From NCBI GenBank assembly GCA_002685255.1, contig NYWU01000004.1, positions 52,600-116,599 on the forward strand: 64,000 bases of DNA. Direction: 5' to 3'. Position numbers and translations under genes: made by a program. The DNA comes from Idiomarinaceae bacterium. Its GTDB lineage: Bacteria > Pseudomonadota > Gammaproteobacteria > Enterobacterales > Alteromonadaceae. The notes beneath the pieces are model-generated. The model saw only the letters and a program-made list of their open reading frames with translations, made no database searches and had not been told where the DNA came from. This document shows positions 1 through 64,000 of this stretch, in pieces (position 1 is the stretch's first letter; each line of letters opens with the position of its first letter).

Positions 1-648
1 CATCTTCTCCACGATCACTTTATACTGGTGCCCATGCAAGGAGAACCACGCTGGATAGCGGTTGGGATCGCACACCCGAATCAGGTCCCACTGCGCTGCT
101 ATGCTTTTATCGGCATCTAACTGACTGTCTGAAGGCGTACGTTTGGGGTAATAGGTCGCCTGCTGTTCTGCCTGCGGTTGCGGTTGTGTTGCTAAAACAT
201 GGGCCACCGCCCAATCCATCAGCACTAATTCCATACTGAACAACGCTGCATTGATTTCATCCCACAGTGCATCTTTAGTCACGGGGAGTTGCAGTTGTTT
301 ATAGATGGCCCCCTCGTCGATACCTTCGGCTGCATCGAGCAAGGTAACAGTCAGTTGGTCTTTGCCTTCTAGTAGACCCCAAATGTGGGGGCTCCAGCCA
401 CGTCCTTTAGGTAAATCACTGGCATGTATGACCAAACTTCGCTGATAGCCAGAACGCACATCTGTGGTAATTTTTTCCACACAGGAAATCAGTAACAATA
501 TATCGCCACCGCGAAGGTGCTTTGCACGCTCAACAATCTCAACCTGATGCCCGTCTTCTTGTTGCTTGATTTTCCAGTCCTGCAACAGTGGTTGGATAGG
601 ATGATTAGGATCGGAACAAAGTACACTCACTTGCAGTGCTTGCGTCAT
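1..648 (-). CDS. Formyltransferase-fold protein of the pseudaminic acid operon (3' end outside window)
   Basis: The reading frame opens at an ATG at 648 and runs 216 codons to the window edge without a stop, so the C-terminus is missing. Residues 73-86 (VIHASDLPKGRGWSP region) match the core of the methionyl-tRNA/sugar N-formyltransferase family: His75 and Asp111 lie 36 residues apart, exactly as the catalytic His108 and Asp144 of Fmt. The catalytic Asn expected two residues before the His is Val73. Its ATG overlaps the pseG stop (ATGA), so it is translated with pseG. In family terms it would move a formyl group from N10-formyl-THF to an amino sugar. By context the acceptor is a pseudaminic acid precursor, where PseH normally acetylates; that is inference. 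The Asn loss leaves activity uncertain. Confidence 0.75.
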   Translation of the reverse strand, partial: MTQALQVSVLCSDPNHPIQPLLQDWKIKQQEDGHQVEIVERAKHLRGGDILLLISCVEKITTDVRSGYQRSLVIHASDLPKGRGWSPHIWGLLEGKDQLTVTLLDAAEGIDEGAIYKQLQLPVTKDALWDEINAALFSMELVLMDWAVAHVLATQPQPQAEQQATYYPKRTPSDSQLDADKSIAAQWDLIRVCDPNRYPAWFSLHGHQYKVIVEKM

Positions 649-1742
649 AATAACCCCTTAATTGCCTCAATGACCCGGACCGTACCGCGACCATCGACTA
701 AATTAGCCGCATTCTGTGATAACAACTCCAAATAGTGAGACTGTTCAATGCAGTGTGCCAACGCGCTTTGCAGCGACCGACCAACCGCTACGCTGCCTCG
801 GCAATGCACTAAAATCGCCGCTTGGCGGTTTTCAAGTACGGTCGCAATGGCGGCTTGGTTTTCGGCTAATACACACATCAATGTCGGCACACCTAAGCAA
901 CATCGTTCCCATGCACTACTACCCGCGGCGCCTATCGCCAAATCTGCGTGTGCTAAACGCTCCGCGACATTGGTTACCGCGACAGCAACAGACACAGTAA
1001 AGCGACTTTGATTAACCTGTTGTTGCAAACCATGCAGATGCGGATAAGCGCTACCGACTAAAATATCAATCTGACAGCCTGATGCTAAATTAGAGCACTC
1101 AAGTTCAGTGAGTACCGTTGTCGTGACATTGGTGGCATCGACGCCGCCAAGACTGACGACAATACGCTCAATATCGGTCACCCGCTGGCGTCGTTGAAGA
1201 CTCAGTTCGCGCCACTGCAGAAATTCATTGCGCAACAAACAATAGGGCGCGCCTACTAGGGCTTCGCTCTGAGCGAGTAGCAAATGTTTGTACATATCGA
1301 TGCTTCGCCCTACCGTGGGGTCGACCAATAAATCACATGGCAATTTCCGGTCAGCCAGATCATCGAGCGCAATGACATGAGACGGGCACTGCGTTAACGC
1401 GTCAAACCAACGCTGGTCAATGCCGTAATGATCAACCACCAATAGTGTTGGCTGTTCGCGGTCAATAATTACCTGCGTTTCTTGTGCGTCTAATACATGC
1501 CCGCCATACAACCATGCACTATGCGCTAAGTGGCTATCAGGCGTCTCCGACTGAATCGATAAAGCCTCGACTCGGTATCCTCGCTCAGAAATCAAGGTAA
1601 TCAAGTCACCGGTTTGTGGTCGGCAAATAAAGCAAATCTCGAAACCCTCAAGTACCAACGCGTCGGCGAGGGTTAAGCAACGCATCACGTGACCGCTACC
1701 GATGTTAATCCCTGCATCGGCACGGATAACAGCACGTTTCAT
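645..1742 (-). CDS. pseG: PseG, UDP-2,4-diacetamido-2,4,6-trideoxy-beta-L-altropyranose hydrolase
   Basis: 365 residues from the ATG at 1742, which overlaps the pseF stop as ATGA; an upstream in-frame start at 1769 is less likely because it lies deep inside pseF. The N-terminal RADAGINIGSGHVMR motif holds the glycine loop and His18, equivalent to the catalytic His17 of Campylobacter PseG. The protein has a GT-B type fold and removes UDP from the nucleotide sugar to give the free 6-deoxy-altrose sugar that PseI condenses with phosphoenolpyruvate. PseI is not in the window and may lie beyond the left edge. The order pseB-C-F-G is typical of flagellin glycosylation islands. Confidence 0.9.
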   Translation of the reverse strand: MKRAVIRADAGINIGSGHVMRCLTLADALVLEGFEICFICRPQTGDLITLISERGYRVEALSIQSETPDSHLAHSAWLYGGHVLDAQETQVIIDREQPTLLVVDHYGIDQRWFDALTQCPSHVIALDDLADRKLPCDLLVDPTVGRSIDMYKHLLLAQSEALVGAPYCLLRNEFLQWRELSLQRRQRVTDIERIVVSLGGVDATNVTTTVLTELECSNLASGCQIDILVGSAYPHLHGLQQQVNQSRFTVSVAVAVTNVAERLAHADLAIGAAGSSAWERCCLGVPTLMCVLAENQAAIATVLENRQAAILVHCRGSVAVGRSLQSALAHCIEQSHYLELLSQNAANLVDGRGTVRVIEAIKGLL

Positions 1743-2437
1743 GGCTTTTGCATCGCTTTTTTCATCCATTCAGCACGCAACCAATCATCGGGCGTGTCGA
1801 TATCTTGTACGCGAAAGCTGGGTAGCGGAAATAATCGTGTGCGCGCGGTAAAAAAGCTGTCTTGAGAAAACCAAGCGTCACGCTTGCCCCAATAAAATTG
1901 GCCGGCATCATGCCATGCTTTTGGCAGGTCTTGAGAACGTGTACTCGCATGCTCAGGCATGAACATCTCGACTAACCCCTCATCGTTGATGCGTACGGCG
2001 CGTTGGATCGGAAAGCTGAATTCGGTACCCGAAACGACAAAGTCGAGTGGCACCTTCGCATGAGAGAGCTCAGCAAAGCTGGCGGCCAGATCATCGGCCT
2101 CAACAAAGGGGGCAGTGGCATACAGACAGCACACATAGTCAACGTGACCATGTTCTGCTTCATAGGTTTCTATTGCATGGCGGATAACCGGTATGGTCGG
2201 TGTGTAGTCATCTGCTAAATCACTCGGTCGCATAAACGGCACTTGAGCGCCCGCGATACGCGCGACTTCGGCGATCTCATCATCGTCGGTAGAGACGACA
2301 ATATGATTAAAACATTGTGCCTCGCGCGCTGCTTCCACAGACCATTGCAACATCGGCTTGCCCGCAAACGGCTTTATATTTTTACGAGGAATACGTTTAC
2401 TTCCGCCGCGTGCAGGAATCACCATCAGCACACTCAT
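1739..2437 (-). CDS. pseF: PseF, pseudaminic acid cytidylyltransferase
   Basis: 232 residues. It starts with MSVLMVIPARGGSKRIPRKN, the CTP-binding loop of the CMP-sialic/pseudaminic acid synthetase family. It activates pseudaminic acid with CTP to CMP-Pse, the donor for glycosyltransferases. Its length is that of PseF and NeuA proteins. The start overlaps the pseC stop by four bases and its own stop overlaps the pseG start, so translation is probably coupled along the operon. Cytoplasmic, with no signal peptide. The family also includes legionaminate and sialate synthetases; the pseB, pseC and pseG neighbours decide for pseudaminate. Confidence 0.9.
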   Translation of the reverse strand: MSVLMVIPARGGSKRIPRKNIKPFAGKPMLQWSVEAAREAQCFNHIVVSTDDDEIAEVARIAGAQVPFMRPSDLADDYTPTIPVIRHAIETYEAEHGHVDYVCCLYATAPFVEADDLAASFAELSHAKVPLDFVVSGTEFSFPIQRAVRINDEGLVEMFMPEHASTRSQDLPKAWHDAGQFYWGKRDAWFSQDSFFTARTRLFPLPSFRVQDIDTPDDWLRAEWMKKAMQKP

Positions 2438-3591
2438 GTTAAGACCTCATGCAAAGTCGCAATAACCTGTTGCTGATCGCTTTCAGTTAAACTAGCAAAC
2501 ATCGGAATGCTAATCGCCTCACGGTAGTACGCCATCGCTTGCGGAAATTGGCCAGGCTTAAAGCCCAGTTGTTGATAGTAAGGTTGAGTATGTACCGGAA
2601 TATAGTGCAAGTTAACACCGATACCTTTTGCCCTGAGCTCACTAAACACTTGGGCATGGCTTTTAGTCAACTTGTCGGTCTCTAACCGAATAATATACAG
2701 ATGATAACCCGAGTAGCTATCGGGGTGCTGCCAAGGCAGTCGTATGGGTAAATCCGCCAATTGCTCGTTGTAGTGCGCTGCAACGCGATGACGTGCCGCA
2801 ACAAATGCTTGTAAGCGTTGTAGCTGGCTCAACCCTAAAGCCGCTTGCATTTCAGTCATCCGATAGTTGTAGCCCAAGCTTAATTGTTGATAATACCAGT
2901 CGCCATCAGGTACTTGAGTCATCTGTTCAGGATCACGCGTAATACCATGACTGCGCGCCAAACGCATGCGCTCGGCCAGTTGCTCATCATTTGTGAGCGC
3001 CATACCGCCCTCGGCAGACGTAATAATTTTAACGGGATGAAAACTGAATACCGTGATATCACTGTAACGGCCGTTGCCGATAGGCTCATCTTGATAACGC
3101 CCGCCCACAGCGTGAGATGCATCTTCGATAATCGCTATTCCGTAATCTGCGGTTAGATTACGGATGGCCTGCATTTCGCACGGCTGACCTGACAAGTGAA
3201 CGACGACGAGCACTTTCGGTAAAGTATGCGTTTGCGCGGCAGTCTCTAACTTCGCAGCTAGGGCTGAAACCGATAGATTATAAGTATTAGGATCGATGTC
3301 GACAAAGTCGACCTCAGCACCGCAATAGCGGGCACAGTTTGCCGAAGCGACAAAGGTTACCGGCGTTGTCCACAGCCTATCACCGGGGCCTAAATCCAAC
3401 GCCATACAAGCAATATGTAGTGCCGAAGTGGCGCTGTTGACTGCAACACCAAACTGCGCTCCAACCTGCGCTGCAAGTGCGGCTTCGAACTCAGGAACCT
3501 TGGGACCCTGAGTCAAAAAATCTGACTTCAACACCTCGGTTACAGCATCGATATCCGCTTGGGTAATATCCTGTCGTCCGTATGGAATCAT
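2434..3591 (-). CDS. pseC: PseC, UDP-4-amino-4,6-dideoxy-N-acetyl-beta-L-altrosamine transaminase
   Basis: 385 residues, full length for the DegT/DnrJ/EryC1/StrS aminotransferase family. Lys188, in the motif FSFHPVKIITSAEGG, is the expected pyridoxal-phosphate Schiff-base lysine, and EDASHAVGG around residues 156-164 is the family cofactor-stacking segment. It transfers an amino group from glutamate to C4 of the 4-keto sugar made by PseB. The ATG overlaps the pseB stop by one base. No truncation or odd residue was seen. Confidence 0.92.
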   Translation of the reverse strand: MIPYGRQDITQADIDAVTEVLKSDFLTQGPKVPEFEAALAAQVGAQFGVAVNSATSALHIACMALDLGPGDRLWTTPVTFVASANCARYCGAEVDFVDIDPNTYNLSVSALAAKLETAAQTHTLPKVLVVVHLSGQPCEMQAIRNLTADYGIAIIEDASHAVGGRYQDEPIGNGRYSDITVFSFHPVKIITSAEGGMALTNDEQLAERMRLARSHGITRDPEQMTQVPDGDWYYQQLSLGYNYRMTEMQAALGLSQLQRLQAFVAARHRVAAHYNEQLADLPIRLPWQHPDSYSGYHLYIIRLETDKLTKSHAQVFSELRAKGIGVNLHYIPVHTQPYYQQLGFKPGQFPQAMAYYREAISIPMFASLTESDQQQVIATLHEVLT

Positions 3592-4589
3592 TAAATGCGC
3601 CCTATACTCTGAGCGTTTTGCTCAAGCCATGCTTGTAGCTCGCCGTCAGTCATCCACTCGGTGTTGTTGTCACTCGAGTAGACAAAGTTCTCAGCCACTT
3701 TAACACCATCCTTGATACGCCGAGGATCTTTGTGCCAATCATTAATCGCCGGTAGGATTTTGAAATGTTCCGGATACTCATAAGTATAAGGCGCATCCTC
3801 AAACCCTATCATTTGTTCATGTAGTTTTTCACCAGGCCGCACACCCACCGTCTCGAGCTCAGCTTCTGGCGCAACCACGCGTGCTAAATCAGTGACTTTC
3901 ATTGACGGTATTTTCTTAACGTAAATCTCGCCCCCGATCATATCTTCAAATGCGTGCCACACGAGCTCAACGCCCTGCTCTAGCGAAATCATGAAGCGAG
4001 TCATGCGATCATCGGTAATAGGCAACTTGCCTTGATCGCGGATGGACATGAAGAAAGGAATCACCGAGCCGCGAGAGCCCATCACATTACCATAACGCAC
4101 GACAGAAAAATGGGTTTCGTGTCCGCCAGCATAAGCGTTACCGGACACAAATAATTTGTCCGATGCCAACTTTGAAGCACCGTACAAATTCACCGGACTG
4201 CTCGCTTTATCCGTGGATAAGGCAACACATCCTTTAACCTTTTTATCAATACACGCATCGATGAGGTTCATCGCGCCATTGACATTGGTTTTGATGCATT
4301 CAAATGGGTTGTATTCGGCGGTGGGCACAATCTTAGTGGCGGCAGCATGCACAACATAATCAACACCGTCTAGTGCACGATAAAGACGGTCACGGTCTCG
4401 CACGTCACCGATAAAAAACCGCAACCTATCATCATTAGGAAATAGCTTTGCCATTTCCCATTGCTTCATTTCATCTCTAGAAAAAACGATGATTTTCTTA
4501 GGGTTATACTTTTCCAGTGTCATAGGAATAAATTTATGACCAAAGGACCCAGTGCCACCGGTAATCAAAATGGTTTTATTGTTAAACAT
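3591..4589 (-). CDS. pseB: PseB, UDP-N-acetylglucosamine 4,6-dehydratase (inverting)
   Basis: 332 residues with an N-terminal Rossmann motif (TGGTGSFGHKF, 10-20) and the catalytic set Thr126-Asp127-Lys128 with Tyr136 and Lys140 (STDKASSPVNLYGASK), as in Helicobacter FlaA1/PseB. It converts UDP-GlcNAc to the 4-keto-6-deoxy-altrose form, the first step of pseudaminate synthesis. It is the first gene of the minus-strand pse operon, 218 bases from the divergent hisH2. A sigma-54 type promoter at 4639-4653 lies about 50 bases upstream of its ATG, which ties the pathway to the flagellar hierarchy. Confidence 0.93.
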   Translation of the reverse strand: MFNNKTILITGGTGSFGHKFIPMTLEKYNPKKIIVFSRDEMKQWEMAKLFPNDDRLRFFIGDVRDRDRLYRALDGVDYVVHAAATKIVPTAEYNPFECIKTNVNGAMNLIDACIDKKVKGCVALSTDKASSPVNLYGASKLASDKLFVSGNAYAGGHETHFSVVRYGNVMGSRGSVIPFFMSIRDQGKLPITDDRMTRFMISLEQGVELVWHAFEDMIGGEIYVKKIPSMKVTDLARVVAPEAELETVGVRPGEKLHEQMIGFEDAPYTYEYPEHFKILPAINDWHKDPRRIKDGVKVAENFVYSSDNNTEWMTDGELQAWLEQNAQSIGRI

Positions 4590-4638
4590 GCTCCGCCCTT
4601 AGTGTTTAAGCTGGGTAGTGAACCGATACCGTCCCCAT

Positions 4639-4653
4639 GCAAATCTCACGCCA
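4639..4653 (-). promoter_or_regulatory. Sigma-54 promoter of the pseB operon
   Basis: On the minus strand the sequence reads TGGCGT-N5-TTGC, with the invariant GG and GC ten bases apart, as sigma-54 requires. It lies 50 bases before the pseB ATG. The -24 half departs from TGGCAC at two positions. Confidence 0.6.
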
Positions 4654-4746
4654 TGTCAAAAACTCGACATTCTATTGGCACTATCCTTGCTTACAGCTTT
4701 GAGCACTTATTCTTATGAATCAATATTATTTTGAATTAACGTTCTT

Positions 4747-4775
4747 TTGAACGAATACTTAAAATATCTTATATA
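4747..4775 (+). promoter_or_regulatory. Sigma-70 type promoter of hisH2-hisF2-pseA
   Basis: TTGAAC at 4747-4752 and TATATA at 4770-4775 are separated by 17 bases, a good housekeeping promoter for the plus-strand operon. A perfect 14-base palindrome (ACGTTAATTAACGT, 4775-4788) starts at the -10 element and could be an operator. Confidence 0.55.
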
Positions 4776-4807
4776 CGTTAATTAACGTCAACCAGGGAGA
4801 GCAATCT

Positions 4808-5434
4808 TTGAGTGAGCCGACTTCAATTTGTATATTGAATTACGGCTCAGGTAACGTCGGTTCCGTTGCTAATATTTGTCGCACATTATGCGATGAGGTT
4901 ACGGTTTCTAACGCGCCTGAAGCCATAAAATCCGCGACTCATTTAATCTTACCGGGCGTAGGTGCCTTCGACCGTTCTCTACAAAAAATGCGGGAGCGCC
5001 TGCCACTCGAATTAATTGAGCAACAGGTCAAGGTCGACAAAAAGCCGCTGATGGGTATTTGCGTGGGCCTTCAAGTGCTCTGCGATGCCGGAACCGAAGG
5101 CGGCAAAACGGCCGGACTCGGTTGGTTAAACGGGACGGTTGAGCGACTCGAGAGTCACGGTTTGCACCTGCCTCATATCGGCTGGAATACCGTTCACTTT
5201 GCCGAAGATTCGTGGTTTGCACCTGCTTTTGCTGAACCCAAAGAGTTTTACTTTGTGCATAGCTTTGCTTTAGCTAAAAGCGCTGATGCCAGCGCACACA
5301 GTGACTATGGCTCACAATTCGTCGCAGCGGTTGAACGCGGTAACTTATTTGCCGTGCAGTTTCACCCAGAAAAAAGCCAAGCGGCCGGCCGCACTTTATT
5401 GAGTCGCTTTTTGGAGTACCGTACCGATGCTTAA
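4808..5434 (+). CDS. hisH: HisH-type glutamine amidotransferase paralogue serving PseA
   Basis: 208 residues with the class I glutaminase nucleophile Cys85 (GICVGLQVL) and the His186/Glu188 pair (FHPEKS), so the glutaminase site looks complete. The start is a TTG at 4808 preceded by AGGGAGAG; no ATG fits. Although it is the HisH subunit by family, it sits in a pseudaminate island with hisF and a PseA-type amidotransferase rather than with his genes. As in Pseudomonas wbpG-hisH-hisF, the likely job is to release ammonia from glutamine for amidine formation on the sugar. It overlaps hisF2 by eight bases. Confidence 0.85.
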   Translation: MSEPTSICILNYGSGNVGSVANICRTLCDEVTVSNAPEAIKSATHLILPGVGAFDRSLQKMRERLPLELIEQQVKVDKKPLMGICVGLQVLCDAGTEGGKTAGLGWLNGTVERLESHGLHLPHIGWNTVHFAEDSWFAPAFAEPKEFYFVHSFALAKSADASAHSDYGSQFVAAVERGNLFAVQFHPEKSQAAGRTLLSRFLEYRTDA

Positions 5435-6242
5435 GAAACGTGTCATTCCCGTTTTGTTGTTACGCAACGGGTACTTAGTACAAAGTAAAAAATTCAGTAA
5501 GTACCAAAATATCGGTAATGCTATCTGGGCGGTGCGTCGGATGAGTGAATGGGGTGCAGATGAACTGATCTATCTGGATATTACTCAAGATGGGCAGTAC
5601 GACGCTAAACGTGACGATTTACGTCATGGCAACCCGACTTCTATCGAGGCTATCGTACGCGAGATGTCGCAGTCAGCTTTCATGCCCATGACCGTGGGTG
5701 GCGGAATTCGGACATTATTAGATATTGAAAAACGCTTGCAGTGGGGCGCTGACAAAGTTTCGTTAAACACATTGCTGGCCGAGGCTCCTAACCTCGTCGA
5801 AGAAGCCGCCAAAGAATTTGGCTCACAGTGCATTGTGGCCTCCATTGATAGCAAGCGAGTAGACGGTCAAGCCATTGCGTTTACCCATGGCGGTCAAACG
5901 AGCACTGAATGCACCACGCTCGATTGGGCAAAACGTGCTGAACAACTCGGCTGCGGTGAAGTGTTGTTAAACGACATTGATGCCGACGGACAGCAAACAG
6001 GTTACAACATTGACCTTATCGCAGAGGTGACGCAAGCACTCAGCATTCCTGTGATTGCGCTCGGTGGCGCAGGCGAGTGGTTTGATTTCGAAGATGTGCT
6101 GAGCGATACCCAAGCATCTGCCGTGGCGGCCGCAAACCTATTTCATTACCGCGATCAAAGCGTGTATTTAGCAAAAAAACATTTATTTGACAGTGGCTTC
6201 GCCGTTCGTAAGCCAGAACTACAACCTTTTATAACTAAGTGA
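5427..6242 (+). CDS. hisF: HisF-like ammonia-channel subunit, lacking a cyclase catalytic Asp
   Basis: 271 residues, a (beta/alpha)8 barrel of the HisF family. The N-terminus MLKKRVIPVLLLRNG aligns without gaps with classical HisF (MLAKRIIACLDVKDG), and the catalytic Asp11 is Leu11. The second catalytic Asp is kept at 141 (ASIDSKRVDG). Loss of Asp11 should abolish imidazole glycerol phosphate synthesis while leaving the barrel free to pass ammonia from HisH. This fits a dedicated role with PseA and argues against histidine biosynthesis. It lies between hisH2 (8-base overlap) and pseA (7-base gap). Confidence 0.85.
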   Translation: MLKKRVIPVLLLRNGYLVQSKKFSKYQNIGNAIWAVRRMSEWGADELIYLDITQDGQYDAKRDDLRHGNPTSIEAIVREMSQSAFMPMTVGGGIRTLLDIEKRLQWGADKVSLNTLLAEAPNLVEEAAKEFGSQCIVASIDSKRVDGQAIAFTHGGQTSTECTTLDWAKRAEQLGCGEVLLNDIDADGQQTGYNIDLIAEVTQALSIPVIALGGAGEWFDFEDVLSDTQASAVAAANLFHYRDQSVYLAKKHLFDSGFAVRKPELQPFITK

Positions 6243-6249
6243 GTCAACC

Positions 6250-7458
6250 ATGGTTAATGAGGCAAATTACTGTAAAGTCTGTGTCGCCCCCGCCCACGCG
6301 GTTAATATGACATTAGATGAAGATAATGTCTGTTCGGCGTGCCGTGTCGCAGAACAATTCGAACAGTTATCGGATGATCACTGGGCACGTCGCAAAAAAC
6401 GCTTCGAACGCTTGGTCGAAAGTATCAAAAGTCAGAATGAAGGCGACTATGACTGTTTGATACCGGTCAGTGGTGGCAAAGATAGTTACTATCAAATCCA
6501 TAAAATGGCGACAGAATATGGCTTAAAACCTCTACTCGTCACCTATCATGGCAACAATTACTTACCCGAAGGCGACTATAACCGTGACCGTATGCGTCAC
6601 GTATTCGACGCCGATCACTTGATGGTCGGCCCCAGCGTATCGGTTTTGAAAAAGATGAACCGCTTAGGCTTTAAGATGATGGGTGATATGAACTGGCACG
6701 CCCACTGCGGCATTTTCACGGTGCCTATTCAGGTCGCTGTGCGTTACAAGATCCCATTAATTATTTGGGGCGAGACCGCGTGGGATATTTCAGGCATGTA
6801 CGACCCTGACGACTTTGTCGAATTCAGCGCGCAAATGCGCCATGACAACGCGCTGCGCGGTTATGAATGGTACGACTTTCTCGACGATGAACAAGACCCG
6901 CTGAGCAGTAAAGATCTCAACTGGGCTAAGTATCCATCGGATGAGGAAATTCTTGAGGTCGGCGTTCGCGGCATTTATGTGGGCAACTTCTTTAAATGGG
7001 ATCCCAATGCGCATACGCAACTGGTAAAAGATCAGTACGGCTGGAAAGAGAAAGAAGAACCGTTTGAACGCACGTATCGCAAGATGTCGAACCTCGACGA
7101 CCGATACGAAAATGGTATCCATGATCTACTCAAATTCGTCAAATTTGGTTATGGGCGCGCCACCGACCACGCATCAAAGGATATCCGCACAGGCTATATG
7201 ACCCGTGATGAAGGTATCGAGATGGTACGCAAATATGACCATGTGGTGTCATCCGACTTGTATTACTGGCTTGACTATGTCGACATGACCGAGGATGAAT
7301 TCTGGCGCATTGCAGATGGCTTTAGAGACCCGCGCGTTTGGTGGATAGAAGATGGACAGTGGCATAAATATAACCTCTGGGGCGGCAGTTCAGCTTACGG
7401 CAAGGTGTATTTACCTGAATCAGAGTGGGCAAAATACTTACGCAAGGAGCCTGCATGA
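6250..7458 (+). CDS. pseA: PseA/WbpG-type N-acetyl sugar amidotransferase
   Basis: 402 residues. An N-terminal zinc-ribbon-like pair (C8-x2-C11 and C28-x2-C31) is followed by an ATP pyrophosphatase P-loop, SGGKDS, at 74-79, the layout of the N-acetyl sugar amidotransferase family. It adenylates an acetamido group and replaces the oxygen with ammonia to give an acetamidino group, as Campylobacter PseA does for Pse5Ac7Am. HisH2 and HisF2 just upstream would supply the ammonia. The ORF ends in ATGA, overlapping the next gene. The exact sugar is not shown by sequence; a pseudaminic acid derivative is the natural reading. Confidence 0.88.
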   Translation: MVNEANYCKVCVAPAHAVNMTLDEDNVCSACRVAEQFEQLSDDHWARRKKRFERLVESIKSQNEGDYDCLIPVSGGKDSYYQIHKMATEYGLKPLLVTYHGNNYLPEGDYNRDRMRHVFDADHLMVGPSVSVLKKMNRLGFKMMGDMNWHAHCGIFTVPIQVAVRYKIPLIIWGETAWDISGMYDPDDFVEFSAQMRHDNALRGYEWYDFLDDEQDPLSSKDLNWAKYPSDEEILEVGVRGIYVGNFFKWDPNAHTQLVKDQYGWKEKEEPFERTYRKMSNLDDRYENGIHDLLKFVKFGYGRATDHASKDIRTGYMTRDEGIEMVRKYDHVVSSDLYYWLDYVDMTEDEFWRIADGFRDPRVWWIEDGQWHKYNLWGGSSAYGKVYLPESEWAKYLRKEPA

Positions 7459-8666
7459 AGACGTCAATTCCATTCAGTCGTTTTGCCGATATCTCTCGCC
7501 ATGCGGGTCAGCGTCCAATCGCCCTATGGGGGGCGGGCAATATCTGCACCAAAACGATACGTCGTTTACCCGATAGTGACATCGTCATATGCGATAACAG
7601 CGCTAATATGTGGGGAGGCGAACAGGAGGGTCACCCCATCATCAGCCCCGAGTTATTTCAAAAGGAATACACTGATCGCTACGTGATTATTTGTACAACC
7701 TCATTTGCGGAAGTATCCGAGCAACTCAGTGATATGGGGTTAACCGCGCAAAAGGACTTTATCGTCAGCCCCATTTTGAATGACTTACGCATCATTGATG
7801 AGCTCGAAACCATTCAATGCCAACTGTTAGTCAGCTCAGGCGCACAACCCTCAGACGATCCAGAAGCAGGCGGTGGTCTTTACCAACTCGACGTTAATGG
7901 GACTGAGTGGCACTATAAAAAAGTACTATCGGGATGCTGCCACTGTATCATCGAAGTTGATAATTATCTTTACACAGTCGACGACGAACGTGGCATTTTG
8001 CAGCTCGATCGTGACTTTAATGTTATTCGTAACCAACCCTTGCCGACCAAAAGCCGTGGCCACGGCATCGCGTATCATGCAGCTAGCCAGTGCTTTTTTA
8101 TTGCCTGCAGCTTGTTAGATGCGGTATTGGTTTACGATCGCGATTTAAGCCTGCAACGCAAAATTCCATTGTCCGTAAAAGCAGGCCGCGATGAGGGGCC
8201 CTTTCACCATACCAATGACTGCTGCATCGTCGGTGATAGCTTATATGTCTCCATGTTCTCGGAAACGGGTAACTGGAAACGCGATATCTTTGATGGTGCA
8301 GTCATTGAGTTTGATATTGTCACGGGTGAGCGTATTGGAACGCCTATCCGCGATTTATGGATGCCGCACAACATTCAGTTTATCGACGGCTGCCTCACTG
8401 TGCTCGACTCACTGCGTGGTGGTTTGCGTCAAAACAACGCATCGGTGATCGGCGAGTTTGCTGCCTTTACGCGCGGGCTTGCCTTTAATGGTCACTTGTT
8501 CTTTGTCGGTCAAAGCCGTAACCGCAACTTCTCTAAGAATGTCGGTGTGTCAAAAAATATTTCAATAGATACCGGCGTCGTCATCTTTGACCCAGAAACC
8601 AAAGTATCGCGGTTTTTACAGTTGCCTTCTAAACTGTCCGAAATTCACGGCCTATTTTTACTGTAA
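7455..8666 (+). CDS. Two-domain protein of unknown function: Rossmann-like N-terminus, beta-propeller-like C-terminus
   Basis: 403 residues from the ATG at 7455, which overlaps the pseA stop (ATGA) and is preceded by AAGGAG. Residues about 15-110 carry a dinucleotide-type loop (ALWGAGNICTK) of the kind found at the end of some sugar methyltransferases and ketoreductases. From about 135 on, the pattern of repeated beta hairpins (LYTVDDERGILQLD, FHHTNDCCIVGDSLYVSMF, GAVIEFDIVTGERIG) suggests a propeller, resembling DUF4915/TIGR03032-type proteins. There is no signal peptide or membrane segment. Being last in the hisH2-hisF2-pseA operon, it probably acts on or senses the same sugar. Function not recognised. 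Confidence 0.55.
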   Translation: MKTSIPFSRFADISRHAGQRPIALWGAGNICTKTIRRLPDSDIVICDNSANMWGGEQEGHPIISPELFQKEYTDRYVIICTTSFAEVSEQLSDMGLTAQKDFIVSPILNDLRIIDELETIQCQLLVSSGAQPSDDPEAGGGLYQLDVNGTEWHYKKVLSGCCHCIIEVDNYLYTVDDERGILQLDRDFNVIRNQPLPTKSRGHGIAYHAASQCFFIACSLLDAVLVYDRDLSLQRKIPLSVKAGRDEGPFHHTNDCCIVGDSLYVSMFSETGNWKRDIFDGAVIEFDIVTGERIGTPIRDLWMPHNIQFIDGCLTVLDSLRGGLRQNNASVIGEFAAFTRGLAFNGHLFFVGQSRNRNFSKNVGVSKNISIDTGVVIFDPETKVSRFLQLPSKLSEIHGLFLL

Positions 8667-8673
8667 ACTTAGA

Positions 8674-8702
8674 CAACAACCCAGCTAAGTGCTGGGTTGT
8701 TG
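8674..8702. terminator. Shared hairpin between convergent operons
   Basis: CAACAACCCAGC (8674-8685) pairs with GCTGGGTTGTTG (8691-8702) around a five-base loop, a 12-bp perfect stem. It sits between the stop of the plus-strand 403-residue gene and the Maf gene, and overlaps the Maf stop codon. No T-run follows on either strand, so it may need help or act by stem strength. Confidence 0.5.
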
Positions 8703-10802
8703 CTCATCAACTCGGAAATTTTTGCGCACCTTAGGTTTATAGCCTCGTGTGCACTTCTCTAGCCACGCTGTTTTGAGATCTTCCCGCGCTTCCAGCACAA
8801 ACCGACGCCACACGTCGAGCGCCTTTTTAAAGTGAGTTAAGCACTGAGCTTCGTCATTGGCGTTGTAAAGCAATACCACCAATGGACACTGAAAATACAG
8901 CATCTCGCCTTCCAGCACATAATGCAGATGAGAGTAACGCGTTTGTCGGTGACTATATAAATAGCGCGCTTGTCGGCGCAAGTTATCCAATGCCTCAGCA
9001 CGGCTAGTGATGGGCTCTTCACTGATAGCAATCAAATGGTCGCAGATTTCGTCGTAACGATCGAACGCCATATAACGCTCGAAATGCTCAAACTGGAAGT
9101 GATTAAATAACTCGTCCTTGATGTAATCCACCACCTGCGACTTATCATGCTGTTGTGGTTCTGGTAGCACGTGCTCAGGCTTAAGTGGCAATGCATGGTT
9201 GACCTTAGCGCCCTCGCCGACGTTATAGCAGTGAATATCAGCAAATTTAGGTAAACCCAACAAACGCCCCATCTGCTGACACGACATCGCCAAGAAGTTC
9301 GATGACATGACCGTTCCACCCAGGTTACCCGCTAATTCGTGCCGTGCATCGTGAGGTTTCCAATCTTTCAGCGCGCCCTGATAGTAGGCAGAATCTTTTG
9401 AATGGTGACGACCGTCAGCCGAGTAGCCATTATCAACACCAAACATGTAGATCTCTTTAAAGCCCATATGTGCCGCATAAGACAATGCGGTGTTGGCGAC
9501 CAACGGGTTACAAAACGGCAAATAACGCAGTGCCTGTTGAGCCTCATTGAGCAACACGTAGTTGAGCAAATCACCGCTCGCATCAATGCCCTTACCGGCC
9601 ATCCCCACCCACTGATACAGCGGCACCACATCCGGGTAAATCAGGTTCATGGTCAGCAAGTTGAGCTTGCTGTAAGTCTCTTTGGGTAATGATTTGAGTA
9701 GCACATCGTAGGTGCTTTTGGGCCGTTCAACGAGCGTATGAAAGTCGGGCACAATATCGTGTTTCAACAGCGTTTGTAACGCCGTTCCCGCTGCGATAAT
9801 AAGCGCGTGTTCTTGGGTGTCTTTAATGAACTCAATACTTTCATCAAGCGACGGACCATTGCCAACGACATAAACGGGATAGTCGCGATATCGGTTGCTG
9901 TCTTCTGTTTTGTGCTTAAGTAGATTCATGCCCTGCTTGGCATTTTGTACTGTGTGCGCCAGTGCTGTTGTTGCATCATTATAAAACCCGTAGCCACCAT
10001 GCAGTTCAAACAGTCGCATGAAAAACTCACGTAACAAGGTGGCGTTTTCTTTTGAGGGATAATGTTGATAACAGAAGCACTTTGTCAGCGAGAACACACC
10101 AATATCTTGGCTTACACGGTATAAATCATCGATAAAAGTCTGATACGAGGCGCCGAGCTGGAAGGTCAGCACACCCCGCTGTTCATCAACTTGCTCAATA
10201 ATGCTGCGCCAATCCGTACAATAGAGACTGCAATAGAAGTTCTCAAAACTCGGTTCAATCAAATAAATGTAATCAAATTGAACCCGCTCCATGAGCATCG
10301 GGATGTGGTAACCCAAGCCAACGCCAAACACGACAGCGGTAGGAAAGCGATCCGGCAACGGCGCGAGCTTCTCTACAGCTCCCGCTTCGGCAACCGCTTC
10401 ACCCAGCTGTTTTAAATAGCGTGCATGGACACGGGTATCATCCTCTGGCACCTCAGCATACTTAGCGAAGTCGATGTGGTTTACCATCGGCTTGGCGAGC
10501 TGCTCCTCGACCTGACGGGCCACCTGCGCAATAGGATCATCACCGTACAGCGGATAGCCAGTCACGTGTTCCTTGATATTGCCCTGACCAGAAGCGGTTA
10601 CGAACAACTCAAGTGGTTTATCGGAGCTAAACGCCTCAATACTATCAGCGATTTTGGGGTAGAACTTTCGAAAGGCAGCGAGGTTGTCACGAAACCGCTG
10701 TTCGGCGTGTTCGGCAAATACTTGCTCGCGTTCAATTTGGCGGTCAGATGCATCTTTGAGTTGTTGCATCATGCCTTTGATTTGTTGCTGTGTACTGTCC
10801 AT
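8685..10802 (-). CDS. maf: Maf (DUF115) flagellin glycosyltransferase
   Basis: 705 residues, the usual size of motility accessory factor proteins. The central MptE-like/DUF115 domain shows GNGPSLD at 314-320, and a preceding Rossmann-like stretch has GVGLGYHIP (160-168). Maf proteins transfer CMP-activated nonulosonic acids such as pseudaminic acid to Ser/Thr of flagellin in the cytoplasm. Here it lies between the CMP-Pse genes and the flagellin genes, which fits well. It is transcribed in the same direction as fliDS, 71 bases after the FliT-like gene; a possible promoter lies in that gap. Confidence 0.85.
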   Translation of the reverse strand: MDSTQQQIKGMMQQLKDASDRQIEREQVFAEHAEQRFRDNLAAFRKFYPKIADSIEAFSSDKPLELFVTASGQGNIKEHVTGYPLYGDDPIAQVARQVEEQLAKPMVNHIDFAKYAEVPEDDTRVHARYLKQLGEAVAEAGAVEKLAPLPDRFPTAVVFGVGLGYHIPMLMERVQFDYIYLIEPSFENFYCSLYCTDWRSIIEQVDEQRGVLTFQLGASYQTFIDDLYRVSQDIGVFSLTKCFCYQHYPSKENATLLREFFMRLFELHGGYGFYNDATTALAHTVQNAKQGMNLLKHKTEDSNRYRDYPVYVVGNGPSLDESIEFIKDTQEHALIIAAGTALQTLLKHDIVPDFHTLVERPKSTYDVLLKSLPKETYSKLNLLTMNLIYPDVVPLYQWVGMAGKGIDASGDLLNYVLLNEAQQALRYLPFCNPLVANTALSYAAHMGFKEIYMFGVDNGYSADGRHHSKDSAYYQGALKDWKPHDARHELAGNLGGTVMSSNFLAMSCQQMGRLLGLPKFADIHCYNVGEGAKVNHALPLKPEHVLPEPQQHDKSQVVDYIKDELFNHFQFEHFERYMAFDRYDEICDHLIAISEEPITSRAEALDNLRRQARYLYSHRQTRYSHLHYVLEGEMLYFQCPLVVLLYNANDEAQCLTHFKKALDVWRRFVLEAREDLKTAWLEKCTRGYKPKVRKNFRVDEQQPST

Positions 10803-10832
10803 GATCGCGCTTTCTAATTGAGATATAAAAGC

Positions 10833-10862
10833 ACTATAGCCCGAGAGTGAACATTAGCTCAA
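10833..10862 (-). promoter_or_regulatory. Possible sigma-70 promoter of maf
   Basis: Minus strand TTGAGC, 18 bases, TATAGT, ending 31 bases before the maf ATG. Matches are fair but the spacer is one base long. Confidence 0.35.
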
Positions 10863-10873
10863 GCAGATACGGT

Positions 10874-11176
10874 CTATGGCTGCACTTGTTTATAGCGACT
10901 GACGGATTTACGCCCTTTGCTGAGCTTTTTTAATCCTTCGTCGATACTTTGGCGTTGTGATTGGGCATGCTGCTGCAAGTCCGTAATTGCATTCTGCACC
11001 GCCTCAATCAATTCAGCCTTTTCTTGATCGGTGAGCTCATCTGAAGCAAGCTGCTCACCCACCTCAGATTGAATATGTTGCAAAATCTCAGCACTCGCTT
11101 GCTCATCCGATGTATCGGCATCGAGCAGCTGCGCGAGCGCAGATAGATGCTGTTGCAGACGCTCTGGCAGCTCCAT
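10874..11176 (-). CDS. Small helical protein, putative FliT-like flagellar chaperone
   Basis: 100 residues, acidic in the middle and rich in Gln, Glu and Leu, predicted almost wholly helical. Its ATG overlaps the fliS stop by one base (TAATG), so it is the last gene of flaG-fliD-fliS. FliT, the FliD chaperone, usually occupies this place and has this size and composition. There is no diagnostic motif, so the assignment rests on position and helix content. Confidence 0.5.
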   Translation of the reverse strand: MELPERLQQHLSALAQLLDADTSDEQASAEILQHIQSEVGEQLASDELTDQEKAELIEAVQNAITDLQQHAQSQRQSIDEGLKKLSKGRKSVSRYKQVQP

Positions 11177-11604
11177 TACGCGCCTACAGCGGCAGAACCG
11201 CCGAGTTGTGACATCGCACTATCGCGGTCTGAAGGCGTGATAGCGTCCCACGACGACTTAATTTGCGCCAATAATGAGCGAACTTCTTCGAGTTTGGCGA
11301 CATCGTTGGTACGCGTCGCATCGGTCAGCGTCTCACCCATGTACAAGTACAATTGGTTGAGATTATCTGCCACTTCGCCACCTACTTCTAAGTTAAGGCT
11401 CGTACGCAATGATTCGATAATCGCTGCGCTCTTAGAAATATGTACCGACTTTTTCTCGAGGTCTTTACGCTCAATAGCGCCTTTTGCATAGTTGAGGTTT
11501 TCCATCGCACCCGCCATCAGCATCTGGATAAGCTGATAAGGGTCTGCGCCCGCGATGCGAGCGCGTAATGAATCCTGCGTGTAACCTTTTAGCTTCTTAT
11601 TCAT
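11176..11604 (-). CDS. fliS: FliS, flagellin export chaperone
   Basis: 142 residues. The segment ADPYQLIQMLMAGAMENLNYAKGAIE is the FliS family signature, a four-helix bundle that binds the flagellin C-terminus and stops it from polymerising before export. Downstream of fliD by 30 bases and overlapping the FliT-like gene. A full-length ordinary member. Confidence 0.92.
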   Translation of the reverse strand: MNKKLKGYTQDSLRARIAGADPYQLIQMLMAGAMENLNYAKGAIERKDLEKKSVHISKSAAIIESLRTSLNLEVGGEVADNLNQLYLYMGETLTDATRTNDVAKLEEVRSLLAQIKSSWDAITPSDRDSAMSQLGGSAAVGA

Positions 11605-11634
11605 AGCTAATAACCTCTAACTTAAAATCTGAGT

Positions 11635-13029
11635 TTAGTCCTTACCACCAAAACCAGGCAGGTTGCCTAATTGTGACGATAAGTAATTCTGCGTGCTCTG
11701 CATTTGCGCCAGCATCACATCAAGACCCGAATACTTTTCACGTAAGCGGCCCTCAAGTTGTTCCATCCGATACTGATGATCCAAGCGATCATCTTCGAGT
11801 CTGTCGAGACTCTCGTTCAACGACTTTTCGCGGAACGTGATCGCACCATCCGATTCAATGTAATTGTTCATCAAGGTTTCAAATCGACTCGCGATACCAC
11901 CTTCGTTTGAGAAAATCTTACCAAAGGCGTTGAAATCTTGATCCATGGCTTCATTCACGCTGCGAATAATATTGTTTTTCTCAAGCTTTCCGTCTTTGTT
12001 AAGGCTCAAACCGATATCGAATAAGCTCGAGAAGTCGCCTGCGCCCTCAACATTGCTAGTCAACACGTTGACCATCTGGTTTTGTAAACCGCGCATCGTC
12101 GAGTCGGCTTGCAACACCGCATTAGTTGCTGTCGCTTGGTCCATAATACTGACCACGCCATTATATGCGGATACGAACTCATCAATGAGTTTATTCACAC
12201 CCTCACGGTCACGCTGGATGTTAACCTGTGCGGTCTCGTTATTTTCGCTTTCTTTAATCGCGGTAATCGTCGAACCTTGAATTACATCAGTAAACGTATT
12301 GCTACTGCTCGTTGCGGTAATGCCATCGATTACGATACGGGCATCTTTTGCCATATCTTCTGCGGCAATGGCCATTCCACCCGCCGAGCCATCAAATGCT
12401 TGCGTTGATAAACCGTCTAACTCGGCATTGTTATTGGTCACCACTAAATCATTACCCGCGCCGGACTCATTCGAGGTCAGCACCAACTTTGCCTCGGTAC
12501 CGGTATTAATAATGTTAGCAGTGACGCCGAAGTTATCGGCCGAATCATTAATTTGTTGGCGAATATCTTCCAGGGTTGAGTTAGCGGCAATATTTAAGTC
12601 AAAACTTTTATCACCAGCACTGAACGAAAGCGTGCTATCAGACGTGGTAATCTCCTGATCGGCCGATGTAAATGTGCCATCTGCGGAGACCGCACGAGAG
12701 CCCTCGGCCAACTGCTGAACTTCGACCTCAAACGAACCGCCGGTCGAGTCGTCATTGCTCGAAAAGCGAATCAAGTCACCCGATTCAGGCTGTTTCAGCT
12801 GTGCTACTCGTTTATCAAACAAGTCACTGTCACTGAGCTTGGTGATCACATCATCAAACTTAGAAAGTGCCGACTTTACCGCCCCGAGCGCCGACAATTC
12901 GGTTTCGTAACGCGATTCCAACTTCTGGAACTGCGCTTGTTTTGGCTGGTTAGTGGCTTGCAACGTCGATGAAATAATCGACTCGAGGTCAAGCCCTGAA
13001 CCGACGCCTGCGGAGGTAAATAGTGGCAT
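11635..13029 (-). CDS. fliD: FliD, flagellar filament cap
   Basis: 464 residues. The N-terminus MPLFTSAGVGSGLDLESII is the conserved FliD start, and the C-terminal coiled segment (RMEQLEGRLREKYSGLDVML) with the closing LSSQLGNLPGFGGK is typical of HAP2 proteins. It forms the pentameric or hexameric cap at the filament tip under which flagellin subunits are inserted. It lies between flaG (11-base gap) and fliS and is read from the sigma-28 promoter before flaG. Confidence 0.94.
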   Translation of the reverse strand: MPLFTSAGVGSGLDLESIISSTLQATNQPKQAQFQKLESRYETELSALGAVKSALSKFDDVITKLSDSDLFDKRVAQLKQPESGDLIRFSSNDDSTGGSFEVEVQQLAEGSRAVSADGTFTSADQEITTSDSTLSFSAGDKSFDLNIAANSTLEDIRQQINDSADNFGVTANIINTGTEAKLVLTSNESGAGNDLVVTNNNAELDGLSTQAFDGSAGGMAIAAEDMAKDARIVIDGITATSSSNTFTDVIQGSTITAIKESENNETAQVNIQRDREGVNKLIDEFVSAYNGVVSIMDQATATNAVLQADSTMRGLQNQMVNVLTSNVEGAGDFSSLFDIGLSLNKDGKLEKNNIIRSVNEAMDQDFNAFGKIFSNEGGIASRFETLMNNYIESDGAITFREKSLNESLDRLEDDRLDHQYRMEQLEGRLREKYSGLDVMLAQMQSTQNYLSSQLGNLPGFGGKD

Positions 13030-13040
13030 GACAGTACTCC

Positions 13041-13463
13041 TTAAACTTGCTTATCGAACAGAATTCCTGACCGACTGTCTTGGTTATCGGCCAATTCTTC
13101 TATAGCTTTAGAGAGTTTTACTGCCAACTCCGATGGAATTTGGCGTATCATCTCTCCACTCTCTTGATCCATCACCTTGACCACCGGTGGCTCACCTTTT
13201 TCATCAAATACGAACTGCAAACTGGTGTTGCGTATGGATGGTGATTGATTGATCTTCTCTATCACTTCAGCAACTGAACCCTTGTCAACGTTTTGCGCTT
13301 CGCTCGCACGCTGCTCTGCTTGAACAGTCTGCTGTTGAGTTCGGTCACGCACTTCCTGTACCGTCTCAATCACTTGCTCTCGCTGTGAAGAATTCAGCCG
13401 AGTGCTACCGTCAGACGCGCTTGGCGATGACATCGCACGTAAGTCCATTGTAAATTCGGCCAT
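13041..13463 (-). CDS. flaG: FlaG family protein
   Basis: 140 residues with a low-complexity, Gln- and Ser-rich first half and a conserved C-terminal FlaG domain (LQFVFDEKGEPPVVKVMDQESGEMIRQIP split over residues 85-110). FlaG proteins are linked to filament length and attachment in Vibrio, Aeromonas and Campylobacter. First gene of flaG-fliD-fliS-fliT, with AGAAGGG before the ATG and a sigma-28 promoter at 13510-13537. Confidence 0.88.
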   Translation of the reverse strand: MAEFTMDLRAMSSPSASDGSTRLNSSQREQVIETVQEVRDRTQQQTVQAEQRASEAQNVDKGSVAEVIEKINQSPSIRNTSLQFVFDEKGEPPVVKVMDQESGEMIRQIPSELAVKLSKAIEELADNQDSRSGILFDKQV

Positions 13464-13509
13464 AACATTACCCTTCTGATTTTCGGTTACTTAAACCTTC
13501 CCGTATAGG

Positions 13510-13537
13510 GTATCGGCAACCCCTGAATGAAACTTTA
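13510..13537 (-). promoter_or_regulatory. Sigma-28 promoter of flaG-fliDS
   Basis: Minus strand TAAAGTTT, then 12 bases, then GCCGATAC. The FliA consensus has 11 bases between these blocks; here the spacer is one longer. It lies 47 bases before the flaG ATG and just after the terminator of flagellin 1. Confidence 0.65.
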
Positions 13538-13574
13538 GGGATTTTTTAGTAAATAGCCAAAAAAAGAACAAAAA

Positions 13575-13598
13575 AAAGCCGGGGAAGACCCCGGCTTT
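13575..13598 (-). terminator. Terminator of flagellin gene 1
   Basis: AAAGCCGGGG and CCCCGGCTTT form a 10-bp perfect stem with an AAGA loop, followed on the minus strand by a T-rich run. It ends the 13631-14596 flagellin transcript. Confidence 0.9.
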
Positions 13599-13630
13599 GA
13601 TTAAAAGCGGCAATTTTATGCCAAAAGCGA

Positions 13631-14596
13631 TTATCCCAATAACTGCAATGCAGCCTGTGGACGCTGGTTCGCCTGTGCCAAAATGGTCTGCGAAGCCTGT
13701 TGCAAAATCTGTGCCTGCGTCAATTTAGCCGTCTCAGCAGCAAAATCGGCATCTTTAATACGCGATTTCGCAGCTTCCAAGTTTTCTGCAACGTTGCCTT
13801 GGTTACGAATCGTTGATTGGAAACGGTTTTGCACAGCACCCAACTCGGCACGTTTCTTATCCACTACAGCAATCAATGAGTCCATACCCGCTAGCACTGC
13901 TTGCGCGTCTTGCTGGGTGCTCACAGAAAGCGTTGAAGCCACGAACACGGTAGCGAAATCAAGTGCAGTCGCACCGTTGGTACTACCAGTAAACGTTGCG
14001 GTACCGTAGATTGATGTCAACGCATCACCGGTAACAGCTGATGCAATTGATGCAATACCTGACAAAGTAAAACCCGCAGCAGCAGTCAAACTATTGGCAG
14101 TGCCACCCACTGACTGCATAGTGAAGTCGATGGTTTGATTAGCGTCCGCGCCTACTTGGAAGCTCGCAGAGTAAGTTCCGTCGAGCAAGTTCTGTCCACC
14201 AAAGGTAGTATCTTTGGCGATACGGTTCACTTCGCTCATCAATACACGAATTTCTTCCTGGATTGCCAAGCGGTCTTCACCGGTGTTTGAACCGTTGGCT
14301 GCTTGTTGCGCCAAAGTACGTACACGTTGGAAGGTGTTTGTTACTTCGTCCAAAGCACCTTCAGCGGTCTGTGCCAAAGAGATACCGTCGTTCGCGTTAC
14401 GGTTACCTTGGTTAAGACCCATGATCTGAGAACCTAAGCGGTTAGAGATCTGTAGACCCGCCGCATCGTCAGATGCACTGTTAATACGGAAGCCTGATGA
14501 AAGGCGCTCAAAAGCTTGGTCAAGTTTATTACCTGAGTTGATTAACTGACGCTGAGCATTAAGTGAGCTGATGTTTGTGTTTACATATAAAGGCAT
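13631..14596 (-). CDS. fliC: Flagellin (paralogue 1)
   Basis: 321 residues. The N-terminal D0/D1 region (NTNISSLNAQRQL, RLSSGFRINSASDDAAGLQI) and the C-terminal D1/D0 region (SRIKDADFAAETAKLTQAQILQQASQ ending in LQLLG) are classic. The middle, about residues 170-235, is short and rich in Ala, Ser and Thr, which suits O-linked pseudaminic acid. Compared with its two neighbours it has NISS, RLGSQIMG and AKDTTF where they have NVSS, RLESQVMG and AEDTTF, so it is the most divergent. It has its own sigma-28 promoter and terminator. Confidence 0.95.
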   Translation of the reverse strand: MPLYVNTNISSLNAQRQLINSGNKLDQAFERLSSGFRINSASDDAAGLQISNRLGSQIMGLNQGNRNANDGISLAQTAEGALDEVTNTFQRVRTLAQQAANGSNTGEDRLAIQEEIRVLMSEVNRIAKDTTFGGQNLLDGTYSASFQVGADANQTIDFTMQSVGGTANSLTAAAGFTLSGIASIASAVTGDALTSIYGTATFTGSTNGATALDFATVFVASTLSVSTQQDAQAVLAGMDSLIAVVDKKRAELGAVQNRFQSTIRNQGNVAENLEAAKSRIKDADFAAETAKLTQAQILQQASQTILAQANQRPQAALQLLG

Positions 14597-14678
14597 GGTT
14601 ATGCACCCCTCTTGTTAAATCCACTGTGTCACTTACACAAAACACCCGGTCAGTGACATACGTTCTTGCTTACTTAAT

Positions 14679-14705
14679 ATATCGGCCCCTTTTGTATAAT
14701 CTTTA
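14679..14705 (-). promoter_or_regulatory. Sigma-28 promoter of flagellin gene 1
   Basis: Minus strand TAAAGATT-N11-GCCGATAT, the exact FliA spacing. It begins six bases after the terminator of flagellin gene 2. Confidence 0.85.
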
Positions 14706-14710
14706 AACAA

Positions 14711-14736
14711 AAAACCGAGCAAAATTGCTCGGTTTT
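14711..14736 (-). terminator. Terminator of flagellin gene 2
   Basis: AAAACCGAGCAA and TTGCTCGGTTTT pair in a 12-bp stem with a two-base centre; a T-run follows on the minus strand. Confidence 0.85.
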
Positions 14737-14771
14737 TCAACAGCTTAGTAATTAAATGAAATTTAATTCAT

Positions 14772-15728
14772 TTAGCCAAGAAGCTGGATTGCCGCCTGTG
14801 GACGCTGATTGGCCTGCGCCAAGATAGTTTGTGACGCCTGCTGGAGAATCTGAGACTGAGTCAGTTTCGCCGTTTCAGCAGCAAAGTCAGCATCTTTGAT
14901 ACGTGATTTCGCAGCTTCCAAGTTCTCCGAAACGTTACCTTGGTTACGAATCGTTGATTGGAAACGGTTTTGCACCGCACCGAGCTCTGCACGCTTCTTA
15001 TCCACTACAGCAATCAGTGAGTCCATGCCCGCTAATACTGCTTGCGCGTTGTCTTGGGTTGATACAGAGATGCCTGTTGCGGTAAACAAGTCAGCGAACG
15101 TTGAGCCGTTGGTCGCAGCTGCGGCAATTGCCGTGCCCGCGATAGCTTCAATCGTGTCGTTAGTTACGGCAGATGCCACACTCGCGATACCTGACAATGA
15201 AAAACCACCTGCGGCAGTGATACTGTTTGCAGTGCCGCCCACTGACTGCATCGTGAAGTCGATGGTTTGGTTAGCGTCGGCACCAACTTGGAAACTTGCA
15301 GAGTAAGTACCGTCAAGCAGGTTTTGGCCACCAAAGGTGGTGTCTTCTGCGATACGGTTCACTTCGCTCATCAATACGCGAATTTCTTCTTGAATCGCTA
15401 AGCGGTCTTCACCGGTGTTAGAACCGTTCGCCGCTTGCTGTGCCAAAGTACGTACACGTTGGAACGTATTAGTAACCTCGTCCAATGCACCCTCAGCGGT
15501 TTGTGCAAGTGAGATACCGTCGTTAGCGTTACGGTTACCTTGGTTAAGACCCATCACCTGCGATTCAAGACGGTTTGAAATTTGTAAACCGGCAGCGTCG
15601 TCAGATGCACTATTGATACGAAAACCAGATGATAGACGTTCAAAAGCTTGGTCTAAGTTGTTACCTGAGTTGATCAACTGACGCTGAGCGTTCAGTGAGC
15701 TCACATTGGTATTTACGTATAAAGGCAT
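14772..15728 (-). CDS. Flagellin (paralogue 2)
   Basis: 318 residues from the ATG at 15728 (MPLYVNTNVSS). A start seven codons upstream is open but lies in the leader, and both other flagellins begin with MPLYVNTN. The first about 165 and last about 80 residues are nearly identical to the other two paralogues, while residues 175-232 differ freely. The protein is exported by the flagellar type III system and forms the filament. Own sigma-28 promoter and terminator. The near-identical ends suggest recent duplication or continuing gene conversion. Confidence 0.95.
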   Translation of the reverse strand: MPLYVNTNVSSLNAQRQLINSGNNLDQAFERLSSGFRINSASDDAAGLQISNRLESQVMGLNQGNRNANDGISLAQTAEGALDEVTNTFQRVRTLAQQAANGSNTGEDRLAIQEEIRVLMSEVNRIAEDTTFGGQNLLDGTYSASFQVGADANQTIDFTMQSVGGTANSITAAGGFSLSGIASVASAVTNDTIEAIAGTAIAAAATNGSTFADLFTATGISVSTQDNAQAVLAGMDSLIAVVDKKRAELGAVQNRFQSTIRNQGNVSENLEAAKSRIKDADFAAETAKLTQSQILQQASQTILAQANQRPQAAIQLLG

Positions 15729-15791
15729 AACATTCCCCTTTCTTTGCATCGAGCGTCGTTGACGCTTAGTTAAACTCTGTGACTAAAAAGG

Positions 15792-15818
15792 GTATCGGCG
15801 ATGCCAATCGTTACTTTA
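15792..15818 (-). promoter_or_regulatory. Sigma-28 promoter of flagellin gene 2
   Basis: Minus strand TAAAGTAA-N11-GCCGATAC, 64 bases before the ATG and 17 bases after the terminator of flagellin gene 3. Confidence 0.85.
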
Positions 15819-15831
15819 GAATAAAAATAAA

Positions 15832-15857
15832 AAAAGCCGAGCATAAGCCCGGCTTTT
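15832..15857 (-). terminator. Terminator of flagellin gene 3
   Basis: On the minus strand GCCGGGC, TTAT, GCTCGGC forms a 7-bp stem with one G-U pair, flanked by A and T runs. Confidence 0.8.
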
Positions 15858-15874
15858 TTAATAAATTCAATAAC

Positions 15875-16813
15875 TTATCCAAGTAACTGAAGCGCTGCCT
15901 GTGGGCGCTGGTTAGCCTGGGCAAGGATAGTCTGTGAAGCCTGTTGCAAGATCTGAGACTGAGTCAGTTTTGCAGTTTCAGCAGCAAAGTCCGCGTCTTT
16001 AATACGCGATTTCGCAGCTTCTAGGTTTTCAGAAACGTTGCCTTGGTTACGAATCGTTGATTGGAAACGGTTTTGTACCGCACCCAACTCTGCACGTTTC
16101 TTATCAACCACAGCGATCAGGTTATCCATACCCGCCAACACTTCTTGTGCTGCATCTTGAGTCGATACAGAAATCGCTGAAGCAACGAATGCGCCTGCGA
16201 AGCTATTAGTGTTTGCTGTGCCAGAAATCGCTGACAAAGATTCACCCGATACAGCGGATGCAACACTCGCGATACCCGACAAAGTGAAACCACCTGCCGC
16301 AGTCATTGAGTTTGCAGTACCGCCAACAGTTTGCATGTCGAAGTTGATGGTTTGGTTAGCATCTGCACCAACCTGAAAAGACGCGCTGTAAGAACCGTCA
16401 AGCAGGCTTTGACCACCAAATGTAGTGTCTTCTGCGATACGATTCACTTCGCTCATCAATACGCGAATCTCTTCTTGAATCGCTAAACGGTCTTCACCGG
16501 TGTTAGAACCGTTCGCCGCTTGCTGCGCCAAGGTACGTACGCGTTGGAAGGTATTAGTCACTTCGTCTAACGCGCCTTCCGCTGTTTGTGCCAATGAAAT
16601 ACCGTCGTTCGCATTACGGTTACCTTGGTTCAAGCCCATTACCTGAGACTCAAGGCGGTTCGAGATCTGCAAACCAGCGGCATCATCTGATGCACTATTG
16701 ATGCGGAAACCTGACGACAAACGTTCAAACGCAGTATCCAATTTATTACCTGAGTTAATCAATTGGCGCTGTGCGTTCAACGAGCTGACGTTGGTATTCA
16801 CATATAAAGGCAT
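15875..16813 (-). CDS. Flagellin (paralogue 3)
   Basis: 312 residues, the shortest of the three, with the variable middle cut to about 55 residues. The ends match paralogue 2 almost exactly (NVSS, RLESQVMG, AEDTTF). It differs at LDTAFERL where the others have LDQAFERL. Being nearest flgKL, it is the first filament gene met after the hook-filament junction genes. Own promoter with a weaker -10 (GCCGTTAG), so its level or timing may differ. Confidence 0.95.
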   Translation of the reverse strand: MPLYVNTNVSSLNAQRQLINSGNKLDTAFERLSSGFRINSASDDAAGLQISNRLESQVMGLNQGNRNANDGISLAQTAEGALDEVTNTFQRVRTLAQQAANGSNTGEDRLAIQEEIRVLMSEVNRIAEDTTFGGQSLLDGSYSASFQVGADANQTINFDMQTVGGTANSMTAAGGFTLSGIASVASAVSGESLSAISGTANTNSFAGAFVASAISVSTQDAAQEVLAGMDNLIAVVDKKRAELGAVQNRFQSTIRNQGNVSENLEAAKSRIKDADFAAETAKLTQSQILQQASQTILAQANQRPQAALQLLG

Positions 16814-16882
16814 AATTCTGCTCCTTAGCTTTGTTTTGGCTAAACCTGCCGATAAAACGGCAAAATTTAGCCGTCATTCAGG

Positions 16883-16909
16883 CTAACGGCAACGGAGCGG
16901 CAAACTTTA
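16883..16909 (-). promoter_or_regulatory. Sigma-28 promoter of flagellin gene 3
   Basis: Minus strand TAAAGTTT-N11-GCCGTTAG. The -35 block and spacer are perfect and the -10 has two changes from GCCGATAA. The leader downstream is rich in GCCG/CGGC and can fold (GCCG-N6-CGGC at 16849-16862). Confidence 0.65.
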
Positions 16910-16920
16910 GCCGCTTTTTT
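16896..16920 (+). terminator. Plus-strand hairpin with T-run over the flagellin 3 promoter
   Basis: AGCGGC (16896-16901) pairs with GCCGCT (16910-16915), followed on the plus strand by TTTTT. It overlaps the -35 of flagellin gene 3 and could stop antisense transcription; this is weakly supported. Confidence 0.3.
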
Positions 16921-16937
16921 GAATTTTTTTACAAAAA

Positions 16938-16964
16938 AAGGGTTCAGCACTCAACTGAACCCTT
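16938..16964 (-). terminator. Terminator of flgKL
   Basis: AAGGGTTCAG and CTGAACCCTT form a 10-bp stem with a seven-base loop, followed on the minus strand by seven T. Confidence 0.9.
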
Positions 16965-17020
16965 CATAAAATCTCTGTATACCTTGTCACTGTTGACTAT
17001 CAGCCAACATGATAAGTTAT

Positions 17021-18226
17021 TTATAAATAATCAAATAAACTCAAACGAGATACCCGAGTGAACACTTGTTGAGCAGCCGAGTAGATCGTTTCGTTCTTAA
17101 CAAGGTCAGTAATCGCTGTCGAATAGTCCACATCGGCAATATCGGACCGCGCTTTTTTGTTAACAATTTCCAGGTCCGCGTTGCTCAACCGAGTATTCTC
17201 TAACACATTCAACCGCGCCCCGACCTTAGCTTGCGTGTCGGTCAGGTTAGAAATCGCGTCGTCGAATGCTGTCAAAGACGAAGCAATTTCCTCACGATAA
17301 GAGAATTTCTGATTGCCATCGGAATTCTCTAACGCACTCGCCAAATCGCCGATCTGCGTTAACAGGTTTCGTGATACGGGCTCATTAATATCAAACGTAA
17401 TTGAATCACCATTGACCACATCATTACTGGTATTAATTTCTAGACCCTGATAACTGATGGTATCACCCGCAGTATAGGCCCCAGTTGCTACTGTTGTACC
17501 GCCGCCATCGACAATTTCATAGTTACCGCCGACAAAATTTATTGTTGCCGATTGCGTCGCGGCATCGCCCGCATCCCAATAGTTTGCTAGCGCATCGCGG
17601 TCACTCGCAGTCAAACTATTCACCAAGTTATTGCCGCCAGTGAACTCCACGTCAACGCGGTTCGACAAGGTGCCGAACACTTTACTCCCTGGGTCTCCGG
17701 CCGGTAAATAAAGGCTCGGCGATAATTGAATTTGGCGCTGACCGTCATCGCTATCATAACTATAACTTTGTGTGACTTGGTCATAGTTCATCGGCTGGAT
17801 ACGATTTTGATATCCGGCAAAAATATATTCACCCGACTCATCTTGCGCGTTAGTAAAATCAAAAATAGCATCTTCGATGTTACGCAACTCCAATGCTAAA
17901 GCTTCGCGGTTCTCTTGGCTGTAGCTCCCATTACCGGCTTGGTTTGCGAGCACGCGAGCACGTTGCACGAAACCGACAATATTCGACAACACGCTTTCTT
18001 CACGGCTGAGGTTGTTTTCCAACGTCACCGAGTTGCGATCGAACTGGCTATTTTGCGCCAGCTTCTCGTCTAGCGCTAATACCTGAGAATTACCGATCGG
18101 ATCGTCAGCGGGGCTGAGAATGCGCGTTTGCTTAGTCAGTTGCAGTTGCACCTTATCAAGGCGAGACTGCGACTGCGTTAAGCTGTCTTGCGCACGCTGA
18201 TAAAACAAATTGGTACTTAAACGCAT
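17021..18226 (-). CDS. flgL: FlgL, hook-filament junction protein 3
   Basis: 401 residues. The flagellin-like N-terminus (MRLSTNLFYQRAQDSLTQSQ, then LSPADDPIGNSQVLALDE) and C-terminal helix (ADVDYSTAITDLVKNETIYSAAQQ region) define FlgL. It joins FlgK to the filament. It follows flgK by 28 bases in a two-gene sigma-28 operon. The length is ordinary for marine gammaproteobacteria. Confidence 0.93.
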   Translation of the reverse strand: MRLSTNLFYQRAQDSLTQSQSRLDKVQLQLTKQTRILSPADDPIGNSQVLALDEKLAQNSQFDRNSVTLENNLSREESVLSNIVGFVQRARVLANQAGNGSYSQENREALALELRNIEDAIFDFTNAQDESGEYIFAGYQNRIQPMNYDQVTQSYSYDSDDGQRQIQLSPSLYLPAGDPGSKVFGTLSNRVDVEFTGGNNLVNSLTASDRDALANYWDAGDAATQSATINFVGGNYEIVDGGGTTVATGAYTAGDTISYQGLEINTSNDVVNGDSITFDINEPVSRNLLTQIGDLASALENSDGNQKFSYREEIASSLTAFDDAISNLTDTQAKVGARLNVLENTRLSNADLEIVNKKARSDIADVDYSTAITDLVKNETIYSAAQQVFTRVSRLSLFDYL

Positions 18227-18254
18227 AATTCACTCCTGCTCATCATGCAGCTAC

Positions 18255-20267
18255 TTAGCCCAGTGAGCGCAGTAACGTATCAAAAATGGTTTGCGACGTT
18301 GTAATGATCCGAGCGGATGCCGTGTAGGCTTGTTGGTACTGGATCAAATTCGCAGCTTCTTCCTCGAGATTCACGCCTGCTTTCGACTCATAGAGTGCCT
18401 CGGTCTGCGATTTAATCGCTTCGGCTGAATCGCGCAATACACGGTTTTGACTCACACGACTACCCACATCCGACACCAAGCGCGCGTAACTCTCATTAAA
18501 TGTCATGGTCGGATCTTCGGCTTCCGCACCATCACGACGCACTAATTGTTGCCGTTGCAAGTCCGCCAGTTCCTGACCATTACTGTTATCATCAAAGCCG
18601 TTCGTGTTGTATTCAATTGAATAACTGTCACCGACAGACGGTTCACCGACAATGCTGACATCATAATCGGGATCGCCGCCCGCGATCTGACCCACGATAT
18701 TTTCCAGGTCCGTCGTGCCGGCTAATGTCCCCATGGAGTTGCCATCTTTGTCGAACAGCTCAATGTCATAAGCGTTACCGGTTTTCCCGGTCACCTCGAT
18801 ACGAGCCGGGGCCGTGCCTAATAACGTGTTATTGCCTGCGTCATAATAGTCGTCAGGTGCGTTAATCTCGCTAATCTGAATTTCAGCGGCACCCTGATTA
18901 TCAATATTATTTTGTACGCGGATCGGACTCGCCAATGCCAGGTCTTCTGGACGGCGAACGACGAGTTCAATTTCTGATGCGGCACTCTCCGCAGGTTTAA
19001 CTAAGAAGCGGTCACCGGCAGCAGGCGTATTAGCCACATTGAGCGTGATACCGTACTCTTCGATGTCCGCGTTGCCAGCGCCATCGACCGTCCCCGTGAT
19101 AACATCAGCACCTTCTAATGGTTGGCCGTTGCTATCCACCGCGACCACTTCATAATCAGTTGCACTGGTCATGGTGACTTGCAAGTTTTCTGAGGGGAAC
19201 GACGCACTATTGCCTTCCAGCACACCCACTGTCACTTCGCCATTACCGGTGTTTTCCTCGTAAGCCAGACCCGAGGCTTGGGTTTGCGAAAGATCGAATA
19301 ATTTACGACCTAACTGATTATCTAAATCCATGCCTTTTTGATTCTGCGAGTTCAGCGTATCGGTGATACGGACCGCTAACTGGCCTAGTCGACGCTGAGT
19401 CGGCATCAGAATATCATCACGGTACTCAAGGTAACCACCAACAGAACCACCGATTTCGTCAGAGCGAACAACAAACTCACTTTGCTTTCCGCCGCCATGA
19501 TCTTTGCGTAACACAAACTCTAAGCGTTCGGTATTGGGGTTGTTCTTTACGGCGACCGAGTTAAACCGGCCATCTTCCAGCACTAACGGCTGACCGTTTT
19601 TAAGGTTTACGCTCAACCCACCGTTGTCCTGCTCAACAACAGAAAACTCAACCAGTTCGGCAAGCTGACGCAGTTGCTCATCACGTTGGTTTTTCAATGC
19701 GTTGACGTCACCGTTAGCATTTTGGCTACCGCTTGCGGCAAAAATTCGCTCGTTAAGGTCACCGATATTTTCGGCGATCGAGTTAACGCGTTCGGTCGAC
19801 AGCTTCAGTCGCTCGTCAATGATGTCTTCTTGATCATTAAGGTACGATGAAAAGTCGTTAAATTTAGTGACCATGCCATCGGCTTCGGCGAGCACCAACT
19901 GGCGTGCAGTCACCGAACCCGGATCGTTGTTCGCATCCTGCAAGGTATTAAAGAAGCTTTCGATAGTTGAGGACACGTTGGTCGTACTATCTCCGAGTAA
20001 CGTATCCAGTTGTTCGGCCTGCTCAAGATTCGCCTCATAGAAGCTTACGCGCGAAATATCGGTACGTAACTGACGATTCGAAAATTCATCAATCATTCGC
20101 TGTACACGGACGCGTTCTAAGCCACCGTATTGTGACTCAAGATATTCTGTACGTTCACGTACATAGCTGGGAGTATTCGCATTATTGATATTCTGACCGG
20201 TCACCTGCAGGCTCTGTTGGTGCGCCAAAATACCGTTTTTACCAATATTTAGTAAGTCGAAACTCAT
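18255..20267 (-). CDS. flgK: FlgK, hook-associated protein 1
   Basis: 670 residues. The N-terminus MSFDLLNIGKNGILAHQQSL with VTGQNINNANTPSYVRERTE is the rod/hook family signature, and the C-terminus VNLEEEAANLIQYQQAYTAS is that of FlgK. It is longer than the 547 residues of Salmonella FlgK because of an extra acidic, beta-rich middle, as in Vibrio and Alteromonas. It caps the hook before filament growth. First gene of flgKL. Confidence 0.94.
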   Translation of the reverse strand: MSFDLLNIGKNGILAHQQSLQVTGQNINNANTPSYVRERTEYLESQYGGLERVRVQRMIDEFSNRQLRTDISRVSFYEANLEQAEQLDTLLGDSTTNVSSTIESFFNTLQDANNDPGSVTARQLVLAEADGMVTKFNDFSSYLNDQEDIIDERLKLSTERVNSIAENIGDLNERIFAASGSQNANGDVNALKNQRDEQLRQLAELVEFSVVEQDNGGLSVNLKNGQPLVLEDGRFNSVAVKNNPNTERLEFVLRKDHGGGKQSEFVVRSDEIGGSVGGYLEYRDDILMPTQRRLGQLAVRITDTLNSQNQKGMDLDNQLGRKLFDLSQTQASGLAYEENTGNGEVTVGVLEGNSASFPSENLQVTMTSATDYEVVAVDSNGQPLEGADVITGTVDGAGNADIEEYGITLNVANTPAAGDRFLVKPAESAASEIELVVRRPEDLALASPIRVQNNIDNQGAAEIQISEINAPDDYYDAGNNTLLGTAPARIEVTGKTGNAYDIELFDKDGNSMGTLAGTTDLENIVGQIAGGDPDYDVSIVGEPSVGDSYSIEYNTNGFDDNSNGQELADLQRQQLVRRDGAEAEDPTMTFNESYARLVSDVGSRVSQNRVLRDSAEAIKSQTEALYESKAGVNLEEEAANLIQYQQAYTASARIITTSQTIFDTLLRSLG

Positions 20268-20294
20268 TCTTTACTCCCCAGTGCTCGTGACCTG

Positions 20295-20321
20295 TTATCG
20301 GCCGCGGCGTGAAAATGTTTA
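20295..20321 (-). promoter_or_regulatory. Sigma-28 promoter of flgKL
   Basis: Minus strand TAAACATT-N11-GCCGATAA: a perfect -10 and exact spacing, 27 bases before the flgK ATG. Confidence 0.88.
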
Positions 20322-20325
20322 ACTT

Positions 20326-20353
20326 AAGCGGCAATTTTTTGCCGCTTTTTTTT
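20326..20353 (+). terminator. Strong hairpin between flgJ and flgK
   Basis: AAGCGGCAA (20326-20334) and TTGCCGCTT (20339-20347) form a 9-bp stem with a TTTT loop. The T-run (to 20353) is on the plus-strand side, so as an intrinsic terminator it best fits antisense transcripts. On the minus strand it may still slow read-through from flgJ. Confidence 0.5.
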
Positions 20354-20373
20354 GTCTTGCGGCACAACGTAAG

Positions 20374-21348
20374 TTACGGTGTTAGTCGGTTCATCACGGC
20401 TTGGATCTTATCCGCATACTTCGGATCAGTCGCGTATCCAGCTTGCTGCAACTGCTGTGCATACTGTTTCGGATCGTCGGCGACAGCCAGCGCTTGCTGG
20501 TAACGAGGATGCGACCGAATAAACGTCACATAGTCCTGCAAGCTTTGTTCCACATTTTGATAACTACGGAACGCGGCTTTCTCACGCTTGGCCACCTCAC
20601 CATCAAATTCGAGCGTGCTTACCTGCGATTGCTCACCACCCCAACGCGCATCGGCTTTGATATTAAACAGGTTATTACTCGAACCGCCGTGACGGCCTGG
20701 CACGACACGCTGCCCCCATCCTGTCTCTAACGCCGCTTGTGCAATCAAGGCATTGGCATTCATGCCACTCTCTTGAGCGATTTTTTCGGCATGGGGTCGT
20801 ATCGCGTCAACAAAGGCTTCAGGCGAATCAAAGGTAACCGACTGCTCACCTACTTTGGCTTGGTTAACTCGTGTTTGCCCATAGTACAATCCCACCGGTA
20901 CACCGCCTTGATCGGACAGCGTTGTACTCGGTGAGCGCACGCGCTGCTCTCCCAAGTTACCGCCATTACGTTGGAATTGTTCTTTACCTTGATTAGGGCT
21001 CAACTGCTGCACCATTAGATCAGCCAGGCCAAGTGCGCCTTTATTAGATAATTCAGAGGTCAGTTGTTGGTCATACATATCACGGTACATGCTGGTGTAC
21101 CGTGAATTCAGTGGATTATCTTTAGCAAATACGTCATTCGCTTTACGCATGCTGCTCATGACCATATTTAAAAAGATCGCTTCAAACTGTTGTGCTGCTT
21201 CACGTAGCGCTTGCTCTTTATGCTCACCAAAGGCTTTTTGGCGCAGTGAATCGAGTGAGTGGTTATCCAACACTGCACCCTTAGCTTGCGCCTGAGGCGC
21301 AAGATCATACAAGCTTGCTGCGTCTGTATTAAATAACGATGAGCTCAC
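20374..21348 (-). CDS. flgJ: FlgJ, rod-assembly protein with muramidase domain
   Basis: 324 residues in two parts. Residues about 45-115 are the rod-cap domain ([22 protein letters not shown]). Residues about 170-320 are a glucosaminidase/lysozyme domain with the catalytic Glu208 in [14 protein letters not shown]. It opens the peptidoglycan for the growing rod. Its start overlaps the end of flgI by 20 bases. Last gene of flgFGHIJ. Confidence 0.93.
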
Positions 21349-22429
21349 CAGAAATCGCTCCTGCGTGTTTTAACGCTTCGAGTACCGCAATAATATCGCC
21401 AGGTGCTGCGCCGATTTGGTTAACCGCGCGCACCAGATCGTTCAGTGTGGTACCGGGTTCAAAGACAAACATACGGGCATCATCTTGCTGCACATCAATA
21501 ATGCTCTGCGGTGTCACAGCTGTTTCTCCACCCGCAAACGGATTCGGTTGGTCGACTTGCACATTTTCCGAGATGGTAACCTGCATATTGCCGTGAGCCA
21601 CAGCCGCTGGACGTAACTCCACATTTTGACCCACCACAATAGTGCCGGTACGCGCATTGATGATAATTTTCGCCGCGGACATCGCTGGTTCCACTTCAAG
21701 GTTTTCCAACGTGGACATATAGCTCACCCGCTGGCTTAATTCTCTTGGCGCTTTAACCCGAATCGAGGTTGCGTCTATCGCTTGTGCCATGCCATCACCG
21801 ACCAATCCATTAATGGTGTTGGCTACGCGTTTAGCGGTGGTGAAGTCGGAGTCATGTAGGTTAAAGGTGAAGTAGTCGCCTTGAGCAAACGCAGTCGGTA
21901 TCTCGCGTTCGACAATCGCACCGCCAGGAATGCGACCAACGGTGGGCGTATTGATCACGATTTTAGAGCCGTCATTACCCTCAGCGCCTAAGCCACCAAC
22001 TATCAAACTGCCTTGCGCAACGGCATAGACTTCGCCATTAGCCCCCTTTAAAAAGGTCTGTAACAGCGTACCGCCAGTCAAACTATCCGCACTACCCACT
22101 GAGGACACCGTTACATCTAAGGTTTGTCCAGGCTTTGCAAATGCAGGGATTTCCGCGTGTACGGCGACCGCTGCGACATTATTGATCTTAGGTCGTTCGT
22201 TTTGCGGAATATTGATGCCGAAATTACCGAGCATAGTGCGAAAGGTTTGGTCCGTAAATGGCGTTTGCTCACCCGTACCGGGCAAACCCACGACCAACCC
22301 ATAACCAATCAGCTGGTTCGACCGAATCCCCGCCACTGACGCGATATCCTTAATGCGTGAAGCATAAGCGGGCGCCAGCAACTGACTGATAATGGCAATA
22401 ATCAATAACCCGACTTTTAACTGTTTCAC
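21329..22429 (-). CDS. flgI: FlgI, flagellar P-ring protein
   Basis: 366 residues with a Sec signal peptide ([23 protein letters not shown]) and the P-ring core beginning [21 protein letters not shown]. It forms the periplasmic ring around the rod. Usual length and position between flgH and flgJ; the chaperone FlgA is encoded at 29803. Confidence 0.95.
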
Positions 22430-22445
22430 TTGCTACTCCTTAACC

Positions 22446-23120
22446 TTAGAACGGCCAGTAACTGCTGTTAAAGAACTTGCTTAACCAGCCCTGGTCCTGT
22501 GTCGACGCCAAGGTGCCTGTGCCGCTATATTCGATACGCGCATTGGCAACACGCGTTGAAGGTATGGTGTTATTCGCACTGACATCCTGCGGACGGATAA
22601 TGCCGGTTAGACGGATATACTCATCGCCGGTATTAATACGGAGCCACTTTTCGCCACGAACAATTAGGTTACCGTTGGCTAGCGTGCGAATGACCGTCAC
22701 GGTGATTTCACCACTCAACTGGTTGCTCTGGTCGGCCGTCGCGTCGCCAGTAAAGTCACGTGTTCCACCCAATGTCGCCGACAGTGGATTACCATTAATG
22801 GTCGCTGCCCGTCCGAGTATATTGGGTACCGGCAGATCGACGTTACTCTCTTTGGTGGTTTCAGTATTCGCTGATTTACTCGCCGTCGTCCGCTCTTGCA
22901 ACGTCACGGTAATAATGTCACCCAAACGGCGCGCCTTAATATCCGAGTACAAGTTGTCAGAGTATTTGGCTTCGTACAGTGAGCCAGTTGGCACCACAGG
23001 TTGTGCACGCTCCTCGGGCAATACCGGCGCATAAAAAGGATCATCCGGCATGGGTGCTGGTTGGTTCGAACTACAGGCTGCCAAACTAAGCAGGGCCAGA
23101 CTCATCCAAAATAAGCGCAT
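22446..23120 (-). CDS. flgH: FlgH, flagellar L-ring lipoprotein
   Basis: 224 residues from the ATG at 23120, preceded by GGAGG. A TTG four codons earlier overlaps this ribosome site and is unlikely. The lipobox LSLAAC places the lipidated Cys at 16. The L-ring sequence (DIITVTLQERTTASKSANTET) follows. It forms the outer-membrane ring. Gaps of 16 bases to flgG and to flgI. Confidence 0.94.
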   Translation of the reverse strand: MRLFWMSLALLSLAACSSNQPAPMPDDPFYAPVLPEERAQPVVPTGSLYEAKYSDNLYSDIKARRLGDIITVTLQERTTASKSANTETTKESNVDLPVPNILGRAATINGNPLSATLGGTRDFTGDATADQSNQLSGEITVTVIRTLANGNLIVRGEKWLRINTGDEYIRLTGIIRPQDVSANNTIPSTRVANARIEYSGTGTLASTQDQGWLSKFFNSSYWPF

Positions 23121-23136
23121 AATTGCCTCCAAGCCT

Positions 23137-23925
23137 TTACAACTGCTGATTAATGTAGCTCAGCATTTGGTCCACTGATGAAATCACTTTCGAGTTCATC
23201 TCGTAACCACGTTGAGCCTCAATCAGATTAACGAGTTCTTCGGTCACGTTAACGTTCGAGGTTTCCAGTGCACCTTGAATCGTATTCCCCATACCGTCGA
23301 CACCCGGCACGGCTTCAAGCGGTGCACCGCTGACTGCCGTTTCCTTATAGAGGTTCTGTCCGATAGGCTCTAAACCAGCGGGGTTGATAAAGCTCGCGAG
23401 GTTAATCTGCCCAACCACCACGTTGTCTGCGTTACCTGGCTGACGCACGGTGACTTCACCCTCTTGCGAAATACTCAGTGAAGTAGCGTCTTCTGGAATT
23501 TGAATAGCAGGCTCGACAGGATAACCATTGCCCGACGTCACCATTTCACCCTCTTCGTTGAGGGAGAACTGACCGTTGCGGGTATAAGACAACGTCCCAT
23601 CAGGCATCAATACTTGGAAAAAGCCTTTACCATCAATCATCACGTCAAGTGAGTTATCGGTTGTTTGCACATTACCTTGGGTATGTGACTTTTGTGTCGC
23701 GACCACTTTTGAGCCGGCACCAATCATTAGCCCGTTAGGCAACTCAACATCCTGTGCCGACTGGCCACCTGGCTGGTTGATGTTTTGGTAAAGCAGATCT
23801 TCAAATACCGCGCGGCTTTTCTTGAAGCCCACAGTGCTGGCATTCGCCAAGTTGTTTGAAATTACCGAGATATCGCGCTGTTGTGCATCGAGTCCGGTTT
23901 TACTAATCCAAAGCGCTGGGTTCAT
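23137..23925 (-). CDS. flgG: FlgG, distal rod protein
   Basis: 262 residues. MNPALWISKTGLDAQQRDISVISNNLANASTVGFK (first 35 residues) is the FlgG form of the rod/hook N-terminal motif, and the C-terminus SNVNVTEELVNLIEAQRGYE is conserved. It builds the distal rod inside the P and L rings. 22 bases after flgF. Confidence 0.95.
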   Translation of the reverse strand: MNPALWISKTGLDAQQRDISVISNNLANASTVGFKKSRAVFEDLLYQNINQPGGQSAQDVELPNGLMIGAGSKVVATQKSHTQGNVQTTDNSLDVMIDGKGFFQVLMPDGTLSYTRNGQFSLNEEGEMVTSGNGYPVEPAIQIPEDATSLSISQEGEVTVRQPGNADNVVVGQINLASFINPAGLEPIGQNLYKETAVSGAPLEAVPGVDGMGNTIQGALETSNVNVTEELVNLIEAQRGYEMNSKVISSVDQMLSYINQQL

Positions 23926-23947
23926 AATGCGTCTCCTCTCCGTCCGC

Positions 23948-24691
23948 TTAGCTCATGCGCATGAGCGATTCCGCGCGCTGAGCATTTTCATCGGCGGTCT
24001 TCATAATTTTGACGTTCATTTCGTATTGGCGCTGTAGTGCAATCATGTTGGTCATCTCTTCGACCGTGTTTACATTACTGCCTTCAAGTGCCCCGATGGA
24101 TAGCTTCACATTGGCATCCACGAGTGCCGGTTGACCATCCTTGAGGGAAAACAAACCGTCGGTATCCTTCTTGACGTTACCGTTGGGCGGGTTGACCAAT
24201 TTAATGCGATCAACAATTTCCATCGCGTCTTCAGGCGCACCCTGCGGACGAATAGAAATATTACCGTTAGCCCCAATGGTTAAATTATCAATCGGCATGG
24301 GAATAAATATTGGGCCGGCATCGCCCATGACAGGTTGTCCGCGATCGTTCTTTAACATGCCATCGGCACCAATCTCTAAACTACCGTTACGTGTGTAGCG
24401 TTCTTCGCCGTTGGCATTTTGTACAGCGATCCAACCTTGACCTTGCACGGCAACATCAAGGTTACGTCCGGTGGTTACCATGGCGCCACTGGCAAAATTT
24501 TGCCCCGGGCTTTCTGTCATCGAAAACACACGCGTGGGCAGCCCTTCGTTAAACGCCTGCATCGACCGCGCTTGTTGCAAATCCGCTTTGAAACCTGTGG
24601 TGTTGGCGTTGGCTAAGTTATTCGCGCGCAATGCCACCGCGTTCATATTTTCTTTCGCGCCACTCATTGCGACCCAAAGCATCTTGTCCAT
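23948..24691 (-). CDS. flgF: FlgF, proximal rod protein
   Basis: 247 residues. MDKMLWVAMSGAKENMNAVA starts the protein and the C-terminal EGSNVNTVEEMTNMIALQRQ is the shared rod motif. It is the first gene of flgFGHIJ, cut off from flgE by a strong terminator and read from its own sigma-54 type promoter at 24743-24757. This splits the flgB-J block into two transcripts. Confidence 0.94.
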   Translation of the reverse strand: MDKMLWVAMSGAKENMNAVALRANNLANANTTGFKADLQQARSMQAFNEGLPTRVFSMTESPGQNFASGAMVTTGRNLDVAVQGQGWIAVQNANGEERYTRNGSLEIGADGMLKNDRGQPVMGDAGPIFIPMPIDNLTIGANGNISIRPQGAPEDAMEIVDRIKLVNPPNGNVKKDTDGLFSLKDGQPALVDANVKLSIGALEGSNVNTVEEMTNMIALQRQYEMNVKIMKTADENAQRAESLMRMS

Positions 24692-24742
24692 GCAGACCTC
24701 CAGCCAAAAATTTGTCAGATACTTCTACTAACTAATGACTAT

Positions 24743-24757
24743 GCATGGAGCGTGCCA
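24743..24757 (-). promoter_or_regulatory. Sigma-54 promoter of flgFGHIJ
   Basis: Minus strand TGGCAC-N5-ATGC, with a perfect -24 block and GG-N10-GC spacing, 52 bases before the flgF ATG and just after the flgE terminator. Confidence 0.8.
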
Positions 24758-24788
24758 ATATCGAACCTTTGCCTCGAACAGCCAATAA

Positions 24789-24814
24789 AAAAGGCTTGCC
24801 GATGCAAGCCTTTT
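24789..24814 (-). terminator. Terminator of flgBCDE
   Basis: AAAAGGCTTGC and GCAAGCCTTTT form an 11-bp stem around a four-base loop, with a T-run on the minus strand. Confidence 0.9.
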
Positions 24815-24842
24815 ATTAAATCAATCGCTCTCGCGTTGCAGG

Positions 24843-26189
24843 TTAACGGATCTGTAGAATCGCCTGATTAATGGTGTTGTTCACTTCTAACGAACGCGAG
24901 TTCGCCTGGAAGTTACGCTGAGCCGTAATCAAGTCAACCAACTCTTTAGTTAAGTTAACGTTTGAGTTTTCTAACGCAGAAGCCTCTATTGCGCCAAACG
25001 TACCGCTGTTTGCTTCACCTGCAAGCGGCTCGCCTGAATCAATACTTTGACGCCACTTAGTACCACCGATTTGCGTTAGACCTTGTTCGTTAGCAAAACG
25101 AACGACCGATACCTGACCTAAATACTGTACGTCACCGTTCGAGTAGGTTGCAGCAATCAAACCGTCTTTACCGATATCAACGTTAGTCAGACGACCCACG
25201 GTCGTGCCATCTTGGTCTAACGTTGTAACCTCAAAGTCCGAAGCGAACTGGGTCGGTGTTGTAGTACCGGTTTGGTCTTGGAAATTGAACTGAATGGTTT
25301 GTGGATCGGCACCGTTATCGAGGTATGGACCGCTCGGACCTGCACCTGCTAAATCGAGTGTGCCTGGATCAAAAGTGGTTTGTCCTGCCGGTAAATCCGG
25401 TTCACCGTTACCTAAGAACTGCACGTTCAGACCCGAGAAACCATTAACCGAGTTAGTGGCAGACGCTGTGCCGCTGCCGGTCGGTGCTAAGTCAATTTCT
25501 TGACCATCAAAGGTGGCATAGACATCCCAATCATTCTGCCCACGTTTAACGTAGTAAGTCGACAATACGTGTGACTCACCCAGTGAATCGTATACCGTTG
25601 CCGATGTTGAACTGTGGTAAGTGGTGGCTGTGTTCGGATCAAATGGTGTCGCTGTGCCATCAATCGGTGTTAAGCGCGCATCGACGTTAAATGCTGTGTA
25701 GATGTTATTGGTGCTCTGCGGTGCACCGGCCACGTCCGGTATACGGATTGGCTGGGTAGTCGCCAAACTGGTAGACGTCGTCGCACCGCTGTTACGGTCA
25801 ACTTGATAACCCTGCAAATAGTTACCTTGGTTATCAACGATAAACTTATCATCGTTGAGCTTGAATGCGCCCGAACGCGTGTAGGTCAAATCACGAGAAC
25901 CTAAGCCATCGGTGGTGGCAAAGAAGCCGTTGCCGCTGATCGCCATATCCAACGAGTTATCAGTAAACTCCAGTGTCCCTTGGCTGAACTGTTGTGCGAC
26001 AGATGAAGTCAAAACACCGTCACCGACTTTTGTATTACCCGCGTTAAAAATGCTCGACGCATACACGTCAGCGAACTCCGCACGTGACTGTTTAAAACCG
26101 GTAGTTTTTACGTTCGAAATGTTATTCGCGGTTGTATCAAGATCTTTTTGTGATGCGTTGATGCCGCTCAGTGCAATATTAAATGACAT
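24843..26189 (-). CDS. flgE: FlgE, flagellar hook protein
   Basis: 448 residues. MSFNIALSGINASQKDLDTTANNISNVKTTGFK at the N-terminus and NSNVNLTKELVDLITAQRNF near the C-terminus bracket a beta-rich hook domain. It polymerises into the hook. Last gene of flgBCDE; a terminator follows 28 bases on. Confidence 0.95.
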   Translation of the reverse strand: MSFNIALSGINASQKDLDTTANNISNVKTTGFKQSRAEFADVYASSIFNAGNTKVGDGVLTSSVAQQFSQGTLEFTDNSLDMAISGNGFFATTDGLGSRDLTYTRSGAFKLNDDKFIVDNQGNYLQGYQVDRNSGATTSTSLATTQPIRIPDVAGAPQSTNNIYTAFNVDARLTPIDGTATPFDPNTATTYHSSTSATVYDSLGESHVLSTYYVKRGQNDWDVYATFDGQEIDLAPTGSGTASATNSVNGFSGLNVQFLGNGEPDLPAGQTTFDPGTLDLAGAGPSGPYLDNGADPQTIQFNFQDQTGTTTPTQFASDFEVTTLDQDGTTVGRLTNVDIGKDGLIAATYSNGDVQYLGQVSVVRFANEQGLTQIGGTKWRQSIDSGEPLAGEANSGTFGAIEASALENSNVNLTKELVDLITAQRNFQANSRSLEVNNTINQAILQIR

Positions 26190-26204
26190 AAGTCACCTCG
26201 CTAT

Positions 26205-26891
26205 TTAGCCAATCTCTGTGACATCTTTAAAGTTGATGCCACCTAAACCTTTCAAGTTAAGTACGATGCCACGGTCACCACCTGTGCTAACACTTTGAAC
26301 CGTCGCGTGCATTTGCAGTGGTAAATCTTCCGCGGAGTTACCTAGCTGGCCATTGGCAGTAAACGAATACTTGCCAGCCGGCACTGGATTGCCGCTTTTA
26401 TCTAAGCCGTCCCATTCAAAATCCTTGGTACCTGCAGCTAAATCGCCCATATCAATGGTTCTCACGACCGCATCATTTTCATCCTTGATGGTAATTTTTA
26501 CGTTCTGCGCTGTTTGCGGTGCAGCAATCATGCCAGACGCCGTGCCACCGCTATCGATCGAAGCCTTGCTGGTCGGCACCAACACCTTGCGTCCGACAAG
26601 CGTAGAGGCCTGCAGCGCTTGATTCGATGACATGTTCTCGGTGAACTTGGTAAACTGCTCTTGCAAGCCAGTGATACCTTCAGCCATCGAGAAACTGGTC
26701 ATTTGCGCAATCATTTGATCGTTATCAACGGGCTTGGTAGGGTCCTGCATATTCAACTGTTGAGTCAGCAGCTTAAAGAAGTCCTCCTGCTCTAACTGTT
26801 GATTATTAGACCCATCAGCGTATTTAGCGCCCTCTTCCTTTTTCCAAGTGAGATCGTTGATTAACGGGTTACTGTTACTCACATTATCCAT
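26205..26891 (-). CDS. flgD: FlgD, hook cap/assembly protein
   Basis: 228 residues. The N-terminal QEDFFKLLTQQLNMQDPTKP is the FlgD export and cap region, and the C-terminal half holds FlgD Tudor/FnIII-like strands (WDGLDKSGNPVPAGKYSF). It caps the hook during growth and is then replaced by FlgK. 15 bases before flgE. Confidence 0.95.
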   Translation of the reverse strand: MDNVSNSNPLINDLTWKKEEGAKYADGSNNQQLEQEDFFKLLTQQLNMQDPTKPVDNDQMIAQMTSFSMAEGITGLQEQFTKFTENMSSNQALQASTLVGRKVLVPTSKASIDSGGTASGMIAAPQTAQNVKITIKDENDAVVRTIDMGDLAAGTKDFEWDGLDKSGNPVPAGKYSFTANGQLGNSAEDLPLQMHATVQSVSTGGDRGIVLNLKGLGGINFKDVTEIG

Positions 26892-26904
26892 GGGCTATCT
26901 CCCG

Positions 26905-27357
26905 TTACCCTTGTCCAAGACGCAACAACCGCTGAGTCATGGTTTTCGCTGTATCCGCCACCTGCACATTGGTTTGATATGAGCGTGACGCAGAAATCAT
27001 GTTGGCCATCTCTTCGGTCACATTGACGTTGGAGCGATAGATGTAGCCATTACCATCCGCCATCGGATGGTTTGGGGCATATTCGATTTGCAACGGCTTA
27101 TCGCTCTCGACAATACCCATAACTTTGACTCCAGCAGACTGGCCTGCTTGGCTTTGGTTAGTCAGACTATTACCACGATAGTTACCTTGCGCATCAGACA
27201 GTGCGGTAGCAAACACCGGATTACGTGCACGATAGGTCTCATCAACACTACTGCTTACCGAGTTGGCGTTCGCCAAATTACTTGCCGTGGTGTTCAAGCG
27301 CACCGACTGTGCACTCATTGCTGACCCACTGATATTAAAAATATTAAATAGACTCAT
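26905..27357 (-). CDS. flgC: FlgC, proximal rod protein
   Basis: 150 residues with MSLFNIFNISGSAMSAQSVRLN at the N-terminus and SNVNVTEEMANMISASRSYQ at the C-terminus, the FlgC pattern. 11 bases after flgB. Confidence 0.95.
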   Translation of the reverse strand: MSLFNIFNISGSAMSAQSVRLNTTASNLANANSVSSSVDETYRARNPVFATALSDAQGNYRGNSLTNQSQAGQSAGVKVMGIVESDKPLQIEYAPNHPMADGNGYIYRSNVNVTEEMANMISASRSYQTNVQVADTAKTMTQRLLRLGQG

Positions 27358-27368
27358 CGCTCAGATTC

Positions 27369-27773
27369 CTATGCTTGACCGCCGCCTAGCGCTTTCTTAA
27401 CGCCACTGATGCGGCCGTTGAGGAAATTCATCGTCATTTCATATTCCAATGCATTTTTTGCATACAAGTTTTGTTCCACTTGCACATCCACCGTATTACC
27501 GTCACCGGTATCAGGTTGATTTGGGATACGGAACTTCTCGGTTCCTTGCGGTTTGATTTCGACAGAAAAGTGTTTTTCGTGGGTACGCGCGAGCTTATAA
27601 CTCTCCATTCCACGCTGAGCCTGCGCTAGCGCTTGTTGAAAGTCGAGTCCCTTAGCTTTATAGCCGGGGGTATCTGCATTGGCGATATTGTTAGCAATTA
27701 CCTCGGCCCGACGCGTTCGAATACCCAGCGTGTGCTGCTGAATACCCATAAGCTTGTCCATAGTCAGTGCCAT
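27369..27773 (-). CDS. flgB: FlgB, proximal rod protein
   Basis: 134 residues from the ATG at 27773 (MALTMDKLM), with GGGAG eight bases before it. An ATG five codons earlier overlaps this ribosome site. The motif RAEVIANNIANADTPGYKA is that of FlgB. First gene of flgBCDE, with a sigma-54 type promoter 37 bases upstream. Confidence 0.94.
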   Translation of the reverse strand: MALTMDKLMGIQQHTLGIRTRRAEVIANNIANADTPGYKAKGLDFQQALAQAQRGMESYKLARTHEKHFSVEIKPQGTEKFRIPNQPDTGDGNTVDVQVEQNLYAKNALEYEMTMNFLNGRISGVKKALGGGQA

Positions 27774-27809
27774 AATTTTGTCTCCCACATTTCAGGTGGA
27801 CAAAATAAT

Positions 27810-27824
27810 GCATTATCTGTGCCA
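27810..27824 (-). promoter_or_regulatory. Sigma-54 promoter of flgBCDE
   Basis: Minus strand TGGCAC-N5-ATGC with exact GG-N10-GC spacing, in the gap between cheR and flgB. Confidence 0.8.
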
Positions 27825-27841
27825 AGCTTATTCGAGTGAGG

Positions 27842-28681
27842 TTAATTTTTGCGCTTGTAGATGATACCGGGGTTGCAACGTATCATTTCGAAGTCATCAG
27901 TCAGTCCTGATATCGATTCTGAAGCCCCTAAAAAGAGATACCCTTTAGGGTTCAAAGCTTGCCTAAATTGGGCAATGATTTGCCGCTTGATGTTTGCCGA
28001 AAAATAAATCAATACATTGCGGCAGAAAATTATGTCGAATTTACCCAGCAATGCGTAACTGTCGAGCAAATTGAGGTGACGGAATTGAACAAACTGCTTC
28101 ACTTCATCTTTTAGAGTCGACGAACCCGGCTTCACGCCTTCATCGAAAAATTTCTTTCGCCGTTCTGGTGATAAGCCACGCACGATGGCGAGACTATCGT
28201 ATTCAGCGCGAGCGCACTGCTCGAGCACCTTGTTCGAAATATCGGTGGCGGTAATTTTGATACCACCTTTAAGCGCACCCGGATTTTTTGCCTTGTACTC
28301 AAGATACGACATCGCAATCGAATACGGCTCTTGTCCACTTGAGCAAGCGGATGACCAGATCTTCAACGGCCGAGTTTCATTCTTGTATTCTTCGAACACT
28401 CGGTTTACCAAGATTTCAAAGGGATAGGTATCACGAAACCACAAGGTTTCATTGGTTGTCATGGCATCAATAACAGCCGAACGTAAGGCACGCTCGCTAA
28501 TCTTCATTGACCGTTTGACGAGCTCCGCTAACGAGTCGATACCAAAATGACTCATCAGCGGTGATAAACGACTTTTTACCAAATAGAGTTTGTTGTCACC
28601 GAGCACGATCCCGCACTGATGCTCCAGAAATTGCCTAAACTCTTGGTATTCTTGTGTATTGAGTTCTTTGTTACTCGACAT
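27842..28681 (-). CDS. cheR: CheR, chemotaxis receptor methyltransferase
   Basis: 279 residues. An N-terminal helical domain is followed by an S-adenosylmethionine fold with IWSSACSSGQEPYSIAM as motif I and FDIIFCRNVLIYF as the later CheR signature. It methylates glutamates of chemoreceptors. It lies 17 bases after cheV and ends before the flgB promoter. The cheV-cheR pair beside flgB is the standard order in Vibrio, Shewanella and Alteromonas. Confidence 0.94.
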   Translation of the reverse strand: MSSNKELNTQEYQEFRQFLEHQCGIVLGDNKLYLVKSRLSPLMSHFGIDSLAELVKRSMKISERALRSAVIDAMTTNETLWFRDTYPFEILVNRVFEEYKNETRPLKIWSSACSSGQEPYSIAMSYLEYKAKNPGALKGGIKITATDISNKVLEQCARAEYDSLAIVRGLSPERRKKFFDEGVKPGSSTLKDEVKQFVQFRHLNLLDSYALLGKFDIIFCRNVLIYFSANIKRQIIAQFRQALNPKGYLFLGASESISGLTDDFEMIRCNPGIIYKRKN

Positions 28682-28698
28682 TAACTGCGTCTATTCCA

Positions 28699-29646
28699 TT
28701 ACTCGGCTTCGGCGACAATGTTTTCAGCATTGAGCCATTTTTTAACGGCACTGGCGAGCTCATCGGGATGAAATTTTGCGATAAAGTCATCAGCCCCTAC
28801 TTTCTTAACCATCGCCTGATTAAATACGCCGCTTAGTGATGTATGCAATATAACACGAACATCGGCCAAATTCGGATCCGCTTTTATCTCAGCGGTTAAT
28901 GTATAACCGTCCATGACAGGCATTTCCACGTCCGATACTAAAACGGGCACGTGCGGTTGTACATTACCATCCACTTCCTTGGCCTTTTCTTTTAGCCAAT
29001 CCAGCGCCTCTTTACCATTTTTCTTTACTTCAAGTGGTATCTCAAGGGATTCAAGGGCGCGCTTTATTTGGCCACGTGCCACCGCTGAGTCGTCGGTGAT
29101 TAAAATGGTAAGGTTTTCTTTCTCGACGGTAATCGGCTGATTCTTAACATCATCGCTCAATTCGGTGTTGACCGGCGTAATATCGGCAAGGATGCGCTCA
29201 ACGTCAATAATTTCGACAAGCTTGTTTTCGATTTCAGTGACCGCGGTAAGGTAGGCATCGCGACCTGTGCCTTTCGGCGGTGGCATGATGTTTTCCCAAT
29301 TAATATTGATAATGCGGTCAACGCCACCGACTAAAAAGCCCTGCACGGTACGATTGTACTCGGCAATAATAATAAACCGGTTTTCGATATCGGTAATCGC
29401 CGGCCCACCTGTCGCGAGACTTAAATCGATAATCGAGATCGCTTGACCACGGATGTGGGCAACACCACGAACCAGGCGATTGCGTCGTGGAATCGATGTC
29501 AGCTTCGGACACTGCAGCACTTCGCGTACTTTAAAGACGTTAATACCAAAGCGTTGCTGGCCACTAAGGCGGAACAGCAAAAGCTCCAGACGGTTCTGAC
29601 CCACCATTTGGGTGCGTTGATTTACCGAGTCAAGGATGCTTGCCAT
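28699..29646 (-). CDS. cheV: CheV, CheW-receiver chemotaxis coupling protein
   Basis: 315 residues. Residues about 15-160 are a CheW domain (FRLSGQQRFGINVFKVREVL). Residues about 178-305 are a receiver domain with acidic pair Asp185/186, phospho-acceptor Asp239 (LVSDVEMPVMDGYTL) and a conserved Lys in DDFIAKFHP. It couples receptors to CheA and may act as a phosphate sink in adaptation. Divergent from flgA. Confidence 0.95.
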   Translation of the reverse strand: MASILDSVNQRTQMVGQNRLELLLFRLSGQQRFGINVFKVREVLQCPKLTSIPRRNRLVRGVAHIRGQAISIIDLSLATGGPAITDIENRFIIIAEYNRTVQGFLVGGVDRIININWENIMPPPKGTGRDAYLTAVTEIENKLVEIIDVERILADITPVNTELSDDVKNQPITVEKENLTILITDDSAVARGQIKRALESLEIPLEVKKNGKEALDWLKEKAKEVDGNVQPHVPVLVSDVEMPVMDGYTLTAEIKADPNLADVRVILHTSLSGVFNQAMVKKVGADDFIAKFHPDELASAVKKWLNAENIVAEAE

Positions 29647-29671
29647 GTTATCTCCTGTGTGCCGCTTATCG

Positions 29672-29698
29672 TTGCTGGCATGTTCTTTGCTAGCTTTA
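29672..29698 (-). promoter_or_regulatory. Possible sigma-28 promoter of cheV
   Basis: Minus strand TAAAGCTA-N11-GCCAGCAA: a good -35 and spacing but a poor -10. It overlaps the flgA sigma-54 site on the other strand. Confidence 0.3.
29676..29690 (+). promoter_or_regulatory. Sigma-54 promoter of flgA
   Basis: Plus strand TGGCAT-N5-TTGC with exact spacing. It lies 113 bases before the chosen flgA ATG, in the cheV-flgA gap. Confidence 0.75.
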
Positions 29699-29802
29699 TC
29701 ACCAATAGTGTCATTAAAGGTGTAAATGTCAATTGATTGACGTCGTACTGGTTACCCCAAGGTAATCGGCCGATTGCACCCAAAACTTTAAGTGGAGTTA
29801 AT

Positions 29803-30510
29803 ATGATAATACGGCAAACCGCTATAATCAGTTCGATCTTTCTCATATTGACGTCAAGTTTAGCATTTTCAGCTGAACCTTCATCCTACAATTACAAGAA
29901 ATTGCAGCAATTAGCCAATAACTTTGTTCAGCAACAAGTGACGCAGCCCGATAACGGGCGTGTTGAAGTGGTCGTAAATTCGCTCGATCCCCGCATGGCG
30001 CCCAAGGTGTGTGCTTCTGAGCCGAGCATTGGCTTTGCTAGAAATTCGGGGTTAGAAAGTTATACCACCGTCGAGATTCAGTGCACCAGTGGCACTCAGC
30101 CTTGGCGAACTTATGTACCGGTGCGGATTTATCAGTACCAAGAAGTCTGGTCTGCTGCGGTCCCGATGTCGCCAGGACACCTTATCAGTGAGCATGATTT
30201 ACGTATTGCTGAAGTCGATATTAATCAAGTGCGTGCCAACATATTTACCGATAAGACGTTATTGGTTGGGGCGCGCGTAAAGCGGCGAATTTCTGCCGGT
30301 GACGCCATCGAGGCGCGCGATACCTGTCTTGTTTGCGAAGGAGAAAGCGTTACAATAGTGGCGCAGGATAAATCGTTGCGCATCACAGCATCCGGTAAAG
30401 CCTTAGGTGACGGGTTACAAGGCGAGTCAGTGGCGGTGCGAAATGTTCGTTCAAACAAGTCACTCGAAGCCGTCGTGACAGGCTTAAACGAAGTAACGGT
30501 TAATTTATAA
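29803..30510 (+). CDS. flgA: FlgA, P-ring assembly chaperone
   Basis: 235 residues from the ATG at 29803, preceded by GGAG. The upstream open frame has no ribosome site, and this start gives a clean signal peptide (MIIRQTAIISSIFLILTSSLAFSA). The C-terminal SAF-type domain (SPGHLISEHDLRIAEVDINQ, AGDAIEARD) and closing VRNVRSNKSLEAVVTG are typical. It works in the periplasm to assemble FlgI. Confidence 0.9.
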   Translation: MIIRQTAIISSIFLILTSSLAFSAEPSSYNYKKLQQLANNFVQQQVTQPDNGRVEVVVNSLDPRMAPKVCASEPSIGFARNSGLESYTTVEIQCTSGTQPWRTYVPVRIYQYQEVWSAAVPMSPGHLISEHDLRIAEVDINQVRANIFTDKTLLVGARVKRRISAGDAIEARDTCLVCEGESVTIVAQDKSLRITASGKALGDGLQGESVAVRNVRSNKSLEAVVTGLNEVTVNL

Positions 30511-30530
30511 ACTTTTTTTACTAAAAGAAT

Positions 30531-30557
30531 TAAAGTTATTTTTTCTGCGGCCGATTA
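30531..30557 (+). promoter_or_regulatory. Sigma-28 promoter of flgM-flgN
   Basis: TAAAGTTA-N11-GCCGATTA, 35 bases before the flgM ATG. FliA thus drives its own anti-sigma factor, the usual feedback. Confidence 0.85.
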
Positions 30558-30592
30558 CAAAGCGAGAACTTATAACATGTGAGGCGAGCGAT

Positions 30593-30928
30593 ATGGCAAT
30601 TAACATAAACAACAACGGTGTTAAGAATAATTCAATCGACACCAAGCAAACGCAACGTCAGACATCGACTGAGCAGTCGAGCAACAGCGGTGCAACAGCG
30701 AAAAGCGGTTCAGACTCAGTTTCACTGACCTCTGAAGCACAAAACCTTTCAGCATTGCAGGAAAAAGCAATGAACAGCAGCGGCATCGATCAAACTAAAG
30801 TGGATCGCATTAAGGCAGCTATCGAGAACGGTTCATACAAAGTCGACGTTGATCGTCTGGCTTCCAAACTTGCGCAGTTTGAAGGTGACTTGTTTGGTGG
30901 AGCGATCGACACAGATAAAGACGCTTAA
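30593..30928 (+). CDS. flgM: FlgM, anti-sigma-28 factor
   Basis: 111 residues with a disordered polar N-terminal half and a conserved C-terminal FliA-binding helix (VDRIKAAIENGSYKVDVDRL). It holds FliA inactive until exported through the finished hook. Between flgA and flgN as in many gammaproteobacteria. Confidence 0.94.
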   Translation: MAININNNGVKNNSIDTKQTQRQTSTEQSSNSGATAKSGSDSVSLTSEAQNLSALQEKAMNSSGIDQTKVDRIKAAIENGSYKVDVDRLASKLAQFEGDLFGGAIDTDKDA

Positions 30929-30945
30929 CGCGCGCTTAGGAATTT

Positions 30946-31347
30946 ATGACGCCTATCACTGAAGTTCTCGAACAAATGTCGCAAGCACTGGAGCAACTGC
31001 AACAGTGCCAGCAACAAGAATTGACCGCTGTCGTTAACCGTCAGCATCAAAGTGTTGCTGAGTTAGCAGAGGTCAAAGCCAGCTTACTCAGCCAGCTCGC
31101 TGAGTTTGATAGCTTTCTTGCCGAGCACCCAGAGCGACAACAACTCAGCACCGATGAAGTGCTGAGTGAACGCGTCGCGCAACTGCGCTCTACTTTGGCT
31201 GAAGTCAAACGTCAGAGCGATGTCAACGAACACGTTGTGACACGCACACTCGCTAATATTGACCAATTGAAGCATGAAATTGTGCGACAAGCATCCCATG
31301 CCCGCGGCGATGCACTCACCTACAATGCCAAAGGCAAAATCCGCTAA
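30946..31347 (+). CDS. flgN: FlgN, chaperone for FlgK and FlgL
   Basis: 133 residues, highly helical and rich in Gln and Glu, matching FlgN in size and coiled-coil pattern (LEQLQQCQQQELTAVVNR). It follows flgM by 17 bases. FlgN sequences vary greatly; position makes the call firm. Confidence 0.85.
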   Translation: MTPITEVLEQMSQALEQLQQCQQQELTAVVNRQHQSVAELAEVKASLLSQLAEFDSFLAEHPERQQLSTDEVLSERVAQLRSTLAEVKRQSDVNEHVVTRTLANIDQLKHEIVRQASHARGDALTYNAKGKIR

Positions 31348-31354
31348 ACAGCAC

Positions 31355-31381
31355 TAAAGATTTCATCATCCATGCCGTTAA
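31355..31381 (+). promoter_or_regulatory. Sigma-28 promoter of flgP
   Basis: TAAAGATT-N11-GCCGTTAA, eight bases after the flgN stop and 40 bases before the flgP ATG. Confidence 0.75.
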
Positions 31382-31420
31382 TGAGTTATCAGGTATAACT
31401 CATTTAGGCTTGAGGTCGAT

Positions 31421-31900
31421 ATGAAACGTGCAGCTCTAACCATATCTTTATTTTCTAGTTTGCTGATGCTCAGCGGGTGCAGCGCTGTCTACGATACTGT
31501 CTACGATCAACAACATGTCGAATGGGAAACCGAAACCCCGGAACATTTCCCGGTCTTAACGGCCACTGGCTTTGCGCCGATTGATGCGCAACCGGGCGAA
31601 ACCAAGCAACATAAAGATCTAGCCGCCATGCGCGCCTCTAAACTCGCCGCTTATCGTGAATTGGCTGAGCAAGTCTATGGGCAACGCATCTCGGGTGGAA
31701 CCTCAGTACAAAACTGGACCTTAGGCAACGATCAGTTTCAGGCTTCTGTAGATGGGGTTATTCGCGGTGCCGAAGTTGTTCGTACCTACACGGTGGGTGA
31801 ATATTATGCGACCGAGCTGCGCCTCGATTTTGCCAAAGTGAATAACCTGTACGAAAGCACCAGCCGTAAACAGAAGATAAAGCGCGTCGTTTATTACTAA
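31421..31900 (+). CDS. flgP: FlgP, LPP20-family outer membrane lipoprotein
   Basis: 159 residues with a lipobox ending LSGC (Cys20). The mature part has the LPP20/FlgP pattern (AAMRASKLAAYRELAEQVYG, then GAEVVRTYTVGEYYATELRL). In Vibrio and Campylobacter FlgP forms the basal or outer-membrane disk around the motor and is needed for motility. It is followed by flgT, but no flgO stands next to it; FlgO-family genes are at 45922-47049. Confidence 0.88.
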   Translation: MKRAALTISLFSSLLMLSGCSAVYDTVYDQQHVEWETETPEHFPVLTATGFAPIDAQPGETKQHKDLAAMRASKLAAYRELAEQVYGQRISGGTSVQNWTLGNDQFQASVDGVIRGAEVVRTYTVGEYYATELRLDFAKVNNLYESTSRKQKIKRVVYY

Positions 31901-31915
31901 CCAACACATGCTTGG

Positions 31916-31930
31916 TGGTCTGATTCTTGC
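31916..31930 (+). promoter_or_regulatory. Possible sigma-54 site before flgT
   Basis: TGGTCT-N5-TTGC keeps GG-N10-GC and a perfect -12 block, but the -24 block is weak. It lies 49 bases before the flgT ATG. Confidence 0.4.
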
Positions 31931-31979
31931 TTAAGTATACGTAGAAGACCCCTTTGGTTGGCTGATGAAAGGTATAAAC

Positions 31980-33167
31980 ATGCTGCGTAAGTTGTTAATT
32001 GGTGTAATCGTCGGATTTATGACGCTGAGCATTCATGCTCGAGTAATCGAAGTCGAAGGCAGTGCCCGTATCGTCAACGGCGATACCCAAGCGGCACGCA
32101 GCCAAGCCATCGAAAATGCGCTACAACAAGCCCTGTTAATGACGGGCAGCTCTATTACTTCGGTCCAGTCTATCGTCAACGGTGTAGTCAACAACAATCA
32201 AACTCAGGTGTCCGCCACCGGCAATGTTGAGCGGGTTGATGTGTTGCGAGAAGAAATGCGCGACGGACGTTTATACGTGCTGATTCAAACAGAAATCTGG
32301 CAGCGCGAACAATCTTGCCGTGGCAGCCACTATAAAGCCGGTGTAACCATTGCCCCATTTGAGTTCTCTAATCGCGAACATGCCGCCTATGGACAAATCT
32401 GGACCCTAGGTAATATTTCGGCTCAGCATTTAGCGCGCGATATTGCTAGCCAAAGTGATCAATTATTCGTAACCCATACCTTGCGCCGTAACGCGGGTCT
32501 GCAAGCAGCGCTCGACAATCTTAACCTTAACGAAGTCGGTCGTATTGGTCGACAAATTGGTTATGCCAACGACAGTCAGTTCGTGATTCTGGGGATCTTC
32601 GATGATCTGTCAGTGACAGAACAAGGCTCATTTTTAGGTGTATTTGAACAACAACCCACTCGCCACTTTGCACTAACGCTCTATTTAATTGATGCAATGA
32701 ATGGCGACTTGATCACCCGCGCACGAGTCGAAGGCGCAGAGCCCTGGACCTTTCCGCGTAATGCCCAAGTCGATGTAGCCACCACGACATTCTGGGATGC
32801 TCCGTTCGGTGTGGCGCTAGCGTCATCATTAGAAGAGCTCGCTTCGGGCATTCAAATGCAGGTTCAGTGTAAACCGGTGCGCGGTCGTGTGGTCTGGCAT
32901 GATCGCCAGCAGGTACAAGTCAACTTGGGTGAGTCACATGGTGTTAAAGTGGGGGACAAACTTAAGATCGTACACCCAAGCAACTACGTGGACGACCAAG
33001 GTCACTTCCGTCAACGTTGGCAGGTCAGCCGTTTTACCGTCACCGTCGAACAAGTACAACCCGATAGCGCCGTCGCCTCTATTAACGGCCCTGATGTGCT
33101 AACCAACGTTCAGGTAAACGACTGGGTGGTTCCTGCAAGTGAGTCTGACACAACTGTTGCGCAGTAG
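31980..33167 (+). CDS. flgT: FlgT, H-ring flagellar protein
   Basis: 395 residues from the ATG at 31980 with AAAGG upstream and a signal peptide (MLRKLLIGVIVGFMTLSIHA). The N-terminal domain (RSQAIENALQQALLMTGSSI) and C-terminal SH3-like part (GVKVGDKLKIVHPSNY) match Vibrio FlgT, which forms the H ring that stabilises the sodium-type motor. Its presence points to a Vibrio-like motor with H/T rings. Confidence 0.88.
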   Translation: MLRKLLIGVIVGFMTLSIHARVIEVEGSARIVNGDTQAARSQAIENALQQALLMTGSSITSVQSIVNGVVNNNQTQVSATGNVERVDVLREEMRDGRLYVLIQTEIWQREQSCRGSHYKAGVTIAPFEFSNREHAAYGQIWTLGNISAQHLARDIASQSDQLFVTHTLRRNAGLQAALDNLNLNEVGRIGRQIGYANDSQFVILGIFDDLSVTEQGSFLGVFEQQPTRHFALTLYLIDAMNGDLITRARVEGAEPWTFPRNAQVDVATTTFWDAPFGVALASSLEELASGIQMQVQCKPVRGRVVWHDRQQVQVNLGESHGVKVGDKLKIVHPSNYVDDQGHFRQRWQVSRFTVTVEQVQPDSAVASINGPDVLTNVQVNDWVVPASESDTTVAQ

Positions 33168-33226
33168 TCACCGAGTGGCTGGAAAGCAACTTCCGGGTCT
33201 GGCATAATCCCCGCCACGATTCGGTT

Positions 33227-33303
33227 GTCCCCGTAGCTCAGCAGGATAGAGCAGCCGCCTCCTAAGCGGCAGGTCGCAGGTTCGACTCCTGCCGGGGACG
33301 CCA
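33227..33303 (+). tRNA. tRNA-Arg (anticodon CCU)
   Basis: 77 bases with acceptor GTCCCCG/CGGGGAC, D-arm GCTC/GAGC, anticodon stem GCCGC/GCGGC with loop CTCCTAA (anticodon CCT, codon AGG), T-arm GCAGG-TTCGACT-CCTGC, discriminator G and encoded CCA. A CATAAT -10 box followed by a GC-rich stretch lies at 33203-33208. This tRNA is a frequent island integration site, but no integrase or repeat is seen here. Confidence 0.96.
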
Positions 33304-33320
33304 ACGCACGTCCAACGACC

Positions 33321-34928
33321 TCAGCGGCGTGTTAAGAATTCAACTAATGGCGCAAAACGCATGGGCGTTGCCTCGAGAAACCCCTGCATCACATCAGTTT
33401 CAAGCTGCTGTACCATCGCTTTTTCGGCGACCGTCTCGACCCCTTCTGCAACGGTATTTAAGCCCAGTTCGTGCGCCATACCAATTATACCGCGCACGAT
33501 TGCCTGATTAGCATTATTCGCATCAATTCCTCGAATAAAGCTACGATCGAGCTTTACATCACTGATAGGCATTTGTGTTAGGTAACGTAAGTTAGAGAAA
33601 CCTGTACCAAAATCATCGAGCGCAATAGCTATCCCCATATCGGTGAGCTTATCGAGCGTAGCCACAGCGCTCTGCGCATTTCTCAACATCATTGACTCGG
33701 TAATCTCGAGCTTAATCTCTGAAGGCGTTATTTCAGTGTCGATAATCACTTTTTCCAGTTGCTCGACAAAATCACTGCGAGTGATATGAACCGTAGATAC
33801 GTTGACTGACATACGAGCACCTTTAGCAAGCAACGGCTTGAGCTGCTTCCAATCGCGAAATGCTTGCCGCATGATCCAGTAACTCAGCGGAATGACTTGG
33901 CCCGAGCTTTCCAAGATAGGAATAAATTCTGCGGGCGATAAGTTTTCAATGTCCGGATGACGCCAACGAATAAGGGCCTCTAAGCCACATACAGTATTCG
34001 ACGCTAAGCATATTTGCGGCTGATACACTAAATGAAACTGATCTTTGTCGATGCCTTTTTGCACCGAGTTCCGAATCGCCAACGCGCGGTTGAGCTCATC
34101 GTTAAAGGATTTATCAAACCATTGGAAGGTGTTTTTGCCCGCTCGCTTAGCCTCGAACATCGCAATATCGGCTTGCTGGATCATGACTTCCGCACGATTC
34201 ATACGCTCTTTGCAATACGTCACCCCGGCGCTGGCAGTAATATAGATATCGGTACTTTCGATTTTATAAGGACGCGCGATATCATCAAGAATCCTTTGCG
34301 TTACTATCGCTGCGTCTTGACGCGCTTCTAACCCCGTCAGGATCATTAAAAACTCATCGCCACTAAGACGAGTCAGCGTATCCGAGTTCCGTAATTGGTT
34401 GCGAATACGCCCCGCGACGACTTGCAGTAGCTTGTCGCCCATTTCATGACCTAAACTATCATTAATCGCTTTAAAGCCGTCTAAGTCTAAAAAGACAACC
34501 GCAGTGAGCGTTTTCTCGCAACTCTCCGATAAGCAGTGCCGCTGCAGGCGTTTAATAAATTGGGTGCGGTTAGGTAACCCAGTTAACGGGTCATGTTGCG
34601 ATAAAAATGGCAGATGCTCAGATTGGCTCAACTTCATGTTGAACGGGTGCAAGTAAATCAGATACTGTTGGCACTCATCATCGGTAACGCTGATGGCACA
34701 ATAGTAAACAGGCTGTCCACTGCGCTCATCCACCTGAAAAGAGCTCGATAGGAATTCCTTTTCGTCTGATGGCAACTGAATTGCCAAGTGCTGACCTAAA
34801 TGCGCATGGTCACCGAGTAATAGCTTGGCGCCCTGATTGGCATATGTGATTGCGCAATCGCGGTCAACAATGACAATCGCTATACGGCTTTTATCGAAGA
34901 TTTCATAACGCGCACAGGTATATTCCAT
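33321..34928 (-). CDS. PAS-GGDEF-EAL cyclic-di-GMP protein
   Basis: 535 residues: a PAS-like sensor (about 1-95), a GGDEF domain whose signature is SGDEF (189-193), and an EAL domain with EALIRW (317-322) and DDFGTGFSNLRYL. The EAL site looks complete, so c-di-GMP phosphodiesterase activity is likely. The first Gly of GGDEF is Ser, which may leave a GTP-binding regulatory domain or a weak cyclase. No membrane segment. It is 11 bases downstream of the kinase-like gene and so co-transcribed. Placed beside flagellar genes, a role in motility is plausible but inferred. Confidence 0.88.
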   Translation of the reverse strand: MEYTCARYEIFDKSRIAIVIVDRDCAITYANQGAKLLLGDHAHLGQHLAIQLPSDEKEFLSSSFQVDERSGQPVYYCAISVTDDECQQYLIYLHPFNMKLSQSEHLPFLSQHDPLTGLPNRTQFIKRLQRHCLSESCEKTLTAVVFLDLDGFKAINDSLGHEMGDKLLQVVAGRIRNQLRNSDTLTRLSGDEFLMILTGLEARQDAAIVTQRILDDIARPYKIESTDIYITASAGVTYCKERMNRAEVMIQQADIAMFEAKRAGKNTFQWFDKSFNDELNRALAIRNSVQKGIDKDQFHLVYQPQICLASNTVCGLEALIRWRHPDIENLSPAEFIPILESSGQVIPLSYWIMRQAFRDWKQLKPLLAKGARMSVNVSTVHITRSDFVEQLEKVIIDTEITPSEIKLEITESMMLRNAQSAVATLDKLTDMGIAIALDDFGTGFSNLRYLTQMPISDVKLDRSFIRGIDANNANQAIVRGIIGMAHELGLNTVAEGVETVAEKAMVQQLETDVMQGFLEATPMRFAPLVEFLTRR

Positions 34929-34939
34929 AGCCTAATCCT

Positions 34940-35944
34940 TTAGTTTCTAGCTCTGGTTCGCCAGGTGACTTCAATCCGTGTTCCGCGCTCACCCACCGGA
35001 AAAGCGCTAATAGCAGCTTGATGCCTGATCGCAATCAACGCACATTTAGCTAGTCCAATGCCGACGCCAGCCGTACTTAAATCATTACCCCGTTGAAAAG
35101 GCAGCATCGCTCTCTCGTCCAGTTCAGCATAAATGCCGATACCATTGTCTTCAACTATCAACCGACAATGGCCCATCTCCGTTACTTCAGTCACAACACT
35201 AATTTTGAGCGGTACACACGTATCACGAAACTTAATCGCATTTTCGACCAGTTCATACACTAGAGTCGTCGCTAACTTTGCGTCCACGAGCGCTGAATGC
35301 TGACAGTCATTGACGACTGAACCGCCAATACGCCTAAGCTCAAACGCGAACGCCTCTTCAGCGGACTCAATTAAGTTGCACCAACGAATATGTTGTAAAT
35401 TAAGTTTAGCATTGATCAACGAGAGCCACTCTAAGCCCTGTGTTATATAGACCCGTTGATTTTTTAAACACTCGGCTACAGAATCAGGCATCTGACCGTG
35501 GCTTTCTTCTAACACCTTTGTAATCGAATGCCGCGTTGGCTCTAACGCACGATCGGCTAAACGCTGTGTGAATACGCCGACTAAGCGACTCAACTCGTGC
35601 TCAACTGACGTTTGTTGATTATCACTCAAACTCAGCAGGTGATATTGCGCGACGCGATGTTGGTGTACATTAAGTGTCTTACCAGCTTGAATCGGGTGTT
35701 CGATTTCAAGTGAAGCGGTCTCACGGTCGAGGATCGATGTCAGTGGTTCGATAAGCCAACGCGGTTTCTGAGAAGAAGCCGTTTTAAACAGCGTATCGAA
35801 ATGCGTGTTATGCCATAAATAGTTTCGTTGCCGATCGAAACAAATAATCGCTAACTGAAGCGGCTCGTAGAGCCGTTGTATTGTATGCAGAGGAACGTCC
35901 ATGTTGGTTTTACCAAACCAACGCCTTGGACTCATACTTGCCAT
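34940..35944 (-). CDS. Soluble histidine-kinase-like ATPase
   Basis: 334 residues. A PAS-like N-terminus (about 20-105) is followed by helices and a HATPase_c domain with an N-box (YELVENAIKF, 230-239), G1 (VEDNGIGI, 264-271) and G2 (GVGIGLA, 293-299). The only candidate H-box is VEHELSRLVG around His116, which departs from known HisKA motifs, so autophosphorylation is uncertain. No membrane segment or receiver. Likely co-transcribed with the PAS-GGDEF-EAL gene; the two probably act in one signal path. Confidence 0.7.
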   Translation of the reverse strand: MASMSPRRWFGKTNMDVPLHTIQRLYEPLQLAIICFDRQRNYLWHNTHFDTLFKTASSQKPRWLIEPLTSILDRETASLEIEHPIQAGKTLNVHQHRVAQYHLLSLSDNQQTSVEHELSRLVGVFTQRLADRALEPTRHSITKVLEESHGQMPDSVAECLKNQRVYITQGLEWLSLINAKLNLQHIRWCNLIESAEEAFAFELRRIGGSVVNDCQHSALVDAKLATTLVYELVENAIKFRDTCVPLKISVVTEVTEMGHCRLIVEDNGIGIYAELDERAMLPFQRGNDLSTAGVGIGLAKCALIAIRHQAAISAFPVGERGTRIEVTWRTRARN

Positions 35945-36019
35945 CTCTCAATCCTTGAGCACATCTTTCGTAATCCATTACGTTAGAAGTATCACGCTTA
36001 CTAGCTGATTGACAAGCGT

Positions 36020-36805
36020 TTATTTGTCTTTAAACGGGAGCGCAAGTAGGGTCCAAAAAGGGGTATTGCGCTGCTCTTCGCGAAACTCACGCAAGCCAAT
36101 ATCGACGTTGTCGGAGCCCGCATGCGGTTGATCAGTGTAACTACCAAACAGCCAATCCCACCACACCACACTAAATCCATAGTTACTGTTAGTTTCACGC
36201 TTAACACTGCTATGGTGAATCCGATGCAGCTCTTGCGTGATCAACACTTTGCGAACGCCGGTCTCAAGCTTCGCAGGTAACTGCACGTTGCCATGATTAA
36301 ACAACGAGCAGGCGTTTAAAATGATCTCAAAAATTATCACAGCCGCTGCGGGGGCGCCTAACATCAGAATAGTTGCGGCTTTAATAGCTAAACTTAAAAT
36401 CATTTCGATTGGATGAAAACGCACGCCTGTGGTGACATCAAAGTCTGGGTCGGCATGATGAACGCGATGTAAACGCCATAACCAAGGCACTCGGTGGAAT
36501 AAACGGTGCTGCCAGTAAAGCGCCAGATCCAATGCAATCATACTGACCATCACGGCGAGCCATAGCGGCAACTCAAATTGATTAAAGACCCCCCAACCGT
36601 GTTCGGAGGCCCACAGGGCGATCCCCGTCAGCCCCAATGGAACAACTAAGCGCATTAACACGCTCGAGGTGACAATCAGGCCAAGATGACTGCGCCACCG
36701 ATGCCAACGATTGACCCGTCCGCTGCGCTTAGGGCGTTTCGCCTCCCACACGAGCATGAGTGCTAAAACCGCCACAAAAATGCTTAATCGAATCCATGCT
36801 TCCAT
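36020..36805 (-). CDS. Sterol desaturase/fatty acid hydroxylase family membrane protein
   Basis: 261 residues with three or four membrane segments in the first 160. The di-iron histidine clusters are all present: HRLFH (100-104), HRVHH (113-117), His171 in FNHGN and HRIHH (194-198). Such proteins hydroxylate or desaturate lipid chains or sterol-like and carotenoid substrates with O2. The substrate here is unknown. It begins four bases after the ynjF-like gene and is the last gene of the 36020-45857 cluster, which suggests a modified membrane lipid or a hydrophobic substrate. Confidence 0.85.
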   Translation of the reverse strand: MEAWIRLSIFVAVLALMLVWEAKRPKRSGRVNRWHRWRSHLGLIVTSSVLMRLVVPLGLTGIALWASEHGWGVFNQFELPLWLAVMVSMIALDLALYWQHRLFHRVPWLWRLHRVHHADPDFDVTTGVRFHPIEMILSLAIKAATILMLGAPAAAVIIFEIILNACSLFNHGNVQLPAKLETGVRKVLITQELHRIHHSSVKRETNSNYGFSVVWWDWLFGSYTDQPHAGSDNVDIGLREFREEQRNTPFWTLLALPFKDK

Positions 36806-36809
36806 TGCT

Positions 36810-37424
36810 TTACTCGTGTGCCTTTAACGTATTGAACCCCGCCCAAATACGGGTCGCCGTCGTCACCCAACACACCGCACCAAATAGCCAAGCGATGATG
36901 CCAAAATGCTGAGGCAGTAAACACAACAAAACAAAAACCGCAAAGGTTTCAAACCCCTCAGCGAGTCCGCCCATGTAATACATCGACTTGTTCGGATAGT
37001 GAGGGTTATCCAGCCCCCGTTTTGACGCCTGCACGGCAAAGGCTAAAAAGCTGGTGCCGGTGCCAACGAAAGACAACATTAAGAAGAGCCCAGGTAACAG
37101 ATGCTCGTGTGGACTATTTAAAATAAACCCAACCACCACCGCTTGATAGAAAATAAAGTCCAGTACGATATCTAAAAAGCCACCGGCATCGGTCGTTTGG
37201 GTGCGCCGAGCCACAGCTCCGTCTAGGCCGTCAGCAAGACGGTTCAACAAAACTGCCACAAGCGCCAGCTCAAACGCGCCCGCCATCAATAATGGTAGTG
37301 CGAGTACGCCGATAACAAAACCGACTAAAGTAATCTGATTAGCCGTCACAGCACGACGAACCAACAGACGCGCCGGCTTATCCAAAAGTCGCTGTAAAGG
37401 AGGTATGAGATAGCGATCAATCAT
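36810..37424 (-). CDS. ynjF: YnjF-like CDP-alcohol phosphatidyltransferase
   Basis: 204 residues, mostly membrane helices. The class motif D-x2-D-G-x2-A-R ... G-x3-D-x3-D is complete (Asp65, Asp68, Gly69, Ala72, Arg73, Gly81, Asp85, Asp89). The enzyme joins a CDP-activated lipid with an alcohol; E. coli YnjF is the closest known member by size and neighbours (ynjBCD). The alcohol acceptor is unknown. It overlaps the ATPase gene by eight bases. Confidence 0.8.
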   Translation of the reverse strand: MIDRYLIPPLQRLLDKPARLLVRRAVTANQITLVGFVIGVLALPLLMAGAFELALVAVLLNRLADGLDGAVARRTQTTDAGGFLDIVLDFIFYQAVVVGFILNSPHEHLLPGLFLMLSFVGTGTSFLAFAVQASKRGLDNPHYPNKSMYYMGGLAEGFETFAVFVLLCLLPQHFGIIAWLFGAVCWVTTATRIWAGFNTLKAHE

Positions 37425-38040
37425 AATAATACTGTTCTAAGTTCACGACTTTCCCCGGCGCATCAGCCGCATCGTGGGTGACTAAGATGGCGGGCATATT
37501 GGCGGCCATCAGTTTAGACCAGGTAAATTCACGTATGGTCGTCCTTAGTTTTACGTCGAGCGCTGAAAAGGGTTCATCCAGCAATAAACTTCGCGGCGCT
37601 GCCGCTAGGCTACGTAGCAATGCGATTCGAGCGCGCTGCCCACCGCTGAGCTGGTCAGGATAGGCTTTTGCGTAATGCGCTAAATCGACTGACTGCAATT
37701 GTTGCGCGACCCAGTCGTGTCGGTGCGCATGCCTTTTGGGTAGCGCAAAAAGCAAATTCTGAGCAACTGTCATATGAGGAAATAAATCGGCCTGCTGTGT
37801 GACCAAGCCAATTTGCCGCCGTTCAATAGGCCACTGCCCCAAGTCATTACCATCCAACGTCAGTTGGCCCTCGATAGTTACACCCGGCTGATCGACACCC
37901 AGTATCCACTGCAATAAGCTGGATTTACCTATACCACTCGCCCCAGTTAATGTGAGGACGTCTCCCGCCGCTACAAAGAGCTTAGGAATCACCAATTGAT
38001 GGTGTTTAAACACCATAGTGAGATGATTAATTTCGAGCAC
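37417..38040 (-). CDS. ynjD: YnjD-like ABC transporter ATP-binding protein
   Basis: 207 residues from a GTG at 38040 preceded by GGGGGA. A longer frame to 38106 adds residues unlike an ABC protein and runs far into the permease gene. Walker A GASGIGKSS (33-41), signature LSGGQ (131-135) and Walker B LLLDEP (152-157) are intact. It drives import through the YnjC-like permease. The protein is shorter than polyamine or iron ATPases, lacking their C-terminal regulatory domain, as YnjD does. Confidence 0.82.
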   Translation of the reverse strand: MLEINHLTMVFKHHQLVIPKLFVAAGDVLTLTGASGIGKSSLLQWILGVDQPGVTIEGQLTLDGNDLGQWPIERRQIGLVTQQADLFPHMTVAQNLLFALPKRHAHRHDWVAQQLQSVDLAHYAKAYPDQLSGGQRARIALLRSLAAAPRSLLLDEPFSALDVKLRTTIREFTWSKLMAANMPAILVTHDAADAPGKVVNLEQYYYD

Positions 38041-39625
38041 GTGTCCCCCATAAAACCAACATAAATACGCTCCAAACACTCGCCCATTGTGCCAGCGCAT
38101 AGACACTACCGAGCCGCCAGTCCCCTCCTGATGCTATGCTGACTGCTTCAGTCGTCAATGTGGGGTGTGTCACCGGTGCCAGCCATTGCGTGGGCAAATA
38201 CTGAGCGACGCTGATTGAAAACGCCATCGCCCAAGCTAACGCTAATGGCCGCTTTAACATCGGGACTAACACTTTAAACCATGCCGCCCAAGGACCATAG
38301 CCCAAACTGCGCGCTTGCCAAAGCCACCGTCTGGGATAAGCGTGGTAAGCGCCGTGCAATGTTAAGTACGCATAAGGAAAACAAAACACAGTATGAGACC
38401 ATAACAACCCAATAAATCCGTTATCGGGTCCGATGGTCTGCTGCCAGCTCAAAACCAAGACTAACTGTGGAATCATTAGCATGGTTAACCATCCACCATT
38501 CAGTGTGTGTTGCTGGCTTTGAGCTTGCACTTCCAGTAACGCGATGGCTGACAGCCAAGCCAGCGTGGCGCTGAGCGCGGCAAGTATCCAGGTGTTGTAT
38601 AGCAAAGGTGCAATATAAGGCCACTCCGTTAACCAGCGCGACCATTGCCAGCCTTGCGGCCATAGTGACGGATAAAACCACGACTGCTGACCTGACTGAA
38701 GTAACAAGCTGATAAAAATACTCATCGCTAACAGGGCCCAAAACCAAGGCGTAGTCGCACGTTTGACGCTGCTTTTAGCAGCGCATGCGCGCTTTCCCGT
38801 CAAAGCAAGGTACCCGAGCCATCGTTGCAATACCCACTCTAGCCCGCGCAGTAACAGTACACTGACGAAAGCGATAACGACTAAAAACAACGAGCCCCAA
38901 CTGACCAGTCCCTGCGTATTATTAGTGAACTGCCAATTAAGTTGATAAACCTCATGAGCAAGGAGTGCAGGCGCATTGGGTCCGACAAGTAACGGAATAT
39001 CGACCACAGAAACCGTGTAAATGGCAATGATGTAAAGCGGCAAACGAATTCGTTTAAGTAACGCCGGTACGACAATTAACCACCAAAATCTGCGGTGACT
39101 ATAGCCTAACGCCTGTGCTTGCTGTTGCCAGGGTTGAATCGGCATCTGTTGAACATTCGCCTGCGCCATTAATAATAAAAATGGCAACTCCTTGAGTACG
39201 AGCACAACCATCAGGGTAAAGGTACTCTTACCGCTGAGCGCACTGGACTGTATGGGTCCTTGCCACATGGGTAATAACCCATCAACCAAGCGTACTAGCC
39301 AACCCGAAGGACTCACCAGCCACAACAAGCCAATGGCAAAGGCGACGTGGGGCACGGCAATAAAACTAGCCCAAGTCGCATTAAGGTGCCTCCCCCGTGC
39401 GCCAGCAAGAGCCGCAAGCAGCACTAAGGCGCTGGTGGTTAATGTCACCGATAGAGTTAGCCATGCACTATTACCTAACGCGCTGAGCGCGCCAACCAAC
39501 GATCCTCCAAACGGTGTCGTTGAATTGTGCCAAACGACAACCCCAAGCGGTATTATCAGCCACAACAGTGCTATCGCCGTGCGCACCAAACGGTGCATCG
39601 CTAACGGGGGTAACGTTGTTGCCAT
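38027..39625 (-). CDS. ynjC: YnjC-like fused ABC permease
   Basis: 532 residues with about twelve membrane segments in two related halves, the fused permease form of YnjC and ThiP. Each half carries a binding-protein-dependent loop; the second reads LGYGPWAAWFKVLVPMLKRP. An alternative ATG at 39598 would leave a two-base gap to the binding protein instead of a 25-base overlap. The start is not settled by a ribosome site. The substrate is not shown by sequence. Confidence 0.82.
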   Translation of the reverse strand: MATTLPPLAMHRLVRTAIALLWLIIPLGVVVWHNSTTPFGGSLVGALSALGNSAWLTLSVTLTTSALVLLAALAGARGRHLNATWASFIAVPHVAFAIGLLWLVSPSGWLVRLVDGLLPMWQGPIQSSALSGKSTFTLMVVLVLKELPFLLLMAQANVQQMPIQPWQQQAQALGYSHRRFWWLIVVPALLKRIRLPLYIIAIYTVSVVDIPLLVGPNAPALLAHEVYQLNWQFTNNTQGLVSWGSLFLVVIAFVSVLLLRGLEWVLQRWLGYLALTGKRACAAKSSVKRATTPWFWALLAMSIFISLLLQSGQQSWFYPSLWPQGWQWSRWLTEWPYIAPLLYNTWILAALSATLAWLSAIALLEVQAQSQQHTLNGGWLTMLMIPQLVLVLSWQQTIGPDNGFIGLLWSHTVFCFPYAYLTLHGAYHAYPRRWLWQARSLGYGPWAAWFKVLVPMLKRPLALAWAMAFSISVAQYLPTQWLAPVTHPTLTTEAVSIASGGDWRLGSVYALAQWASVWSVFMLVLWGTRARN

Positions 39626-40686
39626 TGTTGCTCAAGGTAGGCTTGCCAGCTGACATGAAACTCAGCCGCGACTGGCAGCATCGCCGGCATATCGGGTAGC
39701 GTGATATCCAATACCGTCGGATCGCCCCAGCCCGATAAGTCGGCTTTTTTACGTTGCGCAGCCTCAGATAAGAAGAACTTAACAACCTGCTTCGCGGCTT
39801 GAGGATGACCACTGCTATTTGGAACCGCTAAATAATGACTATTACTAATCGCTGCCGAACCCAAGGTAACTCGTTTGGTGTCCGGCGGCACTCGTCCCTG
39901 ATTGACGAGCGTTTTAACCTCATTAGGATTAAACGACGGCGCGACATCAAGTTGCTTGTTAGCAAACCAATTAAGTTGCTGAGCAGCGCTGGATGGGTAG
40001 TTCTCGCCCCCCTGCCATAATAACGGCTGTAACTCATCTAAATAGGCCCATAACGGCGCTGTTAGTTTTTCAGCGTCGACCGCATCGACTGGTTTGCGAA
40101 ATGCCTCATCTTGCTCAGAAAGCGACAGCAATAATGATTTTAAAAACGTGGTGCCATGAAACTCCGGCGGTTTCGGATACGCAATACGACCGGGATGCTC
40201 GGCAGCATACTCCAGTAATTCAGCTGCACTGATGTGATCAGCTGCAAAGCATGTTGCACAGGTTAACAGGTAAAACTGCCCAACGCCCCACGGTACTTCA
40301 AGGTCAGCGACCGCTTCACCAAAGTCGTTTTGCCAACTCAGTTGATCATTCAATCTATCTTTAATATTCAGTTCGGTGAGTATCGACATCAAGCGGTCAG
40401 CCTCTTTCAACGCATGAAAGTTCTCGCCATTAATCCATATTAAATCGGCGTTGCTCTGACCATCAACCAGTTGCTTAACCACCTCAGCGATATCAGCCAC
40501 CTTCACGTGTTGTAACTGAATACCTTGCGGTCGCAGTTCCTTGGCGGCCCAGCGAATGTAATCATTAACGGCGGGATTACCGCCCCACGCATAAAAATAA
40601 ACGGGCGTCGGCTTACCTTGTGCCGAACTGTTTGTCGGAAAGCCCATTATTGATATCGCGGTCAGTAGTAAAAACACATATTTCAT
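39601..40686 (-). CDS. ynjB: YnjB-like periplasmic substrate-binding protein
   Basis: 361 residues from the ATG at 40686, which overlaps the oxidoreductase stop (ATGA). A signal peptide ends near SSAQ (22). The mature protein is a type II solute-binding fold of the YnjB family with IWINGENF (83-90). Cys143 and Cys146 form a CxxC in LTCATCF, an unusual feature in a periplasmic binding protein that could be a disulfide or a metal ligand. It delivers an unknown solute to YnjC/YnjD. Confidence 0.82.
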   Translation of the reverse strand: MKYVFLLLTAISIMGFPTNSSAQGKPTPVYFYAWGGNPAVNDYIRWAAKELRPQGIQLQHVKVADIAEVVKQLVDGQSNADLIWINGENFHALKEADRLMSILTELNIKDRLNDQLSWQNDFGEAVADLEVPWGVGQFYLLTCATCFAADHISAAELLEYAAEHPGRIAYPKPPEFHGTTFLKSLLLSLSEQDEAFRKPVDAVDAEKLTAPLWAYLDELQPLLWQGGENYPSSAAQQLNWFANKQLDVAPSFNPNEVKTLVNQGRVPPDTKRVTLGSAAISNSHYLAVPNSSGHPQAAKQVVKFFLSEAAQRKKADLSGWGDPTVLDITLPDMPAMLPVAAEFHVSWQAYLEQQWQQRYPR

Positions 40687-42824
40687 GAACGTAACCATCG
40701 GTGTAGTTTCTCAACCCACTGTAACAGTTTTTCGGGCGCATGCGCGCGCTTCCACTCGCCCGCTGCATACTTGTTCGCCTCAGCCAACGTGGGGTAACTA
40801 TGAATGGTTCCAAGAATTTTATTCAGTCCGATACCATGCTTCATTGCTAAGACAAACTCGGCCAGTAACTCCCCTGCCTGCGGACCGACAATATTAACCC
40901 CTAAGATCGTGTCTTTACCCGGCTCAGTCAGCACTTTTACACGTCCGTTGGCATTGCCATCGGCTATGGCGCGATCCAGCTCGGCAATGTCATAGCATGT
41001 GGTTTCATAATCAACCTGCTGTGCCTTTGCTTGCTGTTCTGTCAAACCCACATTGGCGACTTGCGGTGAGGTATAGGTAACCCAGGGGATCACCGAGTAA
41101 TCAACACGAAAGCGTTTGAAACGACCAAACAACGCATTCACCGTGGCATACCACGCTTGGTGTGAAGCAACGTGAGTAAACTGATACGGGCCGGCAACAT
41201 CACCACAGGCATAAATATTCGGCAGGCTGGTTTGCATAAACTCATCGACCTGTATGGTTTTACCCTGGTCAATGCCCAGTTCTTTTAAGCCAAAGCCTTC
41301 CAGATTCGCCTGTCTGCCTAGCGCCAACAGCACCCGATCGGCGTGCAATGACTGTTCTCCTTGCTCACTTTCGACCGTGAGCTCAACGCCCTGCTCGGTT
41401 TGGCTAAAGGCTTTCGCCTGGGTGCCCAAATGCAACGTAACGCCATCATCTTGAAGCGCGCGTGCAACATAAGTCGACGTATCCGGGTCTTCGTTCGTCA
41501 ATAACCGCTCACTCATCTCGACCAGATGTACCTCACTGCCCAGTCTTTGAAAGGCTTGTGCCATTTCGCAACCAATCGGTCCACCGCCTAAAATCAATAA
41601 GCGTTTAGGTAACTCGCGGAGCTGCCACAGGTTATCTGATGTCAGGTAGTCAACTTCATTGATGCCCGGTAAGTTCGGCACGAGCGGCCGCGCGCCCGTC
41701 GCCACTACGATATGTTTGGTAGTTAAGCGACGCGACTCGCCGTCTTGCTTGAGTTCCACTTCCCACGGCGATTTGATGGTCGCTTCACCGAGCTCTACAT
41801 TAACACCCAAGCCTTGGTAGCGCTCGACCGAGTCATGCGGCTCAATACGTTGTATCACTTGCTGTACTCGCGCAAGCACTTGCTGAAAGTCCACAGATAC
41901 CGAGTCAACTTTAATACCAAGCTGCTCGCTGTGGCGCATGTGATGCACTTGATTAGCCACGTGCAATAACGCTTTTGAAGGCACACATCCGGTATTAAGG
42001 CAGTCACCCCCCATTTTGTCGCGTTCGATTAAGGTCACTTTGGCTTTCACTGTTGCCGCTATGTAAGCACTGACTAAGCCCGCTGAGCCTGCACCAATGA
42101 CGATAAGGTTATTGTCGTAGTGTTGAGGGCGGGTGAAACCTTTAAACGCCCGGCGACGCTTGATAGCTGTAAGTAACCACTTGGCGATCAGAGGGAAGAT
42201 ACCCAACAACACAAACGCGCCAATGAGATCGGCCGAGACCACATCGCCCACTTGTTCAATTTCTGCGAGCTGAGTACCTGCGTTAACATAAACAACGGTA
42301 CCCAACAACATGCCGACTTGGCTCACCCAGTAGAATGTCCATGTTCTAATCTGTGTAAGACCTAAAGCCAGATTAATCACAAAAAACGGAAAAATGGGTA
42401 CCAGCCGTAAACTCAACAGATAAAAGGCGCCGTCCCGCTTTACGCCGCGATTGATCGCCTCGAGCCGCTGACCAAACTTACTTTGCACCCAGTCTTTTAA
42501 TAAAAAGCGCGCACTTAAAAAGGCCAGCAAAGCACCGACCGAGCTAGCAAAACTGGCTAGTAGCAACCCCCAGCCGAGTCCAAAAATGGCACCGGCACCT
42601 AAGGTTAGGATCGTGGCACCTGGAATCGATAACGCAGTGACCAAAACATAGGCGATGAAGTAGATAGCAAAAGTCAGTAACGGTTCCGTCTCAAACCAGC
42701 CATTAACACGCGCTTGCTGCGCTTTTAGCGTATCAAGATTGAGATACTGCGTAACATCGAACATCACCGCAGCGACAATGGCCGCGATAATCACCAGCGC
42801 CAGCAGAATTTTTTTTACAGACAC
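40683..42824 (-). CDS. VTT (TVP38/DedA-like) membrane domain fused to FAD disulfide oxidoreductase
   Basis: 713 residues. Residues 1-225 hold five to six membrane segments with the VTT core (GAGAIFGLGWGLLLASFASS and LSLRLVPIFPFFVINLALG). Residues 238-713 are a class I pyridine nucleotide-disulfide oxidoreductase with FAD loop VIGAGSAGL, redox pair Cys275/Cys280 in GGDCLNTGCVPSK, NAD(P) loop LGGGPIGCEM and the C-terminal HSYPTLAE base motif. It resembles mercuric reductase and lipoamide dehydrogenase but lacks the C-terminal mercury Cys pair. The disulfide substrate is unknown. The gene is 11 bases after a TonB receptor and overlaps ynjB. Confidence 0.85.
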   Translation of the reverse strand: MSVKKILLALVIIAAIVAAVMFDVTQYLNLDTLKAQQARVNGWFETEPLLTFAIYFIAYVLVTALSIPGATILTLGAGAIFGLGWGLLLASFASSVGALLAFLSARFLLKDWVQSKFGQRLEAINRGVKRDGAFYLLSLRLVPIFPFFVINLALGLTQIRTWTFYWVSQVGMLLGTVVYVNAGTQLAEIEQVGDVVSADLIGAFVLLGIFPLIAKWLLTAIKRRRAFKGFTRPQHYDNNLIVIGAGSAGLVSAYIAATVKAKVTLIERDKMGGDCLNTGCVPSKALLHVANQVHHMRHSEQLGIKVDSVSVDFQQVLARVQQVIQRIEPHDSVERYQGLGVNVELGEATIKSPWEVELKQDGESRRLTTKHIVVATGARPLVPNLPGINEVDYLTSDNLWQLRELPKRLLILGGGPIGCEMAQAFQRLGSEVHLVEMSERLLTNEDPDTSTYVARALQDDGVTLHLGTQAKAFSQTEQGVELTVESEQGEQSLHADRVLLALGRQANLEGFGLKELGIDQGKTIQVDEFMQTSLPNIYACGDVAGPYQFTHVASHQAWYATVNALFGRFKRFRVDYSVIPWVTYTSPQVANVGLTEQQAKAQQVDYETTCYDIAELDRAIADGNANGRVKVLTEPGKDTILGVNIVGPQAGELLAEFVLAMKHGIGLNKILGTIHSYPTLAEANKYAAGEWKRAHAPEKLLQWVEKLHRWLRS

Positions 42825-42835
42825 AACAGCTCCTT

Positions 42836-45136
42836 CTAAAAGCGGTAATCAACAGTCAGCTGCGCGTGGCGCGGAAGTGATGGAAAGGCGAGTGTGGAGC
42901 CGAAATAGCCGCCCTCAAACACCGGTGACCAATTTTCTTCATCGGTTGCGTTGAACACATCTAAACGCGCACTCAGTTGAGCAGTAATTTGATAAGTTGC
43001 ATTTAAGTTCAACATATACTGATCACGTATCATCACAGTCTGCAGGTAATCAAGCGGATAGCTCTGGGTATAACTCAAATCACCACCCACCGACCACTGA
43101 GGCGTTAGCTGCCAACCTGCGACGGCAGAAGCTTGCACCTCAGGAACGCCTTGCAAACGTTGGTTCGAGGCTGCAAAGGCCGCAAAGTTAGGCGCCCCCA
43201 CACCGGTACCATTGATAATGTCCGGTCGTGAATTATCAAACAAGTCCGCGACTTGACGCGTATCTTGAAACGCAGCCGAATTATCATAGTGCGCATCTAA
43301 ATAGCTGGCAGCCAGTGTCGCCCAAAAGCCGTTTTCATTACGATAGTTCCACTGCGCCTCAACACCCTGTGTGGCAATACCGCTATTAGAACCGTCGCGG
43401 TTGCGCAAGCTACGTGTTTGGTCAAATACCACCACATCGGTATACCAACGACTGTTGACCGGCGCAATTTTGATACCAATCTCATACAGTGTATTTTCGG
43501 TGGCGAAATTCTGTGAATCAATGACTTGATTCGCATTTAATACCGTACCGCCCGCCATTGAATTCGAAGTCGAATCGCTTTCGTACGCTGATGCGTAAAC
43601 CATCACCGCCGTTGAAAGTTGATACTGAGACGACAGGCTAACCGCACTCAACCAGTCATTGTAACTGTCCTCAGCCGCTTCAAATCCAGCGGGTGGCAGC
43701 GGATCCTTCGCGGTCACATCGTAGTAATCAAGCCGTGCCCCTGCGGTGACTTGCCAACGCTCAGTCAGTGCCAGCTCATGCTGTGCGAACAGACCCCACT
43801 GTTGGCTTAGCGAGTCGGTGGTATCCGATAAGATATAATCGCCCACGCCGTCGCCATCGTTGTCATAGTTGGTGCCTGGTGACACAAACAAGCCGGGGCG
43901 CAACTCCACTAATTGGGCTTGTTGCGCTGCCGTTAGCGGAATGCGGCGATTTGAAATAGGACCGGTGAGGTCAGTCGGTAAATCGGCTTCTGTACTGAAC
44001 TGGCTGTAACCCAACACATCATTGATGCGTAAGTTGATGCCTACAATAGAGCGATCGTTAATATGCAATTCAGCACGGTTTTCGAATGTATGTGCGCCAT
44101 CAATAATCTCAACAAAGCTGTTTTGGTTAATCCCCTCACGCTCTAAATACTGATAATACGTGCGGTTTACAAAAATAAGTGCGTCAGACCATTGCTGCTG
44201 AAACGTCGAATGAACCAACGTCGTTTTGGCATTATTGATATCCGCTGGATCGGTCAGTACGCGACTGCGATCAATTTCCACTTGGCCCGTCGGGCTGACA
44301 ACCGCGTAAGCACTTGGCACGGTAGAACCATTAGGCTGTACACCTTGTCCGGTAATATAAAGGTTGTCATCGATGAGCGCTTGGGTGGGCCGGTTGATAC
44401 CCGCGTTATCGGTCCACTCGACATCATAGTACTCAAGCCCGATATCCCACTCAGTGCGGCTGTTCGGCGTAAAGCGATAGGCGACAAATACGTCATCACT
44501 GCGAGTCGAGGTATAATCGTAAAAGCTATCATGGTCGACAAACTCAGCGCTAACTCGTAACCCATGCTTGTCACGCTTGAGCACTTCATTATGATCGAGT
44601 TGCAGACGGTATTGACTCCACTGACCCCATTCACCGCGAACCCGTGAGCGCTCTTTATCTGTCAGTGCCTTTTTCGGCAATAAATTAACAAAGCCACCGA
44701 CGCGCTGAGTCGTACCCAGCATCACCGGTGGCGCTCCTTTCACTACGGCAATCCCTTCGATACTATTAAACGACATTGGCACACCCAAGCCGTTGTTACC
44801 GGCTTGACGCCGCATACCCGCCTCGAATAACTCACCGAGTTGCCCACGCATACTCGGGAGTGAAGGATTGCCAAAACCCGCCGCAGCAAAACTGTTGGGG
44901 GCAAACCGAGCGATATCATGTAGATCATTAATCGCCGCTTGATCCATCAGCGAACGCGATATCATGGTGGCAGAGCGCGGGATTTCCTGTAATGCATCGG
45001 ACAAGCCAAACACCCCTTCGACCGGTTCTTCACTCGGCAATACCAGAGTCTCCCCTTCGCCGGTGACCTCGATAATTTCAATAGGTTCTTGTGCCATTAC
45101 AGACACCGGAAGCAATGCCAACCAAGCGTACTTCAT
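42836..45136 (-). CDS. TonB-dependent receptor, siderophore-receptor type
   Basis: 766 residues with a signal peptide (MKYAWLALLPVSVMAQ), a TonB box region (EIIEVTG), a plug with SLMDQAAINDLHDIARFAPN and GIAVVKGAPPVMLGTTQRVGGFVNLLPKK, and a 22-strand barrel ending in the aromatic LTVDYRF. The plug pattern is that of siderophore receptors. Being first before the oxidoreductase and YnjBCD genes, it should bring their substrate across the outer membrane. No siderophore synthesis gene is nearby. Confidence 0.88.
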   Translation of the reverse strand: MKYAWLALLPVSVMAQEPIEIIEVTGEGETLVLPSEEPVEGVFGLSDALQEIPRSATMISRSLMDQAAINDLHDIARFAPNSFAAAGFGNPSLPSMRGQLGELFEAGMRRQAGNNGLGVPMSFNSIEGIAVVKGAPPVMLGTTQRVGGFVNLLPKKALTDKERSRVRGEWGQWSQYRLQLDHNEVLKRDKHGLRVSAEFVDHDSFYDYTSTRSDDVFVAYRFTPNSRTEWDIGLEYYDVEWTDNAGINRPTQALIDDNLYITGQGVQPNGSTVPSAYAVVSPTGQVEIDRSRVLTDPADINNAKTTLVHSTFQQQWSDALIFVNRTYYQYLEREGINQNSFVEIIDGAHTFENRAELHINDRSIVGINLRINDVLGYSQFSTEADLPTDLTGPISNRRIPLTAAQQAQLVELRPGLFVSPGTNYDNDGDGVGDYILSDTTDSLSQQWGLFAQHELALTERWQVTAGARLDYYDVTAKDPLPPAGFEAAEDSYNDWLSAVSLSSQYQLSTAVMVYASAYESDSTSNSMAGGTVLNANQVIDSQNFATENTLYEIGIKIAPVNSRWYTDVVVFDQTRSLRNRDGSNSGIATQGVEAQWNYRNENGFWATLAASYLDAHYDNSAAFQDTRQVADLFDNSRPDIINGTGVGAPNFAAFAASNQRLQGVPEVQASAVAGWQLTPQWSVGGDLSYTQSYPLDYLQTVMIRDQYMLNLNATYQITAQLSARLDVFNATDEENWSPVFEGGYFGSTLAFPSLPRHAQLTVDYRF

Positions 45137-45149
45137 CGGGAAATCCTTT

Positions 45150-45857
45150 TTATAGCTGACTTAAGAAAGAGCGAATACGTTCCGCATTTTTACCCACATC
45201 GCTGCGACCCACGCGTGACTTACTACGAATGTCGAGCAGCGTCTCATCACTTTGTGCCTGAATACGAATCACCACATCGTCTTTAAAACCAAACCAGGTT
45301 GTTGTGGCGGTTGCCTCAATCCGGTGTTGTTCATCCGACGTATCGATAATTTCCCAGCCCATATTCTTAGCCACGGTCAATGCTTGTTGATAGAGCTCAT
45401 CCGGTGATTTGGGTGAGACATAAGTGGTAATGTCGGGGTACGCTTCTTTCTGTTGCTTTGCCGTTTCCTCACCCGCGTACTCCACAGGATTAGGCGCGTT
45501 AGCACGCAACGGTGCAATGGCCACAAATTCGGGCGGGTTAACCGTATCCGTTGAGATATCATGAATGGGCGGCACCGAGGTTGCCGTTTGGTACTGCGTA
45601 TAAGGTAAATAAAACGCGATAAATGAAGCAATAATAGCTAAAACGCTGAGCCCTGCCCGAGCGCCTTTAGGTCGGCGCACGAATAACGCAATAATGTTTA
45701 ATATACCTGCACCGATGGCAAGATAAACAGCCCAACGCAACAACGTGAAGGCACCACCTAAAGTGAGCCATTCGAGTTGATAAAGCGGGCCGGACAAGCC
45801 GATTAGAACAAGAGAGAGTAAACCAAGAAAAATTAAAATGGAGTGCAACGCTTTCAT
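45150..45857 (-). CDS. DUF1499 membrane protein
   Basis: 235 residues with three N-terminal membrane segments (about 5-105) and a C-terminal DUF1499 domain (SPDELYQQALTVAKNMGWEI, VIRIQAQSDETLLDIRSKSR). Function unknown for the family. It ends 13 bases before the TonB receptor start, so it is probably the first gene of this transcript. Confidence 0.8.
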   Translation of the reverse strand: MKALHSILIFLGLLSLVLIGLSGPLYQLEWLTLGGAFTLLRWAVYLAIGAGILNIIALFVRRPKGARAGLSVLAIIASFIAFYLPYTQYQTATSVPPIHDISTDTVNPPEFVAIAPLRANAPNPVEYAGEETAKQQKEAYPDITTYVSPKSPDELYQQALTVAKNMGWEIIDTSDEQHRIEATATTTWFGFKDDVVIRIQAQSDETLLDIRSKSRVGRSDVGKNAERIRSFLSQL

Positions 45858-45921
45858 AGTCTGTCCTGAACAAATTATTGTTTTATAAGATATTAGACTA
45901 CGAAAGCGCGGTTAAGCCAGA

Positions 45922-46488
45922 TCAACGAATAATGGGTTGCGTATTGGGTTCGTCCAAACGCTCAATAACAGAGCTTGGAATGTAAACAGAGCCTGTGCTC
46001 ACCACATGTTTATTGTTAATGTCCACCAAGCGCGCGCTGGCCAACACACCATCACGGTAGTGGCTATAGGTACCTACAACAACATGGGTAATGGGTAGGA
46101 TCTCGTCAATCTCAAGGTAGTCGCGCGTTAAAGCGAAATCCCCTTGCGGTGTGACACGGATAAATTCCGTCGTTTTGTAGTCGATAATCGGAACCTGACG
46201 ATAAGCAAGTTCTCCACGTAATTGCTCAGACATCACTTGCGCGAACGGTGTCGCATTATTATAGGACGACTGGACCCCGACTAAGTCGGTAACGGCCACG
46301 TGCGCCTTTGCTAAATCAACGCGACTGTTGTTTACCAATTGCTCCGCCAGTTGCACACTAAATGTATTGGTTGGCGCAGGCAAGGCGGTCGATGTTGTTT
46401 CAGTCAGCTCAGCTTTCGGCTCGGGCTTCGGCAACACCGTACAAGCGCTCATTGTCAGTGCTGTCATGACGATTAACGTAAAACGCAT
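45922..46488 (-). CDS. FlgO-family lipoprotein (second of pair)
   Basis: 188 residues with a lipobox TMSAC (Cys16). The rest matches the FlgO domain: LAEQLVNNSRVDLAKAHVAV, then MSEQLRGELAYRQVPIID and ILPITHVVVGTYS. Vibrio FlgO is an outer membrane lipoprotein needed for full flagellar function. It starts nine bases after the first FlgO-like gene and shares its sigma-28 promoter. Confidence 0.75.
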   Translation of the reverse strand: MRFTLIVMTALTMSACTVLPKPEPKAELTETTSTALPAPTNTFSVQLAEQLVNNSRVDLAKAHVAVTDLVGVQSSYNNATPFAQVMSEQLRGELAYRQVPIIDYKTTEFIRVTPQGDFALTRDYLEIDEILPITHVVVGTYSHYRDGVLASARLVDINNKHVVSTGSVYIPSSVIERLDEPNTQPIIR

Positions 46489-46497
46489 AACTCTCTC

Positions 46498-47049
46498 CTA
46501 ACGACTTCTCTGCAAATGCCCATTAACTATCTCGGCACCCTTGTTAGTCCAGTACAAATGCTTAGGCACATAGTGATTTGCCGCGGCCAGCACCGATTGC
46601 GAACGACGGTCGAGCACACGCACACTGAGCATCACACCGTCATCTTCTCGACTCATGGTTCCCACTAATACCCAGTCTAAGTTCGGATTAAGGTTTAACT
46701 GCTGTTTATCATTGGTCAGCATCGTCGCACCCGCGGATGTCAGCGTCACACCATTCTGAGCGCGAAAGTCGATAAGCTTGACCTTGCGTTCGGCAAGATG
46801 ACTATACAACGCTTCGCTCAATTCATGGCTGACTGAGTAAAGCGCGTTTTCAGGTTGAGGCAACGCCAGCGTATCCGACATCACCCAACGGGTAATGCCT
46901 AACTGAGCATGTTCATGACGGGCAGGATGGTCATTTAACTGTTGCACCAGTTGCTGAGACAAGCGATCAGCAATTTCATCATAGGGACTAATTGAGTGTG
47001 CCTGTGCCGGCAGAATCATTAAGCCGACTAAAATAGCCAATACACGCAT
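46498..47049 (-). CDS. FlgO-family secreted protein (first of pair)
   Basis: 183 residues with a cleavable signal peptide (MRVLAILVGLMILPAQAHS) but no lipobox Cys. The FlgO-like core is ADRLSQQLVQQLNDH, LSEALYSHLAERKVKLIDFR and LDWVLVGTMSREDDG. It differs from its neighbour in lacking a lipid anchor. It is read from a sigma-28 promoter at 47081-47107, so it belongs to the flagellar regulon although far from flgP and flgT. Confidence 0.72.
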   Translation of the reverse strand: MRVLAILVGLMILPAQAHSISPYDEIADRLSQQLVQQLNDHPARHEHAQLGITRWVMSDTLALPQPENALYSVSHELSEALYSHLAERKVKLIDFRAQNGVTLTSAGATMLTNDKQQLNLNPNLDWVLVGTMSREDDGVMLSVRVLDRRSQSVLAAANHYVPKHLYWTNKGAEIVNGHLQRSR

Positions 47050-47080
47050 AGGACATCTCGTTATTAAGAGTAATGGTATC

Positions 47081-47107
47081 CTATCGGCTTGAGATGAAAA
47101 AAATTTA
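47081..47107 (-). promoter_or_regulatory. Sigma-28 promoter of the FlgO-like pair
   Basis: Minus strand TAAATTTT-N11-GCCGATAG, with exact spacing and one change in the -10. It sits 31 bases before the ATG, just after the LytTR stop. Confidence 0.78.
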
Positions 47108-47112
47108 GGAGT

Positions 47113-47541
47113 TTAGCTCGCTGAAGAAATTCCCAGTCGTTTAAACAAACTGTCGCGGTAAGATTGACCAATACGCACTTCATCACCGTTACTAAGCACC
47201 AATAAAGTCAGCCTTCCTAACTCACTGGTGATCTCTCTTACATGATTTAAGTTAACAATGACGCTGCGGTGAACACGATGAAAATCCGCGGCACTGAGCG
47301 TGTCGGCTACATTTTTCATGGTGTCGCGGTGAAGCATACGCTCTTGCGGTGTATGAACCTCAACGTAATTGGCAGCCCCTTTGATACAAATAACATCACT
47401 TAAGGGGACAAAAACGATTTTACCGACCATCCTTACGGGAAATACGTTATCCATTGCACGCCAGCATCCATCAGGCTCATAAAGGTTTAGCACATGATGG
47501 TATGGCACCCAGCTTAAGATGGGATATTTTGTGACTAACAA
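47113..47541 (-). CDS. LytTR DNA-binding domain protein
   Basis: The LytTR domain fills the C-terminal 105 residues (VPLSDVICIKGAANYVEVHT, HRVHRSVIVNLNHVREI, LSNGDEVRIGQSYRDSLFKR). The start is uncertain: the listed 142-residue form begins at a TTG with no ribosome site, and an ATG at 47454 would give a 113-residue protein that is almost only the DNA-binding domain. No receiver domain or membrane sensor is attached, so its input is unknown. Targets may include the neighbouring peptidase or receptors; that is inference. Confidence 0.75.
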   Translation of the reverse strand: MLVTKYPILSWVPYHHVLNLYEPDGCWRAMDNVFPVRMVGKIVFVPLSDVICIKGAANYVEVHTPQERMLHRDTMKNVADTLSAADFHRVHRSVIVNLNHVREITSELGRLTLLVLSNGDEVRIGQSYRDSLFKRLGISSAS

Positions 47542-47646
47542 GACAGTATCACCATTAAAGACCTCTTCAACAGGGATTAAACCAACTCAATATAGCAATA
47601 TCAGTGAGTCTGCCGAGAAGCCGATGCCGTCTTGTCTGTAAGAAAA

Positions 47647-47670
47647 AACAGCCAGCAAATGCTGGCTGTT
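47647..47670 (-). terminator. Terminator of the S9 peptidase gene
   Basis: AACAGCCAGCA and TGCTGGCTGTT pair in an 11-bp stem with a two-base centre, followed on the minus strand by six T. Confidence 0.88.
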
Positions 47671-47691
47671 GTATGGAACGAGAAAAGCGGA

Positions 47692-49656
47692 TTATTCGTT
47701 GATATATTTATCAAGGAATACGAGCATTTTGTTCCAACGTTCGATGTTATTTTCTGGCTTATAGAAACCATGGCCCTCGCCTGGCTTAAGCAGCCATTCG
47801 TAGGTATGGTTGCGCTTCTCAAGCGCGTCACGCAAACGGAACGCATGTTCTTTCGGCACACGCACATCGCGTCCACCTTGGATAATGAACACCGGCACTT
47901 CGAGTTTGTCAACTTGATGCACAGGTGACTGAGATTCACGCTCTGCTTTATCGGTTGGCAACACTTTACTCAAGTAGTTAACACCCGCTTTAGCTTCAGA
48001 GATATCGCCCTCTTGGAACATCAAGTTGAGGTCATATACACCGACAAACCCAATGGTACATTTGTACTTTTTGGGTTCACGGATAACGCTCATCAGCGCA
48101 GCATAGCCACCATACGAGGCGCCATAAACACACATCCGCTCCGGATCTGCGATACCTTTCTCGATAAGATAATCGACACTGTCGGTCATATCATCGATCA
48201 TCGTTGTTCCCCACTTTTTATAACCTTTAGTGAGAAATTCATTGCCGTAACCACCTGAACCTCGGAAATTTGGCTGTAATACTGCATAACCATGCTCAGC
48301 CAATACTTTCGCGTCAGTATCTAGGTTCGTCAGTGAATCACGAATACCGTGAGGTCCGCCATGAGGTAAAAGAATCAACGGCAAGTCTTTCGCCTCTTTA
48401 CCCGGTGGCAATGTCAGCAAGCCGTGAATTTTCAAGCCATCACGCGCCTGATAGGTGATAATCTGCGTTTCCGGCATGGCCTGTTTGTCTAACCAAGGAC
48501 GCGCCTGAGTGATTATCGACAGCGAACCTTTTTCTGCGTCATATAGATAAAATTCAGCTGGATGATTAGCAGACGAAACGGTAATCACCATTTTAGAGTT
48601 ATCGAGCGTTGCCGAACGAATTCCGACTGAACGGTTTGGAAATGCTCGAATAATGCTCTGCGTAATATTAGCGAACTGCTTATCTTTTACGCCTTGGAAG
48701 AATACCGCATCAATGGCATCGTACTCGTAAGCACCACCAATTAACTCGTTATTACGTCCGTTTTTCAAACTGAAAATCGGCGCGATATCGGTTTTAGGAT
48801 GCTCAGCAATGACTGTGCTTTCATGCGTGTTCAGGTCATAGCTCACAATCGCGGAGGTATCGCTTGAGCGAGTCGACGTACCGATCACCGTATGTCCATC
48901 GGGCATGATCTCCATCGGAGTGAAGTGGCCTTCCTCTTCGAAGTACTTGTTAGCGACTTCCCACTCCTCGTTTGCACCGTCACGAGTCATCATAACCAAC
49001 TGGTTACGATTATCCGGGTCGGTACCTACAGCAATACGTGATACACCCTCATCATCGAGTAGGACACTGACATTCGTACTTTTATATCGGCGCAGCGGAA
49101 TACGGCCTTCAGCGCGCTTACGTCCCGAATCAAGCTTCATTCGGTACAGGTCGATGTAGGGTTCGTTAGACATCATACGAACACTATAAATCATCACCTG
49201 ATTAGGCTCATCAGGTAAAAAGTCGATAATCTGAGCAAAACGATAGTCACCATCATCAGAACGCGGTCCAGTCAATATCTTCTGGTTACCACCGTCGGCA
49301 TCCATCGCAAAGATTTCGCCCGTTGGAATAGGCGCATCGAGCGAGCCAACTTCTCGTGCCATCGACATAACAAGACGATCATCATTGGCCCAATTAAAGC
49401 TAGCGACAGACTCGTTACCTTGTCCCTCTGTCATCGACAGTACTTTTTTATCGTTGATATCAAGCACTGTCAGACGAACCTTACCTTCATCCGTACGTGA
49501 GGTAGCGGCTAGATAATTGCCCTCTGGTGAAATTTTGATATCCAAAAACTGCGAAGGCTTTGCGTACTTGGTAAGCACGTCCTCTTTTACTTGTGCCATC
49601 ACTGAAACCGGCAAAGCCACAGCCGCAGCGACAACAAAAGAAATGAGCTTTTTCAT
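47692..49656 (-). CDS. Secreted S9 family (prolyl oligopeptidase-type) serine peptidase
   Basis: 654 residues with a signal peptide (MKKLISFVVAAAVALPVSVMAQ). An N-terminal beta-propeller (about 30-390) with DPP4/acylaminoacyl-peptidase-like repeats precedes an alpha/beta hydrolase domain with catalytic Ser514 (GASYGGYAA), Asp597 (GGRDVRV) and His629 (GEGHGF). It should cut short peptides in the periplasm. It is a single gene with its own terminator, next to four TonB receptors, which fits peptide scavenging. Confidence 0.92.
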   Translation of the reverse strand: MKKLISFVVAAAVALPVSVMAQVKEDVLTKYAKPSQFLDIKISPEGNYLAATSRTDEGKVRLTVLDINDKKVLSMTEGQGNESVASFNWANDDRLVMSMAREVGSLDAPIPTGEIFAMDADGGNQKILTGPRSDDGDYRFAQIIDFLPDEPNQVMIYSVRMMSNEPYIDLYRMKLDSGRKRAEGRIPLRRYKSTNVSVLLDDEGVSRIAVGTDPDNRNQLVMMTRDGANEEWEVANKYFEEEGHFTPMEIMPDGHTVIGTSTRSSDTSAIVSYDLNTHESTVIAEHPKTDIAPIFSLKNGRNNELIGGAYEYDAIDAVFFQGVKDKQFANITQSIIRAFPNRSVGIRSATLDNSKMVITVSSANHPAEFYLYDAEKGSLSIITQARPWLDKQAMPETQIITYQARDGLKIHGLLTLPPGKEAKDLPLILLPHGGPHGIRDSLTNLDTDAKVLAEHGYAVLQPNFRGSGGYGNEFLTKGYKKWGTTMIDDMTDSVDYLIEKGIADPERMCVYGASYGGYAALMSVIREPKKYKCTIGFVGVYDLNLMFQEGDISEAKAGVNYLSKVLPTDKAERESQSPVHQVDKLEVPVFIIQGGRDVRVPKEHAFRLRDALEKRNHTYEWLLKPGEGHGFYKPENNIERWNKMLVFLDKYINE

Positions 49657-49679
49657 AAGTTCACCCTAGAAATAATAAA

Positions 49680-49703
49680 AGAGCCCCCGCAAGCGGAGGC
49701 TCT
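49680..49703 (-). terminator. Terminator of the 49733-52723 receptor gene
   Basis: AGAGCCCCCGC and GCGGAGGCTCT pair with one mismatch; TTTTATTATT follows on the minus strand. Confidence 0.8.
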
Positions 49704-49732
49704 ACCTTTACTTCATCATTGCTAAAGAATGA

Positions 49733-52723
49733 TTAGAAGTTATAAGTTACGTTCGCAAATACGCGACGACCTAGGTTGTCATACTGTGAGTAAAGAACCG
49801 CATTACCTACTGCACGTACGTATGCAGGAGATACATTAGGTGGCTCTTTATCAAACAAGTTAGCAACACCGACAGTCACATCAAAGTTGTCTGCGAAGGT
49901 CATGTTACCTGACAATGTGTGATAGAACACACGAGGTACGTCAGCTACGAAAGTCACAGGGTCGCCCCAGTAAGTGGTTTCGTTAGTGTCGCCGTAGTAC
50001 TCGTAGTCGTTAACTTTATCAACGTAACGAGTAGTCCACGTTAAGCTCCAGTCATCACGCGCCCAAGTCGCAGTAATCAAACCAACGTGCTTCGGATAAC
50101 CGATTTCGCCGATGTACTGGTTGACTTCGCTGTCTGAGAACAACTGGTAAGTTTGGTCGATTTGAGCAGTGTGCTCGATATCGAAACGTAAAGTACCAAA
50201 CTCGAAGTCATCTTGGTAAGTGAAGTTGAAGTCAACGCCACGTGTACCTTGGCTAGCAACGTTCACGTAACCGCCGTTAACAACATCGATACCCCAGTCA
50301 CCGTCAGTACCGTCACGACGTGTGAACAAGTCACACAATGGATCGTTCGGGAAGTCTTGTGAACGGTAACAAGTACCAGTGATTTCTGAACCGCCCAGTG
50401 AAGTGATTTGGTTGCTGATGTCAACGTTGTAGTAATCAACAGACACTGCGAATACGTCGTCAGAGCTTGTCCAAACGATACCAGCGCTTTCTGCAACTGA
50501 AGTTTCAGCTGACAAGTTGCCTGCACCACCAGAAGTTACCAAAGTAGCACTGCTGCTGTTAGAACCGTCATAAGTTTCAGGAACGCCTGAAGCTAAACAG
50601 TTTTGGTAAACAGTTTCAGTTACAGTACCTTGCTCGTAACGGTTGCCGTAGTCATAACAAGGGTCAACAGACATCTGGCCACCGAAACCTGTCTGACCAG
50701 CTAAGTATAGCTCGAACAATGCAGGTGAACGGAACGAAGTACCACGTGATGCACGGATACGCCAGTCATCGTTGATTTCCCAGTTCAAACCAAGTTTAAA
50801 CGTGGTATCGCTGCCGTAAGTTGAAACGTCAGTCCAACGTGCAGAACCAGTTAAGTCAATGCGGTTAGCATATGCGGTGTCTGCAACGACAGGTACACGA
50901 ACCTCACCAAATACAGCGCGTGAGTTTTGTGAACCTGCGGTACGGCTTGCACTTGAAAGACCCCAAGAGTTGCCGCTTGAGCTGTGTACGCCCGGTTGGT
51001 CATCGATTTCATCACGTTGATATGATGCACCGAATGCCGCACCTACAGCGCCCGCTGGTAAAGTGAACAAATCACCTGTGATATAAGCTTCAAGTGTTTG
51101 TTGCTTATAGATAGTCTCGCCTTCTTCATAGCCGAACAAGAAGTTACGTACTTCATCAGAAGGGTTGCCATACAAGAACTGTGGATCGGTCCATGGAACG
51201 TCTACACAGGTTTTGCCTGAGATAGCAGTCACTTCGCCATTACAGCTAGTGCCGTTTGCTACGTGACCTTGAGCCATCAACATAGAGTCACGGAAGATAA
51301 CCTTGTTTCCGTAAGTACCTTTGTTATAGCTGTTCTGATACGAGATATCCCAATCCCAGAAACCGATGCTACCTTCTAAACCACCTACGAAACGAGTGTA
51401 GTCAACAGTAGTATCGCTACCATAGTGATCAGTCAATGCTACAGGCATGATACCTGCGTTACCTGACCAGCCATCATACGCGTCTGCGAACTGTACAGGA
51501 ATATCAGCAGTCCAGAACTGACGATATGCTTGGGTTTCGGTGTTACGTGAACTGTGCAACAACTCGCCGTAAGCATTGATAGTGTCAGTCAGGCTGTAAT
51601 CACCTTGAATAAATACTGAAGCCGTTTTGGTTTCAGGAACCATTGATTCATTATCAAGGAATGGGTGACGCAAGTTCCAAAGGCCTACTGTTTCTTTGCT
51701 GTAGTTACCTTGATAGAAACCGTCAGGACCCATTAAGTCGCCTGGACCTTGAGCTGTTTGGTTAATGCTGTCATAGCCATTTGCAGCCAAGAAGCCGTCG
51801 TAGTCAAAGAACGCTTTACCGCCAGAGAATACGTTGCTTGCGCCTGCTGGGTACAACCATAAGCCATAGCCTGCGTCGTTACAGTGATAGTCGCCAGTAC
51901 GTGGATCGATCGGATCGGCACGGCTACCATCTTCGTTGTACAATAAACGCTCAGAACAATCGAAGAAGTCACGGTCGCCACGCTTCAATTCACGCTGTAC
52001 GTTATAGTCAACTACGAAACGGATTGAACCCTTATCAAAGGTTTCACCGATTGAAGCGTTGATACGCTGACGCTCACCGCCTGATTCGAAAGGCTGGCTC
52101 AAGTCAACAGTTAACGAGCTCTCGTCACCTTTTTTGGTGATGATGTTGATAACACCCGCAACCGCGTCAGAACCGTAAAGTGAAGACGCACCATCTTTAA
52201 GTACTTCAACACGCTCGATCGCAGAGATCGGTAATGCGTTCATATCAAAAGATGATACTTGACCACGTGTACCTGCAGGTCCAGCGCGACGGCCGTTTAA
52301 CAATACCAACGTACGGTTTGCACCCAAACCACGCATTGAGATTGTTTCAGCACCTGCACCACCTGAAGTCACGTAACCAACGGTCAAAGCAGAAGTGATC
52401 TGGCTAGAACCGGCAGCAACGGTACTGGTACGCAACAATTCGCCCAAGGTGTTAAGACCTTGCTCAGTTGCTTGTTCAGCAGAAATGATGTCGATTGGTG
52501 TTTCGTTAGCAAAGCTATCAGTACGGATACGAGAACCCGTTACTTGAATACGCTCTACTTGCTCTTCAGCAGATGACTCTTCTTGTTGAGTCTGTTGAAC
52601 GCCATTAACGTCAACGTCTTGCTGTGAGTCTTGTGCTAATGCAGGTGCTGCGATAAATGCAGAGCTCACACCCGCCATTAGAATCGTTCTGATAGAACGA
52701 GCCAATAATGACTGTTCGTTCAT
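49733..52723 (-). CDS. TonB-dependent receptor
   Basis: 996 residues. A long N-terminal leader with a signal peptide ending PALAQ is followed by a Gln/Glu-rich linker, TonB-box/plug start VERIQVTGSRIR and plug motif ISMRGLGANRTLVLLNGRR. The barrel ends in NVTYNF. The plug form (GLGxNRTLVLLNGRR) is that of the large receptors common in Alteromonadales and Xanthomonas for oligosaccharide or peptide uptake; the substrate cannot be read. GGGGAG precedes the ATG. Monocistronic, with terminator. Confidence 0.9.
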   Translation of the reverse strand: MNEQSLLARSIRTILMAGVSSAFIAAPALAQDSQQDVDVNGVQQTQQEESSAEEQVERIQVTGSRIRTDSFANETPIDIISAEQATEQGLNTLGELLRTSTVAAGSSQITSALTVGYVTSGGAGAETISMRGLGANRTLVLLNGRRAGPAGTRGQVSSFDMNALPISAIERVEVLKDGASSLYGSDAVAGVINIITKKGDESSLTVDLSQPFESGGERQRINASIGETFDKGSIRFVVDYNVQRELKRGDRDFFDCSERLLYNEDGSRADPIDPRTGDYHCNDAGYGLWLYPAGASNVFSGGKAFFDYDGFLAANGYDSINQTAQGPGDLMGPDGFYQGNYSKETVGLWNLRHPFLDNESMVPETKTASVFIQGDYSLTDTINAYGELLHSSRNTETQAYRQFWTADIPVQFADAYDGWSGNAGIMPVALTDHYGSDTTVDYTRFVGGLEGSIGFWDWDISYQNSYNKGTYGNKVIFRDSMLMAQGHVANGTSCNGEVTAISGKTCVDVPWTDPQFLYGNPSDEVRNFLFGYEEGETIYKQQTLEAYITGDLFTLPAGAVGAAFGASYQRDEIDDQPGVHSSSGNSWGLSSASRTAGSQNSRAVFGEVRVPVVADTAYANRIDLTGSARWTDVSTYGSDTTFKLGLNWEINDDWRIRASRGTSFRSPALFELYLAGQTGFGGQMSVDPCYDYGNRYEQGTVTETVYQNCLASGVPETYDGSNSSSATLVTSGGAGNLSAETSVAESAGIVWTSSDDVFAVSVDYYNVDISNQITSLGGSEITGTCYRSQDFPNDPLCDLFTRRDGTDGDWGIDVVNGGYVNVASQGTRGVDFNFTYQDDFEFGTLRFDIEHTAQIDQTYQLFSDSEVNQYIGEIGYPKHVGLITATWARDDWSLTWTTRYVDKVNDYEYYGDTNETTYWGDPVTFVADVPRVFYHTLSGNMTFADNFDVTVGVANLFDKEPPNVSPAYVRAVGNAVLYSQYDNLGRRVFANVTYNF

Positions 52724-52791
52724 GTTCAGTCTCCCCGAATAATTTATTATTATTACGACAAAATAACATTATTTATAGAGTCGTTATTCAA

Positions 52792-52813
52792 CGCAGCCCT
52801 CTATAAGGCTGCG
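52792..52813. other. Hairpin upstream of the receptor gene
   Basis: CGCAGCC (52792-52798) pairs with GGCTGCG (52807-52813). It lies between the methyltransferase stop and the receptor start. No T-run follows, so it could be a weak terminator or a leader structure. Confidence 0.35.
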
Positions 52814-52885
52814 CTCAGAGAGAAGAAGAACATATTTTTAAAAGTAAGGCAACCTTTTTATAACACTTAAAAAACAAAAAGATCG

Positions 52886-53815
52886 TTATTTGATCGCTTG
52901 TAAGCAATAACCGACTAACCCGGTTTCAGGAAATTCAACATCCTGCACCACAACACGCTTATAGCCCGCTTCTTCCGCCAGTTTCATAAGGTGATCAGGT
53001 GATTTTACCTGTGTTACAGCATCAACCATAGTACTGAGCTGCTGATGGTGAAACTTAAGATTATTGAGATAGTCATTGTATACCTGCCTAGCCTCGAGCT
53101 TCTTTCCTTTTGAGGCTGCTTGTAAAATATGACGTACAGCCGGCACGAAATTGCTGCGCCCAAACGCAGGGTTTTTACGATAAGTGTGTGCCAGCTGGTC
53201 AAGCTTACGTTGAGATAACGCAGCTTGTTTGCCCAGTGGCTTACCACGCGCTTCTAAAATAGCGGTGTACAAGGTATAGACGTGCTTTTCGAGGTGACGA
53301 ATGAGGGTTGGCATCACTTCGTAAATAGCCTTATTGTTGCGCACCAATGAAGATTCCGGTGAGTGGACTAAGGCAACCAATGCGCCGTCTTTTTTCAATT
53401 GGCCATGTAAATGTTTTAAGCCTTCACTTAAGGGACCGTATTCGAGCCCAAAATGAGAAACCACAGTACCAATCTTCTTGTTACCAGCGAGTTTAAAGGT
53501 CTCATATGGGGTACGCTCGCGAATATCCAACTCTGGATCAAGCGGTTTGAGTGCCGCACTATCGACGCCAATAAAGGTCCATTTTGATTTTTTCTTTTCT
53601 TGTTTATATTCGTTAAGCCAGTTGAGCACGACGCCGTTGCCACAAGCCACATCCACGATCGGTGACTTAGGTTCAAATTCTTCCATACGTTCACGCCAAA
53701 ACTTGCGCATTTGATAACGTTGCAGTGAGGTGTTCTTGTTTAAATAACTTGCTTCTGCACCCGAGCGCCAATAACTATCCCACGCGTTGGGCTGTTGTTG
53801 TGTGTTCTTGTTCAT
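52886..53815 (-). CDS. Class I SAM-dependent methyltransferase
   Basis: 309 residues with motif I VDVACGNG (54-61), an acidic residue after strand two (GVDSAALKPLD) and a later VALVHSPESS strand. The C-terminal half is helical and Lys-rich. No signal peptide. The substrate is not recognised; a small-molecule or lipid target is as likely as any. It stands alone between two receptor genes on the same strand. Confidence 0.75.
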   Translation of the reverse strand: MNKNTQQQPNAWDSYWRSGAEASYLNKNTSLQRYQMRKFWRERMEEFEPKSPIVDVACGNGVVLNWLNEYKQEKKKSKWTFIGVDSAALKPLDPELDIRERTPYETFKLAGNKKIGTVVSHFGLEYGPLSEGLKHLHGQLKKDGALVALVHSPESSLVRNNKAIYEVMPTLIRHLEKHVYTLYTAILEARGKPLGKQAALSQRKLDQLAHTYRKNPAFGRSNFVPAVRHILQAASKGKKLEARQVYNDYLNNLKFHHQQLSTMVDAVTQVKSPDHLMKLAEEAGYKRVVVQDVEFPETGLVGYCLQAIK

Positions 53816-53880
53816 ATACTGCTCTTGTGGTTATGGTTTTAAACAAACGTCCCTATCATACCCCGATAATCACGCATAAA

Positions 53881-53907
53881 AAAAGACTCCCGAAGGAGCC
53901 TTTTTTA
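53881..53907 (-). terminator. Terminator of the 53923-56577 receptor gene
   Basis: GACTCC-CGAA-GGAGCC stem-loop flanked by A and T runs; in the minus-strand RNA the loop is UUCG, a very stable tetraloop. Confidence 0.85.
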
Positions 53908-53922
53908 AAACAATCAGTTCGT

Positions 53923-56577
53923 TTAGAACTTGATTTGATATCCGGCTACGAATTCACGACCGATGTGACCACGAACATAGAGTTCAGGGTTGGTGTATTC
54001 GCCGCTGCTGTTAAGCACTGGCTCTTCGTCGAACAAGTTACGAACGCCCAATGTTGCTTTACCGTACTGACCTAAGTTGTACGAGAAAGTAACGTTGTGG
54101 TAAGTCGTAGACTCAAGCTCGCCAACGAAGTTGTAGTTAAAGCAGTTAGCATCGCCACATGAGGTGTCGAGTACGTCTGTTTCGCCCGTTGAGTCGATGT
54201 AGTCAGACGTCCAAGTGACGTTGAAGTCGTTGATAGCGTATTGCAACATCAACTGTGAACGTAGCTCAGGTGCACCTGAAGAACCCGCCATGTCTTGGCT
54301 AGGACCGCCAAAGTAAACGTCTTCTTCAACTTCCATCATGTACGTAGTACCGAAGGTCGCGTTGAACAAGCCCGCACCAAGTGGGTATTCAGCGGCGATT
54401 TCAAAGTCGAAACCTTTACGCGCTAAGATAGCACCGTTTTCAGTACGCGTGTAAACGTCACCGTCGATTGAACCATTTGCACGACGTTGTAAGTCGAACG
54501 CAGGGTTAGCCGCTAAGAACGAGTCTAAGTTGCCGCCAAGCTCGATGTTGATCAAGTCTTGAACAGTCACTGAAGAAATCACGTTTTCAACTTGCAGATC
54601 GAAGTAATCTAAACGGAAGTCCCAGTTATCAAGACCTGAATAAACGATACCCGCGTTGATGTACTCAGACTCTTCTGGACCGAGGTCACGGTTGCTTTGA
54701 ATCTGGTTATCAATTTGGATTTCAGGACATTCAGTCAACTCAACGCCGGCAGTCTGGCATGCAACGTAGTCGTATGCATAAGTTGCTGAGTACTGGTCTT
54801 GTGCAGAAAGCTCTTCAAGTGAAGGTGCACGGAAGCCTTCGCTGTATGATGCACGAATCAACAAGTCGTCGATTGGACGATATTCGGCTTTCAAACTGCT
54901 TGTTGTTGCAGTACCGAAGTCACTGTAATCATCATAACGGAAAGCAGCACTTACAGTCAGATCATAAGTGAACGGCATAGCGACTTCGTAGAAGTACGCT
55001 TGAACGTTACGGTCTTCAGAAGCAGAGTTACCTGCGCCGCCGCCAACTAAGCCCGCTTCAGACTGTGCGTCATAGCTGTTTTCGAATACTTGGTCATACA
55101 TTTCCCAACCTACGTAGTGAGAAACCATACCACCAGGTAATTCACCTGCATTGAAGCCGAAGCCTGCATAGTAGTGATCGAAAATTGTCTTACCTTCAGT
55201 CAAGGTAGTGATGCCGATTTTGTCAGAATTTTCTTCTGAGAACGGGTCTTCACCTTCAGCGGCTAACCAGTTAAGCGCTGAGTTGCTTAAGTAATCACGG
55301 CCAACTGTTTTGTAGTCCATTTCAGCGCGCTGGTAGTAAACTTCCCAGTCGATGTTATCAAGTGCGAAACCACGGAAGCCGACAACATAGTCCTGCTGGT
55401 AGTCATCAACGTAACCATCACGGTTACCCACTGGGTACCAACGGAAGTAACCTACTTCAAGCTCTTCGTCATATGGGTTGTGCGATGCAGATGCTGGGAT
55501 GTTTTCCCAAGGCGCAGCAGCGGGTGCATAACGGCCAAATGAACTGTTCTTAGCGAACAAACCGCGCATGTACATTTCGATATCATCAGTAATTTGATAA
55601 TTACCATTTACCATCAATGAATTACGGTCAGTTGATGCCATGTTAGTTGATACGCCAGCGAATGCATAACCACAGACAGTACCACCGCCAACACCGCCGA
55701 ACGAAGTACCTTGGTCAAGTACACCAACGAAGCCTTCAACGTTGTTTGCCAAGTCACCACATAGCGGTGACGCTTCGTAGTTGCCCTGAGGGTTTACAAG
55801 CGTTGCACCGTAGTAAGAAATACCGATGGTTTCGTCATAGATAGAGATCAAACCGTCGCCATTCTCGTCGTTCATTTGCGGCGCAGTGTAAGGACGATCG
55901 CGATCATAAATCGCATCACGTGTCTGGTGCTCAAATACCATGGTCAGGTTACCGCGGTCTGAAGAAGTACCCGCAGTAATGCTGAAGCTCTCGTTATCGC
56001 CGCCTTCAGCTTCTGGACGACCGACTTGAGTGTTAACTGCAACACCTTCAAAATCGTCTTTTAAGATGATGTTTACAACACCTGCAACAGCGTCAGAACC
56101 ATAGACCGCAGAAGCACCGTCTTTCAAAACTTCGATACGCTCAACAGCAGCCATCGGGATGGTGCTCAAGTTTGCAGAAGAACCGCCAAGCGATGGTGAA
56201 CCTGCAACACGTTTGCCGTCTAATAATACCAATGTACGGCTAGCGCCAACACCGAGTAGGTTCACGGTTGATTGAGACTGCGCAGTGCTACCTGAGCTAG
56301 GTACAAAAGAACCGAAAGAATTAGAGGTTAAGTTACGCAATGCTTCTGATACCGACAGACGACCTTGGTCAGTCAATTGCTCGGCCGAAATAACTTCTAC
56401 AGGAGAAGCGCTCTCTAGGTCTGAACGCTTAATGCGTGAACCCGTTACTTGAATCTTTTCAATGTTGTTTTTTGCTTCAACATCCGAGTTATCCTGAGCT
56501 ACGGCTAATGCTGGTGCAGCTAAACTGCCCGCCACAGCTAGAGCGGTAAGGCTCTTGCGGAAGGTACTGTTAGTCAT
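53923..56577 (-). CDS. TonB-dependent receptor
   Basis: 884 residues with a signal peptide ending ALAVAQ, plug start IEKIQVTGSRIKRSD, motif LLGVGASRTLVLLDGKRV and repeated SSAxYGSDAVAGVVNIILK. The barrel ends AGYQIKF. The DGASAVYGSDAVAGVVN stretch is shared with the receptors at 49733 and 56865, marking a paralogous group. Substrate unknown. The upstream region holds an operator-like repeat at 56715-56751. Confidence 0.9.
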   Translation of the reverse strand: MTNSTFRKSLTALAVAGSLAAPALAVAQDNSDVEAKNNIEKIQVTGSRIKRSDLESASPVEVISAEQLTDQGRLSVSEALRNLTSNSFGSFVPSSGSTAQSQSTVNLLGVGASRTLVLLDGKRVAGSPSLGGSSANLSTIPMAAVERIEVLKDGASAVYGSDAVAGVVNIILKDDFEGVAVNTQVGRPEAEGGDNESFSITAGTSSDRGNLTMVFEHQTRDAIYDRDRPYTAPQMNDENGDGLISIYDETIGISYYGATLVNPQGNYEASPLCGDLANNVEGFVGVLDQGTSFGGVGGGTVCGYAFAGVSTNMASTDRNSLMVNGNYQITDDIEMYMRGLFAKNSSFGRYAPAAAPWENIPASASHNPYDEELEVGYFRWYPVGNRDGYVDDYQQDYVVGFRGFALDNIDWEVYYQRAEMDYKTVGRDYLSNSALNWLAAEGEDPFSEENSDKIGITTLTEGKTIFDHYYAGFGFNAGELPGGMVSHYVGWEMYDQVFENSYDAQSEAGLVGGGAGNSASEDRNVQAYFYEVAMPFTYDLTVSAAFRYDDYSDFGTATTSSLKAEYRPIDDLLIRASYSEGFRAPSLEELSAQDQYSATYAYDYVACQTAGVELTECPEIQIDNQIQSNRDLGPEESEYINAGIVYSGLDNWDFRLDYFDLQVENVISSVTVQDLINIELGGNLDSFLAANPAFDLQRRANGSIDGDVYTRTENGAILARKGFDFEIAAEYPLGAGLFNATFGTTYMMEVEEDVYFGGPSQDMAGSSGAPELRSQLMLQYAINDFNVTWTSDYIDSTGETDVLDTSCGDANCFNYNFVGELESTTYHNVTFSYNLGQYGKATLGVRNLFDEEPVLNSSGEYTNPELYVRGHIGREFVAGYQIKF

Positions 56578-56714
56578 GTTTTTACTCCCTGGTGTATGTT
56601 CTTATTCTGTCATGAACCAAGTTCGCGACTTGAATTAGAGGGCGTCGCTAAGTTGAGGTCTTAGAAACACCGTGCATGACTTTTAACGCTAGCAGGGGGG
56701 AAATTCAACTAAAT

Positions 56715-56751
56715 GACCAAAAATAATGATCTGTTTGACTAATTTTTGGTC
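56715..56751. promoter_or_regulatory. Operator-like inverted repeat upstream of receptor gene
   Basis: GACCAAAAAT (56715-56724) and ATTTTTGGTC (56742-56751) form a perfect 10-base inverted repeat with a 17-base spacer. A third TTGGTC lies at 56766-56771. Likely a repressor or activator site for the 53923-56577 gene. Confidence 0.5.
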
Positions 56752-56810
56752 TAAATGTTTACTTGTTGGTCAAATGTTTAATATTGTATTAACAGATGTT
56801 TAAACAATGT

Positions 56811-56837
56811 AAAAAGGCAGCCCGAAGGCTGCCTTTT
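56811..56837 (-). terminator. Terminator of the 56865-59765 receptor gene
   Basis: AAAAGGCAGCC-CGAA-GGCTGCCTTTT, an 11-bp perfect stem with a UUCG loop in the minus-strand RNA and a T-run. Confidence 0.92.
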
Positions 56838-56864
56838 ATTGTTAAGTGAACGTTTAATTTTAAC

Positions 56865-59765
56865 TTACATGAATTGATAAGAGATGCTCGCAAACACGTA
56901 ACGACCCAATGCATCAAAGTAACCTGGATATGTGTTACCGTTGCTGCCTGGCGCACCTGTTAGGTACGGAGGATCATTCTCAAGTACGTTGTTCACACCA
57001 ACACTGATAGTCGTGTTGTCGCCCCAACGATAACGAGCAGTCAAATCAAGGTAGCTTTCAGATTCGATATCTTGAGCGCCGCCATCCAACTGCGCAGTCT
57101 CACCGAGATAACGCCAGTTAGCAGAAATCGCTAAACCATCGTTGTTTTCCCAGGTGGTACGTAAGTTGTGTTGCCATTCTGGGTTTGGAGCGCCACAGAC
57201 GCCACCCCAGTAGCCCGCACATTCATACACACGAAGACCAACGACAGGCTGAGTATCGAACTTGGTGAAGTAAGTACCTACCAAGTTAAACTTCAATTTA
57301 CCTAAGTCGTTATCAAAGCGCAGAGTGTAGCTTGAGTTAACATCGAAACCAGAACGTTGTTCAAAACCAATGTTCACGTTAGTCGCTACGATATTATCTT
57401 GAGCCAACCACAAAGAACCTGTATCCGGACCACGATTAATGAGGTCACAGAACTGTGCGTCGCCAGTGTCTAAGCAAAGGTCCAGCGTAGTTTCTGCAGC
57501 AACAATACCAATCGCATCTTCAACCTTGATATCGAAGTAGTCAACTGACACATCGAAGTCGCCGTCCATGGTGCGATAAACGAAACCGGCAGAAATAGTA
57601 TCTGACGTTTCAGGCTCTAGGTCTGGGTTACCACCAAAGATAGCATTGTACTGGTTAGCCGGGCTTTGCGGAATACTGCCGTATTGTGCAGAAGTGACAC
57701 CAGAACGCTGACACTGTTCCAATGTGGCCTCTGGGTTCGCACCCGCACACGGATCAGAATCCATGTCATACAAGCCAATTGATTGTGCACTATACAACTC
57801 ACGGATATTTGCATGACGCGCTGAACGTTGGAAACTACCACGTACTTTCCACGTTTCATTGATATCCCAACCCAATGCTACTTTGTATGTATCGGTCTCT
57901 TTAGCAGTAGAGTACTCAGAATAACGATAACCCAAGTCCATGGTTAGCGTATCCGCCCAGTCTGCGCCTTCTACTAAGTAGATTTTCGCTTCTGAGAAGA
58001 TCTCATCAACACTCAAGCTACCTGAAACACCGATGGTAGGGCCACCTTGACCGGCACCATCACCTGAAGTAAAGCCACTATCCGGTTGGAAAATGAGCTC
58101 TTCGCTACGTGTGGTTGCACCAATAAGTAGCTCGACACCGCCCACAGCCCATGGACTGCGCACACCGTAGTCGCCTAGGTTACCAATCGCATACGCAGTA
58201 TACTCGCGTAAGTTAGTTTCACCATTCGCGTACAGAGGCAGCGTGAGGTAATCGAGTGCTTCTTGGCTGATGTTCGGTGCAAAGATATTCCAAGGCACAC
58301 AGTTTGGATCAACGCCACTCAGTGCTGCGGTACAAACAGCCTCACCGGTATCAGGATCAGTGGTGACATTCAATGCACGACCAATGTTATTGATACTTAA
58401 GTCGTTTAGGTAGGTTGAACTTAGCGTTACGTTACCGAAGTTAGCGGATACGTCGTAACTCCAAGTGTCATTTAGGTAACCGCGGATACCAAACACACCG
58501 CGATAAGACAAGTGTTGGATATCGTTCTGACGTGGACCACCTTCGACGTTACGTTTACCGATATAAACGCCTTCCCACACATTCGGATCGCCCGATGCGC
58601 CTGCAGGACCACCAGGACCACAGATAACACCCGCTTGTTGTTCAGACAAGAATGGGTTGTCACAGCTTAAGTCAACCTGCGGGAAGAACGCACCTGATTC
58701 TGCAATCTGAGATACGCTGCGGTCTTTAACAAAACCAACTTCACCAAAAAACTCCATGTTTTTGTTGATTTCATAGTGACCGAATGCACCTAAAGTGACA
58801 CGTTCATCTGGACGTTGGAAATAGTTACGTGGACCAAAGTTATACAAGCGGCCATCATACTCTTGGAAAGTACCTTGATCGATGTAGTAGTCGTAATCGA
58901 CGAAGTCCGTTAATCGACCATCAGGGATAGTACCTGAACCACCGCACGAGTACGCACCCGGACCACCGGCGAGCGAACAGATACTGTAATCACGGTTGTC
59001 CTGAGTTACGGCTTTAATGTCGCGGTAAGTCGCATAACCGGTGATGTTGCCCTTGCCGTCATCTGCGTTAACACCCCAAATAATTGAGAAGTCGTTCATA
59101 TGACCATCGCGGCCAGAACCCGGTGCTAAATCAAAGTTCGCATCACGGGCTGATTGCGCAACATCGTTATCATTCGGGTTATTATACTGATAGAAGCTGT
59201 GTTGATAGTCTAACTTCACGCCTTCAAAATCATCTTTCATGATGAAGTTAACAACACCTGCCACTGCGTCAGAACCGTATGTGGCCGATGCACCACCGGT
59301 TAACAGTTCTACGTTTTCAACCAACGCGCCTGGAATTTGGTTTAAGTCAGGTGCGATAGCGCCTTGTAATGGAGAACCCATTACCAAACGACGTCCATTC
59401 ATTAGAACGAGGGTGCGGTTAGAGCCTAAGCCACGCAATGAAATAGTTGCGGTACCCGTAGCACCGTTTGAATCAGTTGATGTTTGACCTGGAAATACTT
59501 GTGGTAAGTCGTTCACCAAGTCTTCGGTACGCACGTTACCCGAGAATTCGAATTCCTCGGAGGTAACCTGAGAAATTGGGCTCGAACTCACAACGTTTGC
59601 TGATTGTGGAATACGAGAACCTGTTACCTGAATGCGCTCGGCTACTTCTTCTGCTTGTTGATCATCAGAAGCAGGATCTTGCTGGTCCTGCGCCAACGCA
59701 GGCATGCTAAATACACCTGCAATGGTTGCAGCCAACAAACTTTTACGAAAAGTTGTGCTTTTCAT
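56865..59765 (-). CDS. TonB-dependent receptor
   Basis: 966 residues with a signal peptide ending PALAQ, an acidic linker, plug start AERIQVTGSRIPQ and motif ISLRGLGSNRTLVLMNGRRL. The LTGGASATYGSDAVAGVVNF segment is typical of this receptor subfamily. The barrel ends in ASISYQFM, with Met after the usual terminal Phe. Substrate unknown. The upstream promoter region carries an inverted repeat inside the spacer. Confidence 0.9.
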   Translation of the reverse strand: MKSTTFRKSLLAATIAGVFSMPALAQDQQDPASDDQQAEEVAERIQVTGSRIPQSANVVSSSPISQVTSEEFEFSGNVRTEDLVNDLPQVFPGQTSTDSNGATGTATISLRGLGSNRTLVLMNGRRLVMGSPLQGAIAPDLNQIPGALVENVELLTGGASATYGSDAVAGVVNFIMKDDFEGVKLDYQHSFYQYNNPNDNDVAQSARDANFDLAPGSGRDGHMNDFSIIWGVNADDGKGNITGYATYRDIKAVTQDNRDYSICSLAGGPGAYSCGGSGTIPDGRLTDFVDYDYYIDQGTFQEYDGRLYNFGPRNYFQRPDERVTLGAFGHYEINKNMEFFGEVGFVKDRSVSQIAESGAFFPQVDLSCDNPFLSEQQAGVICGPGGPAGASGDPNVWEGVYIGKRNVEGGPRQNDIQHLSYRGVFGIRGYLNDTWSYDVSANFGNVTLSSTYLNDLSINNIGRALNVTTDPDTGEAVCTAALSGVDPNCVPWNIFAPNISQEALDYLTLPLYANGETNLREYTAYAIGNLGDYGVRSPWAVGGVELLIGATTRSEELIFQPDSGFTSGDGAGQGGPTIGVSGSLSVDEIFSEAKIYLVEGADWADTLTMDLGYRYSEYSTAKETDTYKVALGWDINETWKVRGSFQRSARHANIRELYSAQSIGLYDMDSDPCAGANPEATLEQCQRSGVTSAQYGSIPQSPANQYNAIFGGNPDLEPETSDTISAGFVYRTMDGDFDVSVDYFDIKVEDAIGIVAAETTLDLCLDTGDAQFCDLINRGPDTGSLWLAQDNIVATNVNIGFEQRSGFDVNSSYTLRFDNDLGKLKFNLVGTYFTKFDTQPVVGLRVYECAGYWGGVCGAPNPEWQHNLRTTWENNDGLAISANWRYLGETAQLDGGAQDIESESYLDLTARYRWGDNTTISVGVNNVLENDPPYLTGAPGSNGNTYPGYFDALGRYVFASISYQFM

Positions 59766-59873
59766 GAGTTGAAACTCCCCGGAACTTTATTGTTTTTTAC
59801 CTCAAAATATGTTTGAGGCAATTTGAATTTAGCAAGAAGTTATTTTTCTGTAAACACTTTGTGACTTTTTTGT

Positions 59874-59902
59874 AATTAAGATTATTGCATAATCTTTGAC
59901 AA
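59874..59902 (-). promoter_or_regulatory. Promoter with built-in operator before receptor gene
   Basis: Minus strand TTGTCA (59902-59897), 17-base spacer, TTAATT (59879-59874). The spacer is almost filled by a perfect inverted repeat, AAGATTAT-TGC-ATAATCTT (59878-59896), so a bound dimer would block RNA polymerase. Confidence 0.45.
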
Positions 59903-59954
59903 CGAGTAGTTCTTTTCAACTAACAAGCTTGGTTTTACCGGGGAGAAAGGAAAA

Positions 59955-59988
59955 AAAATCCGCGACTGGTTTCCCAGTCGCGGATTTT
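59955..59988 (-). terminator. Terminator of the 60009-62999 receptor gene
   Basis: AAAATCCGCGACTGG and CCAGTCGCGGATTTT pair over 15 bases with a four-base loop, followed on the minus strand by more T. Confidence 0.93.
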
Positions 59989-60008
59989 GTGTGTCATGTA
60001 AATTTAGA

Positions 60009-62999
60009 TTAGAAGCGAGCTTCGAAACCTAAACGAACATAACGAGGAGTCTGCCATGAGTATGCAGCGCCATACCATTGGTTGCGATTACCTTCAGTTA
60101 CTTCATAGTGCTCGTTTAATGAAGTAGCTTCTTGAGTATTCAACACGTTGAATACGTCAAGTGATGCTTTCATATCAACGCCACCAGCAGTGAAGTTGTA
60201 TGCGATAGATGCATCAACATTGAAGGTCCAAGGCGTACGACCTACAGTACCACGCGGTATGCGATTATAAGTACATTCGCCAGTTACATCATCACAATCA
60301 GCGATGTAGAACGTGTCACCGTAGCTACCGTAGATGTTTGGATCCTTGTTCGGATAGCCTTGACCAAACGCTGACAATGGACGACCACTTGACAACGTAC
60401 TGTTAAAGCCAACAGTCCAGTTTTCATCGATGTCATAACTTCCGAACAATTTGAATACATGGCGACGGTCGTTTGCTTGATAACCTTGCGCACCATCCAT
60501 CAATGCTGGGAAGTCAAAGTCCTGAGTAATACCTGGATCCGCTTGGTCGATATCAGACTTAACGGCACCTTCAAAGTTACCAGTACTACGCGACCAAGTG
60601 TAGATGAAGTTCATACGGAAATCTTCTGTATTATACTTCAACTCAGTTTGCCATGCTAAGTACTCGTTATTCGCATCAGGCATTTGGATAGTTGTATCGT
60701 TTGGATGCGTAGTCAACGAACCCTCATCAGGCTGACCATCAAACAACGGTAACTTGCTTTCGTCTAGCTGTTCGCCATCCCAATAGTAACCATCTTTGAA
60801 CCAAGAAGAATCTTCACCTGGATTAATCAACACACAGTACGGGTATGCATAGATACCACAGTAATCATCAAGTGCGCTGGTCACGTCACGATAAGTACCG
60901 CGTAATGAGAATGCGAGGTCGTCATTAATTGACTGCTCGAAACCTACGATAAGTTCCTGACGTGCAAACGGGTCAGCCTCTTGTGATTGGAATACCGGTT
61001 TAGTCGGTACTACAGAAACAGAGCTAGTGGTTTGACTGTTTGCAGCTGAACCATTAACAGGATCCAGTCCTTGAGGAACGCCAGAGTTCGGGTCGATACC
61101 ATCAAAGTAATAATACGTAGTTGTATCGCTTACACCCGACGCAGCACGGTAGATAGTGTTGTTAGGTACTGGCAGGTAGTACTCACCCCAAGTCGCGTAT
61201 AACTTGGTTTCACCAGTGCCAAATACATCCCAACTTGCACCTAGACGCGGCGCCCAGTCAGTATCGAATGAATACAAGATTTGATCAGTAGTACCTGAAC
61301 CTTCGAACTTATCTTTACGGAAACCGATGTTCAACATCACGTTTTCAGTAACACGCCATTCGTCTTCGATGTAGAACGCAGAGAGTTCTGAACCGAACTT
61401 ACCACCACCCTCGAAGATGCGGTCGGATACATAGTCAATAGGAGCACCGGAGTTGTTTGTGAACAATACACCGTTGTCGCCTTGGACTGAGCCACCATTC
61501 TCAAGTGTTGCGTATTCCCAGCTATGACCGCCGATAGGACGAGTAACATTGGTTGAATCACGCTCTTGATAATCGTAACCACCGCGGATTGTGTGGTCAC
61601 CCCAATAATATTCGATGTCTAAACGATACTGAGTGTTTTTATCGAAGTTCTCACCGATAGAGCCGCCAGGACCACATGAAACCGCTGGGTTTGCAACATC
61701 ACGCGTATCGATAACTGTAGAACATTCGGTGTTTGATGGTTCTGAACCATATTGAGTCTCTAACTCACCCGCCATAGCAGATACAGTCAGGTCGTCAGTC
61801 CAATAACCCGTGTAACTTAAGCTATGAGCCGTACCGCCATTCTCAAGAATAGTAGTGCCGATATTGTTACCAATAACGCCAGTGTTAGGATTATATTGGA
61901 ACGTTTCACGCTCTACAGTACGCTCGTTTGAATAACCGAAATAGCTCAAGCGGTGATTCGCGTTGATATCCCAGTCAATCTTAGCGCCCCAGAATAGGTT
62001 ATCGCCACCACTTGAATCATCAACGTTGTAACGTGTATCAGCAGCGAACTCGCCACCTGTCGCTGCAGCGTATTTGCTTTCAGTCGAACCTGGGTTTACT
62101 AACGCATAGATGAACAGGGTGTCTTCAATGATAGGGCCTGAAGCACTCAGCGATACGCTGTATTCGTCAGACTCTGAAACGCTGTTGTCACGGAATACAT
62201 TACCTGTACCACCTTGACCACGCGAAACCTCACCTTCTTCTTGTAGGCCAGACGGTTCAAAGTAAGAAACCGCTGCAAACTCCCACATATTGGTACCGCT
62301 CTTAGTGACAGCGTTAATTACACCACCAGTAGAACGACCGTATTTAGGCGACATACCACCTGTTTTAACTTGGAACTCTTTATAGAATTCGAAAGGCACC
62401 GAGCCACAACCCAATCCACGGCGAGTATCAGTTACTTCTAAGCCGTTTATGTAGCATGAGTTTTCCGCAACCGATGCACCACCAAATGATGCAGTATTAC
62501 CGAAGCCAGAGTCACCCTGAACTGTACCCGGTGCTAACAAAGCAACAGACGTCAAGTTACGAGCTACGGGCAGTTTGTCAAACTCCATTTCGCCAACAAC
62601 TAAACCAGAGTTGGTTGTAGTCACATCGACATTTGAAATGCGTGCGCCAGAAACCTGAATCGTTTCTACTGAGTCGCCAACATTAATTGTTGGGGTCGCG
62701 TTAGTACCAAGCGATACACGAACCGTCTGAGTAGCAACGACTTCTGAGCCGCGGCTAACTTTCAGCTCGTAAGTACCCGTAGGCATTGCCGGAAAACGGA
62801 ATTTCCCATCTTGGACTTCAATTTCGCGCGAGAATCCAGTTTCTGGATTTGTAGCCGTTACAGTCAAACCTTGAACATTCTGAGCTTGCACTTCACCCAA
62901 AATACTTGACTGCTGCTGTGCCATTGCCGGAGCGATAGCAGTCAATGACGCTGCAACAGCTGCAGCGGTCAATGTGCGTTTAAAAAACTGAGATTTCAT
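60009..62999 (-). CDS. Oar-like TonB-dependent receptor with carboxypeptidase-regulatory domain
   Basis: 996 residues from the ATG at 62999 with AGGGAG upstream; a longer frame to 63080 begins in the promoter region. After the signal peptide (ending PAMAQ) comes a carboxypeptidase-regulatory-like fold (about 30-105: GLTVTATNPETGFSREI, FPAMPTGTYELKV). A plug with a Cys-containing loop (ENSCYINGLEVTDTRRGLGC) and GRSTGGVINAVTKSGTN follows. The barrel ends RLGFEARF. This is the OmpA-related Oar type, seen in bacteria that live on proteins. Length is typical. Confidence 0.9.
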   Translation of the reverse strand: MKSQFFKRTLTAAAVAASLTAIAPAMAQQQSSILGEVQAQNVQGLTVTATNPETGFSREIEVQDGKFRFPAMPTGTYELKVSRGSEVVATQTVRVSLGTNATPTINVGDSVETIQVSGARISNVDVTTTNSGLVVGEMEFDKLPVARNLTSVALLAPGTVQGDSGFGNTASFGGASVAENSCYINGLEVTDTRRGLGCGSVPFEFYKEFQVKTGGMSPKYGRSTGGVINAVTKSGTNMWEFAAVSYFEPSGLQEEGEVSRGQGGTGNVFRDNSVSESDEYSVSLSASGPIIEDTLFIYALVNPGSTESKYAAATGGEFAADTRYNVDDSSGGDNLFWGAKIDWDINANHRLSYFGYSNERTVERETFQYNPNTGVIGNNIGTTILENGGTAHSLSYTGYWTDDLTVSAMAGELETQYGSEPSNTECSTVIDTRDVANPAVSCGPGGSIGENFDKNTQYRLDIEYYWGDHTIRGGYDYQERDSTNVTRPIGGHSWEYATLENGGSVQGDNGVLFTNNSGAPIDYVSDRIFEGGGKFGSELSAFYIEDEWRVTENVMLNIGFRKDKFEGSGTTDQILYSFDTDWAPRLGASWDVFGTGETKLYATWGEYYLPVPNNTIYRAASGVSDTTTYYYFDGIDPNSGVPQGLDPVNGSAANSQTTSSVSVVPTKPVFQSQEADPFARQELIVGFEQSINDDLAFSLRGTYRDVTSALDDYCGIYAYPYCVLINPGEDSSWFKDGYYWDGEQLDESKLPLFDGQPDEGSLTTHPNDTTIQMPDANNEYLAWQTELKYNTEDFRMNFIYTWSRSTGNFEGAVKSDIDQADPGITQDFDFPALMDGAQGYQANDRRHVFKLFGSYDIDENWTVGFNSTLSSGRPLSAFGQGYPNKDPNIYGSYGDTFYIADCDDVTGECTYNRIPRGTVGRTPWTFNVDASIAYNFTAGGVDMKASLDVFNVLNTQEATSLNEHYEVTEGNRNQWYGAAYSWQTPRYVRLGFEARF

Positions 63000-63082
63000 A
63001 ATTTGATAACTCCCTGGAATTATTTTTTTATCGTCGCAAGGAAAAAGCCTTGTTGACGTCAATCGAACATAGCAAGACAAGC

Positions 63083-63103
63083 AACATATGTAAACAATAT
63101 GTT
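63083..63103. promoter_or_regulatory. Operator-like repeat upstream of the Oar-like gene
   Basis: AACATAT-N7-ATATGTT is a perfect 7-base inverted repeat in the 128-base gap before the receptor. Confidence 0.35.
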
Positions 63104-63127
63104 TAAATAAATTGGCTTTGATGTTAA

Positions 63128-63781
63128 TTACTTGGCCTGTTTCAGTAGGAAGCGTAATTTTTCGTTGTGAGGCTTGATTTTCATGGCTTGCGATAAAAAC
63201 AATTCAGCACACCCAATCGCATCATCCATCGCATGGTGACTTGTATACATTGGTAGCCCATACCTTGACCGACAGGCCCCTAAGGTCAACGACGAGTTGT
63301 GCAATTGAAGTTCATTGTCAAAAGACATTTTGTTTTTTTCGAAACTCAGCGTGTCAAAAACGCCCAAAGGCTTAAAATGTAAATTTTCTGTTAACCTGTT
63401 GTCACGAAGGTAAGACCAGTCAAGGCTTCTGTGATGGCACACCATAACACACCCGTAAAGTTTTTCTTCCAAGTCTTTTAAGACTTTTTTAACATCACCC
63501 CCGCTACTTAGCTGAGCCTTTGTTAATCCATGAATCGTGGGACTTTGTTGTAAATCGACATCGGGGTCTACGCAAAATTCATGGTACTGTGCTTCACCAA
63601 TTAAGATCATCGGCGGCTTTATTGGAACCCAAGCGATTGACAAGATTTGGTCATTAATAGGATCAAGACCCGTGGTCTCGATATCAATTGCTATATAGGT
63701 ATGATCCTGCCAGGGCTTCTGCAACTGCCTGTGCTTTGTCCATGATTGACGGAGCTTGTTTATACTCATCAGGTTACCCAT
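63128..63781 (-). CDS. DEDD-family 3'-5' exonuclease (DnaQ-like)
   Basis: 217 residues from the ATG at 63781, which overlaps the upstream stop as TGATG. Exo I is IAIDIETTGLD (Asp33, Glu35) and Exo III is SHHAMDDAIGCAELF with the His and Asp expected of the DEDDh group. It removes nucleotides from 3' ends; the exact substrate (DNA proofreading or RNA) is unknown. The pairing with a DUF294/CBS nucleotidyltransferase-like gene is common in gammaproteobacteria. Confidence 0.88.
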   Translation of the reverse strand: MGNLMSINKLRQSWTKHRQLQKPWQDHTYIAIDIETTGLDPINDQILSIAWVPIKPPMILIGEAQYHEFCVDPDVDLQQSPTIHGLTKAQLSSGGDVKKVLKDLEEKLYGCVMVCHHRSLDWSYLRDNRLTENLHFKPLGVFDTLSFEKNKMSFDNELQLHNSSLTLGACRSRYGLPMYTSHHAMDDAIGCAELFLSQAMKIKPHNEKLRFLLKQAK

Positions 63782-64000
63782 CAATACCCCTGCCGACTAA
63801 ACTTAAGCCCTACGCCCTGTTGCGCTTGCTTTATAATTTTAAACGCGGTCTTGAGTTGCCGCCGCGACAGTGTGCTTAAACTATCGGGGTCAATGGCATT
63901 TTTAGGCTCATCGGTATGCCAAACGCGCAGCTGGTGGTCGAGCCTCAGTTGCGTTAAAAACTGCCAAGCTTCGAGTAACGACTGGCGGTCACGTTCGCTA
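63781..64000 (-). CDS. C-terminus of DUF294-type nucleotidyltransferase-like protein (5' end outside window)
   Basis: The last 72 codons are in the window, ending at a TGA at 63783-63781. The piece reads as helical (LEAWQFLTQLRLDHQLR) and ends LKTAFKIIKQAQQ then SRQGY, as in the C-terminal domain of DUF294/CBS proteins that precede such exonucleases. Its stop overlaps the exonuclease ATG by one base. The call rests on this short piece and the neighbour. Confidence 0.6.
   Translation of the reverse strand, partial: SERDRQSLLEAWQFLTQLRLDHQLRVWHTDEPKNAIDPDSLSTLSRRQLKTAFKIIKQAQQGVGLKFSRQGY

Follow-up and report, generated by a model that had tools for sequence, protein, structure and literature searches.

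What could an outer-membrane receptor, a membrane-bound oxidoreductase, an importer and two lipid-type enzymes be doing in one row of genes? The question is raised by a contig of an Idiomarina-like bacterium of the Idiomarinaceae (GCA_002685255.1, NYWU01000004.1), from which a stretch of 64,000 nt was analysed, here called the window. The original prediction described seven, probably eight, adjacent minus-strand genes, with their families and tight junctions. ORF calls and Pfam and NCBIfam scans bear this description out, and each of the eight ORFs is found on the minus strand where it had been placed (36020..45857; Table 1). YnjC is named from its position and its likeness to YnjC of relatives' loci: it has no Pfam match, and its NCBIfam matches are all to permeases (PotC/ModB) and below cut-off.

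Table 1. Genes of the cassette, in the order of transcription.
Gene product	Position	Strand	Basis and remarks
DUF1499 membrane protein	45150..45857	-	PF07386 92.6 bits; first gene, peripheral member
TonB-dependent outer-membrane receptor	42836..45136	-	PF00593 78.1 bits, PF07715 (Plug) 24.6
VTT-FAD: VTT membrane domain fused to FAD/NAD pyridine-nucleotide-disulfide oxidoreductase	40683..42824	-	PF09335 81 bits, PF07992/PF02852 (Pyr_redox_2/dim); CxxxxC pair
YnjB periplasmic substrate-binding protein	39601..40698	-	SBP_bac_1/8; NF008633 350.7 bits, cut-off 203
YnjC permease, 532 aa	38027..39625	-	Position; 27-93% identity to YnjC of relatives' loci
YnjD ATPase	37417..38106	-	PF00005 (ABC_tran) 100.7 bits; likely start GTG at 38040
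YnjF CDP-alcohol phosphatidyltransferase	36810..37424	-	PF01066 (CDP-OH_P_transf) 47.8 bits
Membrane di-iron hydroxylase (FA_hydroxylase family)	36020..36805	-	PF04116 107.7 bits

The VTT-FAD and YnjB genes meet in an ATGA if the second Met of YnjB is taken as its start, while the longest ORF gives a 16-base overlap. YnjB and YnjC overlap by 25 bases, YnjD and YnjF by 8, and YnjC and YnjD by 14 with the GTG start, or by 80 with the longest YnjD ORF. The remaining junctions are gaps of 4, 11 and 13 bases, and 64 bases precede the DUF1499 gene. Between 34000 and 48000, promoter- and terminator-like sites were no more numerous than in shuffled sequences.

A loss of gene order among relatives, which the original prediction had named as the result that would speak against a single system, was looked for and did not occur. 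The order of receptor, VTT-FAD, YnjBCD, YnjF and hydroxylase is the same in all 16 same-genus loci (with the hydroxylase gene on the opposite strand in one of them), and the arrangement recurs in other genera. The gene order is real, and its recurrence is beyond chance. The neighbourhood list lacks six of 80 named loci, in which the ORF caller picked no YnjB ORF.

Co-occurrence was counted over 98 genomes of the order (100 asked), and it supports a conserved, co-inherited set. YnjF is present in 38 of 38 genomes with YnjB and in one of 60 without it; that single case is a fragment (residues 63-201, genome G012). Counted by genus, the figures are 18/18 and 0/53. Co-inheritance of the importer and YnjF persists even where the genes are unlinked: in five of the 38 genomes they are far apart on the chromosome (G066, G090) or on separate contigs (G069, G083, G093), and in G091 they lie on separate small contigs. 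A sample of the class (185 genomes; 200 asked) contains both in six genomes, YnjB alone in one and YnjF alone in one. Across the genera sampled in the order, this type of YnjB importer, known from E. coli K-12, is inseparable from the CDP-alcohol transferase.

The receptor, whose alignment columns average 63% identity in a set of 22 sequences, follows the importer in part, being found in 25 of the 38 YnjB genomes and in none of the other 60. A DUF1499 homologue occurs in 26 of the 98 genomes, 25 of which have YnjB. Its gene is inside the operon in three of the 16 same-genus loci and otherwise stands apart or on the opposite strand, so that its proposed membership of the operon does not hold for most relatives seen.

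The VTT-FAD protein shares the CxxxxC pair and the fold with mercuric reductase (MerA) and lipoamide dehydrogenase. The pair, Cys275 and Cys280, had been reported as intact and is invariant in 26/26 homologues, as are Y677 and E682. In the alignment, Tyr677 stands opposite the catalytic His of lipoamide dehydrogenase and opposite the Tyr that MerA has at this proton-relay position. A C-terminal vicinal Cys pair is a feature of MerA. Unlike both enzymes, VTT-FAD has an N-terminal VTT membrane domain; its last 30 residues contain no Cys in any of the 26 homologues, and it does not have the dehydrogenase's catalytic His. Identity with MerA was rejected on the missing Cys pair and on the score (TIGR02053 398.9, cut-off 454.45). 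For dihydrolipoyl dehydrogenase the TIGR01350 cut-off is passed (427.7 against 408.8), and the catalytic His before Pro-Thr is replaced by Tyr677 in 26/26. PMC10127716 names fusion to a Pyr_redox protein as the most frequent one in that VTT family. The fusion is also common by itself, being present in 62 of the 185 class genomes, 57 of them without YnjB; in this sample it is only weakly associated with YnjB (p 0.043, kinship-uncorrected). Neighbourhoods were read in 20 of the 62 genomes, with one of the 20 stretches absent from the list for want of an ORF picked. AhpD/DoxX-like genes occur together with VTT-FAD and an ArsM-like gene at one locus (L198).

YnjF carries the CDP-alcohol signature D-D-G-A-R-G-D-D, with D65, D68, D85 and D89 kept in 34/34 sequences. 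Phosphatidylinositol-phosphate (PIP) and AIP synthases share this signature, and YnjF Arg192 aligns, in a weak stretch of the alignment, with Arg195 of MtPgsA1. In place of their phosphate-binding Arg155 and Arg94, YnjF has Thr160 and Phe90, the equivalence of Thr160 having been reached via DIPPS 4mnd. Assignment as a PIP synthase was rejected by score (NF040950 58.8, cut-off 180; NF045883 45.6, cut-off 170). YnjF keeps one of the three residues that contact the acceptor phosphate in PIP synthase, and its site would thus allow an acceptor that carries no phosphate, for instance a glycosylglycerol. As for the hydroxylase, the claim of complete His clusters proved sound: ten His are kept in 23/23 homologues. 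The ornithine lipid hydroxylase OlsE was rejected as its identity (NF052566 96.6, cut-off 475).

Hints of a substrate come from neighbouring genes in other genomes. The term 'arsenosugar biosynthesis' is the NCBIfam label for ArsS-type families, whose product in these bacteria is a predicted one. The sole ArsS genome among the 98 of the order (G082) has arsS, TIGR04283 and TIGR04282 glycosyltransferases and a hydroxylase homologue (48% identical, last gene) in a single overlapping operon. Allopusillimonas has a TIGR04282-TIGR03169-like-VTT-FAD-YnjB-YnjC-YnjD row adjoined by TIGR04283, the one locus with arsenosugar-type glycosyltransferases among the YnjB loci compared. DUF3047 is found beside VTT-FAD and ArsS in L206 and L214, and between hydroxylase and receptor in L076. 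In the class sample, ArsS is present in 49 of 62 VTT-FAD genomes versus 44 of 123 others (p 1.7e-8, kinship-uncorrected), and in at least eight of the 62 the two genes are no more than about 5 kb apart. ArsS occurs in 93 of the 185 genomes, and links to it are therefore cheap.

In the class sample, ArsS and YnjB may exclude each other. Among its VTT-FAD genomes, ArsS is found in none of five with YnjB versus 49 of 57 without (p 0.0002, kinship-uncorrected), the pattern to be expected if one set of organisms produced a compound that another set took up. Taken against YnjB alone, the exclusion is weak (1/7 versus 92/178, p 0.057, class sample, kinship-uncorrected), and in G194 all three of ArsS, receptor and YnjB are present. 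The window genome (G000) has no ArsS (TIGR04167), a scan of ten proteins of the window around the cassette gave no ars-type family, and nine further loci in which the hydroxylase lies apart from YnjB (L170, L171, L175, L222-L227) gave no match to arsenosugar-type genes. To the earlier guess of a hydrophobic or metal-bound substrate, these data add an indirect arsenic-sugar gene link and nothing beyond it.

Since the order is conserved, co-inheritance holds even for unlinked genes and three members are linked to arsenosugar-type genes, we propose, at a probability of about one in three, that the cassette forms one import-and-lipid pathway whose small compound, most likely an arsenosugar or a close relative, would be attached to CDP-diacylglycerol as a head group. 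Arsenosugar is perhaps the best candidate substrate. Judged by family, the receptor would use TonB energy to carry the compound through the outer membrane; YnjB is its predicted binding protein in the periplasm, and YnjCD its predicted route into the cytoplasm. YnjF, with its conserved catalytic Asp residues, would transfer the phosphatidyl group from CDP-diacylglycerol to this putative acceptor alcohol. The hydroxylase, whose metal-binding His are conserved, may hydroxylate the compound or the lipid. At the weakest step, a guess, VTT-FAD might act at the membrane to keep the compound or its arsenic reduced, and it could also flip the lipid.

The same import and attachment to CDP-diacylglycerol could serve a head group free of arsenic (another glycoside, a polyol or an aminoalcohol), the ArsS links then reflecting enzymes common to two pathways. 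The coupling of YnjB to YnjF does not depend on arsenic genes, E. coli has ynjBCD, and ArsS occurs in one of 14 named control genomes (Synechococcus elongatus). The YnjB model (AF2, pLDDT 92.6) has a solute-binding fold with GABA-, iron-, thiamine- and sugar-binding proteins and stm0429 as neighbours. This alternative is possible, if on balance doubtful: for hydroxylase, VTT-FAD and YnjBCD alike there is a genome in which arsenosugar-type genes stand in the same operon or cluster. Those very links would equally suit a detoxification route in which an organoarsenical is trapped and lipidated or hydroxylated to lower its toxicity, not fed on, as would the Tyr by which VTT-FAD resembles MerA. For defence, however, it would be odd to bring the compound in by a TonB receptor and an ABC importer dedicated to it, and we consider this route very improbable.

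Metal or siderophore uptake would mean that a metal chelate enters by the receptor and the metal by YnjBCD, that VTT-FAD reduces the metal and that the lipid enzymes serve to adapt the membrane. Top Foldseek matches of the receptor model (pLDDT 72) are Fiu, PiuA and PiuD (14-16% identity, TM 0.6-0.8); its fold neighbours are mainly siderophore receptors, FpvA among them, and it also matches PqqU, OprC and BtuB. FbpA-type iron-binding proteins are among the YnjB neighbours, VTT-FAD has the MerA-type Tyr, and at one locus (L205) it lies near a bufferin maturase. We nevertheless regard this explanation as quite unlikely. FbpA-type proteins bind iron by an adjacent Tyr pair; no adjacent Tyr-Tyr columns exceed 20% of 61 YnjB sequences. 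No convincing Fur-like box was found in 30 receptor upstreams with a Fur operator consensus (best 9 to 13 of 19, near shuffled level; only L036, with 13, scored above all its 50 shuffles). VTT-FAD has no C-terminal Cys, and the importer has a lipid enzyme rather than a metal protein as its obligate partner. There might also be no single pathway but co-inherited envelope genes with separate roles (importer with YnjF, receptor with VTT-FAD, hydroxylase), clustered for shared regulation. In Pseudidiomarina (4/4) receptor and VTT-FAD lie together at a second locus and YnjBCDF elsewhere, G028 has VTT-FAD and hydroxylase without YnjB, and VTT-FAD is common alone. Split modules mostly remain in the same genomes, though, and we hold this to be unlikely.

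The proposed pathway would join several unexplained families (YnjBCD, YnjF, VTT-FAD fusions, hydroxylase, DUF1499) in one testable scheme. If the substrate is correct, it would offer a genetic handle on the origin of arsenosugar phospholipids and on marine bacterial recycling of algal arsenic. A bolder and improbable extension is a marine division of labour: bacteria without ArsS might scavenge arsenosugars given off by algae and by ArsS bacteria via the receptor and YnjBCD, and YnjF and hydroxylase would turn them into hydroxylated arsenosugar phospholipids. YnjF would then be an arsenolipid synthase and E. coli ynjBCD/ynjF its gut relative.

Among known systems, some arsenosugar-type clusters (ArsS TIGR04167, TIGR04282/TIGR04283) hold the same hydroxylase (G082), VTT-FAD or DUF3047, whereas the cassette lacks ArsS in its genome and adds importer, receptor and YnjF. 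Another relative is found in E. coli, where ynjF is presumably located just downstream of the ynjBCD group. The view of ynjBCDF as only an orphan importer plus phosphotransferase has to be corrected, as ydjX, ydjY, ydjZ and ynjA precede ynjBCD. PMC3688515 gives ydjXYZ-ynjABCD as a single FNR-activated operon. This K-12 group, with ynjE (NC_000913.3), combines YnjB, YnjC and YnjD with VTT proteins (YdjX, YdjZ), and the cassette shares the YnjB subfamily (NF008633), the adjacent YnjC, YnjD and YnjF and a VTT protein. YdjY (ferredoxin-like) and YnjE (rhodanese) are absent among its eight proteins, and a YnjA-like AhpD gene lies near the cassette only in some relatives. In contrast to E. coli, the VTT domain is fused to an FAD oxidoreductase, and TonB receptor, di-iron hydroxylase and DUF1499 are added. 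The 'undescribed system' thus belongs to a known, unexplained E. coli-type gene group; because ydjX and ydjZ (VTT) and ynjA adjoin E. coli ynjBCD, the part that stands is that the cassette is a fused, receptor-equipped variant of that group.

The eight ORFs of the cassette lie on the minus strand in the order DUF1499, TonB receptor, VTT-FAD (a VTT membrane domain fused to an FAD/NAD disulfide oxidoreductase), YnjB, YnjC, YnjD (an ABC importer), YnjF (CDP-alcohol phosphatidyltransferase) and a di-iron hydroxylase (FA_hydroxylase). The original prediction of a joined eight-gene set was sound: all eight ORFs are present, the gene junctions agree with those first described, and the order from receptor to hydroxylase is constant in 16/16 same-genus loci. 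The window genome comprises 2.77 Mb in 46 contigs, and the receptor's closest named homologues are from Idiomarina (~72% identity), for which reason the genome is termed Idiomarina-like. Two FlgO-family genes lie upstream of the cassette on the same strand. Downstream, 75 bases after the hydroxylase and on the same strand, are a HATPase (histidine kinase-like) gene and a GGDEF/EAL gene, the latter recognized by eye; sensor-like genes recur there in several same-genus loci.

Coordinates of the cassette and of features in related loci
Feature	Sequence	Coordinates	Strand
Eight-gene cassette	window	36020-45857	minus
TonB receptor	window	42836-45136	minus
VTT-FAD	window	40683-42824	minus
HATPase and GGDEF/EAL genes	window	33321-35944	minus
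Small gene pair between receptor and VTT-FAD	L035	7153-7684	
YnjF and hydroxylase fragments	L174 (G012:C13)	9132-9741	
Small genes at receptor promoter	L034	2926-4548	
Small genes next to receptor	L167	12085-13081	
Pyridoxamine-phosphate-oxidase-like gene	L170 (G083)	7688-8344	
VTT-FAD near bufferin maturase	L205	9248-10926	

Among the same-genus loci, the hydroxylase is on the opposite strand in one (L046), and receptor and VTT-FAD are separated by two small genes in five (L035, L037, L038, L042, L044), which in L035, the one scanned, match a PhdYefM antitoxin and a ParE toxin. YnjB is missing from two of 19 same-genus genomes. One genome without it, G012, has a decayed cassette in which fragments of YnjF (122 residues) and of the hydroxylase (82 residues) still lie side by side. 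Beyond the genus, a DUF547 gene stands between VTT-FAD and YnjB in six further loci of the family (L063, L065-L069), and the order in Marinimicrobium and Gilvimarinus is VTT-FAD, DUF547, receptor, YnjB. In Psychromonas, two loci (L097, L098) combine VTT-FAD with YnjBCDF and hydroxylase and lack a receptor in the vicinity. Several loci of Aeromonas, Photobacterium and Enterovibrio pair VTT-FAD with YnjBCD and YnjF, and most Vibrio loci show YnjBCDF alone. Since combinations vary between genera, the cassette is built of modules around a YnjBCDF core; DUF1499 is the loosest member. In some same-genus loci the promoter of the receptor gene is adjoined by an AraC/cupin-type regulator, AhpD and other small genes, and in G083 YnjF and hydroxylase are separated by a pyridoxamine-phosphate-oxidase-like gene.

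The order sample comprised 98 genomes, the window genome included, of which 38 contain YnjB. YnjF was found in all 38 against one of the 60 others (the G012 fragment), VTT-FAD in 36 against four (the G080 and G095 matches span the FAD part only), the hydroxylase in 32 against four at E 1e-50 and six at 1e-25, the receptor in 25 against none, and DUF1499 in 25 against one. Fisher tests against YnjB, which ignore kinship, gave p values of 4e-14 to 2e-26 for YnjF, VTT-FAD, hydroxylase and receptor. Counted by genus, YnjF occurs in 18/18 genera with YnjB versus 0/53. The link persists where members are unlinked on the genome: YnjF is distant from YnjB in five genomes (and in the fragmented G091) and the hydroxylase in six, yet they co-occur. 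In all four Pseudidiomarina genomes receptor and VTT-FAD form a pair at a second locus; in two of these genomes an AhpD gene and a DoxX-like gene adjoin the pair. In the class sample (185 genomes), YnjB and YnjF were each found in seven genomes, both in six.

The VTT-FAD CxxxxC pair is kept in 26/26 aligned sequences, none of which has a C-terminal Cys. Tyr677 occupies the position of the lipoamide dehydrogenase catalytic His in all 26, as a Tyr does in MerA. VTT-FAD passes the NCBIfam lipoamide dehydrogenase cut-off without this His, so automatic names may mislead. Glu436, present in 25/26, is read here as an NADH marker. In YnjF the CDP-alcohol signature is kept in 34/34 sequences (with one more Gly column in 32); Arg192 is also kept and is equivalent to MtPgsA1 Arg195. 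The phosphate-binding Arg155 and Arg94 of PIP synthases (PMC6506517, PMC4634129) are replaced by Thr160 and Phe90, and the acceptor is therefore probably other than inositol phosphate, although a phosphate could still be contacted by Lys135 and Lys146. The YnjB model (pLDDT 92.6) has as structural neighbours stm0429 (4r6y, an aminoethylphosphonate binder), GABA, iron and thiamine binders, and many sugar binders. Nine Trp are near-invariant in the YnjB alignment, which shows no Tyr pair that is conserved. The receptor (mean column identity 63% across genera; model pLDDT 72) is nearest to Fiu, PiuA and PiuD. Its loops are nearly invariant across genera, and among these conserved stretches is a calcium-site-like DxDxDGxxD motif at about residues 425-433.

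The preferred reading, with a probability of about one in three, is import of a compound that would then be attached to a membrane lipid, an arsenosugar being the best candidate for the substrate. PMC11009773 states that marine algae widely contain arsenosugars and arsenosugar phospholipids. VTT-FAD occurs in 62/185 class genomes, mostly without YnjB. Its surroundings were read in 20 of the 62; ArsS-type (TIGR04167) radical SAM genes were found in four of the 19 usable stretches, and ArsM-like methyltransferases in two others, the one scanned being below the family cut-off. ArsS occurs in 49/62 genomes with VTT-FAD versus 44/123 without. The hydroxylase gives a sharper lead. G082, the only one of 98 order genomes with ArsS, carries arsS, the glycosyltransferases TIGR04283 and TIGR04282, and a hydroxylase with 48% identity to that of the window in one overlapping operon, the three arsenosugar-type models scoring above cut-off ('Arsenosugar biosynthesis' being an NCBIfam family label); it has VTT-FAD and lacks both YnjB and YnjF. 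Nine further loci in which the hydroxylase lies apart from YnjB (L170, L171, L175, L222-L227) gave no match to an arsenosugar-type gene. In Allopusillimonas, TIGR04282, a TIGR03169-like FAD protein, VTT-FAD, YnjB, YnjC and YnjD are contiguous, with TIGR04283 convergent. In L206 and L214 DUF3047 is next to VTT-FAD and ArsS; in L076 it lies between hydroxylase and receptor. In G156, from another order, the consecutive genes are YnjC, YnjD, YnjF, unfused VTT and FAD genes, hydroxylase and a DUF3047-like gene. One class genome has VTT-FAD close to the gene of a bufferin maturase (NF050167, 381 bits vs 310), with an ArsS-type gene further on; bufferins are a copper-linked RiPP type.

ArsS was not found in the window genome. 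Among class genomes with VTT-FAD it occurs in 0/5 with YnjB versus 49/57 without, which is suggestive of a split between makers and importers. G194, with ArsS, receptor and YnjB together, runs counter to this split, and within the order ArsS is rare, being confined to G082.

No published function for YnjB, YnjC, YnjD or YnjF was found in the literature searched. PMC10127716 names fusions to PF07992 and PF02852 as the commonest of COG0398 VTT proteins. E. coli ynjBCDF was originally taken here as an orphan importer plus phosphotransferase; this was wrong, as ydjX, ydjY, ydjZ and ynjA precede ynjBCD in K-12, followed by ynjE. YdjX and YdjZ belong to the VTT family, and YnjA is a CMD/AhpD protein. 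In PMC3688515, ydjXYZ-ynjABCD is listed as an operon of predicted proteins that FNR activates, and PMC2731931 reports that BaeR overexpression weakly, possibly indirectly, induced ynjA and ynjB. The window set is a variant of the E. coli ydj-ynj group, conserved and modular.
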